Assembly (NCBI GenBank): GCA_000827205.1
Contig: KN832556.1
Span: 227,436 to 291,435 of the forward strand
Length of the DNA: 64,000 bases
Direction: 5' to 3'
DNA from: Plicaturopsis crispa FD-325 SS-3
Lineage: Eukaryota; Basidiomycota; Agaricomycetes; Amylocorticiales; Amylocorticiaceae
The notes under the pieces were generated by a model. The model did not search any database, was not told the DNA's origin, and was given only the letters and a program-made list of their open reading frames with translations. Within the stretch, counting starts at the first letter, position 1. Every line of letters begins with the position of its first letter. Both the position numbers and the translations under genes were made by a program. Shown piece by piece: positions 1 through 64,000 of this stretch.

Positions 1-369
1 GGGTGGATTACTCTGGAAGTACTTATCTGTAAGGAAATATTACCTTAAGTGATTTCTGAGCTAATAAGCGTGGACACCATTGGGTGATATTCAGCCTTAA
101 CAGATATTTGCGTCGATTAGTCCATAGCGAGGTAGTCCTGTGGCTACCGCGACACGAACATAGGCGGGTTGCGTTATTACGTAATCGTGCATGTCCGGTA
201 TCCGACGTGTACTGCAGTAGGCGCGCTCGACGCGTCTCAAGCTTTGAGCCTACCGTCCATTCCCTACATATGCGCCTATTTTCTACTCGAAAGTAATGTT
301 ATAATCACCTTGAAACCTTAATGGCTCGACTTTTCTGGCAGGGGGAGGCTAGCAGAGCAGTAATACAGC

Positions 370-1000
370 GAATACTAAAGGCAAAAATTCCGGAATGGAC
401 CAACAGACATCGTCGCGCGCATACTCGACAGTGAAGACATCCTCGCCATTACGGCGACTGCAGACGGGAAATCGGCAGTATTTGCGGCCCCTCTTGTTGT
501 CCTACTTGAGATTAAACGAAACCGACATGCGTATCCCGACTTACCGATGCTTGCAGCAACTGTTGAGATCTTGAATTTCGAGATGAAATGTGCATCCTTT
601 CTTCGACCATTCGTCGATGCACGCAGCTGGGTGCGATTATCTGGATCGGTGGGGTCATCCTTTCCCAGTCTGAGAACCTCACGGTGTGCTTCGTTCCCGA
701 TAAGTTGCATGGTTCAAGACGACATGCTGGTCGTGCATGGGAGATGTCGGATGGAGGGACGGTCGCGGAAAACTTTAAGTCACGCTCGAAGGCAGGAGTA
801 GATTTACGTCTGGGCTGGCTTTGTGGATGGTTGTAAATGAGCGCAGAAATGTTCACGTCCGAATGGCTCCAGGGAAGCGGTCACCATGCTCTGGTGCCGG
901 GAGCTGCGAGGCTCATTCTTATTGTGCTTTTCGAATAGAATGGACAAAAATCCACCCAGAGACCTAAATTCCTTTGAGATCAATCCGAGGAGCTTGTCGA
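370..1000 (+). pseudogene. Decayed RecQ-like DEAD-box helicase fragment
   Basis: Not a functional gene. At about 405-515 one frame reads DIVARILDSEDILAITATAD, followed by GKSAVFAAPLVVLLEI. The ATxxGKSA Walker A pattern and its flanks resemble the large family of RecQ-like helicase genes repeated in Agaricomycetes. Upstream, IPEWTN reads in another frame, as if a short stretch is missing. Downstream (about 590-1000) helicase-like pieces appear only in changing frames with stops between them. No start, introns or later helicase motifs could be assembled. A neutral reading is an old truncated copy; identity rests on the Walker A region only. Confidence 0.4.
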
Positions 1001-4000
1001 CCTTGTCAGATTGGGTTTGTTCTGGCGCGCGTAGTCGAGGTTGCATTGAAGGGGTTGCTCGGACTCGAACAGGGGATGTGGAGGTATGAGCCAGATGATG
1101 GATGTTCTTGCGGTAAGCCGCTTAGATGGTTTTGAATGGTGGTGAGGTACTCATATTAATTGCACGACGAGTGGATTGCCTTGTGGTGGTTATCGGCGAA
1201 CGACAACGGTGCAGAGCGAAAATGTCTCTCTCTGAAACGCGCGACGCGACGCGTTTAAGTGCAAAGATTACGTAACAACTCAGCCCGAATGGGAAACGGG
1301 CGCGATAGCCAACAGACTACAGAATGGAGGAACGACTGATGGTGTCTGTCTAGGAGAGACTAATAGCGAGGGGCCGTAAAAATATAAGCGTACGAGCGAG
1401 GGCGGTTCGAACGAGCGCCTACGAGGGACCATACCGAATCCGCTATGCGCTGAGCCGCTAGACTACAGTGTCGAATGAAGTGGACGTTTTCGAAATCATT
1501 ATAATCTGTAATTTCTTCCCGACATATGTGTAAGTCTTGAACCCAATTCAGGGCCAAAACCGGTCCACGAATATTGTGTGCGAAATCACTCCATGGAAAT
1601 TGATACATATCTAGCTGAATCTCAATAAAGGTCAAAATCTATGAAGGCATTTTTGCATAAATGTGGCTTAAGACATTAATGAGATTGTTTTAGATGAAGC
1701 TGGATAACCTTCATTTTCCCTCAAGGCAAAATGCACCTGAAACCACTCAATGGTTTTTATCAAGAAAAGGCGTGGATCATTGGTCCTCCAGGGATTTACT
1801 GCACGATTTGGCTGAAGGGAACTTTCAAGAAAAATACGTCCAGATGAATTGACCAGAATCGGCCTGGAGGGATTTTTCGAGTTTCGGAAACTTTCCGAAA
1901 TATCCCCGGTAATCTTAATGTTCTGAATTTCCGAGCTCACTTCCGCCCGCCGGCAAGGACTCCAAAGCTTCACTGTCAGAAAGTGTCAGTTGAACACACT
2001 CGATTCCCTTATGCTGGGCGTGCTGAGCCGGAGACATTCAAGTTTCACGCGATCGTCGAGCTTTAGGTCTTCATGATGGAAGATACAAGACAGGGCTCAA
2101 GCATTGCTGTATGGTGGGCCAAGTGCACTTTTAAATATTTCCGCACAAAACTCGACTCGGAGCGCGCAAATCAAGTCCGCGCGCATTACTCGAAAAACTC
2201 TTCCAATGGATGCATGTAGGTACTCTATTGGCTTCTGTATATTAACCCTCATGATAGCTAGTAGTACCGGCCGTCGTCGTCGACAACACTGGTAGTCCGA
2301 CGTCGTCGAGGTCGTCAGACTCAACGCGGCATCTCGGCTGAAGTGCCGACCCCAGGCCGCCTCGGGTACGTTGCAGGCCAATCTCGAGGTCGTTCAATTG
2401 TACCCAATACAAAGTATACCTGTTCACAGAACGGCTTGAAATCTACAGCTGTCTTGCTTGGTGAAATATTTCGCGGCGCCGGGTGAAGTTGACGGGGACT
2501 GCCAGCCAGCCGCACTCGCCGCTCCAGGTGCATGTCCTCCTCTGGCCTTCGCCGCGACGGACATGGATACAAGAACAGATATACATACGGTAGGTTCTTA
2601 GGGCGGAAGACATTGAGCCGTTCGTTGAGGCCAATCACAGAGTAGTACTAAGTAGTAGTTTGTACCGTGACGCAAAAGTTTAGCTTTGCGTGTTTTGTGC
2701 GCACCAATTCTCGGGCTTCAGTTCGGCATGTAGTCCAGGAGCACTGCAGATCAACTGTACAGGCCTTATCTACTCTGTGATTGAGTACAGAGGGTCCCCA
2801 GACTCTCGCACGACCCTCCCCGCTGACGAGAGGGCGAAATAATTGCGCGTATGCGCGGTCGAATAAATGTGCAAAATGTTAGTCTACTACCCGACGCGCG
2901 ACCTTAGTGGGAGGTCGTTTTTTTTAATCGGAGCTTAAACAGAGCCGCGGGACTTGAAGTGGTGATATCTGCAGCGTTAAACGTCTCGTCCACCTCTGTA
3001 TACTCTCGAAATCATACACATCTGCTTGAAATCATGTCCGAGACTCTGTTATGTCAGTGCACTCATGCCGGAGGTGATTGCATGTCATGGCTTTCGAGGG
3101 AAATCTGGAAATGCGGCGACCAAGGCCACCTACATGACCAACTCGACGACGCTGCAAAACGTGGTACAGAACGGACGCAGGCTCTCCGTCTCCTTCTCTA
3201 GATACACGACAGACGAGAGCGTAGTACCTACTCTAAGCCGGGGCGTTAAGGTCAGTACTTTCGTCACGTTTGGATCGCAAATGACTGCCAACCTTTCGAG
3301 AAGATGATCACTAGGCTCTCGTTCAAGTGACAGCAAATTATGTTCAGTCTGGCCAATGGGGGCTATGCCCAGTGACACACCGAAGGCAGCAGTATGCAAA
3401 GGAATCCGTGAGCCGCTGCGTCAGGAATGTCGACTCGCCATCATAACAATCCAGGATCTGCGAGGCATTGCAGAGGCGCTGTTTTCCGAGCAAGGTGTGT
3501 AGTCCGTCTCTTCTCACTGCGCACATACGACAGTATTATGACTGAGACTTTTGGCTTTTCAGTGTAGTGGTGGCCGCTGTTCTCCTCGGCTTTTATCACC
3601 AGCTGGAGACCTCGGATATCTCATGCGCGCCGATTGCTGGCGTGCTTCGCTCTACGTATGCATACTTTCGTCGAACATCATCATGACAATTGCTTATTTT
3701 CTTCATAAGAAGGGCTAGACAGAAGATCAAACGGAATGGCGGCATTGCAGAGTACGAACTCTCCACACCAGATGCACGCCAAGCCGTAGACCAAGTTGCA
3801 GAGGGTGCGGTTTTAAGTAGCACGAGGGGAAGACATGTCTCTCGCCAAGGATGTCATCACACCTTGTGCCGTTACCGCGGTCCTGTTGTTTCTAACGTCT
3901 CTACACCGTACTCAGAGTCATGATTGAATGATATTGTAAAGTTCAAAAAAAAATAGGCAGCTCGAGGAAAGCAAGCACGCGTTCGAGCAAGGCATCGGCT

Positions 4001-4360
4001 TCATTCGGCTTGAGATTTTTTGGTTGTGTTTGGCTCGAAACGTGACATGCCGAAGGCCGGCGACCGACCCATCAGTAAGGAGGCGCGTCGGAAAGCAGAC
4101 GTCAGACAAGAATATCCGAGCCCGTGAGGTTGAAAGAATTGTTTCGACGGATGCTAAGGGAGACTACAAAATGTCCTTCATATTGCTGAAGCGATATTTT
4201 ATCATATCATAAGTAACAGTATTTTCCCCAAACCTACAGCTAGAATCCACAACATGAAACAAACACACACAGCCGACTGCCTAGACAGACTTTATACTTA
4301 TTACTTGTATATCTTCTCTTCTCTACTCGCACCCGGGCCCGACGGATGTCTTCGAGCGAT
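1001..4360. other. Gene-poor stretch with relics
   Basis: No convincing complete gene in about 3.3 kb. Short coding-like pieces lie at about 3026-3250 (frame containing GFRGKSGNAATKATYMTNS) and 3380-3510, but stops interrupt them and I do not recognise them. A 55-base stretch at about 4111-4165 recurs at 33601-33656 and is listed separately. Two tRNA-like but non-folding stretches (about 1020-1090 and 1395-1470) are discussed under rejected items. The end of the block is the 3' flank of the minus-strand amidohydrolase-like gene. Confidence 0.6.
4111..4165 (+). repeat. Short dispersed repeat, copy 1
   Basis: Starts ATATCCGAGCCCGTGAGG and ends GGGAGACTA. It matches 33601-33656 at roughly 85 percent over about 55 bases with one small gap. 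Flanking sequence is unrelated on both sides. At copy 2 one frame reads KGYPSPRGEGIVSMDAFG; at copy 1 the same frame begins EYPSP and then breaks. This suggests two relics of the same old coding element rather than chance. Confidence 0.5.
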
Positions 4361-5563
4361 CTACGCCGACCCGTACACTTTCCGCGCGTTCCCGGCGAAC
4401 ACCGCGTCGATCATCTCCTGCTCGACGCCGAGCTCTGCGAACGATTCGCGCGCGAGCTCATACCACTCGCCTGCGACGCTCTTAGTTGTCGACGCCGACG
4501 AGGGCGCGGAGCCGAAGATGATGCGCTGGTACCCGAACGCCTCCAACACCGGACCGACTATATCGCGGAGCACTCAACATGGCAAGACACGAAAAATAAT
4601 CGATGTGGAATACGCACTGTACATCTTGATGCGGCGCTTCCACTCCTTTCCTGCGATCTCGCCCTTGTCGCCCGACGCTGGCGCATCCCCCCATGTTGGC
4701 GGCAGGAACTTGGCGTAGACGTTGGGGAAGAGGGAGAGCGTGGCGATCTGTTCCTGGAACTTGCGGTAGCTCGGGTGGCTGATGAGCTGGATGATGGGGA
4801 GGGTGATATCGTGCGGGGGCGGGAGGATATGCGCTGTATTTTCGAGATGACAAAAATTATTCAGCGGCTAATTACGGGATGTGGAGGACGGATAACGCAC
4901 ATAAAACGAGAGGGGTAGGCTTAGGGAGGTCTGCGGTGGCCTTTGTGAGCAGATCCTCGAAGCTGTCCCACAGCGGCTGGTCGGCGGTGATGTCGCCCTG
5001 GACGTCGAGGTCGACGACGCGGCTCAGCTCGAGGGCGGATCGGAGGCTCGGGAGACTCTCGGGCGTCGCTTTTGCGAACACAGCAGTCAGTCCAATGGGC
5101 ACAGTCGCCGATGGGAGGGTGATCGGCGAGGCGCTGTCGAGGCTGAACGGAACGAGGACAGACAGTATGGGCGTTTCCGATGTCAGTCTAGATCCAGACT
5201 GTCAGTATTTTGCAGGCATCGCCAGGACTGGAATGCGCACCCAGAGAGGACACTCTCGACCTCGGCAGACTCCTTGCCAGCAAGCGACAGCACGACGCCG
5301 CCCGTGCGGCCGCCCAGGATGTCGCCTGCCTCCGCCTTCCACGCTGAGAGATCGGTGCCCACGACGTGCGCATCGACGACGGCGTCCGGGTGGACCGTGC
5401 TGGGGCTAGGTGGGAGCGGGAATTTCTCGGAGGTGCCAGAATTGGGTGGCGAAAACGCAGAGAGCGGGAGCTGGGGGTGTGTTTTGCCGCCCGCTTTCCT
5501 GCGCGCTGCGAATCCTGGCGATGGGGGCGGGTTTGGGAGAGCTGCTGCACTCATGTTGGGCAC
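4361..5563 (-). CDS. Amidohydrolase-like (TIM-barrel hydrolase family) protein
   Basis: Four exons on the minus strand: 5563-5241, 5187-4901, 4833-4618 and 4572-4361, giving 345 residues. The start is Met at 5563 or the second Met at 5554 (MSAAALPNPPPSPGF). Introns have GTGCGC or GTGCGT donors. The C-terminus (GPVLEAFGYQRIIFGSAP..., then GEWYELARESFAELGVEQE and DAVFAGNARKVYGS) has the shape of the amidohydrolase_2 C-terminal helix region, in which the last metal-site strand precedes a nucleotide of helices ending in GNAxxxY. Classical His-x-His metal ligands are not obvious at the N-terminus (VVDAHVVGTDL), so activity is uncertain. Substrate unknown. It may be a diverged family member or a non-catalytic relative. 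Confidence 0.6.
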
Positions 5564-6080
5564 TTGCTGTCGTGGTGGTCTAGTAATGGACTAGGATTTG
5601 GTGAAGGCGGCTATGAGAGCTGTTCGTTGGTTATAAAGGACTTTAAGATGATCGTAACCTCGACATCAATCTGATCTAACAAGTTACTCTATACAGTGGC
5701 GGATTTTGGCGGATTTTATTCGATCTAGTTCTGTCGTCGATTTTGAGTCAATTGTGGTCGGAACTATCACAGAATCGATACCCAAAGCTGTCGCAGAATC
5801 GACGAGGTTAGCAAGAGGTCAAGAGTCAAGAGCGATTTTCAAATCGATTCCACAGAGATAAATAAATATATATTTTTGCTTACTTAGTATGCTAGGTTAG
5901 CCAGGAACAATATGTAACATTTGCAGTCGGCAACACACTTCGATCATGCAACACTACTCTACACAGTCACTGTACACAGTATTAGCACAGTAAGTAAAAT
6001 TCGAATTCCACGCCGCCTTCTTACACCACTCAAGTTTCGCGACATCCTGCAACTATATTGTCTCGACCCCGTATCAACGC
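5564..6080. other. AT-rich intergenic stretch with GATCGATT-like words
   Basis: About 520 bases between the start of the amidohydrolase-like gene and the end of P450 no. 1; both genes are on the minus strand, so this holds the promoter of the former and the terminator of the latter. Between about 5695 and 5860 words such as TCGATT and AATCGAT recur, with small tandem pieces (GGCGGATTTT twice, GTCAAGAG twice). An A/T-rich run (AATAAATATATATTTTT) lies at about 5860-5877. No coding signal. Confidence 0.5.
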
Positions 6081-8583
6081 TTAGGAAGTGTCCTTTCGTT
6101 GCACCGCCCGAACGCGAAGCGGCATACCATCCTCAGGCTCTGCAAACCGCCACCGCTTCAGCAGTGCCATCGACGAACGAGGGAAATGAGAGGACGGGAC
6201 TTACTCATTGTAATCGCAGCCGTAGGCTTCGCAACTTGCCCCTCGTATGCAGGCTCGAATTCAAAGTTGGCAATAAGGGCACTAGTGGGCGCTGTCCGTA
6301 AGTACCGTGTAGACAAAATGTTGGCAGGGGATTGCAAAGAAGAAAGGACGTACGCTAGGACGGCCTTCATTTCAACAATCGACATCGTGCGCCCTATGCA
6401 CGCGTGTGGACCTGCAATGAAAGAGAGCAGAGAGAACGTGCTGTTGTACGCCTTCGGAAGGTTTAGCCAGCGTTCGGGGCGGAAGCTGCACGCACACAAA
6501 TTCATCCCATTAGTCTTCCAAGCCAATGAGGAATATATCTATGTGAGAAAGACGCACTCTTCAGCATCGTCGCCCCAAATTTCTGTCCACGTATTCACCA
6601 CCCGAATCTGCCGCCGTCGTGGATAAATTCAACGGTTGAATGATGTGAAAGGGAAACCAAGTCGCGACGTACAGGGATGTAGAGGAGAGTTCCCGCCGGT
6701 ACCCAGACCCCGTCGACCCACTGGCCCTTCGCGCTCTTCCGCAGCGTCATCGGCACAGGCGGTAAAACACGTAGGCTTTCCATTCTATGTTCGAATTTCT
6801 AGGTCGGGTTCCCACCACCATAACACAGAAGCTGAGCCACGCACACAACACAGTCCAACCACTGCATCTCGCGCAAAGTCCTGTACCCCGGCCGTGCGTC
6901 CGAGGCGAGGCGTGGGCCCACCTCCTCGCGCAGTCTGTCTTGTGCGGCAGGGTTCTTCGCCAGCAGCCAGAGCGTCTATCGGGAATGCACCATCTCAGTT
7001 TCAGTCACGGAACAGCCACGCGAGAAAGGAACCACGTGTAGCAGAACCAAGACACCAAAACCACTCACCCACGCGAGACCGGACGCCGTAGTCTCGTGCC
7101 CAGCACCAAGGAACGTCAGCACCTGGTCCATCATTGCCGCGTCCGTCATCTGGTACCCCTCCTTGTCCTCCGCCGCGCGCGCCCGCACGAGGATGCTCAT
7201 GATATCACGCTTTGCCGCGGTGTCGCTCGCCTGCACGGTGGCCGCATCCTCCATCTTCTCCGCGAGCATCTGGCGTGAGATCGCTTTGATGCGGTGCATG
7301 GCATCGACCATCGTTGCTGCCGGTGCGAGGGCGGGTATGCGCGCCAGCCAGCTCCGGTATTTGTACGCCCAGTCCGAGCGGAGAAATGCGGGCCCGCCGG
7401 GGAGCGTCATGAGTAAGATGAGGCGCGCTATGTTTGGGCCTATGAGGTTTTAGGTGGTAAGCGACGACGTCTCCACTGTGTGGATGAAGAAAGGGATTGC
7501 AGGGTGAACGCAAAGAGTTCAGCGACAAAGAGGGGATTGGAGCTAGGGGAAGTAGGGGAGAGAACATGAAAGAGAATATGATTCGCACCGGACTGGAGAT
7601 TTAGTAGATCCTCATACGCTGTTGCGAGCTCGTTATGCGGGGTGTGCAGCGAGTCGGTGCGGTACCCAAATGCGGTCTCGCAGATCATGTCGAGAGTGGC
7701 CTTGCTCACTACAGTCAATGGTGATTGTGCATGAATAATGAGAATTGTGAGGCCACTAGGGAGACGGCAGCACTCACTCCACTCGTACATTAGGAATTCT
7801 TTGCCTTTCTCCGGCTCTACCTCGTCGTTTATCTGTGCACGCAGGATACTTACAAGGCTGCAAAACCCCGTCAGGTGTTATTGGCGGCGAATGCGGCCGG
7901 GTAGCAAACGCACCCGTCAATCGTGTCGTGGAACATGTCCGTCTCTGCGCCCTAATTAGCAATGTAGAATGTCGATAGAACCTGAACTCACGAGCCATGA
8001 GATTGGGAATGGAGAACGCAGGATTCATCGCCTTGCGCATCTTCTTGTGCTCGTCGCCCGTCACGGTCAACAGTCCGTACCCCGCTACCTGCCCCAGTAT
8101 ATTCTTCATGAAATCCGGCTTTACATGTCACAATCAGCATCCACACCAGACCTTTCACCATGCATGCGCACATACCCTTGGGAAGTCTATCCACCCGCCC
8201 ACCAAGATCCGCGACAGTGCTTCGGGGCGCATGAATATGAGGCGTTCGACGCCCACTGGCCCGACCACGCGCACGACCGGCCCGTACTGCTTCACCCAGT
8301 CGCGCTGCGGGATGCCGGACTCGCCATGGATAATAGCGGGGAACTGGCCGACGAGGGGGTTGCCAAGGGGCGGGCCGGGCACTTTGCGGAGAGGGGACAG
8401 GACGTATGGCCAGAGGAAGATGCGGTAAACAACACGGTACACGACGTACGCTACACGCACGTGAAAGTTTGGAGTGAGTCTTCTGAGGACTGCTGATGGA
8501 GTAGTGTACTCACCTGCGGCGACGAAGAACAAGTGGACAGGTCTCGGGCGAAACGATGTCGCGTATTCGAGCAGCTCAGACAT
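6081..8583 (-). CDS. Cytochrome P450 monooxygenase (no. 1)
   Basis: Thirteen exons: 8583-8514, 8450-8176, 8118-7992, 7944-7914, 7857-7778, 7708-7589, 7439-7069, 6975-6845, 6784-6673, 6607-6558, 6485-6354, 6281-6205 and 6139-6081, in frame, 544 residues. An N-terminal hydrophobic anchor is followed by the hinge KVPGPPLGNP, as in microsomal P450s. The I-helix has GAGHETTA (oxygen activation). The K-helix ExxR is ESLR, PERW follows, and the haem loop is FIAGPHACIG with the axial Cys at about residue 485. The last exon (KPEDGMPLRVR) gives the usual P450 C-terminus, so I prefer splicing to the read-through stop at 6158. ER membrane enzyme needing a P450 reductase. Substrate and CYP family cannot be told from the sequence. 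No biosynthetic core enzyme lies nearby. Confidence 0.93.
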
Positions 8584-9256
8584 GGTGGAAGCAGAGTGTC
8601 TCGTAAAATGCAAGGAGCCCGTTCAATTGGAGTGGGCCTATATGTCAATGTGATAACAGATTCGGAACGGGTGCAATAATTGGGTCAGACGACACAAGTC
8701 CCGATCGTAGAAGATATGTGCCAAGCTGCGCACCATAAGTAGCCTAGCTGAGGAAATTTGAGCTGCAAAGTACTTGTATGCGATCCCTGAAGCACCATAC
8801 TGAGCACTTACCACCATGTAGGTATGTGGCCTGTGGATGAAGCGTGCCCATCGCGCCAAGGGTAAATTCGTCGACATTTCGTCGACATTTGACTCCGTTC
8901 CGAAACAAACCGAGCCATAAGTCTCCCAAAGAGGAAGGTGTAGTATTGAGCGCCAATTTGCCTCGAGCTGTCTTCTCATCTGTACCACGACGCTCTCGAA
9001 GGGCCTCTCGGCAGTCATCGTTGGCATCCTCGGCGAGCAAAGTTCTGTCTAGCTCGGTGTTACTTCCGTGCTGAGCGAGCAAACCGGCCCTAGTTGGTAG
9101 CGCTGTACAGCCTGTCCTGCAGGGGTTTGGACGAACACGTGTATGCAACATGGCGTTTGACATGCAGCGGCTAGGTCGGCCCAGCGTAATCTGCATGTCC
9201 TTATATAAGGGCACATACCTCGCCAGAACCGCGACTCAAGTTGTCCTTCCGCCAAC
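8584..9256. other. Divergent intergenic region
   Basis: About 670 bases between the P450 start (minus) and the start of the GX3-repeat protein (plus), so it should hold two promoters. A TATA-like box near 9202 serves the plus-strand gene. A tandem near-duplicate TCGTCGACATTT lies at about 8868-8889. Nothing else recognised. Confidence 0.5.
9202..9208 (+). promoter_or_regulatory. TATA box of the GX3-repeat gene
   Basis: TATATAA about 50 bases upstream of the ATG at 9257, a short but plausible distance for a fungal gene with a brief 5' leader. Confidence 0.5.
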
Positions 9257-10511
9257 ATGCCGATTGCCGATACACCAATACTACCCGTCCCATCGCCCCT
9301 CCCTTCGCATACGGAGCTTGGGGACACAGAGTAAGGACCCTTCTATCAGTCTGTGGATGAGAAGGCTAACTTTATCTGATTTACGGCATCAGCTTGAACA
9401 TACACGGGCTGGAGAGCTTCGAGGTAATACAGCTGGCGCGTTTGCGAGAGTCTACTTTCAGCCCCGCGCCATTAACGCCCCTCCGCCAGGATCCTAGCAT
9501 TCTCAGTCGGCTGTCCAAACCGCCGCGCAAAAAGGAGCGTAGAGGATCAGGCAGCTCGCACTACCGCGACACGTCCTCCTCCGCGAGGAACGGCGGTCCT
9601 CCAGACGAGGAGCGCGAGGTGCAGCACCTCAAGGCGATCCTCCGCAGCACTCACGACCGTCTCGACAGCGAGATACGCCGCAGCAACTCTGCCGAGACAC
9701 GCGCACAACGTGCGGAAGCACATGCCTCAGAACTCGCAGCGCGGCTGGCGCATTTCGAGCAGGCCCAGCTTCGCGAGCAGACCGAACGGCTGCGATGGGT
9801 GCAGGAGAACAGCACATACAAGGCCCGGCTAGATATGGCCGAGCGGGATCTGTACCGGGCGCAGGCAGATATGGACGCGCTCGCACGGGATCGGGACAGA
9901 GCGGACGCGGATGCTGCCAAGGCGCGAGATACGGCACGGAAGTACGAGCTCGCCCTGAAGCAGCATGAGGCGCGAGATGAGGGCTGGGAACATGGTCGCA
10001 TGTTGGGCGAGCAGGCAGCGGTGAAGCAGGCGCAGAGCGAGGGATGGGAGGCAGGGCGTGAGGTAGGGCGTGAAGAAGCACAGGAGGAGGCGTTTGAGGC
10101 AGGACGTGCGGATGGCTTCGAAGCAGGGCGGTTCGATGGGTTCGAGGAAGGCAGAAAGCTCGGATATGATGAGGGCAGAAAGGTTGGCAAAGAAGAGGGA
10201 CGGAAATTAGGAAAGGAGGAGGGGCTTGTTCAGGGTAGGAACGAGGGGCGAAAAGAGGAGCGCCAGAACGCGATGCAGGCGTTCGACCGATTCTTGGCGA
10301 CGGAGGACGACAATGATGTGAGTCTCCTCAATCTGTAAAACTCATCATTTTATAACATATTCCATAGCCGCGGAGTCGCACACAACGCTGGGTCGAGTCA
10401 CCGTACCATATAGGATATGGTAACCCGAGCTCTCCTCCCCCACGACCAGTGTGGATTCAACGCAGAGTTCAGGGCGACAATCCTACCTTCGGCCCAACGT
10501 CTCCGCGGTAA
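9257..10511 (+). CDS. Coiled-coil protein with long GX3 (tetrapeptide) repeat
   Basis: Three exons (9257-9330, 9393-10317, 10368-10511), in frame, 380 residues. The second exon alone would end at a stop inside the third intron; GTGAGT at 10318 and CATAG at 10367 restore a Pro/Arg-rich tail. Residues about 90-220 are heptad-rich and charged (coiled coil). Residues about 225-320 form an almost perfect four-residue repeat of the type x-x-G-R (EAGR EVGR ... EEGR KLGY DEGR KVGK EEGR KLGK). Glycine every fourth residue recalls the deca-GX3 motif of Yae1/Lto1 and the GxxxG stretch of FliH, but the remainder matches neither. Function unknown; a helix-packing or scaffold role is an inference. Confidence 0.8.
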
Positions 10512-11004
10512 TCAATCAGGGGAGTCTGAAGAGCGTGGTTCAGCTGTGTAATTTTATCGAATGCTTAGACATTGGACTGATTTGTTTCACTTACCTGCAT
10601 GTCTAGCCCTCCGTCATGGATATCATTATTGTAGGAACCGTACTGTAATTCACACCTTGCATATGAGCCTAACTACATGTAAACTGCAGAAAATATTCAA
10701 CGTACGTATATGTTCTCGAGCACCTGCCCCCAGTGTATCTTTAGGGGATTTTTGTAAATAACGAGGAGGAGATGGCAAGCACTTTGCGAGTGCTAGTAGG
10801 TGCTACTAGTAGTGAGTATTGGTCGCGGTGCGATAGACTCGGACATAGACCGGGTCGGATTCCGGAAGCGAGTACGTACTCATTCCCCGCGGCAGTGGGC
10901 GGCGGCACCGACCATTTGAATTCTGGACAACTCCCTTCAGTCTGCAAGAAACTTTTCCAGCGACGGCGGTTCCTTCAGACCACGACATTCTCGAACTGGT
11001 TGAG
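10512..11004. other. Intergenic region upstream of the P5B ATPase
   Basis: About 490 bases. The reading frame of the ATPase stays open upstream of Met 11005 to a possible splice acceptor (CCTTCAG ending 10977), so a further upstream coding exon cannot be excluded. Confidence 0.4.
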
Positions 11005-14000
11005 ATGGTGGCGGGCAGCGGGTCAAACCAGCGGGAATACGAGAGTCACGACTACACCGAAGGCGCATCCGCTATCGACATCGACTTTGCCCTCGCGAAT
11101 AACAGACGATCGCGCCGAGACTCGCAATACAGCGAAGATGGCGTAGGCGAGATGTTCGACGGGCCCGGGCACTCTGTCAATCCGAGCAGTGTGTCGCGGA
11201 TGTCGCACTTCGAGCGCGGCGTCGAGGGGCGCAGAAGTGGGGAGTGGTCGCGGTCGCGGCGGAAAAGCCATGATTCCGGTCGTGGAAATGGAGAGAGAAT
11301 ACGGAGTCGGCGCGCTAGCAGGAGTGGCCAGTCGTCTCAGGAAGAGGAAGCGCAGAGTGAGGAAGAGGAAGAACAGGCGGGCAACGGGGATGCTGCAAGC
11401 TCGTCGGGCAGACAATTGAGGTCTCGGCGGCGACGAAAATCCGTATCTCCCTCTGCAGCCGCTGGTGCTGGTATGTTTGGAAACATTGCACATCTCTTTA
11501 CACGATCTACAACCGGTGAATCCTCTCACGTCCGCGCACCCTCATTCTCGCAGCGTTCCTCTGCTTCCAGTCGACGTTCACCCAGCCGACATTCCGACGC
11601 GGGATCGGACTATGCGCTCGAGACAGACGACGAAGGAGAGGAGAGGTGGGGGTATTCATCTGGCGAGGAGGACGAATACTCTGAGAACGGTGATGCACGA
11701 GGCGATATCAGTCCAAGGCCGAGCGAGGAGCTCGACTACGGCTCGTACCCGCCCTCTCCAACCACATCGCTCCCACTTCTAGCGGCCGACCCTATATTTG
11801 GTGAAGAGACTCGCATAGACATGGACGGCGTCGCACTAGATACCATGGCTCCACCACCACCCGGGCCTCCAAGTCGGCAAACGATCTATGTCGCGGACGA
11901 GGACAGTACGATTCGCTTCATCGGGTACGAGACTGTGCGCTACCGTCAATACCTCTGGCGTCTCGCGTGCGTTCTTACATGCGGCATTCTGGGTCTCCTT
12001 GGGCACTGGTTCCCTCGCCTCTGGCTGCGGTGGGTCGCGCGTGAGAAAGCATTCAAGGACACGAAAGATGGGTTCGTCGTAGTTGAGGTGGGTCCCCTCT
12101 ATTTGCAGGCCTGCTCGATCTGAGCGATGCATCATCCAAGGTGGCCAACAGAGATGTGACTTTATACCCCATGCGAGTTTTAGAATATCCATACCACATT
12201 TCTACTGTCTTCCCGGGGAATGCACCGCCAGAGTCGCTCTCGTCTCGGCCTTCGATATCCGCTCCTACCAAACCAAGCATTGGATCCGAAGATGAAATTT
12301 CCATGCTTGAGGAGCTACGCGTTATCGACTATCGATACTCGCGATTTGCTTTGGACCCCAGGAATGGGCTCTTTGCTATGACAAGGTACCCGTGGTTTAT
12401 CCAGCGTGCAATTTACGGCAAGCATACTGAATTACAAGCAGAGACTGGAGAGATCCTTTTTGGACCGGTGTCTCCTCTGTGCAGAACGGTCTTGAGCAAC
12501 CAACTCGCAAGCAACGGCTCGCGCTGTTTGGCGCTAACGAAATTGACATTGAGGGCAAATCGGCCGTGTCATTGTTAATTGATGAGGTATGTCGCCAACG
12601 TATCACCATTTTGTGATACCTTCTCTAATTCTCCAATGCACAGATCATCCATCCGTTCTATGTTTTCCAAATTGCTAGCATCATTTTGTGGTCTCTCGAC
12701 GACTACTACTACTACGCATTTTGCATTGCGCTCATCTCCACGCTCAGCGTCTCCGCTACGCTTATAGAGACACAAAAGGTGTGTTTACCTCCCATTTACG
12801 AGAAGCTTGTCTAATGCCGGAAACAGACCATAAAACGCATGCGAGATATGTCCCGGTTCTCATGCGCTGTTGACGTTTTCATTGACGGGATATGTAAGTT
12901 TCTCTGTTTACAATTCAGATTATTTGTTCACAATATGCTCAACAGGGATGCAACGTGAATCGACGGCTTTGGTACCCGGGGATATTGTGAATCTATCCTC
13001 TTCGCAGCTGTTCTCCGTTCCCGCGGACATGTTCCTCCTTTCCGGCGACGCTATTGTGAACGAGTCGATGCTCACCGGAGAGTCTATCCCTGTCAGCAAG
13101 ATTCCCGTTGGCGATTATGAACTTGTCAAATGGAAGGAGCTCAAAGACATCGACGCGGAAGGGACCCGGTGCTTTTTGTATGCTGGAACAAGAGTAGTCA
13201 GGATACGAGGCGCGCTTGCTGCCGATGGGAGCACAGGGAGACCGGCATTAGCACTTGTCGTACGAACCGGTATGTTCCCTTCACTCGCTGTTTTGTTGCT
13301 CAACCTCATGGTGTGGACAGGCTTCAACACCACCAAGGGTGCCTTGGTTCGATCTATGTTGTTCCCCAAGCCTATGGGATTCAAATTCTATCGCGATTCG
13401 ATCAGATTCATTGGTGTACTGGCTGGCATTGCAGGCCTTGGTTTCTGTGCTAGTGCAGTCCAGTTCGTGCGACTGGGGGTATGTTTTTGATCAAGATGAC
13501 GCATTCTTTCAGTCACTCATGGACGAACTTCAGGTCAAATGGCACACTATAGTCATTCGAGCACTTGACCTCATTACTGTTGTCGTGCCACCTGCTCTCC
13601 CCGCGACACTTTCCATCGGGACTAGTTTCGCCATCGGCCGCCTTCGAAAGATTGGCATATATTGCATCTCCCCAAGCAGGGTAAACGTCGGCGGTAAGGT
13701 CAACGTGTGTTGTTTTGACAAGACGGGGACGCTCACGGAGGACGGACTTGATATCCTCGGAGTGCGCGGGCTGGACCGCAGCTCCCAACGGTTTGGGGAA
13801 CTGCTAGACGACGTGCACGATCTTCCGTCTGGAAACCCCAAGGACAAGGCCAGCTTCCTGCACGCTCTCGCTACTTGCCACTCGCTGAAGATGGTGGACG
13901 GGGCCGCGATCGGCGATCCGCTCGACGTCAAGATGTTCGAGTTCACCAAGTGGACGTTGGAAGAGGGTATTGTGGCGGGTACCGGAAAGATTAAGGAACG

Positions 14001-16316
14001 GGGCGGTGGTGAGCCACGTCCGGCCGCCCTAGTGCAAACTGTTGTGCGTCCTCCGGGAAGTGCCCAGTTCAGGTTAGAAGATGCTTTGAAGGGTGCAACG
14101 AAGGTAAGATTCACAGTTCCTTTTTTATAACAAGTGGAACCTGACATCCATCTGCTATAGCATGCACATTTCCTCGAACTAGGTGTTATCCGGACGTTCG
14201 AGTTCGTGTCAAGTCTTCGGCGCATGAGCGTCGTGGTCAAGCGGCTGAAAAGCACAAGCATGGAAGTCTACGTCAAGGGCGCTCCGGAAGTCATGGCGGA
14301 TATCTGCGATAGGGATTCGTGTAGGTGGTGAAGATATGTCCGAGGCATGGTCAACTTAACGTATGCACGTCCACAGTTCCGCAGGATTACGATGACTTGC
14401 TGTCGTACTACACCAAACGAGGATACCGTGTCATTGCCATTGCGGGCAAGAGCATCGAGGGTCTGTCGTGGCTGAAAGCACAGCGGATGAAACGGCGAGT
14501 ACATTTTGTCTTTACCTCGTTGCGTGCTAACCGTCGTATGGATTTTCTCAACGACAGAGAACAAGCAGAGTCCGGCCTTCGCTTCATGGGGCTGATCATC
14601 TTTGAAAACAAACTGAAGCCGGGAACTGCGCCAGCTATCCAGGCCCTCCGCTCTGCACATCTGGCATGCCGCATGATCACGGGGGACAACCCGCTCACTG
14701 CCGTGAGCGTTGCTCGGGAGTGCAGCTTGATAAACCAGGCAGCGCATGTATTTGCTCCGCTGTTCGTTCAAGGTATTTTCCATCTTGACTTGCGTTCACG
14801 ACTGACCGCGAATACTGATGTGATGACAAGGTGGTCCCACCGTTCCCCACTCTACCATCGAGTGGACGTGCATGGACGACAGTGCATGGAAATTAGATAG
14901 CTATAGTCTCAAGCCGCTTCCACCACCGCTGCATCACACGGTTGAAGCCGACGAAGTCGACTATCAGGATTGCGCGCTCGTCGTGACCGGCGATGTCTTC
15001 CGATGGATGATCAACCATGCGCCCCTTGAGACCCTTCAGCGGGTAGGCCATCTCTTGTGATTCGTTTACATAGAGCGCTGATGCATCAAATCCAGATGCT
15101 TGTCAAGGCACAAATTTTTGCGCGCATGTCCCCGGACGAAAAGAACGAGGTTGTAGAGAGGCTGCAGTCGCTCGGCTACACCGTGATGATGTGCGGAGAC
15201 GGTGCAAACGACTGCGCTGCGCTGAAAGCTGCTGACGTAGGCATCTCGCTGTCCGAAGCTGAGGCGTCTGTCGCCGCACCGTTCACGAGCAGCACGCCGG
15301 ACATTGGCTGCGTTATCGAGGTAATTAAGGAGGGTCGCGCTGCTCTGGTCACTAGCTTCAGTTGTTTCAAATATATGTGGGTCTCGCACGAAACCCGCTG
15401 CGAAGGAGATACTGATTATTGTTTGAAAGGGCGTTATATTCACTCATTCAGTTCACGACTATCACTCTGTTGTACTCATTTGCATCATCTCTGGGGGATT
15501 TCCAAGTGCGTATTTCATATAGCGATGGCAAGCATTCGGTGTACTCATTCGCTCTGCAGTTTTTATACATTGATCTATTCATCATCATTCCCGTGGCTGT
15601 TACTAGTAAGTGCATTCATCCTACAGCACGCCCTGATCTCAACTCCTACTCCAGTGGGCCGCACACTCCCTTACCCTCGCATCTATCCAAAACGACCAAC
15701 GGCGAGCCTCGTGTCCAAGAAGGTATTGGCCAGCATTATCGGTCAAATCGTCATCACAAGTGCCATCCAATTCTGGGCCTTTTTCTGGGTGCGCGCTCAG
15801 GATTGGTATACACCTCCTCGCGGAGACACGGACGCCGGGGGCGACAAGTTATCGGCGACAAACTACGAAAACTCGTCGCTGTTCTTGATTTCATGTTTCC
15901 AGTACATCCTCGTCGCTGCTGTGTTCAGCATCGGGCCACCGTACCGAAAATCAATATGGACAAACGGTGAGCATGCCCACACGTTGGAGTTGTGCTATCA
16001 ATGATAGACTGATACTCCATCTGCAGGATGGCTCATGTTCTCGCTGGTTGTCCTTCTGGTCTTCAACACCGTGGTCCTGCTATATCCGCCACAATCCGTG
16101 GCGTTGCTCTTGGAGCTCATGCCACTTCCTTTCTCCGCACGGGTGACCTTCCTGACTGCTGCGGTCATCAACGTGGTGTTGTCGATGGCCTTTGAGCAAT
16201 GGGGGGCCCAAGCCGCTGCGCAGCTCGTCGGCGGCCTGCTGCGGCTTCGTCGCCAGGATCGACGGCGGGTGCGAGACGGAAAGGCGTACAAGGCTATCGA
16301 AGGCGGTATGCGATGA
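11005..16316 (+). CDS. YPK9-like: P5B-type cation-transporting ATPase (Ypk9/ATP13A2 family)
   Basis: Seventeen exons joined in frame to 1478 residues: 11005-12087, 12141-12385, 12442-12586, 12644-12778, 12827-12893, 12946-13269, 13321-13478, 13534-14103, 14161-14320, 14377-14494, 14558-14772, 14831-15042, 15096-15376, 15430-15505, 15560-15605, 15655-15966 and 16027-16316. Seen: TGES (about 602-605, actuator), PPALP (738-742, the P5B signature in M4; P5A has PPELP), DKTGT with the phosphorylated Asp at about 781, and GDGAND (about 1178-1183, hinge). The N-terminal 300 residues are acidic and Ser/Arg-rich, typical of a long cytosolic tail. Known for the family: late endosome/vacuole P-type pumps; animal ATP13A2 exports polyamines, and yeast Ypk9 affects metal tolerance. 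Intron 10 starts with GC (14495), forced by the frame. The start may lie further upstream. Confidence 0.95.
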
Positions 16317-16812
16317 TGTTTGCGATGCCCCACAGATGCCCCGAATAAAATGTCTCATTGCGCCTGGACCTGCCTGGACTACAGAAGTTTTGTGAGTTTC
16401 ACAGCGTCGAGAGGACAGGTTTGCATCCTTGATGGAATGATCGTTGTTGGCCAGAAACGAGTTGTGCCCAGCCCCCCGCGGTCGCTGAGTTTGAAACTAC
16501 AGTGAGCGTTTTGCGTCGGAGAATGAAATGACAATGGCCGCCGCCGCATTCTTCGAGTGCCATCGCGACGTCGAGCATTGACCTGTGTCCGCTGTGCCTG
16601 CGCCTCTCTTTCTCTTTCTCTTTTCTCTCAAACGCATTGTTCTCCTGCTTTTTCTCTTTTTTGCCCTGGGGGCGCTTCCAATCTTTACTTTCTTTCTCAA
16701 CTGCATTCGTCGCCGTCACTAGCACACGTCGAGCACAGCAAGGAGCAGCGCTCCTCATCTTCAATTCCGATCAGCTCTCCTCGCCTGGCGCTCTCTACAA
16801 CTCGCTTTCCAT
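16317..16812. other. Promoter region of the Ser-rich gene with pyrimidine tract
   Basis: About 500 bases. 16600-16670 is a C/T-rich run (CTCTCTTTCTCTTTCTCTTT and similar), common just upstream of well-expressed fungal genes. No coding signal of its own. Confidence 0.5.
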
Positions 16813-18283
16813 ATGCTTCGTCCGTCACACGTCGCTTTTCTCTTTCTCCTGAGCTTCGTACTGCTCTTTATCGCGCCGTCTAATGCGCTCCCAACTCCCG
16901 TCGGTCGCGCAGATCTTTCGTTGACCGGTCGTGACGGTGTCGATGGTGCCGGCATCCAGAGCCGTGGTTCCAGTGGTAGTTCCAGTGGGTCATCTGGCAG
17001 TGGTAGTGACGATGCAGAGGATGCAGCAAAGGGTGGTCTGCTCGGCCCAATCGTCAATGGGAAGCCTCTATCCGTCACCGAGATATCGACCCAGCAAACG
17101 TACGTTCCATTGATACGCTATAGCGGGTGACAGGCTGATAGTTGTTTACAGCTCGAACGGCCCCATGACGGTGACCTGCAACATCACCCTGACCCCGATG
17201 AAGGATTCGAGTGGGTCGGAGACATTCCAAGAGTCTAAGAAGTGCAGCATGTCCCCAGCAAGCAACAACGCAGGCTCGGGCTCGTCGGGCTCATCCGGCA
17301 GCTCTTCGGGCTCGTCTGGTTCCAGTGGGTCCTCCACAACCACTGCAATGGGATCCTCATCCACCTCGGGGTCGAGCGATTCCGGCTCGTCGGGCTCGTC
17401 GAGCTCAGCGTCATCAGGCTCATCAAGCACCGCTGATTCATCTGGCTCGAGCTCATCGTCGACCGCTACAGCATCAGCCTCTGCCTCATCAAGTTCCGCA
17501 TCATCCTCGTCCAATTCCACAGGCGCGAGTGGCTCGTCCAACAGCACATCATCAGCATCCGGTCAACCTGCTGTATCAGTCAATGTGCGTATTTCACCAA
17601 ACGATTCAATGTCCTTTTAGGAAACACGTAATTAATTGTTTTTATAGGGCGCATCCAGTGTCTCCCCCGCTGCTGGCGCAAACACCGGAGCTGCCACAGC
17701 GACAGCTTCGGGCTCTGGTTCTGCCGCATCAGCGACAGCTACTAGCTCAGGATCCGCAGCAGCAGCTTCTGTTACTTCAAGCGCATCGGGCTCAGCCTCC
17801 GCGACGGCGTCTGCGACCGCTGCTGGTAGTAACTCTGGCAGTACAACATCCAGCAGCGTGTCCGCGACCTCTGCCGCGGACTCTGCTTCGTCGTCCGCCG
17901 CCTCGTCCGCTACGTCGGCGGCCGAAAGTAGTGCAACCTCCCAGGCTGCGTTCGCGATTCCAGGGAAGAAGCTCTCCGTGCTTCCCATCGGTCTGGGCGT
18001 CTTTGCAGGTATATCTGTTATCGCTCTCATTGTTGTCGGTCTCGTTACATACGAGCGTACAAAGTACCGCAAGGTGCGTAATTTGGAACCTTTGTCTGCC
18101 TTGGCATGGAAGGGATGCTAACGACGTTGTGTTGGATATAGGCGTTCAGGCAACGGAAGCTTGCGGAAGCAGGGCAGAATATGGGATATGGGGGCATGGC
18201 GTAAGTGCTCATTTACTCTCGGTGCCTCTATGGAACGCGCCGCTGACACGTTCATCTTCGCGTCCTCCAGGCAACGGACGTAG
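16813..18283 (+). CDS. Ser-rich single-pass membrane protein (Mid2/WSC-sensor-like architecture)
   Basis: Five exons (16813-17099, 17152-17584, 17648-18073, 18142-18200, 18271-18283), about 405 residues. An N-terminal signal peptide (FLFLLSFVLLFIAPSNA) leads to a short conserved piece (TVTCNITLTP, FQESKKC) and two long Ser/Thr/Ala/Gly stretches likely to be O-mannosylated. One transmembrane helix (PIGLGVFAGISVIALIVVGL) and a short basic tail starting YERTKYRKAFRQRK follow. The layout matches fungal wall-stress sensors, but no WSC Cys domain is present, so the function is inferred only. The fourth exon ends ATG-GC|GTAAGT: if unspliced it reads TAA at 18202, giving 402 residues; if spliced it ends MAQRT. 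Both forms are possible. Confidence 0.8.
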
Positions 18284-18574
18284 ATCCCTTTATCGATTTT
18301 TATCCTCTTGTTGTTTTTCTCTACTGCGTTTTCCACTCGGGTTATCTGCAATACGATTGCAATCGACTGAAGCTACGGACTGTACCATTGCCTGTACTAC
18401 AATACTTAATGGGCTGCAAACACCAGCGTACATTGCCCGAAACGCTTTTAGTATGCAGCCGGGTCGACCAGGCGTCGACCTTATGGTGAACCTAGACTGG
18501 CGGTAGCATTTGAGTGGTGCGTTCTTGTCGCCAGTCCTGCCATTAGCAAGTACCGCGACACAGTGTCCTACGAG

Positions 18575-20015
18575 ATGGCAAACGAACTGAAGACAGTTGA
18601 CAGCTTGGTTATCACTTTTTTGGTCGACAACTCCATAGAATGGTTGAGCATCTTCGTACTTACCCCGTCCGTATGTTTAGCTGACATACATGATATCTCA
18701 GGATGACCAGGCTACCTCCTGGTTTCACTCACGAGGTGCCCACACATGCTGGGCAGACCCCAGATGTAGACCCCGTAACGGGTGTTAAGGTGCTTGACTT
18801 TGACAAGTTCTGCTGTGGTGAGTCGAGGAGCTGCTCAATCGCGCCATACTTGCTATACATACAGATATCTTATGGACATATCTAGGTGCCCACGGCTTCT
18901 CCGCGCTCATTGTACGCCATCGAGCCGTGATGAAGCCCGTCCTGCGCATCCCTAAATGACCTTGTCCGCAGGAGACCCAGATCGGCGAATCGTGCTCGCA
19001 TCTGACCCTCTTCGACACTGGGCCCGACTCTCTGTCGCTCGTGCGCAACCTCCGCGCCATGCAGGTCCCACTCGCGCACATCGAGACGGTCATCCTCTCG
19101 CACTGGCACAGCGACCACTCCGGGGGCCTGCTCTCGTTCCTGAAGCTGCGCGGCCCCGGGTGCGCCATCGACCTGCACCCGAACCGTCCGCTTGCGCGGG
19201 GCATAGCGCCGGGCCCGACGTTTGACAAGACGCTGTTCAGCTTGCCGGTCGACCCGAGCTTCGAGGAGATCGCGGAAGCAGGCGGGGACGTGCAGCTTCA
19301 CAGCGAGGGCCACACGGTTGCCGACGGGGCCGTTTGGGTCAGCGGGGAGATTCCGCGATTGACTGACTTTGAGGGCGGGCTGCTTAGCGGCTCACGATGG
19401 GTCGAACATGCGGGAGAAGGAAAGTGGACGCGAGAAGAGGTCTGACTGTTGTTGCATTCTTTTCAGGATCTAGCAGACTGCTGAAGTGGAAACACTGTTT
19501 GCAGCACATCATGGACGAACGATATGCAGTCATCGACGTCGCGGGAAAGGGTCTGGTTATATTCAGCGCGTTAGTATATGCTCAGTCCCTTCACCAAGTA
19601 TGCTGATACCATTATTTCTAGCTGCTCCCATGCTGGGATAGTGAACGTTGTAAAAGATGCCGTAGCAAAATTCTCGAGGCCCATTCACATGGTGAGCAGC
19701 AAAATCAAGCCGTTAAAAATTCCCTCCGAATCCGCTATTTCTGACCGCTGGCTTTACCAGATCATCGGTGGCCTGCATCTAGCAGGTTTCGAGCTCCTAC
19801 CGCGTATCCCGCCAACCGTCGATTTCCTGTCGCGGAAGCTTCGCCCCTCACCGACTTACGTGCTCCCGATGCATTGCTCTGGGTTCGCAGCGAAGGTCGC
19901 GCTCGAGGAGGCCCTCGGCGAGGGCTGCGTTCCTGCGGGGGTAGGCCACAAAATTGTTGTCACGGGTGACCGGGAGTTCGACCGTCGTCTCACTCCACCT
20001 ACCATCGTACCCTGA
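18575..20015 (+). CDS. Metallo-beta-lactamase-fold hydrolase
   Basis: Seven exons (18575-18642, 18702-18817, 18886-18911, 18972-19439, 19505-19569, 19622-19691, 19761-20015), in frame, 355 residues. Seen: FDTGPD, then the HxHxDH metal motif as SHWHSDHSGG; GCSHAGIVN-type third motif as ACSHAGIVNVV; and a late His in MHCSG. The order fits the MBL subgroup related to methanopterin-type synthases and often annotated 7,8-dihydropterin-6-yl-methyl-4-(beta-D-ribofuranosyl)aminobenzene 5'-phosphate synthase-like. In fungi the substrate is unknown. No signal peptide; probably cytosolic. The 26-base third exon is short but needed for frame. Confidence 0.88.
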
Positions 20016-20997
20016 GTCCCTTGGGGCATTCGGGGCACGCTGTAAATATTCGCTGTTCAGGAATTAGCGGTGTGCGCCACGCATGTCATCGTCGTTTATA
20101 AACGCGAACTTGAACGCCCCCTTCGCCATGACCGCCAACAAAATAAACAATCGTCAAGCGAAGCAAAAGGGCTTTCCCCTACCCACCTCTGCGCTGTCGT
20201 TGAACTCTTTCGAGACATTTCTGACTGCGCCCGTAAGCCTTTCCGGCTGGTGATCATGTCGGTTTGTTAACGGATGGATTTTGCAGTGTATGGATTTGGT
20301 TTGGATTTGGATGGTTTGGTTTGCATGATTTATCATGATATGGGTGGTAGGAGTCTGTGTTCTGTGCCCTTCCCATGTTTGCCCTTGACGCAGCGAGGAT
20401 ATCCCAGGGGACCGTGTCGCGAAACAACGGTGCTTGCTTCCCTGCCTCGCTGGTACTATTGCATGGTTCATTTCTGAACGGACCTTCACAATTCTGAATA
20501 TGTTACCGCCCACGGGTGCAATGTCAGTTGTCAATGAAATTCGCCAACTTGACTAACTTAGCTGTTGAGCGTGCTCGCCGTGTATGACTTTCCGGAGTAC
20601 TTGAGCAGGCAAGACTCGCGTTAACATTCGACGTTCAACCGCCCATGGCGATACGTGTCGCCGAAGGCAGGAGGTTGGCCGCTATGATTACTGTCATACA
20701 CATGATAGAAGTACTCGTGGTATAAGCCGAGACCCAGCCATCGTCTGGAGATAGGAAATCGTTTAACGTCGATGTCGAGTTTAACGATTACACGACGAAG
20801 AGGTCCTTGGCATACCACGGGGCTTGAGGGCCGCGATAAGTAATGCAGCGACGTCCCGGAAGGAACCACGTACTGAGAAATATCGAGGTTTGAGACGAGA
20901 CCATCCAACGAATAACACCCTATGATACAAAGTTGCAGTCAAATAATTGCTATTATACAGAGCATGTCCAGGAAGAACGTCCCACTTTTTACTGGCA
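20016..20997. other. Intergenic, 3' ends of two convergent genes
   Basis: About 980 bases between the MBL-fold gene (plus) and the J-domain gene (minus). 20270-20330 is an imperfect tandem of TTTGGATTTGG-like units. No gene recognised; open frames here are short and have no family look. Confidence 0.5.
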
Positions 20998-21727
20998 TCA
21001 CGGCTCATTAATGCCAGAGTTTTCTGCTGGTGCAGCTGCTGCAAGTAACTCCTCATCCGACCTATCCGGTGGTCGGCGGTCGGCGGAATCTCGGGAACGT
21101 CGGGATGTCTGACGAGCACGCAGAACGGCATCAGCCAATGCATCTCGTCTTGTCGACGCAGTATGCACGGCGAATACGCCTACAGTCTGCACGTCCATCA
21201 CCCGTTAACAAAAGCACCATGCAGTCAACGAGGACGCGAGCTCACCATGAGAATTGTGGCCATGATAACCCAGTCCTTCCAGCGGTCGTCTCCGCTCACC
21301 TGCAGCTCCGGTCGCGCCGCACGCCGCGTCCTCCAGAGAGCCGCTGTAGACTCGGCGAATCCCTGCGCGTCCTCCCCAGGACCAGCCAGCGGTGTCTTCC
21401 CGCGCAGACTGTCGTAGGCCGCAGCGATCGCCTGGAACCGCGCCTGCCGAACATCTGGGGGCAGCGGGCGCGACACGGCGGAATCAGGGTGATATATTCG
21501 GACGAGGTCGTAGTCTGCACAGTCGCGGCATTCAGAATTGCGCGAGCTGCGCAGAGGGATAGGTACTCACACCGCGCCTTCACGTCGTTCTGTGTTGCAC
21601 TATGCGGCAGGTGGAAGATTTGGTGCGGCGTTGGTTTAGGATTCGATGGGTACGGGTACGGGTTGGCATGGCTGGACGCCTGGCGGATGAAGAGACTGAT
21701 CTGCCTACGAGGACAACGTGCAAACAT
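20998..21727 (-). CDS. J-domain (DnaJ/Hsp40) protein, probably mitochondrial
   Basis: Three exons (21727-21571, 21514-21246, 21186-20998), in frame, 204 residues. The N-terminus (MFARCPRRQISLFIRQASS) is basic and amphipathic, like a mitochondrial presequence. The J domain begins near residue 30 (TPHQIFHLPHSATQNDVKAR) and has the HPD motif as IYHPDS at residues 61-63, formed across the first intron. The rest of the J domain follows, with FQAIAAAYDSLRGK, then a hydrophobic segment (DWVIMATILMTVGVFAVHT) and the tail beginning STRRDALADAV. This matches small fungal membrane-anchored J proteins that stimulate Hsp70; the partner cannot be told. The third-exon acceptor (GTGCAG) is chosen by frame. 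Confidence 0.82.
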
Positions 21728-22204
21728 ACTTGATAGCCTGCCTCCTGGTTCTCTCGAGATTGCGAACGTGAAGTTTTGAGGTGCGGTAGCGAGATACGAC
21801 CAAATGGTGAGGGGTTGTAAGGTAGAAAGTATTCACTTGAGAGAATAGAACCTTGCGCGCTCAAGCGCTCAACGTCGGCCCGCTCGCCTCGAGGAAGGCT
21901 CTAACAAGATTATGTCGTCTTTCCAAATGGAATCAACTTCAAGAAAGTAGTATGGATTGCGTAGACGGCGTTACTGACTCTGATGACACCCATTAACCCG
22001 CTACGTGGTAAGTAAAGAAAAATAACAAGGAAAGAGAAAAGCCAAAAGCCATGTCGACAGAGCGCACTCGCCAGAAGCAGCGATCACAACACCCCGTACG
22101 ACAGCAAGAAGTGAAAATTGGAAAGGATGAAAGATATATACACCTGCAAGCAGTGCACACGGCCCCGCTGGAATTTTGCTCCTCTTCAACGACCCGACAC
22201 TTTC
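21728..22204. other. Intergenic between J-domain gene and antizyme
   Basis: About 480 bases. It should contain the J-domain promoter and the antizyme 3' UTR (both genes minus). No coding signal. Confidence 0.5.
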
Positions 22205-23352
22205 TCAGATCTCCATCCCGACCAGCACGTACGCAGGGTCGACCTGGAACGGGGGCTTCGTGACGACGGTCCCTCCGACGTACATCAGCGAGTGAAGCAG
22301 GTCACCGAGCGCAGGGGAGCTACGCTCCAACGCAATCACCATTGCCGTACACTCCAGTCGCTCATCCGCCAAATCCAACAGCGCGACGATGCTGCAATCG
22401 GAATCAATATCACATGGAATCGTTGGAAGCTAGGGGCAGCGTACCTCTCGCGAAGGCTGACAGCCTCTGCATTCTTGCCATCCACGTAGAGCGTAGTGTC
22501 CAAGACAACACCGTCGAAGGCTATGCCCGTGTTCGGCGCCGACACAGTGACACTTTTAGCTTTCGGGAGCAGAGCGATCCCATCGCGCGGGAACACACTG
22601 AGCAGGAAGTCAAGAGCATCCTTCTGCGGGTTTTGGGCACCTCCGCACGCGCCATCTTCGGGGGTCATGGGCGGCGTAGCGAGGGTATCGGCGGACCGTA
22701 CGACATTCTTGCTCGGGATGGTCTGCGGTCCAACAGAGGGAGTGGGTACGTCGAAAGGATCGCCGGCTTCTCGGGGCGGAGTCGGCAGGTAAGAAGATTG
22801 GTTGTAGCTGGAGTCGGTGGATATGGAACACTCGGAATCGGATGATAATGAAGACGTGGAAGAGGAAATAGACGCCGGCCTGCCTCTCACGCAGTCCGAC
22901 GACCCTCGATCGGGAGGGCATTTCAGTTGGGGGACGTCAAACCCGCCACTGTGGGAAGAATAAAGTTAGCATGTAGGTTGCGGTCGGTGGGATTTTACGT
23001 TGGTCATATGAACAGAGGCTACGTCAGGATTTGCGATCGTGGGTTTCGGTCCCATAATCCCTGTAACGAACGTGCTCCCCAAGACACTTGCGGAGAAACA
23101 CTCACCCCTGGCCCCCCGGAGAACGTAGTAGAATAGTAGTACACGTCGTCGTTGCCTTGTACCTGGCAGACGGCAAGCACACTAGGCGCAGCGTCGGTGA
23201 AGAAAGCCCCATCTCCAACGGCTTGACGGCCGTTGCTGCAATGAAATGTCAGTTTGCGCTTCATTTCGTCCGAAATGAAGTGGCGAGTGAACGTACGTGG
23301 GGCAAAGACTAGATTTCGTATTCATAAAATTCGACATAGTGGAATTCGACAT
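22205..23352 (-). CDS. OAZ: Ornithine decarboxylase antizyme, with +1 programmed frameshift
   Basis: Exons 23352-23297, 23235-23106, 22948-22445 and 22391-22205. ORF1 starts MSNSTMSNFMNTKSSLCPT and runs 65 codons to TGA at 22939-22937, just inside exon 3 (TGG CGG GTT TGA). Skipping one base opens ORF2 (DVPQLKCPPDRGSSD...), ending in the antizyme core: LLDLADERLECTAMVIALE, RSSPALGDLLHSLMYVGG, TVVTKPPFQVDP, YVLVGMEI. Full product about 291 residues. Known: antizyme binds ornithine decarboxylase, sends it to the proteasome and blocks polyamine uptake; high polyamine raises the +1 shift. A Ser-rich acidic insert lies between the junction and the core. Divergent from RPS2 across about 450 bases. 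Confidence 0.92.
22937..22942 (-). promoter_or_regulatory. Programmed +1 ribosomal frameshift site (GTT TGA C)
   Basis: On the minus strand the zero frame reads TGG CGG GTT TGA and the +1 frame continues GTT-(T)-GAC-GTC-CCC. Most antizymes use TCC-TGA; here the P-site codon is GTT. Position after about 65 codons of ORF1 and the conserved start of ORF2 fit the family. The site lies 7 bases after a splice junction (exon 2 ends ...CCAGGG, exon 3 starts TGGCGG). Confidence 0.8.
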
Positions 23353-23804
23353 GTGCTGCCAACTTGTTCAGGGACTTTGTGAGGGTTTGAGTAGAGGTCT
23401 ATGCAGAAATTTAGCGTCAAACGGGATAGAACGAGGCTCGCGACGCACTGGAAACAGAGCAGGTGGTGGTAAAAGCGAGAGAGATACGGAGCCGCCGCAA
23501 AGTGCAACCGCGCCCCTTTGGTCGGCTCGGAACTTGCGATCCGACGTTTCAAGCCCCGACGAGGCACCCGAGTTCCGACTCGATACGCAGCGATACCGGA
23601 AATCTGTGTACAGCGAGCTCGACATTCCCCCCTCCCCTCAAGATGTGAGTCCCTTCATGCTGCTTGGATGTTCTCTGGCGATGTAGAAAGGTCTTATGGA
23701 CGTCTGGTCCAAAACCCGGAGGATGGAGAACAAGAATTGGGGATGGATGCGTCGACCGATGGCTGGATGACATTGCTAACGCACTTTTCAGTAAATAACA
23801 CGAT
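23353..23804. promoter_or_regulatory. Bidirectional promoter of antizyme and RPS2
   Basis: About 450 bases between the two divergent starts. On the RPS2 side a probable 5' UTR intron runs from GTGAGT (about 23644) to TTTTCAG (about 23792), ending 12 bases before the ATG. On the antizyme side an upstream open frame (Met at 23625, minus) is followed by GTGCGT and an AAG acceptor near 23362; it is out of frame with the chosen start and may be a leader with its own small ORF. Confidence 0.45.
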
Positions 23805-24684
23805 ATGGCTGACGCACCGCGCGGACGTGGAGGATTTGGACGTGGACGTGGTGACAGAGGGCGCGGACGTCGTGGTCCCCGTCGTGGAGGCCGTGATGAG
23901 GAGAAGGAGTGGTACGTGCTACTACTGCACATACCTCTAACGCGAAACCTGACGACCTCGTGCAGGGTTCCCGTCACAAAGCTGGGCCGTCTCGTAAAGG
24001 ATGGCAAAATCAAATCAATGGAGGAGATCTACCTCTTCTCGCTACCCGTCAAGGAGTACCAAATCGTCGACTTCTTCCTCCCGAAACTCAAGGACGAGGT
24101 CATGAAAATCATGCCCGTGCAGAAGCAGACGCAGGCCGGCCAGCGCACGCGCTTCAAGGCGTTCGTCGCCATCGGTGACTTTGACGGACACGTCGGACTC
24201 GGTGTCAAGTGCGCGAAGGAAGTCGCGACTGCCATCCGTGGTGCCATCATCCTTGCCAAACTCAGCGTCATTCCCGTACGGAGAGGTTACTGGGGTGCCG
24301 CCCTCGGAGAGCCGCACACAGTGCCCTCGAAGGTCAGCGGGAAAGTTGGATCCGTCATGTGTCGGTTGATTCCCGCACCGAGGGGGACTGGTATCGTTGC
24401 CGCACCCGCATCTAAGCGGTTGCTGCAGCTTGCCGGTGTGGAGGATGTGTACACCCAGTCGAAGGGATCGACCGCGACCATGGGTAACTTCTTGAAAGCT
24501 ACTTTTGCCGCCGTACGTTCTATTTTGCGTCCGAGTCGACGAGTTCTCATCCGTGTCTTTCTAGATCACGAAAACCTACGCATTCCTCACACCCGATCTG
24601 TGGCGCGAAATCCCTGTGTCGAAACTCCCATACGACGAGCACAGTGCCCACCTTCAGCTTGCGGGCAAGAAGTCTGCGTACTAG
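23805..24684 (+). CDS. RPS2: Cytosolic 40S ribosomal protein S2 (uS5)
   Basis: Three exons (23805-23911, 23966-24512, 24565-24684), in frame, 257 residues, normal for the family. The N-terminus is Gly/Arg-rich ([16 protein letters not shown]), a known site of arginine methylation. The uS5 core is unmistakable: [70 protein letters not shown] and the S5 C-terminal domain to [12 protein letters not shown]. It acts in the small-subunit decoding region at the mRNA entry site. Confidence 0.98.
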
Positions 24685-25090
24685 ATTGCGAGGGTTTGAC
24701 AGGATTTGGATGTTGTGGTGCTATCATGTATCTCTTTTCAAAATTGAAGGTCACGGCCTTACCACTGCTATGAATATGCGCATGCCCGTACCTATGATCT
24801 GTTGAGATATGATATCCTCCTTGCATTTCTGTATGAGCACCGAGTAGAGCGACAAAAAGCATTTCAGGGACAATAAATATCAGTCAGTTCGCAGGCAACT
24901 GGCTGGCACGCGCGTGGCCGCGGGCCAGAGTCGCGCCCAAGTCGCGCCTTTTCTTTTGTTCTCTCATCCGGTTGTCAACATGTTTTGTTACCTCAAATAC
25001 ACGCTGGAAGTGGACCAGCATTCCCTCACAAATGCTTTCTGCTACAAGCACCCTAAACCTCTGATATAACGCGAAAACATACGAAACGAC
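24685..25090. other. Intergenic, RPS2 terminator and P450 no. 2 promoter
   Basis: About 400 bases with no coding signal. Both flanking genes are on the plus strand. Confidence 0.5.
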
Positions 25091-27134
25091 ATGACGGCCC
25101 CAGTGGCAATCTTCGAGCTGGGCATAGCGCTCGTGCTCGGCCTATTCACTTATGCAGCGTACTATATGCTCATTGCACCGCTATGGAACCCCCTGCGAGG
25201 TCTTCCAGGTCCTCCTGTTAAGGGCTTGTTTGGTAATCATATGGGCATGGTCCTCGAGTGCGTGTTGTGTTCCGCTGGGATGATCCTCAACATCCGACGC
25301 CCTCTCCAGCCCATACAGGTCCCCTAGAGCACACGACTTATTCTTGAGGAAGTACGGACGAAATGTGCAAATACGAGGTTTAGGACCGGTGCGTGCTCGT
25401 GCCTTCATTGCTCCATACGCGTCTAACAGACGCAGTGGGACACGCGCCTCCTCACGCTTGACCCTACGACCCTGTCGCACATCATGAAGAATAGCACTAT
25501 ATACGAGAAGCCCTGGCAGTCGCGCAGACTCATCACATCGCTCATCGGGTGTGGTCTGCTCGCGGCAGAGGGCGATGTACACCGCCGCCAGCGCCGCGTC
25601 GTAGCCCCTGCATTTGGCGGAGTCGGCGCTGTGTCTGTCGGGAAAGTGGTTCCAGTGGTGTGGAAGAAGGGCGACGAATTGGCAAGCGTACTAGAAACGC
25701 TCGTGAAGACCCAAGGACCTCGAGTGGACGTGTGCCACTGGATCAGTAAAGCAACTTTCGACGTTATTGGACTTGCAGGTACGTTAAGAGCTTCCCGTCG
25801 CGCTCTTGTCGCCTCAGACAGTGCATAGGTTTCGACTATGACTTTTCCGCGCTTCACGACGAGTCGAATGAACTCTTTGCCGCATACAAGGAGATGTTCG
25901 AGGTCGCGGTGTCGCGAAATCAAGGACTCCGCACCATCGTAGGCATTTATTGCCCTTGGGTGAACGCCCTTTTCGTGAGTTCCACCTCTCCACACATGCT
26001 GACCCTACTCACATATCCCAGCCCGACACAGCAACGCGTACGGTGCAGCGCTGCCAAGAAGTCATTCGGCGCGTAGCGGGTAAGCTCGTGCAAGAGAAGA
26101 AACGCAAGATCAGCGAGGGCGAGCGGAACGGCGTGCCATACGAGGGGCGCGATCTTCTTAGCCTCCTTTGTACGTCTACTCATTCGATTGCACATCATTT
26201 CCTGCTCAACTGATGTCATTCAGTGAAATCCAACGCGAACCCCGCGCTCCCACCTGCGCAGCGTATATCCGACGCCGATATCCTGCACAATATCAACACG
26301 TTCATGTTCGCGGGCAGCGACACGACGTCGCTCGCGCTCACATGGACGCTGCTATTGCTTGCCCGAGACACCGCAGCGCAGACGCGCTTGCGCACGGAGC
26401 TGCTCTCCCTCGCGGTCACGTCCGCAGACAGCGAGGAGGAGATGCAAGCCCTCAATGCCGTCCTGGCCGACCTTCCGTTTCTACACAATGTCGTGCGGGA
26501 GGCTCTGCGGCTCATACCGCCGGTCCACTCGAGCCTGCGCGTGGCGACGCAAGACGATATTGTGCCTACTTCGGCGGGGGCTGGGATACACATACAGAAG
26601 GGTAGTTTTGTACACGTGCCGGTTGAAGCATTCAATCTGGACAAGGGTGTTTGGGGGGAAGATGCTTGGGAGTTCAAGTCTGTATCTTTTTGGCTATTGG
26701 CTGTTTTGTAGGACTGACGATGTATACAGGCCGGATAGATGGGACGATCTTCCCGAGCCGGTGATGCAACAGCCTGGTCTGTTCAGCAATATCCTCACGT
26801 TCTCGGCTGGACCTCGTGTACGTGCCTACGTTGTTCCTTATGTCGTCTGCGCTGATTTGTGGCGCTACAGTCGTGTATAGGCATGCGCATGTCGTTGATC
26901 GAGATGAAGACTTTCCTCTGCATTTTGCTCACGCGATTTAGCTTTGCCGAAGTTCCGGGGGAGAAGGTCATCAAGGCCAATGTGTGCGTAGATATCTCTG
27001 TGTTTTGTTTTTTCTTCCGCTGCTGATAACCTGACAGGGTATTGACACGACCATACGTCTCGAAGAAATTCGCCGAAGGAAGTCAATGTCCACTGTTGGT
27101 TTCACTGTACGAGCCTCATAATCCGCCCTCATAG
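25091..27134 (+). CDS. Cytochrome P450 monooxygenase (no. 2)
   Basis: Nine exons (25091-25257, 25310-25388, 25436-25778, 25829-25974, 26022-26169, 26224-26677, 26730-26817, 26871-26983, 27038-27134), in frame, 544 residues. N-terminal anchor (IALVLGLFTYAAYYMLI) then the proline hinge LRGLPGPPVKG. The C-helix region reads YEKPWQSRRLI ... HRRQRRVVAPAF, common in one large basidiomycete P450 group. I-helix is FAGSDTTS, K-helix EALR, then PDRWDD, and the haem loop FSAGPRSCIG with Cys at about 477, split by an intron just before SCIG. It differs clearly from P450 no. 1 in these motifs, so the two are not recent duplicates. Substrate unknown. Confidence 0.93.
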
Positions 27135-27307
27135 TTGTACGTGTAATATCGATGTACTAGGTCTCCCTGCTTTCGTTCGTTTTGTCGACCTGCTATCCAT
27201 CTCCTAAATGTTATTCTCCGTGAATCCAATCGTTATTCGTTGAAGAATAGCTATGCAATATACATGAGATGAATCCCAATCTCGAGAGGTCTACAGTCTG
27301 ACGGCTC

Positions 27308-28878
27308 TCAAGACCGTTTACGATCATCGTCAGAGATTCTGATTTCGTTCACCTCTCCCTCCTCGGTCGCGCGCAGAGGCCCCGCAGGCTGGTAGTCCCC
27401 GAGGTAGAAATATACCGCAGGCAATGCGACAAGGAGCGCGCCTACGATGTTGCCGATGTACGCCGCTATCAGCGACCTGCGAGATCATGGATGTCAGTGG
27501 CTGAGCGGTAACTGCGGAGGCTGCAAACTTACTTGCGGATGTATTGCGCCGTCGTGAGCTGTACAAGAAGGCTAGTCAGTTACGCCGTAACTGAGACGAA
27601 AACACAGGACTCACGTCAGCACCGAACATTATCCCGAGCGGGACGGAAAACATGTTCGCGACGACTGGATCAAAACAGCCTTGGTTGACGGCCTTTTGAA
27701 TCCAACAGAAGAAGCTTTACGAACCATGGTCATATCCACAAGCCACAAAGATCTACGGCCATGATGTGAGATTTGGTTTTCGATTCCACAGCACATATGA
27801 CTTACCCAGATGGGAATCCAAATGGCGAAGATCTGTGCTCTGGTGATGAGTTGTGTTTATCGCAAGTGGTGGACGCCACACATACCTTGGAGATCGTATC
27901 CCGAGCACCCGTTGCTTGCTACAAATGGATAACAGCACGTCAGCACGCTTTCCATGTAAGTGGGATACGCGACTTGCCCAAACAGCGATGGATACAAGCC
28001 AGTTGCAGGCGATTCCCCGCAGGAATATTTGATGCCACTCTGGGTCCGCTGCTTTTTTACTGAGTCGTCCCCGTCCCCCATCAGTAGTGTAGGTGCAGTT
28101 CCCAAATGGAGGGTCCCACTCACAGGGCAAAGCTTTTGACAAAGTCGCTGTATGGCTCGGCTGAAATAATCCCAGCGTCTGCCAGCGCGGTGGTGTCAGC
28201 AACACGCAGTATAATATCACCCACTGGTATCCTCTACTCACATTTCACGAGAATGGCGCCAAAGAATAAACTTCCCGTCAAATTCCCGAACGTCACTGGC
28301 ATATGCAAGCCCTTTGAATGACGCCCACCAAGAAGGAAGGTCGAGCCATACCTAGCAGCCAGTTGACCGGCAGACTCCACCATGGGACCGCGCGTTTCAA
28401 GAGCGCCATGGGGAACACCTGTGGGTGCCCATGAGCTCCGTCATAATGCACAGCATTAAAGACGGCCTACCATCATGTTGCTCGTGAGCAGCTCTTGCCC
28501 TTGTAATACAATCCTGTGCGCACACTCCACATGAGGCTGTCATCCTCTACAACGTAAAACGGGGCACGTACATCACCAATCCGACCGGGAAGACAAATCC
28601 CCCGAGGATCTTGACAATGCCAGGGTTGGACGCGGTCAAGCCGGGCGCGCCGCCTTGGATGACCTCTGACAAGAGGCCTCCGAACGAAAGCATTACGCCT
28701 GCGAGGAACTGCGCATACAGGCATGGCCTCGTCAATAGCTAACCACGGAAGTGAATGATAAGGTACGCACGGCCTTGAAGAAAATCATGTCGGCACGCGT
28801 GTTGTGCTTTGCGACTCCGTGCTCGACCATCGCGGCCGCAACCTGGGCTGGCTTCAAAGTACTTGGCGTGGCGTCCAT
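27308..28878 (-). CDS. Formate/nitrite transporter (FNT family)
   Basis: Thirteen exons in frame to 292 residues: 28878-28771, 28708-28572, 28513-28471, 28418-28352, 28294-28242, 28178-28124, 28059-27978, 27918-27886, 27832-27806, 27752-27725, 27664-27615, 27559-27533 and 27476-27308. Six hydrophobic segments with FNT landmarks: FLAGVMLSFGGLLSEVIQGG, GLVMIVLQGQELLTSNMM, WWSLPVNWLLVTFGNLTGS, RGIACNWLVSIAVW followed by QATGARDTISK, IWIPIW and VANMFSVPLGIMFGAD. Known: pentameric plasma-membrane channels or transporters for small monovalent acids such as formate and nitrite. The seventh intron begins GCAAGT (27977), which the frame and the conserved QATGARD block favour over a weaker GT. No nitrate-assimilation genes lie nearby. 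Confidence 0.93.
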
Positions 28879-29939
28879 GACGGTCGAGCAGACGTGTATC
28901 GGAGGGAAAGCAGGCGCCCGAGTACTTCTGGTCTGCAAGGGAGGAGGACACCCAGCCCTGCACGACATGTCTCGCTTATTTATTGTTTCATCTTCTATGT
29001 TCTCACCGGTCGGTAAAACTGCTACCACGTTTCTGCCTGGTTTCTGCTCTTGTCCTTTAGGAATCTGCTCGAGCCCCGGCCGGACATATTCTGGCAGCGA
29101 ACGTCATGGGAGCCTTGGGACTCGGGAGGTCTGTCCTGAGCAGATATTTATGTATCCAGGCAGGTACGGCGGTGCACTGCGCAGTAACTGGGGACTGCAT
29201 TTCCAAGTTGCATTGACATGTTCCACTTTGATGGTAGAGAATCCGGGGAAATAAAGTTCGATGCGGGGAAGACTGAGAATTCGTGGGGAAGAGTGCGGAG
29301 CAAGAGCGGATACAAATTCGTTCAGCAGTTTTCAGTACTTTCCACCACCAAGGTCAACAAGGTCTGCCTTTTCGTTTCAAGTTTCAACGAGCAGTTTCAA
29401 TTCATTCTTTGTATGCGGCGTGCCGCTGTCGGCGACTGCTATTTGCAGGGTTTGCTCACTCAAGTTTTCCCCGTGTCCTTCAGATCTCCTTGGGCGATGC
29501 GCCGTTGTGGACTTGTCGGGACTGATCTGCTCATTTGGGGCCTCTGAGCATACGGAGTGTTGCAGGCAGTGCATTGGCGTCCCTGCTCCCTACGTGGTGG
29601 CAATAAGACCGCTTCATCACGTCTACCACCGTTTTCGACCGTCGGGGAACTTGTGTATGACGCCTGCGTGTTCTTTCCAATTGATTGCGGAGGTGCGTAG
29701 AGTGGGCCACTCCTTCTCAAATAATTCGATGGCAGGTCGGCTGATCACGGATATTGGTCTCCTTAGCATTCCGCAGGTACCAGTACCTCATCAACGAGCA
29801 CGATGACTCATGGCTGTGGACCGTATATATATTGGTACCAGGCGACCGTCGACGCGCCTGTCCAAGTATATCTTGCACCTGCAATGTGCATTGAACGAGA
29901 CCTCTCGACCGCTTCACTTCTTCATGAGCCCCGTGTAGC
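28879..29939. other. Intergenic with an unassigned coding-like piece
   Basis: About 1.06 kb between two divergent genes. A frame at about 29780-29890 preceded by CCGCAG reads YQYLINEHDDSWLWTVYILV, which looks protein-like, and a Cys-containing frame lies at about 29545-29695, but I could not join them to a start or end. A TATATATAT run is at about 29826. It may be a decayed gene or the leader of the next gene. Confidence 0.3.
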
Positions 29940-31836
29940 ATGGACCCCTCATTTGGATTTTCCGGAGATGCCTCGCGAGGCACCAGTGCTTCATCTACAC
30001 CTTTCATGTCCCGGCGTTCCTCGTGGTCAACGACGTCCGGATTTGTGCCAGGTCCCGGTGCGACCACGGGAAAGGCCCTAGTAGCCTTCGGCAATGCTGC
30101 ATTGCGATATACGGAAGAAATCGTCATTCGCAGGAGATTGTCTTCCATAAAGAAGCAATTTCCCCACAGCGATACAGATACGTTGCAGGATGCTGACAAG
30201 CTGTACAAGGATGTCTTGGAACTAGCAAGGCGAGTCGGGTTACACTTGGAGAATACTCATGGGTTCACTGATCGGCAACCTCACTAGACCTGGATTCTAC
30301 CGAGAACGGTTCAGACGTCAAGCATTGGCTTTACTTTTAACGCAAATCAGTGCCCGAAATACGGGACATTTGCTGGAATCGCTAGATGCAAATATTCATC
30401 CAATCGAGACACCAATGCTGTTGGAGGAAATGATTCTATGTCTTCCCCATGAGTGGTAAACCATACAGTGCTATGGACTCACGTTCAGACTAACAGAATA
30501 TCCTCTGTAGGCTGGACTTTAACGCCAAACGGGAGCCTATGCATCAGGACCTCCAGACCGTGTACCTAAATGCTCAGAGCGCACACGAACGCCATGCAGC
30601 CGCTCCCTTCATCGATTTTGTGCGTCAATTTGCACAGACCGGCACCAAAGCCCGACAGGTCATTTTTGATGCAGGTTTCCTGGACGTAGTCCTGACACTG
30701 AGCATCTGTGACTTCGCGTACCCCCATTGCTGCGACGTCTCTGCAAATGCGCCACAGAGCAGCCGCGAGACACTGATGGAGGCATGTACGACTGCACTGG
30801 ATGCCCTGTTTGTTGACGACTCTGTCAGGGCACTTGCACATGTTCACCCTTTGGGTGCATTTTGGCCTGGGGCTGCTGTCATGGAGGAAGCATCCCTGGA
30901 TGAGCGGCGTTCTGTGTGGCGGAGCCTGCTATCACGACGGTTTTTGGTGAAGGAACGCATAAAGGTGATCGACACCATACTTAGTGGGTTCGCATCTTTT
31001 GGCGGCTCGCTCTTTAACGCTTGCGCTGACCTGGTAGAGTTTTCGAGGTGAGTCGAGTCGGCGTCATATTGTTGCAGTCGCCTGAACTTGATCTTCAGGT
31101 ACGATTCATACGGCGTGCAGATTGAGGAATGGGCATTATCATATCTCCTAAGGTGGATTGCCTTGGGACTCGCCCATTGGCGCATCCTCACTAGTGCACT
31201 CTCCCGCACGCCATACCACCAAACTGTCGACATACTATTCCGTCTCGTCGATTCCCTCGTCCCCTTCACGTGAGCCTTACCATATGTTGCAGGCAGAGTT
31301 AGCCAGTTTACTTACAGTGAAAGCACAGGACACGCAAGTCAGTACTATCACTTCAGATATACCTGCACGATTTCTCCCGTGCGGGTGATATCGACCCCGT
31401 CAACAACTTCATCGAATTTAGCATCGTCGCCGCCGCCCATTCTCGTACATTGCGTGCCGCGCTCCTCGATGCCGGGATAATCGTCCTGCTGCTTCCGTGC
31501 CTCGAGCCGGAGCTGCGCGAGCCCGCGGACTTCCCAGGGGCGTTCCAGTTCGACGACAGCCGCAGCAGCCTCTCCGCGCAGAGCCACGAGGACACGCTGC
31601 GGCTCGTCTTGCTCATGCGGGAGTACGGCCTCGCGAGCCTGCTGAAAGACGAGGCGCAGTCGGCCGATCCCTCGAAGCGGCAACTTTGCTGCCGTGCGTT
31701 TTACACGCTCCTTGGGAATGGAGGGCATGCGCACGAGGAGCTCGAGGAAACGCAGGCTGTATTGCGGAAGGTGCTGGGTTGGAAATCAGTCCCCTCAACG
31801 AGTTCATCGTTGACGAGAGCGATAATGGACATTTGA
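29940..31836 (+). CDS. Conserved-looking protein of unknown function
   Basis: Five exons (29940-30229, 30288-30455, 30511-31047, 31099-31269, 31329-31836) join in frame to 557 residues. The first donor is ambiguous: GCGAGT at 30230 (GC-AG intron) or GTTACA at 30239; both keep frame. The last acceptor (31327-31328) is the only AG nearby that keeps frame. A Ser-rich N-terminus (MDPSFGFSGDASRGTS) is followed by an all-helical body with many Leu and Ala (ALALLLTQISARNTGHLLES, WALSYLLRWIALGLAHWRIL, RAALLDAGIIVLLLPCLEPE), reminiscent of armadillo-like helical repeats. I do not recognise the family. No signal peptide or transmembrane helix is convincing. Confidence 0.7.
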
Positions 31837-31998
31837 TGATTCTGTTGTCTATTCTAGTGTGGATATACTTACCCTGTCAACATCTAAATTATATGTCGTA
31901 ATGATGTCATGCCCCCACTGTAGTCTCAAGTAGTATACAACACCTATCATTCGCAGCGTTGCGCAGAATGCGCGGGGACGGGATGGTACTGAGTTACC

Positions 31999-33278
31999 CT
32001 AGTAGAGTGCTGCAGTCGGAGACACATTTGCAGCTGCGAAAGGATAGTCGATGTATCCTTTGGGATCGGTACTCCCGTTGAGATAGTAGTACTGCCTCTC
32101 GGGCTTCGCAAGCGGAAGGTCGTGCAGGAGACGGTACGGCAAGTCGGGCTGCCCACACTCAGCCTGGGCAAACAATCGAGCACAAAATGCCGTGATCACT
32201 CACGTTGGACGTCCAGAGTCTCCCGTATGCGATGAGCTCGCCCTTGGTGTCCGCGAACTCGATGCCGAGCGCCCTGTCAAAGGCACCCGCGCTGATGAAC
32301 GGCAAGGGCGCCCACAGCTCGCGGAGGAAGTCGTTGGACTGGCCGAGGGGTACACCTGCCTCCCGCGTGACGATCCCGTCGACCCGTGGCTCGACAGCGT
32401 GTAGATATGCCAGGTCGGGGTGCAGCTCGCGGAGGCGCCTCACGAAATGGGTAAAGGTAGGGATGGGATCTGACATGGCCATACCTGCAAAACCTATCAG
32501 ACCGGAGAACACGAAGTGAACGTTTGTTTATGTACCGTGAAAACGACTCCAAGGACTGACACGGACTCCCGTCTTCCTGGCTCCGATGGCTTTGACAACA
32601 GAGTCTACGACCTCCAGAGGGAAGCGCACACGATTTTCCACAGAGCCGCCGTACTCGTCAAAGCGGGTATTCGCGACGTCCTGGAGAAATTCGTCGATCA
32701 GGTAGCCGTGGGCGCCGTGCACTTCGACGCCGTCGAATCCTGCAGTCATCGCGTTCTTTGCCGCGTCAACAAAGTGCTGAACATATTCCCCGATTTCAGT
32801 TGTGCTCAATGGACGTGGAGCCTTTGCTTGTTCATCTAGGGCGATATCGGATGCAGACACGTAGGGAAACCCGCGTGTCTCATAGAAGGCCACGTCGGCG
32901 GCACGGCCAACGGCAACGATTTGTAAAAAGATGTACGATCCTTTGGCATGCACGCCATCCACAATCTGCGTATGCGTTAGCATCATTCACGTTCAACAGG
33001 TACTTATTTGGGCTCGCCTTCTTCCACGCGGATATCTGGTCAGGGCTAGAGATACCTGGTACGTTTGGAAAGCCTTGGCATTGCGCGTTCAGCGCCGTAG
33101 CCTCCGCAATGAGCAATGTTCCGGGCGTGCTGGCACGCTGGGAGTAATACTCGATACTGAGTGGACTGGGGACACCCGCATCATTGGATCGAAAACGGGT
33201 AACAGGCGCATGCACGACTCGATGGGCTAGCCTGACGTCCCCGACTTGGATCTGCTGGAATAATTTGGACATCGACAT
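31999..33278 (-). CDS. Old Yellow Enzyme-type NADH:flavin oxidoreductase
   Basis: Four exons (33278-33018, 32965-32536, 32484-32204, 32163-31999), in frame, 378 residues, normal for the family. Seen: the start MSMSKLFQQIQVGDV, APVTRFRS, TLLIAEAT, the catalytic-substrate pair in EVHGAHGYLIDEFLQD (His at about 170 and 173), RFDEYGGSVENR, VRVSPWSRFHG, and the C-terminal KGYIDYPF. FMN-dependent ene-reductase acting on activated C=C bonds, cytosolic. Introns 2 and 3 have GT donors, but the first intron keeps frame only with GCGAGC at 33017. A TATA-like box lies about 82 bases upstream. Confidence 0.94.
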
Positions 33279-33357
33279 AAAATTGAGATTTTCTGCCGCA
33301 GTAGTAGGTGGACGTGTGGGACGCACTGAACACACTACGCGGACGGGATCCAGAGGC

Positions 33358-33364
33358 TTTTATA
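33358..33364 (-). promoter_or_regulatory. TATA box of the Old Yellow Enzyme gene
   Basis: TATAAAA on the minus strand, about 80 bases upstream of the Met codon at 33278. Confidence 0.5.
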
Positions 33365-34156
33365 TGGGCGCCGGCTATGTAAGGACCCCAATTCTGCACA
33401 ATGACAGTCAGCAGCGAGTTCTGTGGGGCCATCACGACCGCCAGTCAGCATTCCTAGATGGCTGACTGAGCGCGCCAAGAGCGCGCGAGTTATAAGTGGT
33501 AAAATCAGCGGCAGCACTCACCAAACAGCGAAAGAAAGATCCCCGACTTCAGAGTTCGGAAGAGGCAGACGCTGGAAGATATGTCCTCGTCGAGGTCAAG
33601 GGATATCCGAGCCCGCGAGGTGAAGGAATTGTTTCGATGGATGCCTTTGGGAGACTAGGTTAAGGTCGAGGTAAACGTTCGCGCCACGACGAATAAAGAA
33701 TATGCCGGATCGACGACGAGAGCGCAGCAGCAGTACCAGTACATGTCCATGTTATATTTTTCTACCAGCACAACAGCATGAAGGTTTAGCTTAAAACAGG
33801 TACGTAAGTATGTAATGGGTGCAAAGCGAGACACGAAAGCGAATAAAGAGGAAAACCAGGAGATAAGCAAGGGAGAGCATGGATCGATAGCAGCGCGAAC
33901 GATTAAAACAACCGGTAGAGTTAGTAATGGCCCGTGTGCAGGGTTCGGGTGGGCGAAAGGAGAAGCGAGGACAGCGAGTTTGACGAGAACTTATAAAAAC
34001 AGGGCGGAAATGGAAAGCGAGTTGAAGTGGGGTTAAATGAAATGCGCAAGGCATAGAACAAGTACACCAGGAGGAGAGTTAAAAGACAGGGAGTAAACAG
34101 AGAATGATGGACAGAAACAAGGGCATAATAATGAAGTGGGTACAGGCTCGCCTCTA
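33365..34156. other. Intergenic between Old Yellow Enzyme and Mei2
   Basis: About 790 bases. The right half is probably the Mei2 3' UTR, being A-rich on the plus strand. It holds the second copy of the 55-base repeat. Confidence 0.5.
33601..33656 (+). repeat. Short dispersed repeat, copy 2
   Basis: Starts ATATCCGAGCCCGCGAGG; matches 4111-4165. An open frame through it reads GRYVLVEVKGYPSPRGEG then IVSMDAFGRLG and stops, so this copy is more intact than copy 1. The protein is not recognised. Confidence 0.5.
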
Positions 34157-37100
34157 TCAGGACCGACGGTTGTACCGGTGCTGCTGCTGTTGCTGCAGAG
34201 ACACGTTGTTATTCCGCCCGGGGACGAATAGAGCGCTACGGTTGTACGAGCTGCGCTCTTGCCTCCCGCGGTGCGTGGGCTCCGGGAATGGTTCGACAAG
34301 ACCCTGGTTCGGACCAGGGTCCGAGTAGAATATCTTCGGCCGCCATGCCTCACGCTCGTTCATGATGCACGAGTTCTTGAACTTCTCGACGAGCGCCTCT
34401 TTACCTCTGAATGCGGACGCGTCAGAAAGGACCTACATATGCTAAGGAAGACCTACTGAAAGTTGGCGTAGCTCATCTGAAGTACTTTCTCGCTGGAGAA
34501 CATATTCCTGAATGTATCACGGATTGTCAAGATGAGGCAACCGGTCGATAACTGACGACCACATACCATTTAACGCCCAAGGTGGCATTCGCAAAATGCA
34601 AGAGGTCCTCCACTCCGATAAAATTGACGAATGCATACCCAACGTTGCATCCTGCCGCAAAGGAAAATGTTAGATAGTAAACAACACCGAGGAGAGCAGA
34701 CGTACCGTTCTGGAAGTCCATCCTCAAATACAAGAAATCGATCTTCCTCGGGCACACCCGGTCGATGTACTTCTTCAAGTCCACGTCGCTCATCTTGTTA
34801 GGAATGTTCTTGATCATCACCGTCGTGCGCATGTCCTGCCCCATCTCGATCTTCTCGAGGTTCAGCTGGTTGTTCTCCGGCTGGTTCCGCAGCTGGGCAT
34901 CGACGGGGGACGTGGGCGAGGGCGGTGCGTGCGCAGGCGTCTGCGGATACTCTGGCTGCTGCTGTGCGGGGTACTGCAGGTCGTGGCGCGGCACTAAGTC
35001 CAGACGAGGTGGTGCCGGATACTGAGCTTGTTGTTGCTGCTGGTAGTACAGCCCGCCGCCCGGGTAATAGTACTCGCCACCATTGGCCTGAGCCGCCATC
35101 ATCATCGCGTTCTCGAAGGACCAATGGGGGTGCTGCAGCAGCTCGGAGTCATAGGCGTACGTGGTGGAGGTCGCCGGGGCAACTGGCACCGGAGGCATCG
35201 GGAACTGCAGCGAGGGTGATATAGGCGTCGGAGGCATCGCGTACGCGGGCGGAGACGCTTGCTGCGGATAGTTGTTGTAATACGAGACGAGTCCCGATGG
35301 CTCGGAGTTGCCACAGAACGCGCTGAAGGGTGGGTGCTGCGACTGAGTGTGCATTGGAGGGGCGTCCTGTTCGACATCGATGCTCAGCATCCCGGGACGC
35401 TCCTGGATCGCCTGAGCGTCGTTCTGGGAGCTGCTCAGGAAGACTTTATGCGGCTTCCCGGTAGAGTCGAAGAAGAGGTGGTTGGAGGTGTGGCGACTAT
35501 GCGTTTCCGGTGACACCTGATACGAGTCGGGCGAGGAGTAGAGACACGCCGATGGGTGCGGCGCAGGAGCCGCGTCAGTCGGTCGCCCAGCGCTGATGCT
35601 ACGCAACCGCACGTCCTCGTTCGTCTGGGGGATGAACGTATGAGGTGCATTAGACAGTTGTAGATGATCGTGAGGAGGGGCGCTCGGGAAAGGGACCGTG
35701 CTCCTGGTGGGCGTCTGCGGATTGCCATCACGCTCAAGAGGAGTGCTGAGGTTCGGAGCAATGGGCTTGCTCTTGAATTCCCGGCCGAAGAGGCGCAGTT
35801 TGACGCCTGACACGACCTTTCCATTGAGCGCTGCGTAGGCATCGTCGGCGTGCCTGATATCGCAATACTCGGCGTGGAACACCTGCAAGGTTTTCACATG
35901 AATCTGCTAAATTGTACATATCGACTGGAAAACGTACCTGCCCTCCATCGGCGCCCAGAGATGACTCGTCTCCGCCTCCAAACGCGCATATCCACCCGAA
36001 GCCACGCAGTATATCGCGTATCGTCGCGGATGCGATGAATGAATGCCTGGTCGCGTTTCCAGCACTCCCGGTCACTAACCTATCGGTCGCGTCGACGGGC
36101 CCGACGGACACGCGGAAATGGCCCTCCGTCTCCGTAACGAATTTCGACTGCCCAATCAACTAGAGCACTATCAGCACCGAGAATCAGTCTATCTTTCGGT
36201 AACATACCTCCGAGAGTTTATCGGGAGAGATGAACTCGCATAAGAGCCTCTTTTCAGGCGAGGCGCCTTCATTCCCCACCGCCCGTCGATACTCGCTGTC
36301 TTCATGGTCGGCACCATGATCCACAGCACGCTCAATAGCACGTTTTGCCCGCCCTGCGACTAGAAGGTCGTAGAACGCGAGAACGACGATGCCGTGCTCG
36401 CGCTGCAGCGTAACGTACATGCCCTTGATGGCGTCATCGGCTGTAGCAATGCGCGCGGGGCGGCTGCGACTCGACCCCTCGGCGATGTCCAGAGCGGAGA
36501 ACGTAGAGGAGAGGGCGCGGACGGACGCGTCGGGAGGGCTGAGCACGGTGTGCGGGAGGGCCGCGAAAATGGCGCGTTTCAACGCGTCCGTCGGCATTTC
36601 CTTGGGGACGTTGCGAATCTACGCGTCAAAAGCAGCTGTGTAAGTATCATGCCTAAATGCGAATTCGAGGACTTGTTGTTACCAGTAAGAATCGACTAGC
36701 TGGAAACTCATCCTCGACTTCTTTTTCCGCGCCTGACGCATCGTCACTTTTCACCTCCTCGGGTTCGTTATTTGAGGTGCCCCGACTACTGCCACTCCTC
36801 AGCGACGACGACGGGGTGAGAGGCGGTGTCAGAAGATTGTGGGCGTGCGAGAGCGAATGTTTGTGTAATTTGTGCTGCTGGTGGGATTTTTTCGTACTCG
36901 AAAGCGAAGGTGCCTCCGAACACGAATTAGAGGCTGGCTCGCCCGACGATACGACCGTGGATTTGAGAGGGGAAGACGAGCTAGAACCCGATTCCGATGT
37001 GAGGGAGGGCGGAGTACGCGGTCTGGTGAGGTCCTTCAGGGACCGTTCAGCGAGATGCGGAGGGATCGGTCCATAGTGTGGTGGAAGCCTGCCGAACAAC

Positions 37101-37269
37101 AATGCAACCTCAGCCAGACAGTAGTAAAATGAATGCAGTAAAATTCTCACCAGAGGTTAGGCAAAGACGGCGAGTGTTGCAATCGCGGGGGGTGGGCACG
37201 CTGCACTACCGCAGGGCGACGTAACGGAGATTCCTGTGCGCGTTCCTCCTTGGTTTCATTTACAGACAT
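34157..37269 (-). CDS. MEI2-like: Mei2-like RNA-binding protein
   Basis: Eight exons (37269-37151, 37088-36683, 36618-36208, 36159-35938, 35882-34706, 34651-34567, 34507-34457, 34406-34157), in frame, 906 residues. Two divergent RRM-like regions lie in the N-terminal half (FLLIRNVPKEMPTDALKRA; YCDIRHADDAYAALNGK ... LRLFGREF). A long Pro/Gln/Ser-rich linker precedes the highly conserved C-terminal RRM: TTVMIKNIPNKMSD, RKIDFLYLRMDFQNGCNVGY, AFVNFIGVEDL, KWNMFSSEKVLQMSYANFQG and NSCIMNEREAWRPKIF. That third RRM is the Mei2 signature. In fission yeast Mei2 binds meiRNA and drives entry into meiosis; here a role in sexual development is an inference. The tail is poly-Gln. Confidence 0.95.
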
Positions 37270-38933
37270 CGTGAAGCGCGTAATTGTTCGGCTTGGACTC
37301 GAAAACGGGTGTCCAGAAAGACGGAAAGACGGAAGGGAGGAGAGAAAAGCGACCGACACTGCGCGTCTGAGCAAAGTATATACGGTCGTCGAGAACCTGA
37401 GAACCGTCGGCGAAGGAAAGTGGAAACTAGCTTGATGAGCGGCGCGTAGATTGAGTAGAAAAATAAAGGCAATAAAAAAAGATAAAACAGAAGTCGTCAG
37501 ATACGGACGGCGCAGAAAGAGGTGCACGGAAGGCAATCAAGTTCAACCGCGGTCTAATTGTTGGCCTTTGACTGCCGCCTTTAGCACCAAATAAAAAGAT
37601 GGGACAACGCTAAATACGAAGACTGAGCTTATCGGCGTTGTACCCTCGGTCGGCGGTGGGATATCCGGGTGGACGACGACGGTAGGACGACGACAGAGCG
37701 ATGGTAGGCAGGCGGATGAGGAGCACTGAACGGCAGGGAAAAGGGCGGGTGTCGGGGTGGCCAGTGTCGAAGAAGAGCGGAAAGAGCAAGGTTTGGGAAG
37801 AAGCGAACAAAAAACGAACAACTCCCAATGGCCTCGCTCTTTTATCAATGGTCACCAGCCATTGGACGGATAGAAAGCCGAGGTATTGGACACGATATCG
37901 AACCGACAAGCACGACAGGCGCACAGCGAGAAAATGAGCAGAAAAACGCGTTTTCGCGGCGAATACCAGACGTGCTCACGAGGACGCCACGAAGTCCCGT
38001 AAATCAAATCTGCGACGATCGAATGGTGAATCCCCGTCCGCTGAAACTCCAAACGGGGCAGTCCTATGCGACATTGCATGCCCGGAGAGAAGAAACGCAC
38101 TCACCTGAAATCGAGATTTGACATGGAGATGCCCTGAATAGGGAATGCCATTGGTAGAACGGGCAAATCCAGTAAGGAACCTGCCTGTCAAACCCATTTA
38201 CGACACCAGCTAACGTGAAATAGATCAGCAATGTGTAAATATTTATGAGGTGCTTAGCGGATTCATCGGGCATCTGCAATCGCGTCGATTATCGATATGT
38301 TGCAGCTGACATGGATTGGACATGGACCGGATATAGTGCTTCATATGTCGCGTCCAGCTGGGCGTTCAACGCGACCCGTTTCCTGGCATCGACGCGAAAC
38401 CTATTGCCGCGGGTTGCACCGTACACTCCAGAGATCGACTGTTCAGTGCTCAATGGCATGTGTCTCCTGACGTTCCACATATAAAATAAGATAACCCCTG
38501 CGCCTGCGCTGCGCCGGGAACTCAAACTCTCCGCGAAATCTTTGAGAACGGAAAACAACGCACTCGGTATGGCGAGCGCCAGAGCATTTTTTCGTGCATT
38601 CCTAGACACCTGGCAACACGATTTGATGCCCTGTCGCGCGAATACACGTCTTCTTGCCGTGGTAAGCACTCAGAAGCGCAGCGGACAGAAAGTAGACAGC
38701 AAAGGCACAAATTGGGCGCGCCTCGAGGCTCGCGCCAGGCAGAGCCGGATGCAAAAGGTAAAATTCTCACGCCACCCACTGGTGCAGTTCCCCCGAATTA
38801 TTCTCCGTCTCCCGCCACGCCGTTTCATTCTCCTGCTCGTCGACGCGCTCTGGGTCTCTGGTTCGCCTACAAATCCGTGCGAGGCCCACGAAAACCGCAG
38901 TGCCTCTCCACGTAGACGCACAATCGCCGCAAA
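37270..38933. other. Long divergent intergenic region
   Basis: About 1.66 kb between Mei2 (minus) and the bS6m gene (plus), the longest gap in the conserved part. No gene recognised. Open frames up to about 147 codons exist on both strands but lack splice logic or family look. A long Mei2 leader is likely. Confidence 0.5.
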
Positions 38934-39504
38934 ATGCCGTTCTACCAGATGCTCTGCATCGCCAGGCACATGCCTGAGTATGTGAGTCCAGTCCCGACAC
39001 TCGTTCCCGTGCGGTGCGGGCAAATCTAGACGAGAAAACCACGAAGATTGCCCGGCGCGTACGGGATAGCGCGTGCATCACCCGCTTCGACGCTGTACTG
39101 ACTTGGAGGCGTGCAGAGATACATAAAAGACCTCGTGCACACGAGCGCGCTGGCTGTCATGAACGCCGGCGGCGTGGTGAGGGGTTTCGAGTATTGGGGG
39201 ACCCGGTCGTTACCACAGCGTACGCACAAACAGAACGAATACCATTACCGCGGAGAGTGCGTATCATATACCGTCTCCGTTCTTGCCCTAGCTTCCTAAT
39301 GCCTATTCCCGCAGTTACTGGACTATGCACTTCGACACATCCCCGCGCGTGCTGAAGGAGCTCGAAAAGATCCTGAGGCAAGACAACCGCGTTATACGGT
39401 GGCATGTGACAAAAATCGGGGATAAGGTCGAGGATGTCGTCCAGCCGAGGGTGAAAACCATCGAGTCGACGGGTCAACAACCATGGAGGGATTCTCAGCT
39501 CTAG
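38934..39504 (+). CDS. MRP17: Mitochondrial small-subunit ribosomal protein bS6m
   Basis: Three exons (38934-38981, 39117-39256, 39315-39504), in frame, 125 residues. MPFYQMLCIARHMPEY, RYIKDLVHTSALAVMNAGGV, VRGFEYWGTRSLPQRTHKQN and the block WTMHFDTSPRVLKELEKIL are the bS6 fold (beta1, helix, LPxxI-type strand, 'Y-W' strand, helix). Fungal bS6m proteins are nuclear-encoded and imported; like yeast Mrp17 there is no classical cleavable presequence. The first intron is unusually long for this window (135 bases). Confidence 0.93.
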
Positions 39505-39609
39505 CCTGGGGAGCGGCCGTTATTTGTACACATGCACACTAATAATTAGATGGATTCGTAGGAAGATCAGGCGAGGATACAGTTCGTGCTTTAAGTTACT
39601 TCCATGCGC

Positions 39610-40655
39610 CTACTCTGCCTGCGCATCTCCATTGGCTTCCCTGACAAGGCGCGCGACGTCATGCAGACCTTCTATACTCGTTGTGTGCGAGAGGTCGGCT
39701 TGGTTGTCATATACCGCCTGGCCGTCAGGTCGCCGTAGATGCAGGGCCTGAAACCCGGCAGCGAGCGCCCCACGGTAGTCTCTGCGCAAGCCATCAGAGT
39801 CTTACGCGCGGAAACTATGAGATCGAACCACTCACTCGTCGGGGTCGTCCCCGATGTGCAGGCATTGCTCCGGTTCAATGTGTGCAGGCCCGTACAGCCG
39901 CATCGCGCGATGAAAAATTCGAGGGTCAGGCTTTGCAAATCCTTCTTCATCGCTGATCAGAAGGCCCCGCGTGTGCTTCAGTAGCCCGAGGTCCTCCATT
40001 GCCAAGCCTGGTATGCGTAGTGAACCTGTCAACAACTGCGCAAAAGAACGGAGAGTTCGACATACGCATGCGCGAGTCCGCGTTGCTGATGATCGCAGTA
40101 GGAATCCCTGCCGTTTCTAAATCGTCGACTGGGAGCAGCAGTACGTTGCTCGCGTCGGAGCGTGGTTGACTGGCGCAATGATACACGCACGCGTTGTTTT
40201 CGCGTCAGAGAACGGCTCGTACGCGGCCCTACTGCTGAAGCGCAGCATAAGGTCATCGACGACATTACGGATGTTGCTGTTCAATGCTTCCTTCGTCGTT
40301 GGGGTCAGCAGACGGGACGACGAATCCGCAGGACACACTAACAGGATTTGCACCTGCCCCGAGGGCTGTCGCTGTGATTATCTTGGACCAGTACGCGGTG
40401 GGATCGCTAGAAGAGGACGTCGATTTCTTTGCCTCCAGAAAGGCTGCAAGTGGAACATAAGCACTCGAAAACTTTCCTCGGTTAACGCATCTGCTTACCT
40501 GTCTTGAACGACCGTCGGACAGCATCTCCATCCAGCTCGCCAACGTACGGCTCCAGAGCTTTGCGGTACTGGTGCGCAATCGAATGGCGGATGCGTACGA
40601 CAGTGTGCAGCGCGTCAAAAGTAACAAAACGAATAGGTCCTTTCAAAAGCGCCAT
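39610..40655 (-). CDS. HAD-superfamily hydrolase (HDHD3-like)
   Basis: Six exons (40655-40499, 40443-40343, 40290-40191, 40128-40066, 40025-39836, 39781-39610), in frame, 260 residues. Motif I is RFVTFDALHTVV: the nucleophile Asp14 is present, but the second Asp of DxDxT is Leu16. Motif II is TAIISNADSRM, motif III Lys in EGFAKPDPRIFH, motif IV CLHIGDDPDEDYRGALAAGF. This is the HDHD3/GS1-like subgroup of phosphatase-like proteins. Loss of the general acid Asp suggests weak or altered catalysis, although HDHD3-like fungal proteins often vary there. Shares a 213-base divergent promoter with Tudor-SN. Confidence 0.88.
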
Positions 40656-40868
40656 AGAGAACGCAGGAAATAATTTAATGAAAATTATGAAGACGTAACG
40701 GAGGAACGGTCGATTGGCGAAAGCGGTACGAGTTTCGCGCACGTGGCGCGCGGTCGCGTCAAAAAAAGGCGGCGCATCCTGCTGGCAAAGTAAACGCCAA
40801 CCGTGCACCGAAAGAAAGCACTTTATATTTTCACATTTCTCGTCCTTCAGCCGCCTATATATCCAGCC

Positions 40869-43800
40869 ATGTCGATGAAAGCTGTGAGTGCAATCGCCAG
40901 CTTTCCCCGGTCTGATGGGCTGACGGCACCCCCTTGTAGATCGTGAAGTGTGCGTGTCCGAAATCGGATACTCGGTTTCATCCCGCAGGGCTGATCCAGA
41001 TCGTGTTATATCCACAGCTGTCATTTCCGGAGATTCGTTGGTGCTGCGCGGACGCCCAGGTCCTCAGGGCCAGCCACCGAAAGAGCGGTGAGTGCAGTTG
41101 CATGCGCGCACATGAGCCGCCTCTCACGGCGTTGCTACTAGAATCCTTCATCTGGCAGACATAACAGCACCGAGGATAGGCAGCTCTACGCGTGAAGACG
41201 AGGTGAGTGGTGGTGTATCGTGTATAATCGCGCGCAGTCTTACTGAAACGACCCTCAAGCCTTGGGCATTCGAATCACGCGAATTCCTACGTGCCCAAGC
41301 CGTCGGGAAAGAAATATCATTCACCTCGACGCACTCTTTGCCGCCAAATGATGATGTCCCCCGTGACTTTGGTATCGCAGATATCGGCGGACACGATCTC
41401 GCGTCAGAGCTGCTCAAAAACGGGTGGGCGAAAGTGAAGGAGCTCAAGCGCGACCCGACCGAGGAGGACACGCGGAAAAAGGACTTGGAGAATGAAGCAC
41501 GATCCAACGGAAAGGGTATCTGGAATCCACACGGTCCTCAGGTGCGTCCGCCCACTCTGTATCTTATGGTCGCGTGACTCACCTATCTACCAGTCTCGCG
41601 CCGTCAACCACCAAATGCCAACGGACTCGCAAGCGTTCGTTTCCGAATGGAAAGGCAAGAGTATCGACGCGATCGTTGAGCAGGTTCGCGATGGCTCGAC
41701 GCTACGTGTGCGCCTACTCATGCCGGACGGAGAGCACCAATTCGCAAACATCGCTCTCGCTGGCGTGCGCAGCGCCCGCGCCTCAAGCAAACAAGGCGAG
41801 CCGTCAGAGCCCTGGGGTGAAGAGGTAGGTTCTATCGATGCCCACGAAACAGCATCCGCTGACAACGCGCCCAGGCCAAGTTTTTCGTCGAGTCGCGGCT
41901 ATTACAGCGTCCCGTACGCGTGCAGATACTCTCCCTACCAACATCGACAGCTACACCATTCCAGACAAGCGCAAACGCCAGTGCACCACCTCCCGCAAGC
42001 ATATTCATTGGAACGGGTCCGTAGTCATCTTCCCCTCGTATATCCCCACCGCTGACGCGCCGCAGTCCTTCACCCGGCCGGCAACGTGGCAGAACACCTA
42101 GTTGCCGCAGGTCTCGCACGCGTCGTCGACTGGCACGCGGGCATGCTCGCCAGCGGCGGAGCCATGGAACGCCTCCGCGCCGCCGAGAAAGCCGCCAAGG
42201 AAAAACGCATCGCCCTCTACGCCAACACCCCCTCCGCGCCCATCGCGTCCGCCAAATCCAACGGCGCCGCGCACGCGGGGCTGCCGCGCGTATTCGACGC
42301 GATCGTCGTGCGCGTGTGGAGCGGGGACCAGATCTCCGTCGTGGACAAGGACGGCGGGAAGGAGCGGCGGCTGCAGCTAAGCTCGACGCGCGGCCCGAAG
42401 TTGTCGGACCCCCGGCAGGCGTACTACGCGCAGGAGGCGCGCGAGTTCTTGAGGAAGAAGCTTATTGGGAAGCATGTGAAAGTTAACATCGATTTCGTCC
42501 GCCCGCGGGAAGGCGACTTCGAGGAGCGCGAGTGTGCGACCGTTCGCTACGGTGGGCAAAATGCGTACGTGTGCCATTGCTTATTCCTGCGCACCAATTT
42601 GACGAAGCGCGATAGGAACATTGCCGAACAACTTATTGAAAAGGGTCTCGCGGGCGTCTTGCGGCATAAGCGCGACGACGAGGACCGATCGTCTGATTAT
42701 GACAAACTGATGGCCGCAGAACAAGCGTGAGGACGATGGTTCATGCACTCCCTCCCATGTGGCTGATAGCGTCAATGCAGCGCAGTGGCAGAAAACCGGG
42801 GAATACATTCTGGAAAGGACCACCCGCCTCCCAAGCCACCTATGAACATCTCTGAGGTATGTTTCTTTACAGTTGTTCAAGGTGTGTGCTGAGACATGAT
42901 CATATTTTTTCAGACGAGTACACGCGCCACACAATTCTTAAACGGCTTCAAGCGCCAAGGAAGAATCGCAGCTGTGGTAGAATATGTAGCAGCCGGCTCG
43001 CGATTCAGGTAGAACCTTTTGATTGGCCTCAACTCCGAAGATTTTGACGAATCCTTTTGTTCTTAGGATATTATTACCCAAGGATAACCAACTATTGACG
43101 TTGGTGCTTGCTGGTAGGTCCTCGGAATGGTCTATCTTGCATAGCCCAATTTAAATCTCATCATAGGTATCCGTGCTCCTCGTACTGCACGAAATGCATC
43201 GGAGAAGGGTGAGCCATACGGCCAGGAGGCGTCTGACTTTGCAACACGGCGATACATGCAACGCGAGGTCGAGTTTGAAGTCGAGACTATTGACAAGTCC
43301 GGTGGCTTCATTGGTTCGTTGTACCTCAACAAAACGGAGAACGCTGCCATCGCGCTCGTGAAGGAGGGTCTTGCGTCCGTGCATTCGTTCTCGTCAGAGG
43401 GTTTGCAGTGGGCTCAACAATTATACGATGCCGAGGTCAGTCAAGCGCCCATTCTCCGGAATGCCACGAAAATAATTTGTATCTTTGCCAGGCTGAGGCG
43501 AAGCGGGCCAAGCGTAACGTGAGATTATGCCCTGTTGACTGTTGTCAATGTCATAAAATAACTTTGTTGAATAGATTTGGGCGGATTATGATGCAGACGC
43601 CGAAAAGGCTGCTGAGGAGGCGCCCGTCGACAACGGGACGGCTCCTCTGAAACCAGAATATCTCGACGTCATCATTAGCGATGTACGGACGCACAATGGG
43701 TTCAGCTTCTCTGTCCAAATCCTCAACACCGAAGGCAAGTGACAGCCCGTTGCGCTCCTAGCATCCATGCTTATGTGATGTCGCCAGGCATCGCATCTTT

Positions 43801-44474
43801 GGAGAAACTCATGCGCGACTTTTCTTTACACCACAAAACGGCAGCAGTTGCCCCTGCAGGCTTTGTGCCCAAGGGAGGCGACTTGGTCTCTGCCAAGTTC
43901 TCCGACGGCTCTTGGTACCGCGCAAAAATCCGCCGATCCTCTCCCATCAAAAAAGAGGCCGAGGTGACATTTATCGATTATGGAAACCAAGACACCGTCG
44001 CTTTCTCTAACATCCGACCATTGGACTCCAAATTCCGCTCGCTTCCTGGTCAAGCACACGAAGCACGTCTGAGGTAGGATATCCTGTCGATTCTGGAGTT
44101 AATTACATGCCTGATGCATTCATACAAGCTTCATCAAGCTGGTCGGCCCCGAGAGTGAGTACCATGCGGAGGCCATCGAACGCTTCCGTGCACTCTGCGA
44201 AGGGCGCAAACTCGTCGCAAACGTCGACCACAAGGAAGGCCCCCTGCTTCACCTGCGCCTCATCGACCCCACCGACCCCAATGTCGCACAAGACCCGCTA
44301 GCATGCGTCAATGCCGATCTGCTAAGCGAGGGCCTTGCTGCGATCGACCGCAAGGGATGCCGGTACCTCGCGGCGTACCCACAGGTGGTCAAGAAGCTAC
44401 AGCAATCGGTAGCTGCGGCGAAGCGGGACAGACTCGGGATGTTTGAGTTTGGTGATGTCGAAGAGGACGAGTGA
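40869..44474 (+). CDS. SND1: Tudor staphylococcal nuclease (Tudor-SN/SND1)
   Basis: Sixteen exons; from exon 3 on (41142-41202, 41260-41541, 41594-41824, 41875-42016, 42066-42564, 42616-42726, 42781-42856, 42914-43008, 43067-43113, 43167-43435, 43492-43518, 43575-43734, 43788-44073, 44129-44474) every junction is in frame; about 923 residues. Four SN-like OB domains (VISGDSLVLRGRPGP; EQVRDGSTLRVRLLMPDG; VVRVWSGDQISVVDKDGG; AAVVEYVAAGSRFRILLPKD) precede a Tudor domain (GDLVSAKFSDGSWYRAKI ... VTFIDYGNQDTV) inside a fifth, split SN domain. Known: RNA-binding regulator in splicing, RNA decay and stress granules. Intron 14 is GC-AG (GCAAGT at 43735). The N-terminus is uncertain: Met 40869 joins in frame only through a weak donor at 40910 (exons 40869-40909 and 40989-41087). 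Confidence 0.93.
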
Positions 44475-44908
44475 GCGTGTCCATTGACGAGTATCCGATC
44501 TGCACCATGGCCACATCTTTTGGTTGGAACAACACCCACCTTGAATATACTCTGTATCATATCATTGAACGGTTTTCACCGTCCTCGTTGCTGCACAGCA
44601 TGCATATATTTGACACTGAACGTCCTTGTGCAACGTTTCTTTGTCGTGAAACCGGGCGGAAACCCTGCTGCGTGCGCGTGCCTTGGATTTGGGTGACCGT
44701 GACTAGTCTCTCCTAGACAGACTACAACAGTCGTACCTCCATTCTGAAGACCGTGACCGCGACCGCGTCAGTGGAGCGTCGTCTTTTTGGTAAATCAAAC
44801 ACTGCCTCTTGTCTTCGTCCTGTACAACACTTTGGCACGTTTATCTGGTAGGCCTGACAGTATAAAAGGGCGTAGTTCAAGGCCGCTGAAGTGTCCGCAA
44901 CGTGAACG
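44475..44908. other. Intergenic, Tudor-SN 3' end and Smr promoter
   Basis: About 430 bases with no coding signal; contains the TATA box near 44862. Confidence 0.5.
44862..44868 (+). promoter_or_regulatory. TATA box of the Smr-domain gene
   Basis: TATAAAA about 40 bases upstream of the ATG at 44909. Confidence 0.55.
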
Positions 44909-46029
44909 ATGGCAAACTTCTTCGAGAAAATATTGCAAGGGCTTTTCAAGGCGATCTGCGGAGGGTCGTCAACGCAAGAACAGCCGCCGCAATCCTATCC
45001 TATCCAGCAGCAACCGCAGAAACCACAACAGCACCAGCAGCACCAACAACAACAGCCGAATGCATGGCAGCAGGCTCCGCATAAACCGCCACAGCAACAC
45101 CAGCAGCAACAACAGCACGCGCCTTCACCGCCGCACCATGCCCCCTCGCCTCCTCGCCCCCACCAGCCCGCATACCATGGACAGCAGGTACGTGACGCCA
45201 TCTCGCGTGTTCATCCGCATTTCTGAGGCATTGTGTTCTAGGATGCGAACCAGGTCAACCAGAGCAACGAGCATTACAAGGGACTACGCGCGCAGGCAAA
45301 CGAAGAGGGCGACAAGATGGCGCGCTGCTTCGAAGAGGGCCACCAGGCATACGCACGCGGAGATGGCGCCCGGGCGAAGGAACTGTCCAACGAGGGCAAG
45401 GCACACAGGCGAATATGGAGCGACTGAACAAGCAGGCGAGCGATTGGATATTTGTCGGTAAGCCTTCCACCTCTGCATTCTACGATTATCTGTGCATAAT
45501 TCTCGGTGGCATGGAAAAGAGAACAACAAGGTGAGTCATGTCTTTCCTTTATGACGCGAATCGATAATTGACGCTTCGTCTGCAGGACAGTCAACCTGGT
45601 GAAACGGATCTACATGGCTTATATGTGAAGGAAGCCATTGCGCGTACGGACTCGGCGATCCAGGAGGCACGTCGGCGGGGCACCCCCAGCATCCGTCTCA
45701 TTGTCGGTACGTCGATTTGCTGTAACGTGTTCTCTAGTTGGCGTCTGAGAGTATGTACAGGCAAGGGCATGCACTCGCAAGGTGGCTTGGCGAAAATAAA
45801 GCCCGCCATCGAGAGTCTGATGCAAAGGTCTGTCGCCCACCTATTGAAAACTGTGCGATCGCCGAGTACTGACCATGTGCGCAGGGAGCAAGTATTAGCA
45901 GAGGTCGACCCGGAGAACGCCGGCGTTCTCATCGTGCACCTCGACCGCAAGGATGCACATGGACCTGGGATGAACTCAGACGACGTAGCGCGGAAGCTGG
46001 AGACGCAAGAGGGATGCGTGATCATGTAG
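44909..46029 (+). CDS. DUF1771-Smr domain protein with poly-Gln N-terminus
   Basis: Exons 44909-45187, 45242-45457, 45520-45530, 45586-45706, 45761-45827 and 45885-46029. MANFFEKILQGLFKAICGGS is followed by a Gln/Pro/His tract (about residues 25-90). Exon 2 is a DUF1771 helix (YKGLRAQANEEGDKMARCFE ... DGARAKELSNEGK). The Smr domain follows with its DLHGLYVKEA signature and the GKGMHSQGG (GxGxHS) loop. Smr domains are nucleic-acid endonucleases linked to mRNA quality control (Cue2/N4BP2 relatives). Oddity: exon 2 changes frame near 45410 (GGCAAGGCACACAGG, then NMERLNKQASDWIF in the next frame), so one base seems to be missing and no intron explains it. The gene is either a sequencing/assembly slip or recently broken. 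Confidence 0.8.
45000..45125 (+). repeat. CAG/CAA-rich low-complexity tract
   Basis: Gln-coding tract inside the Smr gene (CAGCAGCAACAGCAC and similar), with interspersed Pro and His codons. Mixed CAG/CAA codons suggest an old, stable tract. Confidence 0.7.
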
Positions 46030-47078
46030 CTTGCCTGTTTATCTGTATGGACTTCCTGTTTTCAGCATTCTGTGCGCGTATTACTTACTGCTACTTACTG
46101 ACAACCTTGTTGTGAATCGTAACTGATTTCGGTTGCCTCTTGCAGTGAGCCTCATTCCATTCGACCACCAGCGTTCTCGACTCCGGCGTAAGCATTGACC
46201 ACAATCCTCTAACATTGCAACTAAACCGTTCGCTTGCCTGTTCAAGTTGAGCTGACGCTCCGTCCCTGATCAGTTCCTCCTGCCTTGCAATGACCCGGAG
46301 GCTATGGGCAGTTTTTGCCACATCCGCGGACCTTAGCGTCCGCCTCGCGGGAGTCAATCTCTACCGCGGGCACAGCGACGACACTACAATATTGCGTTAT
46401 TAAGCCATCCTACCCCAAAAAATCGACTCGGAGAACCTCACCTAGCGGCGAAAAACGCGATCACAAGTGTGATAAGGGCAGAGGTACGCATGTTTTTCGA
46501 GTTGGGGAATTATGGATGGGTTGGGGCGAGTTGTTGCGAATTGTGCTGACCACAAAAATCAAAGGACATACCAAGCTTCATAAACCTTGCAGCCGCCGCT
46601 GTTCGGACGTGCTATCTCGCCAAGACGTTCAGTGTGGCCATCACGTCGCAAGGTTCTATCTATGTGCTACGCCGACGAAAATCATATCCAAGACTTCGTC
46701 AGTCTGATCCTCAATGTTTCGCCGATGTGTTACCATCGACTATACCTACCAATTACAGGATGGTCGACCGCCAAACCCGTCCTGCCCAGCTGGACGCACG
46801 AAGAATCAGCGTCGTCAAGTCCGACTTCACGGACTGCTCGCGGACGAGTTGTTACTCCGCGGATCAAGTGTAGGAGACGAAGCGCGTCCTCCTCCTCCTC
46901 AGACTGAGAGGGACGCCTACTCGTTGCCAGCCAGGCGCACTGCCATCGTTAGAGGCACGAATAGTGATTTTACGCTCAAGGATCCGATGACAATCGCCCG
47001 CTTCAACAATACGAATATCTCCCATCCTCCTTCGCCCCTCACGACCTATCCTCTCAAAAATTCGTGGTGTGAACGTGC
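46030..47078. other. Gene-poor stretch with histone-H4-like relic
   Basis: About 1.05 kb. Apart from the relic at 46360-46700 no gene is recognised. An 88-codon open frame (46357-46091, minus) ends RTLVVEWNEAHCKRQPKSVT; it has no known look and only modest protein character. Confidence 0.4.
46360..46700 (+). pseudogene. Possible decayed histone H4 gene
   Basis: Bases GCACAGCGACGACAC, then ATATTGCGT, TATTAAGCCATCC and CGGCGAAAAACGCGAT follow the order of H4 codons for AKRHRK, ILR, ITKPS and GVKRI, with gaps between them. After a possible GTACGC...AAG intron, 46572-46672 contains CGCCAAGACG and a Y-x-L-R-R-R-type frame (SIYVLRRRK) like the end of the H4 fold. Many indels and stops; not translatable. 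The match is by eye only and may be coincidence. Confidence 0.25.
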
Positions 47079-47269
47079 CTACATGCAGTCGGCTCCACAG
47101 TAGTCTTCTACGGGGGCGAGACGAGCAGCGTTGTCCGCCACCGGTGTGGGCGTAGCCAGGGCACTGGACGAAGGACTTTTTAGAGAACGTGACTGTGTCG
47201 TATACCCGAGGAAACAAACCTGGCGGTACAGATGGCAACGACGAGTGTGACGATGGCAGAAAAGCGCAT
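47079..47269 (-). pseudogene. Small secreted-peptide gene, copy A (frame-broken)
   Basis: Met at 47269 starts MRFSAIVTLVVAICTARFVSS, a signal peptide matching copy B (MRLTAILTLVVAICTAKSVSS). It then reads GIRHSHVL and stops. In the next frame the sequence resumes SPSSSALATPTPVADNAARL and ends VEDYCGADCM-stop, parallel to copy B. The spacer is 4 bases shorter than in copy B, which causes the shift. Either a pseudogene, or a truncated 29-residue product. Confidence 0.6.
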
Positions 47270-47365
47270 GATGGCTAATTCAGAGATATTCGGATAGATG
47301 ATTATCGGGTGTGGTTTGGATGGATGGCTGCTGAGACTGTGAAATCGTGAAGGCATGGCACACTC

Positions 47366-47371
47366 TTTATA
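47366..47371 (-). promoter_or_regulatory. TATA box of copy A
   Basis: TATAAA on the minus strand, about 97 bases upstream of Met 47269; equivalent box conserved in copy B. Confidence 0.5.
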
Positions 47372-48584
47372 CATTTTCCTTCGCATGTGCGAGCTCGAAA
47401 GGTGCAGGCGGCGCGAAGTGCAAGGAGAGTTGTTCCTTGGGGATACGTGTAGTCTTGGCCTTCTCAACGCCTGTGATGAGCCATTCAATAAAATGGCCCG
47501 GGGAGACACTACTATCCTGAAAGATAGCATTCCGACTCGGAAACGCTAAAGTCTCCCATGGTGTTTCAGGCCTGTGGAGATGCACTAATATGTTTCAGCG
47601 CCAGCAGTCCACAGCATGAGCGCTGATGAAATGGAATGCAGATGCTCACCAGTTCAGCTTGTGGTGCAGAAAGTGAAGCCGCCAAGCGTTGTTGCAGCGA
47701 ATCCTGCATAAAAACGTGAACGTTCCTGAGAATCTAATGGTGAGATACGGCGCACACACCCGCCCCGACATCCCCACCACTCCTGACCGTGCGTACCAAA
47801 GCTATCCGATCGGCTTGTTTCACTGTAACATATGATACGAGCAGACACCGACTCGGATCAGTGAAGCCTCATCGTCTGCAGGTAACATATGCCTTTGCCG
47901 ATAACGGTGCACACATGCTCAACGAGGACGCGACATGCCGCCGTGGTGGTTATTTGTGAGGCCCGAAAGAGGAAGACAAGATGCACGTAGCCTATCTAGG
48001 GGGTTGTCGACCTTCGTATTGTGCTCACGGCTAATCTTGGAGACGCAGGACCTACGATCGTCCGATGTATAAGCATATGTCACTGGCAAGGAATGGCAGA
48101 GAGACGAGGAGGCACAAGAGAATGGTCGGTGGTGTAGGGAGAAGGTAGAACGCACCACATAGAGACAGTAGACGACGCTCCGAGTCAACCGTACGCGCAC
48201 ATATATATAATACGGTATGGTTAGCCAGTGAAGTCAAAGTGAAGTGCAGCCCGCTCAGGCATTGGTCAAGTAGTACTTGTACGCACGCGACTTTAATTTC
48301 GAAGTTCGGTTCGCAGAATCGCGGAGAATGAAAGTTTGCACTTACTGTCGTTCAAAATCTCTCGTTTCTTTAGTAAAGCGGCTTAGAGGTGGCAAGTCTT
48401 TGTTGGGCGGTGTCTGTGACTCCTCTCATCCCATGAATTTCCCTTCTTCTCCTATACGGAGGACATGCTTATCCTGCGCGAGCAAAAACATGCCGTTGTA
48501 TCATTTCATGCACCCCCCATTTTCTTCCTCCGCTTACGACTCGTTATTCGATTGTGGACATTCGCATGAGCTCTGTGACCACGC

Positions 48585-48773
48585 CTATATGCAGTCGCTC
48601 CGGCAGGAGTCTTCTTCAGGGCCACGACGAGCAGCGTCGATCGCTACCGGTGTAGCTAATGCACTGGACGAAGGATTGTCAGACTCATAGGCTACATTAT
48701 TTGGTATATCCGAGGAGACAGACTTAGCGGTACAAATGGCGACGACGAGCGTAAGGATAGCAGTTAAACGCAT
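48585..48773 (-). CDS. Small secreted peptide precursor, copy B
   Basis: Uninterrupted 62-residue frame with no intron. A clear signal peptide (MRLTAILTLVVAICTAKSVSS) is followed by a Ser/Asn/Ala-rich spacer (NPSSSALATPVAIDAA), a dibasic Arg-Arg, and the tail GPEEDSCRSDCI at the stop. Kex2-type cleavage after Arg-Arg would release a 12-residue peptide with two Cys. Copy A shares signal, spacer and the C-terminal pattern E-D-x-C-x-x-D-C-[IM]. No CaaX box, so it is not a usual basidiomycete mating pheromone. Family unknown to me; expression and processing are inferred. Confidence 0.6.
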   Translation of the reverse strand: MRLTAILTLVVAICTAKSVSSDIPNNVAYESDNPSSSALATPVAIDAARRGPEEDSCRSDCI

Positions 48774-48862
48774 AGTGGCCAATTTATGGATATTTGGATG
48801 GGTAATTGTCTGAAGTGGCTTTGAGGAATGGCTGCCAGGACTGTGGACTCGTCGACACGCCC

Positions 48863-48868
48863 TTTATA
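48863..48868 (-). promoter_or_regulatory. TATA box of copy B
   Basis: TATAAA on the minus strand about 91 bases upstream of Met 48773, in the context GTATAAAGGG. Confidence 0.5.
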
Positions 48869-49626
48869 CATCTCTTTGCATGTGCGAGCTCGAAAGGTCA
48901 GGCGTTGCGAGGTGCAAGGTAATGTGTCCCTTGGTGAGACAGATAGCCATGACTTCCTGGGCGCTTGTGATAAGCCATCCATTTGAGAGCGGAGGCACTG
49001 TATCGAAAGATAGCATTAATATCCGGAAGCCTGTCAGAGTTTCCGCTGGCCTGTGGAGATGCTCTGATATATCTCAGCGGTCGAAAGCATGGACGCCGTT
49101 GAAATGGAACTCATGCTCACTCGGTGTAGGAGGTGAAGGCCCCATGACGTTGTTGCGGCGAGAGAACGTGGATGTGCCTAAAAAATAGCAGACCTGCTGT
49201 AGTGTGACCTTATCGTAGCTTGGACGCACTTTGAAGCTCCTGTCTCGTGGCATCACCTCGACCGTATTCACGCAGTGGACCCGCCCAGACATCCCCGCCA
49301 CTCCTGACCACACATACCAGAACTGTCATCCGTCTCACTGGAGCGCGTGGTATGATCAGTCATCTCTCATCGTCTGCGGATACTTATCATCTGGGTTGTG
49401 CATATGACGATACACGTGTGTCCAATGAAGACGACGTGCCGCCGTGGTGGTTATTTCTGAGTCCCGAAAGAGGAAGACAAGATGCACGTAGCGTACGTAT
49501 CTAAAAGAGGTCGTTGGCTTTCAGATTTTGCATACCGCCAATCTTGGAGACGCAGGACCTATAGTGGCCCAATGTATCAGCATATGTCACCAAGAAACAG
49601 AGAGACAAGGAGGCACAAGAGAATGG

Positions 49627-51117
49627 TCAATAGTGAAGGGGGAAGGTACGAAATAAACTAGCCATTAGAAACGCACCACATAAAAATAGTAAACCGCGCT
49701 CCGAGTCGCGCACGACACTCGTCACGCCACTCGCAATGCTCCCATCGTCATCAAACGCCTACACCGCCGCCGCCGCAAATGGTCAACATCAGTCACAATC
49801 CCGGTGTGCGCAGCAAAGAAAAGAGTGGTGCTAACCTTCTCGACCTTGAATTTCTCCCCGTAGAACGAGCTCGGCCCGGTGTTTATCGATACGCGCAAGG
49901 CAGACGACGGGCATGGGATGTCGGGGTTGGGGAGATGCTTGAATATCAGACATAGGGCATCCGAGATGCCTGCGGAAGAAAAGACATCAACCGTTAGAGA
50001 ATGCTGCAAAAACAAGTGGGACGCGCATACCGGCAAGCCAAACCACGCCGTCTGCATCTACTGATACATTGTCGACCGGACGATCTGCGTTACGGAATCA
50101 ATCAGCCAATATGCAATAAACAAACAAAGCATCCCGATCTACCAAGCGTGACCACGTCTGTGACGACCAGCGACTGGTCCTTCTGTATTTCCAACACGCT
50201 CATTTTCGCGGACGCAGCATGATTGATATAGAACGTGTCGTTGTCCCGAGCGCGCGCGATGCCGTTGTTCGAGTGCATGCGCGTGTTCACGAGCCGGCAG
50301 CCGTGGTCCAGGTGGCAGTACCCCACCGACGACGCCGCATAGCCCAGCATCTCCAGCACGCGCGTCTACGTCACAGCAACAAAAGCAAACGTCAGCTTCG
50401 ACAGGATGGGGCGTCTGGGAGGGCCAAGAGACGCACGGGACCCGTCTTAGCGCCGTGGTCGTTCGTGAAATGGAAACTCCGCCCGTCGGGGTGGCCGACC
50501 ACGTCATTCGGCGTGACGATCACGGCCGCGTCCTTCACCGTGGCTACGTGCTTCGCCTGCCCCGAGCCAAGACGCGTCTCGAACACCTCGATCGCCGAGT
50601 CCGCGCCGCGCTCCCGCGGGTCCAGCGGCACGCGGTGATTCACGACGTACACAAAGAGCGTGTCGGGGTCAGACGCGGAGGGGACGACGTCCATGCCGTG
50701 CACGGAGAGCCCGCGGGGGAGCGGGGGGTGGTCGAGATGCGTGATGGCGCGCGTCGAGGGGTCGTATGCAGCGATGTAGTCCGTCGTGGACCGCCCTGAC
50801 GCGTTGAACCGCTCTTCTGCGGGCGTCCATGCGCTTCGGCCGGCGGGAGTTGAGCATGCGAGGTACAGGATCCCCGTCGGCTGGTGGAGGACGAGTTCTA
50901 CGACGCGTTAAAATGTGGATTCTTGGAAAGGGGCGCCCGGGGAAAACTCACTTTCGCATGCTTGGAGCTCGGGCTCGACAATGCAGTCTGTGTTGCCCAA
51001 AGACTCTATAACGCGTCCCACACCGAGAAGGCCTAAAAACGGCTTCACGAAGAGCGGGTACGCGACGGCGAGAATCGCCACCAGCAGGGCCGCGAGTGTC
51101 AGAAGAACGCGGGCCAT
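49627..51117 (-). CDS. Paraoxonase/arylesterase-like six-bladed beta-propeller protein
   Basis: Six exons (51117-50952, 50897-50437, 50365-50143, 50084-50031, 49969-49836, 49758-49627), in frame, 389 residues. N-terminal signal anchor (MARVLLTLAALLVAILAVAYP). Propeller landmarks of the PON/SMP-30 type: LVLHQPTGILYLACS, LSVHGMDVVPSASD, DTLFVYVVNHR, IVTPNDVVGHPDGRSFHFTN with Asn/Asp calcium ligands, CRLVNTRMHSNNGIA and DNVSVDADGVVWLAG. Known relatives are calcium-dependent lactonases or esterases, secreted or ER-facing. Oddity: after RGLLFL the tail is CGAFLMASLFRTFPLHY, unlike the usual short hydrophobic end, and lies in duplicated unit B; the C-terminus may have been altered by the rearrangement. 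Confidence 0.85.
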
Positions 51118-51869
51118 CGCAGTACGCTGATGTCGAGGTGAAGTGAGCGACTGCTTAGGCTTGTAGACCTGCTATATGTTGCGCAGAACTTACAATTTTA
51201 CATCGTTAAGTACTGAGCAAAGTCAGAGCTAAGTAAGCTATACTTCCACCGAAAATGACCGTCAGCGTCTGATGCCGGCGTTGGTCAGCGTTGGCCTTGA
51301 GGCCTGAGGCTCGCAAGAACGGATCCAAAAACAGTACTAGTGCCATGAATTCTGTCGAAACGGCTCCAGAATCCACGATAGAAAGCAAATAAAAAGGACA
51401 AGATGTCAATGTCACAGCGTCGAATTTGAAAGCAAGTCGAAAGTAGTCTCCCCTAGCCAGCCCACACGATATCTACGGAAGACAGTCGTTCCGATCTAAG
51501 TATGAAAGTAGTATGAAAGTCGACAGCTGGGCTTTACATAAGTTTTTGAACTAAACGCTGCAGGACGAGCAAAGGCTCTGGATAAAATTTACAAAACGAT
51601 TGAATGCTAATACATGGTTCAAGACATTGACTCTGTGCTGTATGTACATCACACCAAGGGTGCGGGAGGGTCCCAGACACTATGTAGTCACTGGTCACTG
51701 GTCACGGACAAGAAAGGGCTCAAAGAGCGTCAAGAATAGTTGGGAAGATTAGGATGTGGTCAACAGCTATCCGAACCGCTTGTGACATTCTGGTGAACGC
51801 CGTGTCAAAACTTTGTATCCAGTCGCGCGCGGCCAATGAGGCCTGGGGAACTTGCAATGCTGCATTACT
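51118..51869. other. Intergenic, paraoxonase-like promoter
   Basis: About 750 bases. A 69-codon hydrophobic open frame (51415-51206, minus) is present but has no homologue I know. No other signal. Confidence 0.4.
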
Positions 51870-53962
51870 TTATAACCTTCGAATCTTCTTTCCCTGGCGA
51901 GTTCGCTTGTCCTCGGGGCCAAGGAGAGTCACCGATATCGTTCTATATGCTCCACCTGATCTAACGCGAGCGTACACCGGAATGAGGCGAGGTTCAGTCC
52001 GCGACAACACCATGAAATTGTGGTGGAACACTCTGAGCCAGTCCGCTTCGACATCATAATCTCCGAGGGCGAAGTCGTAGTTGTGTATGGGCCAGATAGC
52101 AATGTCCGGCGCAGCCTTTCCAGATGCGTAGTCGAAGACGGTGACCATTCGGGTGGACCAGGAGACGCGGGTGGGGTTTTTCCTAAAGTCGCTCGCGATT
52201 AGATTGCGGAAGAAAGTCCTCTGTTTGTGTGGTTCGTAAACATAGCCGTCGCCTGCGATAGTGTTGGATTAGCTCTTTCGGTGCACCGTCGACAGAACAT
52301 AACCTACTCACTCCGGGATCGAGCAATGGCGTCTATCGCCTCCTGGCACTCTCTGCGGTGGTCCTGCTTCCAATCCGCCCTTTGGCACTCGCGAGAGCAA
52401 TAGTGCTCACCACAAACACTACACTTCTTAAACGACTCTACCTTGTCCCTGCGGCGGCACTAAAACGCGACATGGTCACCCGCGGCGAACAAATAGTAAT
52501 GCAAAGGGTTGCTTACCTTCTCGTTCCCGCAAGTTTGAAACTCGCAATCCTTGTCGGCAAAAACCTTGATCACCAGTCGCTCATCGACCAACTGGAAGAA
52601 CTCAGTCCAAAGGCGCTGTAGCTCAGGAGACGCATTTTCCAGCTGGCCATCTGCGTAGGCGAAATCCTTGGCTTTCGGCATAGACGCGACAGCCGCTCGC
52701 ACGATGGAGCGGAACACGAAGTACGGGGGCAGCAACTCCGTTAGCAGGCCCGCACACAATGACTCTACCGCATCCCTGTACGAGTACGGCTCTGCGGAGC
52801 AGCGCAGACTGGTGGAACAGCACAAGAGGGTAAGGATAAGTCCGGCGTTGAGGAGTTGGTGAAGAGTCGTCAGGTCTGTCGGAGCGAAGAACGTGGACCT
52901 GATATAATTCAAGCAGGGTAAAGCCATGAAAGTGGGGGCGCGATTGGGGTCTGACGGCGGGAGCCCCTGGTAGTCAAACTTGACCGTATAGCTGAGCACC
53001 CGTACCACTGTGGCAACGATGCCCTCCTCGATGAACGCGGCGGAGAAGGCGCGGTCGGTGCACAGCCATGTAACGATATACATATCTGCAACGAAGTCGT
53101 GGCTCGTAGGAGAAGCGCCATTTCGTAGAAAGACGTCGATCCTGCGCAGAGTCAGCGATGCCAGCTTCCTGAGATCGCCACCAACGGCTTCGCGCATTCC
53201 CTCAAACCAAATGGGGTCCATCTTCTTTGGATCATCGGGCAGCATTTCGCGCAAATTGCTGGACGCCCTTGTCTGCCTCACATTCGGAACACCGGCCTCG
53301 GCCACCCATATGCGAATGAGCAGTTTGAGCGCGTCGCCGCCGCGCAGAAAGCCGTTGATATCAGGATTCCTGGTGAATATCAATGCCCCAAGGAAAATCG
53401 TTAGCAGATCGTGGCCTGCGCCATCGATACCCTGCACGAGCGACGCTGAATCTAGATCCAGGTATGGGTTGTCGCGTTCGAAATACGCGATCCACGCCCA
53501 GACGTCGGGCCAATAGGGAAGAAGGCGGGCCAGGAAGGTCTCTATTTGCGCTTCATCTGGCGGGTCGCAGCGCTCGCAGCGCATTGCGATCTGCGTAAGG
53601 ACCTGGAAGGACGAGCACGCGGCTAGGAAGGCAGGGGAGTCTCTGGGCGGGTCGTCCGCGAGAAGTTCGCGGTCGAGGTAGAAGCAGAGCATAGGGATAA
53701 ATTCCATGTCATACTCGCATGCCAGTGGATTGCGTTTGTCGAGAGCCCTGATAAGCCGCCCATGTGCTTCCCATGAGCCGTTTAACGCGAGGATGGCTAT
53801 CGCCTATGCATCGTGCATGCGAGCTCAGTATCATTGAGATCCTAGCATGGATATTATACGCACTCGGACAGATTGGGGTATTTTGGGAGACTCTAGGCAT
53901 TCCAGAGGACTCGGTCGCGACCCGGAAGGCATAAATGTCCGCGATGCTCGAACTCGCGGCAT
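51870..53962 (-). CDS. MYND-type zinc finger protein, paralog 1
   Basis: Four exons (53962-53864, 53803-52517, 52459-52312, 52252-51870), in frame, 638 residues. A helical N-terminal body of about 460 residues (AIAILALNGSWEAHGRLIRA ... FLARLLPYWPDVWAWIAYFE ... AVGGDLRKLASLTLRRIDVF) leads to a MYND finger with CGNEK joined to C, KKCSVCGEHYCSRECQRADW and KQDHRREC. A C-terminal domain of about 130 residues follows. It is clearly homologous to the gene at 58906-61187 over the body, finger and exon structure. MYND fingers bind proline-rich peptides; basidiomycetes carry many such genes of unknown role. Confidence 0.88.
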
Positions 53963-54408
53963 TTTGGTAAACCGTGGTAGGTGACTGGTGATTCTGTGAG
54001 TTCGCTACCTCTACGAAGTCAAGACGGAATGGTTGAAGTCTAAGGCAAGATTCAAACTCCCAAGGACTAATGAATTGTACATACCGGACTACGGATGCGG
54101 GCTTCTAGCATGCGTATGTCGTTTCGATACAACTGGGCTAGCTTGTGGCAGCTAGAGATGAGTGAAGAGTTGACTGTTGAAAGCTCTCTTGCACTGACAG
54201 CTCAAAGGAAGAGTCATGGAAGCGCGCGCGCGGCCAACGCGGGGTAAACAGTTCCCTGCGCTCCGTAACGTGAAGTATAGAACTGATGAATTCCAGTGTG
54301 ATAGTAAGTAGCAATGCTATGCGAGTATTAGAACAATGAAGACATTAGAAGTCGTGTACGCGTAGTCTGTACATTAAGTACCCATCGTCTGCCATAGGGC
54401 ATGGCGCC
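53963..54408. other. Intergenic, MYND paralog 1 promoter and NIPA-like 3' end
   Basis: About 450 bases. No coding signal. The GCGCGCGCGCGG run at about 54221 is the only notable feature. Confidence 0.5.
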
Positions 54409-56292
54409 CTACCGAGCTCCGGAACCCTTCCCCTCCGTCCACTCCCCAAACTCTTCGCGCTCAGGTTCCACCCTGAACGACGAGGATCTCCGCCTAGGCA
54501 GACGTGCATCGTGTTCTCCAGCGGGGCCCGCCATCAGCCTCATCCCCTCCTCTCCTCGCGCAGCCCCGGACGTGGATAAGCCGCCGACCTTCCCCTGCGG
54601 CCCCTCGACGTCTTGGTGCAGTCCGTCGTCGTCGCCGTCCTCCTCGCTCGCATCGCCCACAGCCCATAAGACCTCGTCGGCACCCTCGCCCTCTTCCCGC
54701 TGGCGCAGCGCCTGCTCCTCATCGTCCGCATCGTCGTCCGGGTCCGAGACGACCTTCCCATTGTCCGCTTTGGCCTTTGCCTTCTTGGGAAGCGCGCCGA
54801 GCACCGTGGGGCGCTGGGCGGGTATGTGCTCGGGCTTGTGCGTGAGGAGGATGACGCCGCCGATGAGTACTACGATGGAGAGGAAGATGAGGAAGAGCGT
54901 CCACGATTTGTAGGCATCGACTTCGTCATTGAAGATCTGGAATGGAACGCTGTGAGTTAGAGTTTAGAGAACAGGGGAAAGTTTAATTACTAGCGAGTCT
55001 AGGAATCTAAAGATGTTTGGTGAACGGAGTGGGTCAATTTTAGGAAGCGGAAACACTTACCCAGTCGCGGTATACACCCCGTAAAACACGGGAACGACCA
55101 ACGTAGAGTCGTATACTTTGAGCCCTCGGTTGAGGCACACGATCTGCATCACCGCGGTGCACGCTAGTAGCACGATCGTACATATCGGTGCCGCATGCCC
55201 GAATTGGTTCCCCGGGTTTTCATGTGACAAGCTTCCAGACACGAGTTTCACGCTGCAGGCACTGTCAGTTCAAGCTACAGAATAAGATAGAATCCACGGA
55301 CACAGCTTTGGCGAACACCAAACAGCCGCCCGCAAGCCCACCGCCGCAGCACGCCCATCCGATGCCCAGCGTCCACGCGATCGTCTTGTCGTCCTTCGGC
55401 GCCGTCCACATCTCGAGGCGCTCGCGCACCCACACCATCACGCGCAGCCACGCTTTGCGCACCTTGCCGCCGAGAGTCTTTTCTTCCCCGGCGCGCACGC
55501 GCGCACTGATGCTCGTGAAGGGCTCGGACGACAGGTCGGAGCGCGACACCAGCACGGCGTCGAGGGAGGAGGTGAAGAGGAGGAGAAACAGCAGGGCGAA
55601 GGTCATGCAGAAGAAGAACGAGAGCCAGCCGCCGCGCCGCCAGAGGTACGTGAGGTGCCTCACGTCTGTTTCGGTCGCGAGACCGCTGTTGATTGAGCCA
55701 AAGGCAACGATGCCAATCACGCCCAGGACGACTACGATCGTGCCCTGGTGTCCGGAAGCTGAGCATTGGGTCGGGTCACGTTTGCGGGGACAGGACGACT
55801 CACGTATATATCCGTGCTCGTGACGGGTGTTCCGACGAGAAACCTCGCAAAGAGGAAGTTGAAGACGAGGGATGTAGACCCCAGTGGCGCGACATATTCT
55901 GCGCGCATGTATTCGAGAGCTAACGTGCTCCCAATTAACTGTGATAGTCTGTCGAGGCAGTGCTCAGCCAACACTTTGCATCGCGACGCGTTTGCCTGCT
56001 TACATGTACAGGAGCATGCCTAGGAGCCACAGGGGGCGCAACCAGTCTTTCCGCCGCGACGCCTTTGGGACTGCGCTAGTGCGCACCTAGTACTAGCACA
56101 TCAGTCCTGCGTTTTGATATGAAGCACGCAAAATATGCATACATGGTCCAGTTTCGTGAGGTTGAGACCTGCTGCATTAAGGAGAGATGCTAGCAAGATG
56201 ATGGCAAGGCCTATTATGAAGGCCACGACGGGGTTGACATGGTGTGCGGGTACCTGGTCGTTGGGGTCGGTGTCCGCTGAAGTTCCGTCCAT
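54409..56292 (-). CDS. NIPA-like (DUF803) magnesium transporter-type membrane protein
   Basis: Six exons (56292-56143, 56086-56004, 55948-55804, 55744-55302, 55252-55061, 54949-54409), in frame, 517 residues. About nine hydrophobic segments in the drug/metabolite-transporter-like order of NIPA proteins: VAFIIGLAIILLASLLNAAG, EYVAPLGSTSLVFNFLFARF, GTIVVVLGVIGIVAFG, CTIVLLACTAVMQIVCLNRG, KVYDSTLVVPVFYGVYTATG and WTLFLIFLSIVVLIGGVILL. A charged loop of about 90 residues separates segments 4 and 5, and the C-terminus is long, acidic and disordered. Family role: divalent cation (magnesium) transport at plasma membrane or endosome; specificity here is inferred. Divergent from the Tcp11 gene. Confidence 0.85.
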
Positions 56293-56863
56293 TAAACGGC
56301 GGTAGGGGCGTTGATTAATATGTGAGCCTCGTTGTCAGCTTCTCTGGTGACCGCAGTTGGAGATAGGTATGCGCAGTGCTTGTCGTTTCTGCTGAGTTCC
56401 TCGCTGTGGTCCTCGTAGTCCAGTTCGTCGTCGCTGTCGTCGAGCGTCAACAACTATCGTTGACCGCAGGTTGACCGTTGAAAGCAGGAGACAGGTTTGC
56501 ATGACCAAGTCCGATGCCGTAGACTTGGATCGGATCGGATATCGGGACGCCGCAATATCTCGCTTGACCAAGACTTTCAAACTTGCTTCCAACCTACAAC
56601 CTTCATACTGTAATCTGCGCTTGACTCTACTGCTGCACTATACGAAACATATTCTCGTCCCAAGAGAAGAAACAACTCGATTGAATCTGTTTTTCTCGGA
56701 GTCAGTGGCATCGACGCTTACTATCTAGAGCTCAGATTCAGACTTATCCGGGCTGCAAGCTGCTACCAGTCAGTGCTGAAGGGAGCGGCCAAGGAGGCCC
56801 GTTTCATTTGCATATTTATCACCAACAGAAATCAGGACTACGTTCTCTGCATTTCCGTGGACG
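56293..56863. promoter_or_regulatory. Shared promoter region of NIPA-like and Tcp11 genes
   Basis: About 570 bases between two divergent starts. A T/C-poor direct repeat-like TCGTCGTCG run is at about 56405-56445. No clear TATA box. Confidence 0.4.
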
Positions 56864-58497
56864 ATGTCTGCACCCCAGTTTCCCGCCTTACCCTCAGTGA
56901 ATCCGACAGTGCTTCCCCTCGAGCTCGTCGAGGTCCTAAACCACACATATTTCCTGCACCTCCTCGCTACAGATCCGTCCAAGGTTCTGCCTCCAGGGAA
57001 ATCTCTCCTAGCCATGATGTCGCGCTCACATATACAGGGCGATCGCCCCCACGACACACCGCCGAGCCTTCAGGAAAAAGTTGAAGATATGGTCCACCAA
57101 GCTTTCTGGGACGAGGTGCGCTCGATCTGCTCATGTTTCGTACCAACTGGCGTCTAGCCTAAGCATATGCGCAGGCTCTGGAGTCGTTATCGAGCCCCGA
57201 ACCATCCAGGCAGCTACCTCGTTTGAAGCATCTATATAAGGATCTCCTTGACGCGCTGACTCCATTGCTCCCCCCACAACACCCGATCATCATATTGCTA
57301 TCTTCGCCACTCTCCCCGACGCCTTCACCTTTACTTTCCGCAATCAACCATCTCCGTGATATCGTTGCTTGTCTCCGCGAGCGTTGCGCCCCTGCACGCG
57401 ACGAGTATGCCGACGAACTCCTTCACGCGCTGGCCGATCCCTCTCTGTTCTCTTCCTCGCCCTCCGTTAGCCCTGCACAATTGATTGTCAACACCGTGAA
57501 ATCTATTCTCAAATTAACAGACGTAATGAAGGATGACTTATCGCAGTTTGTTCTCGGTACGATGGGCGAAAAGCAGCTGCGAACGACCATCGTTCAACAG
57601 GCCCGGGCCCGCGAGCGCGAAGTCGTACTCAGCATATGGAAACCTGGGAAAGTACAAGAGGACTGGAAGACATGGCTCAGCGAGCTCTCTCTGCCACACG
57701 CGGATGCGAATGCACAACTGTGGATTATCAGACTTTTACAGGCATTAGGCTCGGACGAGGCCGTGTCGTGCCATCCGCCGACTGTGACGGTGTCCGTTTC
57801 GCCCACGACCAATGACGTAGACGCAGTCCTCGATGCACCTCCAGTTCAACCTCTCAACGCCCTCCCGCCAACGTTCTTCTTCTCACACCCCGCGCTCCTG
57901 TATCTCCAGAATTACATTCAAGCCGTGGTAATAGCCGCAGCCCTCCGCTCTCTCACCCGCCTCCCTGCATCCTCGCCCTCCAACGACTTCATGCAGCGCG
58001 TGTGGACCCTGCTCAAGGCCGAGATCGACGGCGAAGAGGGCGCGGGGGACACAAAGCTCGTGAACCTCGCCGACGAAGTCATCCGCGCGCGAAGGCAGGG
58101 CGCCGCCGACATCGACGCAGACGAAGAAACCCGCCTCCGCGATGCCGTCGCGCGCACGCTGCAGCCTCGCGACCCCGTGTTTCTCCTTCTGCGCACACGG
58201 CTCGTGTCCGCGCTCGCGGCTCACTTCGCGCAGCCGCGCGTGGTGCACGCCCTGCCTGACGCACCGCAGCACATGAAAACGGGGCGGGAAGACCGTCGGG
58301 CGGCACGGTCCCATCTTTTCTTAGATCAGGAACCCACCGAGGAGGACGAAGGACACGATGAGGCTCCGCTCACCGTGAAAGGGTTCGAGGATACTGTATT
58401 ACTAGGTGCGGTTGATGACGCAGTCAAGGCGATCAGGAAGTGCACCGACTGGGTTGAAGGAACATGGGCAGATGTCGTTGCGTTGAAGCTACCGTAG
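56864..58497 (+). CDS. SOK1-like: T-complex protein 11 (Tcp11/SOK1) family protein
   Basis: Two exons (56864-57115, 57175-58497), in frame, 524 residues. Tcp11 hallmarks: KVEDMVHQAFWDEALESLSS, PSRQLPRLKHLYKDLLDALT, PIIILLSSPLSPTPSPL, INHLRDIVACLRERCAPARD, TVKSILKLTDVMKDDLSQFV and LGTMGEKQLR. Yeast Sok1 is a multicopy suppressor of protein kinase A loss, and mammalian TCP11 also touches cAMP signalling; a similar link here is inferred. Cytosolic, all-helical. Confidence 0.93.
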
Positions 58498-58905
58498 TCT
58501 TGATGTAATCTATCCTATAGCAGGTCAATCGGTCGAAACTATCTAGTAAGTCTGTACTTCCCCACCCTTGTTGCTCTTCACTTACCATGAATATGCTTGT
58601 AGACCCGCATTGTCGTTTCAAATTTTTGACCTGAAGGGTATTGCGGATGCCTCCGTTGAATACCAGGTGGTGTTTCAATGTCAGCTTAGCCGTGAAGTTG
58701 TAGAGGATAATTCTTTGAAGCTGATACTACGGGGCGAGGTCACAGTGTATTAGGTGCGGTCCTAATTAGGCTAGACCTCGCTCGGCGATCTATCCGAGGA
58801 CTTTTACGGGAAATTAGTTTTTGTAGGTTTTTGTTCAGCATTTTCTGTCGACGCCGCGCTCACGACCAGTTGGCTTCCACCAGTCAAGCACGGTTGTCTC
58901 AATCC
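58498..58905. other. Intergenic, Tcp11 3' end and MYND paralog 2 promoter
   Basis: About 410 bases. The frame of paralog 2 is open upstream to Met 58831 (MFSIFCRRRAHDQLAST), so a longer N-terminus is possible; I prefer Met 58906. Confidence 0.45.
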
Positions 58906-61187
58906 ATGCGAGGTAGACGGTCCAAGGGAGCACATTCCAGCCAGAAGGGCGGCAAACGTCGCGATAGGCCGACTTTGCGTTGGACGGACTTGGAATTCAC
59001 CGAGTCTGATGAACTTGCAATGCCGCCCTCGCTCCGGGTAAGTACTTACCTCCTACGCCTCAGCTATGTACGAGAACGCTGGTACATATACAGTGCTGAT
59101 TGTTGACTGCAGGACATCGCTGCCCGTGCCATAGGTGGATCATGCGAAGCTATTCTGGAGCTCGAACTTGCGCTCGATCCCGACATCAATCCCGACGCGA
59201 AGTGCTACAATATCAAGTTTCTTCCCATATTCCTCCTCTATCTCAATGGCCCGAAACTTGCTTTGAATCCTTCGAGGGACTCCCCCATCGCTGCGGCCGC
59301 TTATGGGTCCTTACGCTTTATCACGCGGCTTATTTATGCACACAACTTAACGCGCAGTGACGCGGACGCCCCAGTCAAAAGCAACGCGGCTAGATTTCTG
59401 GCTATCTTCGGACCGTGCTGGCCAGAAATATGGGAATGGATTCAATACCTCGAAAACAATCATCTCTTATTGAATCCCGACGTACAATCTCTACCGTCCC
59501 CGCTGCCTGCGGACATGTTATACCAGCATGCATCCATCATGAGGCTGCTAGCCGCCTTTGTGGTTCCTGAAAACTCCTATTTCACTGCTCTTTTCCATCC
59601 CAACGACGTTTTCCTGAAATTCATCATCCGTATATGGGTGTACGAGGCCAAACTCCCCGAATTTGATGGAACCGGATGTACATGGGTGCTGGGGACATTG
59701 CTTCCTATGCGGGACACAGAGCGGGAATTCTGGTCTACAGAAATGGGCAATGCCGTCGGTGGAAACCTGGAAGAATTGGCGTCTTTGGCTTTATGCCGTC
59801 TCGACACCTACATGCGAGGGCGCCTCTCTCCGGACAACCTTGTCTTTCTTTTCCACATGGCCATCATAACATCGGTGACTGACGATTGCGAAATCCTCGC
59901 CGCGTTCCTATCGCAGAACGCGACGAACATCATCACCCGGCTGTTCAGCTATTGCACTACATCCCATGGCATGCTCAATCCCACCATTCTCTCTACCATG
60001 CACTACCTATGCCTGGCATTTATTATCAAGGCTTTCGACATAAAACACAAATTCGGCTCGTCGCAGGTTCACATTTCCTTGGAAGCATCTCTTCTGCCTA
60101 CTTTGCTCCGGTGCACCGAAATGACGTCGAGCGCCCGCGTTACGTCTTTTTGCATAACTCTGGCAAAATGTATCCTCCCTCCGTTTCTTGTTTCCCGCTC
60201 GCTTGTTTCGACAAGTATCATGTCACTGGTGGGAGACGATTCCCTCGACACTACGCTCGACATTCTTCTAAGCCACGAAGTTGCGCGTGCACCTACCTCG
60301 CTTCAAGAGATCTGGCGGGATTTTTGGCTGCTGGCGACGCGTCGGTACCAGCTTAGAATGACAGTGGACATCGCATGTGAGACCGTGCTGTGTACGAATG
60401 AGGCTGTGAGTCTATAGTCTTTTTGCGAAATTAAAACCAGGCCTGGACTAAATCATGCATGACTGTAGTGCAACAGGGCCGGCAGAGCAGACTTGTTTAA
60501 GAAATGCAGCACATGTGCAGACACTTACTGCTCTCGTGATTGTCAAAAAGCCGACTGGCGAAATGGACATCGCGCAAAGTGCAAGCTTAACAGAGTTAGT
60601 TTCTCGGGTAAGCTTGACTCCTCTTCCAAAAGATGTACCGTACATATTGACGATGATACTGGACGAACTCTAGGCAACGGCAGCCGGATGCACCTCTCGC
60701 GAAGAGACTTCGCTTTCTTGGAAGCTATCGTCTGGAAAGACTGGTGCACGCACCAAAATTCAAACCCGATTTCTGCCCTCACTGCTCCCACCGAAGTCTG
60801 GTGTTTCGATTATACGCAAACGAGCTCCCCGGACATATCGACCGGCACCCTATTTGAAGACACCGCCCGTATGCGCGAAGAATTCACACCGAAAATGGCG
60901 CAGTGGTTGCAAGACTTTTACCAAGTGTGTAAGATTGAGTTCGCCAGGTATATTGTCGTTTTTTCTACCTTTAGATATGGTCGGTCATATATGATAGTCC
61001 CTTTCTGGTTCACGCGCTCTCCCCTTGTAGGTCCTGGTCTATAAAACCCAGCCTGACAGTGGAATTGCAGCGGGCTGATCACGTTCGTTCAAAATTGGCG
61101 AACAAATTCTATTTTGTACACTGTATGTACGATGTTGTACTTCGAATTCAACGACTAGCTCTTGTTTGGCATACGAACACCGTGTAG
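58906..61187 (+). CDS. MYND-type zinc finger protein, paralog 2
   Basis: Five exons (58906-59037, 59113-60405, 60469-60607, 60674-60947, 61031-61187), in frame, 664 residues. Basic N-terminus (MRGRRSKGAHSSQKGGKRR), then a helical body aligned with paralog 1 (DIAARAIGGSCEAILELELA; FLPIFLLYLNGPKLALNPSR; FGPCWPEIWEWIQYLE; AVGGNLEELASLALCRLDTY). MYND finger: CTNEAC, FKKCSTCADTYCSRDCQKAD, WRNGHRAKC, with the first CxxxxC split by an intron at the same point as in paralog 1. The third intron (GTAAGC at 60608) could be retained in frame, adding about 22 residues. If the last intron is not spliced the protein ends at 61042. Confidence 0.87.
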
Positions 61188-61277
61188 GGCCATCGACATC
61201 TGCACCAAGGGCGATAAGTAAGCAAGCAACAATCTGCAAAGCAAGCCAAGTCCATCCCATAAGACCCAAAAGATAGT

Positions 61278-62805
61278 TTAGAAATAAAGCCCGACCCATC
61301 CATACGGTGACTTGATCGAGAGCTTGTCGCCCCCGTCCTTGTCACCAACGTAAGCACGGGAATCGTCACCCGTCGCGCCGGGACGACTTAATGCATTCTG
61401 CACGCCGTGGGCGGTCATCGACTTTGAGGAGACATTGACGTATCCATTGTACTCCGCCTCCTTGTACGTCAAGTAGATATCGCCGTTCCGCGAGGACCGG
61501 TGGACGCTGTCGATGGGACGGTGCGGGTAGCCCTTGTCGTTGATGTAGAAGATGTCGGTGCGGCCGGCGCCGGAAACGGTGTCGAGGTGCGCGGTGGCGG
61601 GTGATTCCGGTGACTTGGTGTCGGGGAGGGGGTGGACGCGGACGCTCGTGGTCGCGTCGCCACGCTGTGTTGAAATGGAGGTTTTGTCTACGATGGCTGC
61701 GTCGCCAACGATCCAGCCACGCATGGCCTCCAGACTCATAGTCGTCGCATGAACGCCCTCATGCGGGAGGAGCATGCTGCGCACGTCCATGGCGTACATG
61801 GTCACGAAAAGGCGGTCGAGCGTGAGGCGTGAGGCGGGGTCGAACTGGATATGGGACACACTGCGCGTCTTGATATCGAGGGTGCTGAGATTGGGCGGGA
61901 CGAAGAGCGTGACATCGTAGCGGAGGCAAGAGGAGGGGTGTTTGCTGTCGTCGTAGGCATTGAGGCGCACGACGCTGCGGTCAACGGTGCTTTCCTCGTC
62001 CTCGACGAACGGCGTGTGTACGGCGAACGAGGTATCAACTGTGTCTAGGTCAGAGCGGAGTGTCATCTCGTAGACAACTTCGGTCGCGTCTGCAGCACCC
62101 TGAGCGATCGAAAGCGTGCCAACCGCGAGACTACCCATGATTTCGAATTCGTGGCCAAGGGAGTGGTCCAGCGGGACAGAGTAGCCGACTTTGGAATTGT
62201 TGTATAGATGGGGGGCATCGATGCAGCCTAGAGAGGAGCTGTATACAGGCATGTTCTCCAGTCCAGTTTTCGCAGGCTGGTAAATACAAATGCATGAGCG
62301 TTCGAACGTTCAGGCGGAACTTGGCAACGCTAGGACTCACGGTAACAGCCCATAGGACCAACTTGATCAGGCTCCATGCAAAGAAGATTCCGACCACTAT
62401 GCCGATAGCTTTCCACAATAGACCGCAGCTACAATCGAGATTAGAGAGCACTTGGGCATATAAAAGAGAGCGCGTACTTGATGCCACAGCAGACGCAGCA
62501 TCCCCGCTTTTTCTCTCGCCGTCGTCGGGTGGGAAGGTCTGTATTGATATTCGAATGTAAGGTGATTTCGTCGTCGTCGTGGAGAGCAACGCGGCCGCCG
62601 CCTATCAGACCCTCCTCCTCGTCGGAAGAGACTTGCTTGTCTATTGGTATCGATGTAAAGCTCAGTGGACCAAGTACTAGCAGCATAATCCGTCATACTC
62701 ACAGTCATCCCAACGGTCCTTCAGATGTAGCGCGGTCATTACAGCGCCGACCATTCCGATGAAGCCCAAGCGTCGCGAAAAACCTGGCGCGTCGGGGGAT
62801 GCCAT
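61278..62805 (-). CDS. Single-pass membrane protein of unknown function
   Basis: Four exons (62805-62703, 62676-62478, 62428-62341, 62276-61278), in frame. The N-terminus MASPDAPGFSRRLGFIGMVG and an acidic cytosolic stretch (SSDEEEGLIGGG, DLPTRRRREKKRGCCVCCGI) lead to one transmembrane helix (IGIVVGIFFAWSLIKLVLWAV). An extracellular beta-rich domain of about 330 residues follows, with repeated short strands (VVYEMTLRSDLDTVDTSFAV; SSCLRYDVTLFVPPNLSTLD; GRTDIFYINDKGYPHR), like the DUF4097 'putative adhesin' beta-helix found in other fungal proteins. The CCVCC cluster beside the membrane may be palmitoylated (inference). 90 bases separate its end from the convergent MYND paralog 2. Confidence 0.82.
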
Positions 62806-63233
62806 ATTACTGGCACAAACGAGTGAAGATACTGCAGACTAAAGAGGGTGTCCTGGGAGCGGAAAACGGTGAGAACAGAGATACTGCGGATCTATCGACA
62901 TGGCCGCCTTTATAGATGTATGTTGCCGGGAGCATTTGTCGGCCTTTGGCCCTTGGGACCTGGGTAAGGCACATCGACGGCACCAGGTCGCACGATTCGC
63001 GGCACTGCTATGTAAATCCCAAGATCAAATCAGAGCGCTGAAAAGTTGAGAAACGACAAGTGAACGAGAAGGAAACAAACCGAGAAAAGTGCAAACTGAA
63101 GCTGCAGGTCTGTGACCGTCGGTGCGCGCGACGCCGCGCATTGTGATCGCCCGCGACGCGTTTCCTCGTCTCTTTCACAACCCTTACCGTTGATTTTACC
63201 GAGCACTCCAGATCCGCGTCTACAGTAACAAGA
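62806..63233. promoter_or_regulatory. Divergent promoter region of the membrane protein and SSL1
   Basis: About 430 bases between two divergent starts. No convincing TATA box on either side; no coding signal. Confidence 0.4.
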
Positions 63234-64000
63234 ATGCCGCCTCGAGGAGACCCAGAATTCATGGATGTTGACTCTGATTCAGACATCTCAATCCTTGGCG
63301 AAGAGGAAGCGTCGCGTTCCAAGGCGAAGGGCAAGGGAAAAGCGTCGGCTGCTCCAACGAAGAGAAAAAAGGATGGGAAAGCGAAGGCCAAGGCCAAGGA
63401 GGTGCGCTGACATGCCAATGTGGTGTACAATGGATCTAACTTATACGCGCTACCATAGGCATACACCTGGGAGGGGTCCATTACGCGTTCATGGGACACG
63501 GTGCAGGAAGATGAGGCGGGAAGTTTGCAGGGCGCCGTGGAGGACTGGATGGCCCGTGGTCGGCGACGCAGGTACGCGTCCTTCATTTCACACTCGCAGA
63601 TGGCTCTCAACATGGCATTGACAGGTTGTTGGCCCCGGCGGCGGCCATACGGCGAACTATAATTCGACATCTTATTCTCTTGCTGGATCTTTCGGCGTCC
63701 ATGATGGACCGAGATATGAGGCCCAATCGTTTTGACCTCACCCTAGAGTATGCACGAGAATTCGTAACCGAGTGGTTCGACCAAAATCCGCTAGGTCAAA
63801 TCGGCGTCGTTGGTATGCGGGCAGGAATTGGAGAGCGCGTCGGAGACATGTCTGGTGTGTACCGTTTGTTCTCTTATCTTTCTGTCCTTTCGTTTAAATT
63901 TTCGCAGGAAATCCGCAGGAAGTCCTAAAGTCCATTGCGGATAGACACAAACTCGAACCAACCGGCGAACCGAGTCTCCAAAATGCCATAGAGATGGCCC
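63234..64000 (+). CDS. SSL1: TFIIH core subunit SSL1 (p44/GTF2H2), 5' part
   Basis: Exons 63234-63401, 63459-63571, 63625-63854 and 63908-64000, running off the window edge, so only about 200 residues are present. An acidic/basic N-terminus (MPPRGDPEFMDVDSDSDIS; KGKGKASAAPTKRKKD) precedes the conserved SSL1 block: TWEGSITRSWDTVQEDEAGS, VEDWMARGRRRR, then the vWA-like domain IIRHLILLLDLSASMMDRDM, FDLTLEYAREFVTEWFDQNP, LGQIGVVGMRAGIGERVGDM and SIADRHKLEPTGEPSLQNAI. DLSAS is the degenerate MIDAS-like motif. The missing C-terminus should carry the zinc fingers. Role: TFIIH in transcription initiation and nucleotide-excision repair, contacting the XPD helicase. Confidence 0.96.

Follow-up and report, generated by a model that had tools for sequence, protein, structure and literature searches.

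An Agaricomycete-type antizyme gene with GUU at its predicted +1 frameshift site

The locus described here lies within a window of 64,000 nucleotides (the whole stretch of DNA that was analysed) and is very probably the ornithine decarboxylase (ODC) antizyme gene of this fungus, expressed by programmed +1 frameshifting, the shift itself being extrapolated from experiments in Coprinopsis cinerea. Apart from its GUU shift codon the gene is ordinary. It is an antizyme of the known Agaricomycete kind whose shift codon falls outside the set published for that clade in the available text of PMC4505036. By analogy with its counterparts, it appears to be the gene by which the fungus limits its own polyamines.

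The gene occupies the minus strand from a first ATG at 23352 to the ORF2 stop at 22205, as four exons separated by GT-AG introns of 61, 157 and 53 nt (Table 1). All splice junctions are predicted from the sequence. After this predicted splicing, ORF1 comprises 65 codons and ends in GGG UGG CGG GUU UGA; past its stop, the +1 frame reads on into ORF2 as DVPQLKCPP, and a protein joined by a +1 shift would have 291 residues. Exon 3 begins at 22948 with TGGCGGGTTTGAC, in which GTT starts at base 7. The original prediction had given the same outer limits while naming no strand, had ORF1 and ORF2 meeting at TGG CGG GTT TGA, and had set the shift site 7 bases into an exon. This layout holds throughout, with ORF2 in the +1 frame. 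At the start of ORF1, ATGTCGAATT occurs twice in tandem (23326-23352, minus strand), so that a second in-frame ATG follows 15 bases after the first, with C at position -3 of the first and A at position -3 of the second.

Table 1 Features of the antizyme gene, in window coordinates
Feature	Position	Strand	Comment
Exon 1 (CDS)	23297..23352	-	first ATG 23352, second in-frame ATG 23337
14-bp ORF1 stem	23206..23303	-	left arm 23303-23297 + 23235-23229, right arm 23222-23206 (spliced)
Intron 1, 61 nt, GTACGT...CAG	23236..23296	-	within left arm of 5' stem
Exon 2	23106..23235	-	remainder of ORF1 to codon -4 (GGG)
Codons -15 to -5, YYYSTTFSGGP	23109..23141	-	published position of the nascent-peptide stimulator
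Intron 2, 157 nt, GTGAGT...CTAAC...CAG	22949..23105	-	splits module A after its first base
Exon 3	22445..22948	-	remaining module A, then the shift site and the body of ORF2
Shift codon GTT 22942-22940 and ORF1 stop TGA 22939-22937	22937..22942	-	
AAAU 22923-22920 and two-stem 3' structure 22919-22873	22873..22923	-	stem 2 with 7-nt loop
Intron 3, 53 nt, GTACGC...CAG	22392..22444	-	junction 492 nt downstream of ORF1 stop
Exon 4	22205..22391	-	most of antizyme domain and ORF2 stop

The ODC_AZ family (PF02100) matches exon 4 by itself (E 3.7e-10, 40.1 bits; curated cut-off 24.2) and also the joined protein (E 7.9e-11, 42.3 bits against the cut-off of 24.2; profile positions 28-95 of 114). On the predicted splicing, the gene has the two-ORF plan, its antizyme domain lying past the UGA in the +1 frame, and this position of the domain supports the earlier reading of an antizyme in which GUU, just ahead of UGA, is the site of a +1 shift. 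Genome-wide counts, which are lower bounds, place PF02100 at a single site in the 33.2-Mb genome (one candidate, one scored) and the junction pattern TGGCGNNTTTGAYGTNCC at one occurrence, with none in the backward control. They also place the ODC N-terminal family at one locus, so an ODC gene is present.

Several other collections were searched. Among viral contigs, a collection holding no fungi, 86 pattern matches to exon 4 included no relatives; in prokaryotic genome contigs, none appeared among 593 pattern matches to exon 4 or among 71 to a 71-residue ORF spanning exon 2 and intron 1. The joined protein had no match in a plasmid collection. All of these collections are prokaryotic or viral, and the lack of relatives in them carries no information on fungi. 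Exon 4 matched no solved structure up to E 10, and the sole match of the joined protein to one was unrelated and weak (E 1.4). Rfam, its antizyme frameshift RNA families included, gave no match in the 64-kb window, nor in 22100-23500 up to E 1.

The sequences around the junction follow the published Agaricomycete plan closely. Module A (G-UGG-CGN) directly precedes the shift site in that clade (PMC4505036), and GGG UGG CGG stands there in this gene, with its first base from exon 2 and the remainder from exon 3. Intron 2 divides the module, and in this sense splicing builds the 5' context of the shift site, as had been proposed. Frameshifting and its polyamine response are reported to be stimulated by 11 residues of the nascent peptide, encoded by codons -15 to -5 (PMC4505036), and the C. 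cinerea antizyme carries SGGP at codons -8 to -5 (PMC5009743). The same SGGP occupies those codons here, the peptide comparison with the available published text being limited to these four residues. An Ala-Val pair is also among the Agaricomycete antizyme features described (PMC4505036), and ORF1 holds two candidate pairs (residues 24-25 and 40-41).

In published Agaricomycete antizymes, a 14-bp stem within ORF1 lies 106 nt ahead of the shift site (PMC4505036); the predicted stem here likewise comprises 14 pairs, with 106 nt between its end and the shift codon. Among 840 CDS windows of 37 nt it ranks first for stability, and none of 1000 shuffles was as stable (z -5.1). Its predicted energy of -24.9 to -26.1 kcal/mol falls short of the published figure of 'at least 30' (PMC4505036). 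On the 3' side, AAAU abuts two predicted stem-loops that start 20 nt after GUU, or 19 nt when counted from GUU-U, and the published arrangement is of two adjacent stem-loops from 19 nt past the shift site, abutted by AAAU (PMC4505036). Against shuffles this structure is weak (z -2.1, 34 of 1000 as low; rank 12 of 830 windows). When the upstream RNA is free to pair, stem 2 keeps 0.91-0.95 and stem 1 falls to about 0, and in the 72-nt downstream stretch alone the structure forms with stem 1 included; a ribosome positioned at the shift site would mask the stretch that competes with stem 1.

Because these spacings fit the published values, chance is further excluded for the antizyme reading. The 106-nt and 19-nt distances given in the available text arise only with introns 1 and 2 removed as modelled, and this bears on whether alternative splicing might instead put ORF1 and ORF2 in one frame and make a frameshift unnecessary. 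Such joins exist on paper, with 46 one-intron GT-AG joins (40-400 nt) and two two-intron joins open into ORF2. However, the strong donor GTGAGT (23105) serves just 3 of the 46, and in those three the shift site is lost along with module A and the 3' structure; five joins retain the CAG acceptor at 22949, and these require GTACTA, GTTCTC, GTCTTG, GTTACA or GTAGCC as donor. In-frame splicing is thus extremely improbable, and we retain the reading of an antizyme gene with a +1 frameshift.

The shift codon is the one departure. In the available text of PMC4505036, UUU-UGA was found in all 34 Agaricomycetes and the one Dacrymycete analysed, 35 sites of 35, against GUU-UGA here. The original prediction had called GTT unusual by comparison with TCC; GUU-UGA is indeed present, but TCC is the wrong comparison for this clade, and the relevant contrast is GUU with UUU because that study reports UUU-UGA in every one of its 34 Agaricomycetes. 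The novelty of GUU is relative to this clade set as available in PMC4505036, and a first report is not claimed. In a literature search with the hyphenated spelling, no paper paired 'antizyme' with 'GUU-UGA'. The 2007 survey by Ivanov and Atkins, the main one of antizyme shift sites, reportedly includes several shift codons.

GUU is read from one assembly; it may be a trait of the lineage, or the base could be an assembly error or a strain allele in a species that itself uses UUU like its relatives. The uniformity of the 35 published sites, as given in the available text, points that way, as does the position of the changed base at the GGG/TTT boundary. Yet the change is a substitution and not a change of length, leaving the frame and the spacings intact, and the UUU form GGNTGGCGNTTTTGAYG occurs nowhere in the genome, although an intron between GG and TGG, as in this gene, would hide it. 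We consider an error or allele unlikely, and retain GUU as the probable shift codon.

The decoding of GUU was approached through the tRNA complement. In Saccharomyces cerevisiae, use of GCG as the antizyme shift codon has been tied to tRNA supply (available text of PMC5009743). In the tRNA search, 63 of 681 candidates were scored, 53 were listed and ARAGORN was run on 50 of those 53. It identified tRNA-Val(AAC) at two loci (L053 and L054; at least two, among the 50 tRNA loci examined) and tRNA-Val(TAC) at a further one of the same 50 (L035). A guessed tRNA-Val(AAC) pattern gave no occurrence in the genome and one in the backward control, and the pattern was wrong. A slip through a missing cognate, as for GCG in S. 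cerevisiae, was rejected: because the cognate tRNA-Val(AAC), a normal decoder of GUU, exists, the want of a decoder does not explain the slip.

By the pairing rules, the GUU tRNA re-paired on the +1 codon UUU would have a first-position mismatch, whereas the tRNA for UUU would pair perfectly. Because +1 re-pairing is imperfect, a lower intrinsic shift is expected with GUU. Probably, GUU either shifts less at equal stimulation or, like the canonical UCC, leans on weak re-pairing. If GUU holds, a clade reported with UUU-UGA only would contain a natural swap to a codon that re-pairs imperfectly in the +1 frame, in a gene that is otherwise standard. This would provide a clean natural test of P-site re-pairing against stop-codon context and nascent peptide in setting antizyme frameshifting, and with it the polyamine set point.

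On the model of C. cinerea experiments and general antizyme knowledge, the gene would work as follows. With GUU in the P site and UGA in the A site, part of the ribosomes would terminate and yield the 65-residue ORF1 product, and others would slip one base to the UUU-free frame GAC and complete the 291-residue antizyme, with a Val-Asp junction. Polyamines would boost the shift via the nascent peptide (codons -15 to -5), via module A and, more weakly, via the 3' stem-loops. The resulting antizyme would then reduce ODC and polyamine uptake.

The original prediction had also raised a regulatory coupling of splicing to the shift. The recoding elements cover about 148 of the 877 CDS bases (37 + 45 + 66), and the chance of at least two of three introns lying within them is p ~0.08. 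On this near-chance figure, a designed splice coupling was set aside. Moreover, in a fold of the unspliced RNA, 13 of the 14 pairs of the ORF1 stem stand at 0.75-1.0 and one at 0.01, even though intron 1 interrupts the left arm, which is contiguous in the mature mRNA alone. Regulatory coupling is unsupported on either count.

A related possibility is that splicing of intron 2, or nonsense-mediated decay (NMD), acts as a second, polyamine-linked control. Retention of intron 2 would swap the shift site for a stop after 90 codons (retained intron 1 would end reading after 56), and unshifted reading of the spliced mRNA ends 492 nt upstream of the last junction, which may expose that mRNA to decay; genes of the Mago nashi and UPF3 families are present in the genome. 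Set against this are the near-chance placement of introns within recoding elements and the available text of a 40S-profiling preprint (PMC12363938), in which yeast OAZ1 was not significantly NMD-sensitive. We judge such a control quite unlikely. The fuller version, in which splicing assembles the recoding signal as a second control, polyamines set the retention or removal of intron 2, and GUU gives a lower shift level suited to it, is very unlikely. Frameshifting at GUU, with ordinary intron removal, is the reading we carry forward.

The surroundings of the gene were also inspected. The gene for 40S ribosomal protein S2 (uS5; 23799-24773, plus strand; PF00333, PF03719) lies head to head with the antizyme gene, their start codons some 450 bases apart, and it is possible that the pair share a promoter region. 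A frame at 10849-12120 (plus) matches P5-type ATPases (PF12409) and another at 15030-16001 (plus) matches HAD hydrolases below the curated cut-off; the two may belong to a single gene for a P5-type ATPase. Some P5B ATPases transport polyamines, and one of this type so near an antizyme gene would be of interest, if true. The window further holds an RRM_2 (Mei2-like) domain protein (34530-35906, minus; PF04059) and a Tcp11 family protein (57163-58494, plus; PF05794). Genome-wide, class II peroxidases (PF11895) gave 11 match rows and GH7 one locus, whose exon matched the solved structures 2xsp and 1gpi about equally; these come from Heterobasidion and Phanerochaete, respectively. The class II peroxidase and GH7 genes, together with the anatomy of the antizyme gene, suggest a white-rot Agaricomycete.

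Among known systems, the UCC-UGA antizymes (e.g., mammalian antizyme 1) likewise shift +1 before UGA and have UGG two codons ahead of the shift codon, but they use another shift codon and a pseudoknot as 3' stimulator. Human antizyme 1 has DxP after the shift, as in the DVP of this gene. Bacterial release factor 2, with CUU-UGA-C against GUU-UGA-C here, shares the form NUU-UGA-C and the +1 codon UUU; it is an unrelated gene, with better re-pairing of the CUU tRNA and with a Shine-Dalgarno sequence as stimulator, and the likeness is one of site only. GlAZ of Ganoderma lucidum, in the available text of PMC9604110, also has TTTGA at the frame junction and a GT-AG intron, with a short product of 66 residues (65 here) and a full length of 333 (291 here). 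The C. cinerea and general Agaricomycete plan (PMC4505036) is shared here in module A, SGGP, the 14-bp stem, the 106-nt and 19-nt spacings, AAAU, two adjacent stem-loops with a 7-nt second loop, the UGA stop and the +1 frame. From C. cinerea itself, as described there, the gene differs in a 5' stem predicted to be somewhat weaker, in CGG in place of CGU at codon -2, and in GUU in place of UUU at the shift site.
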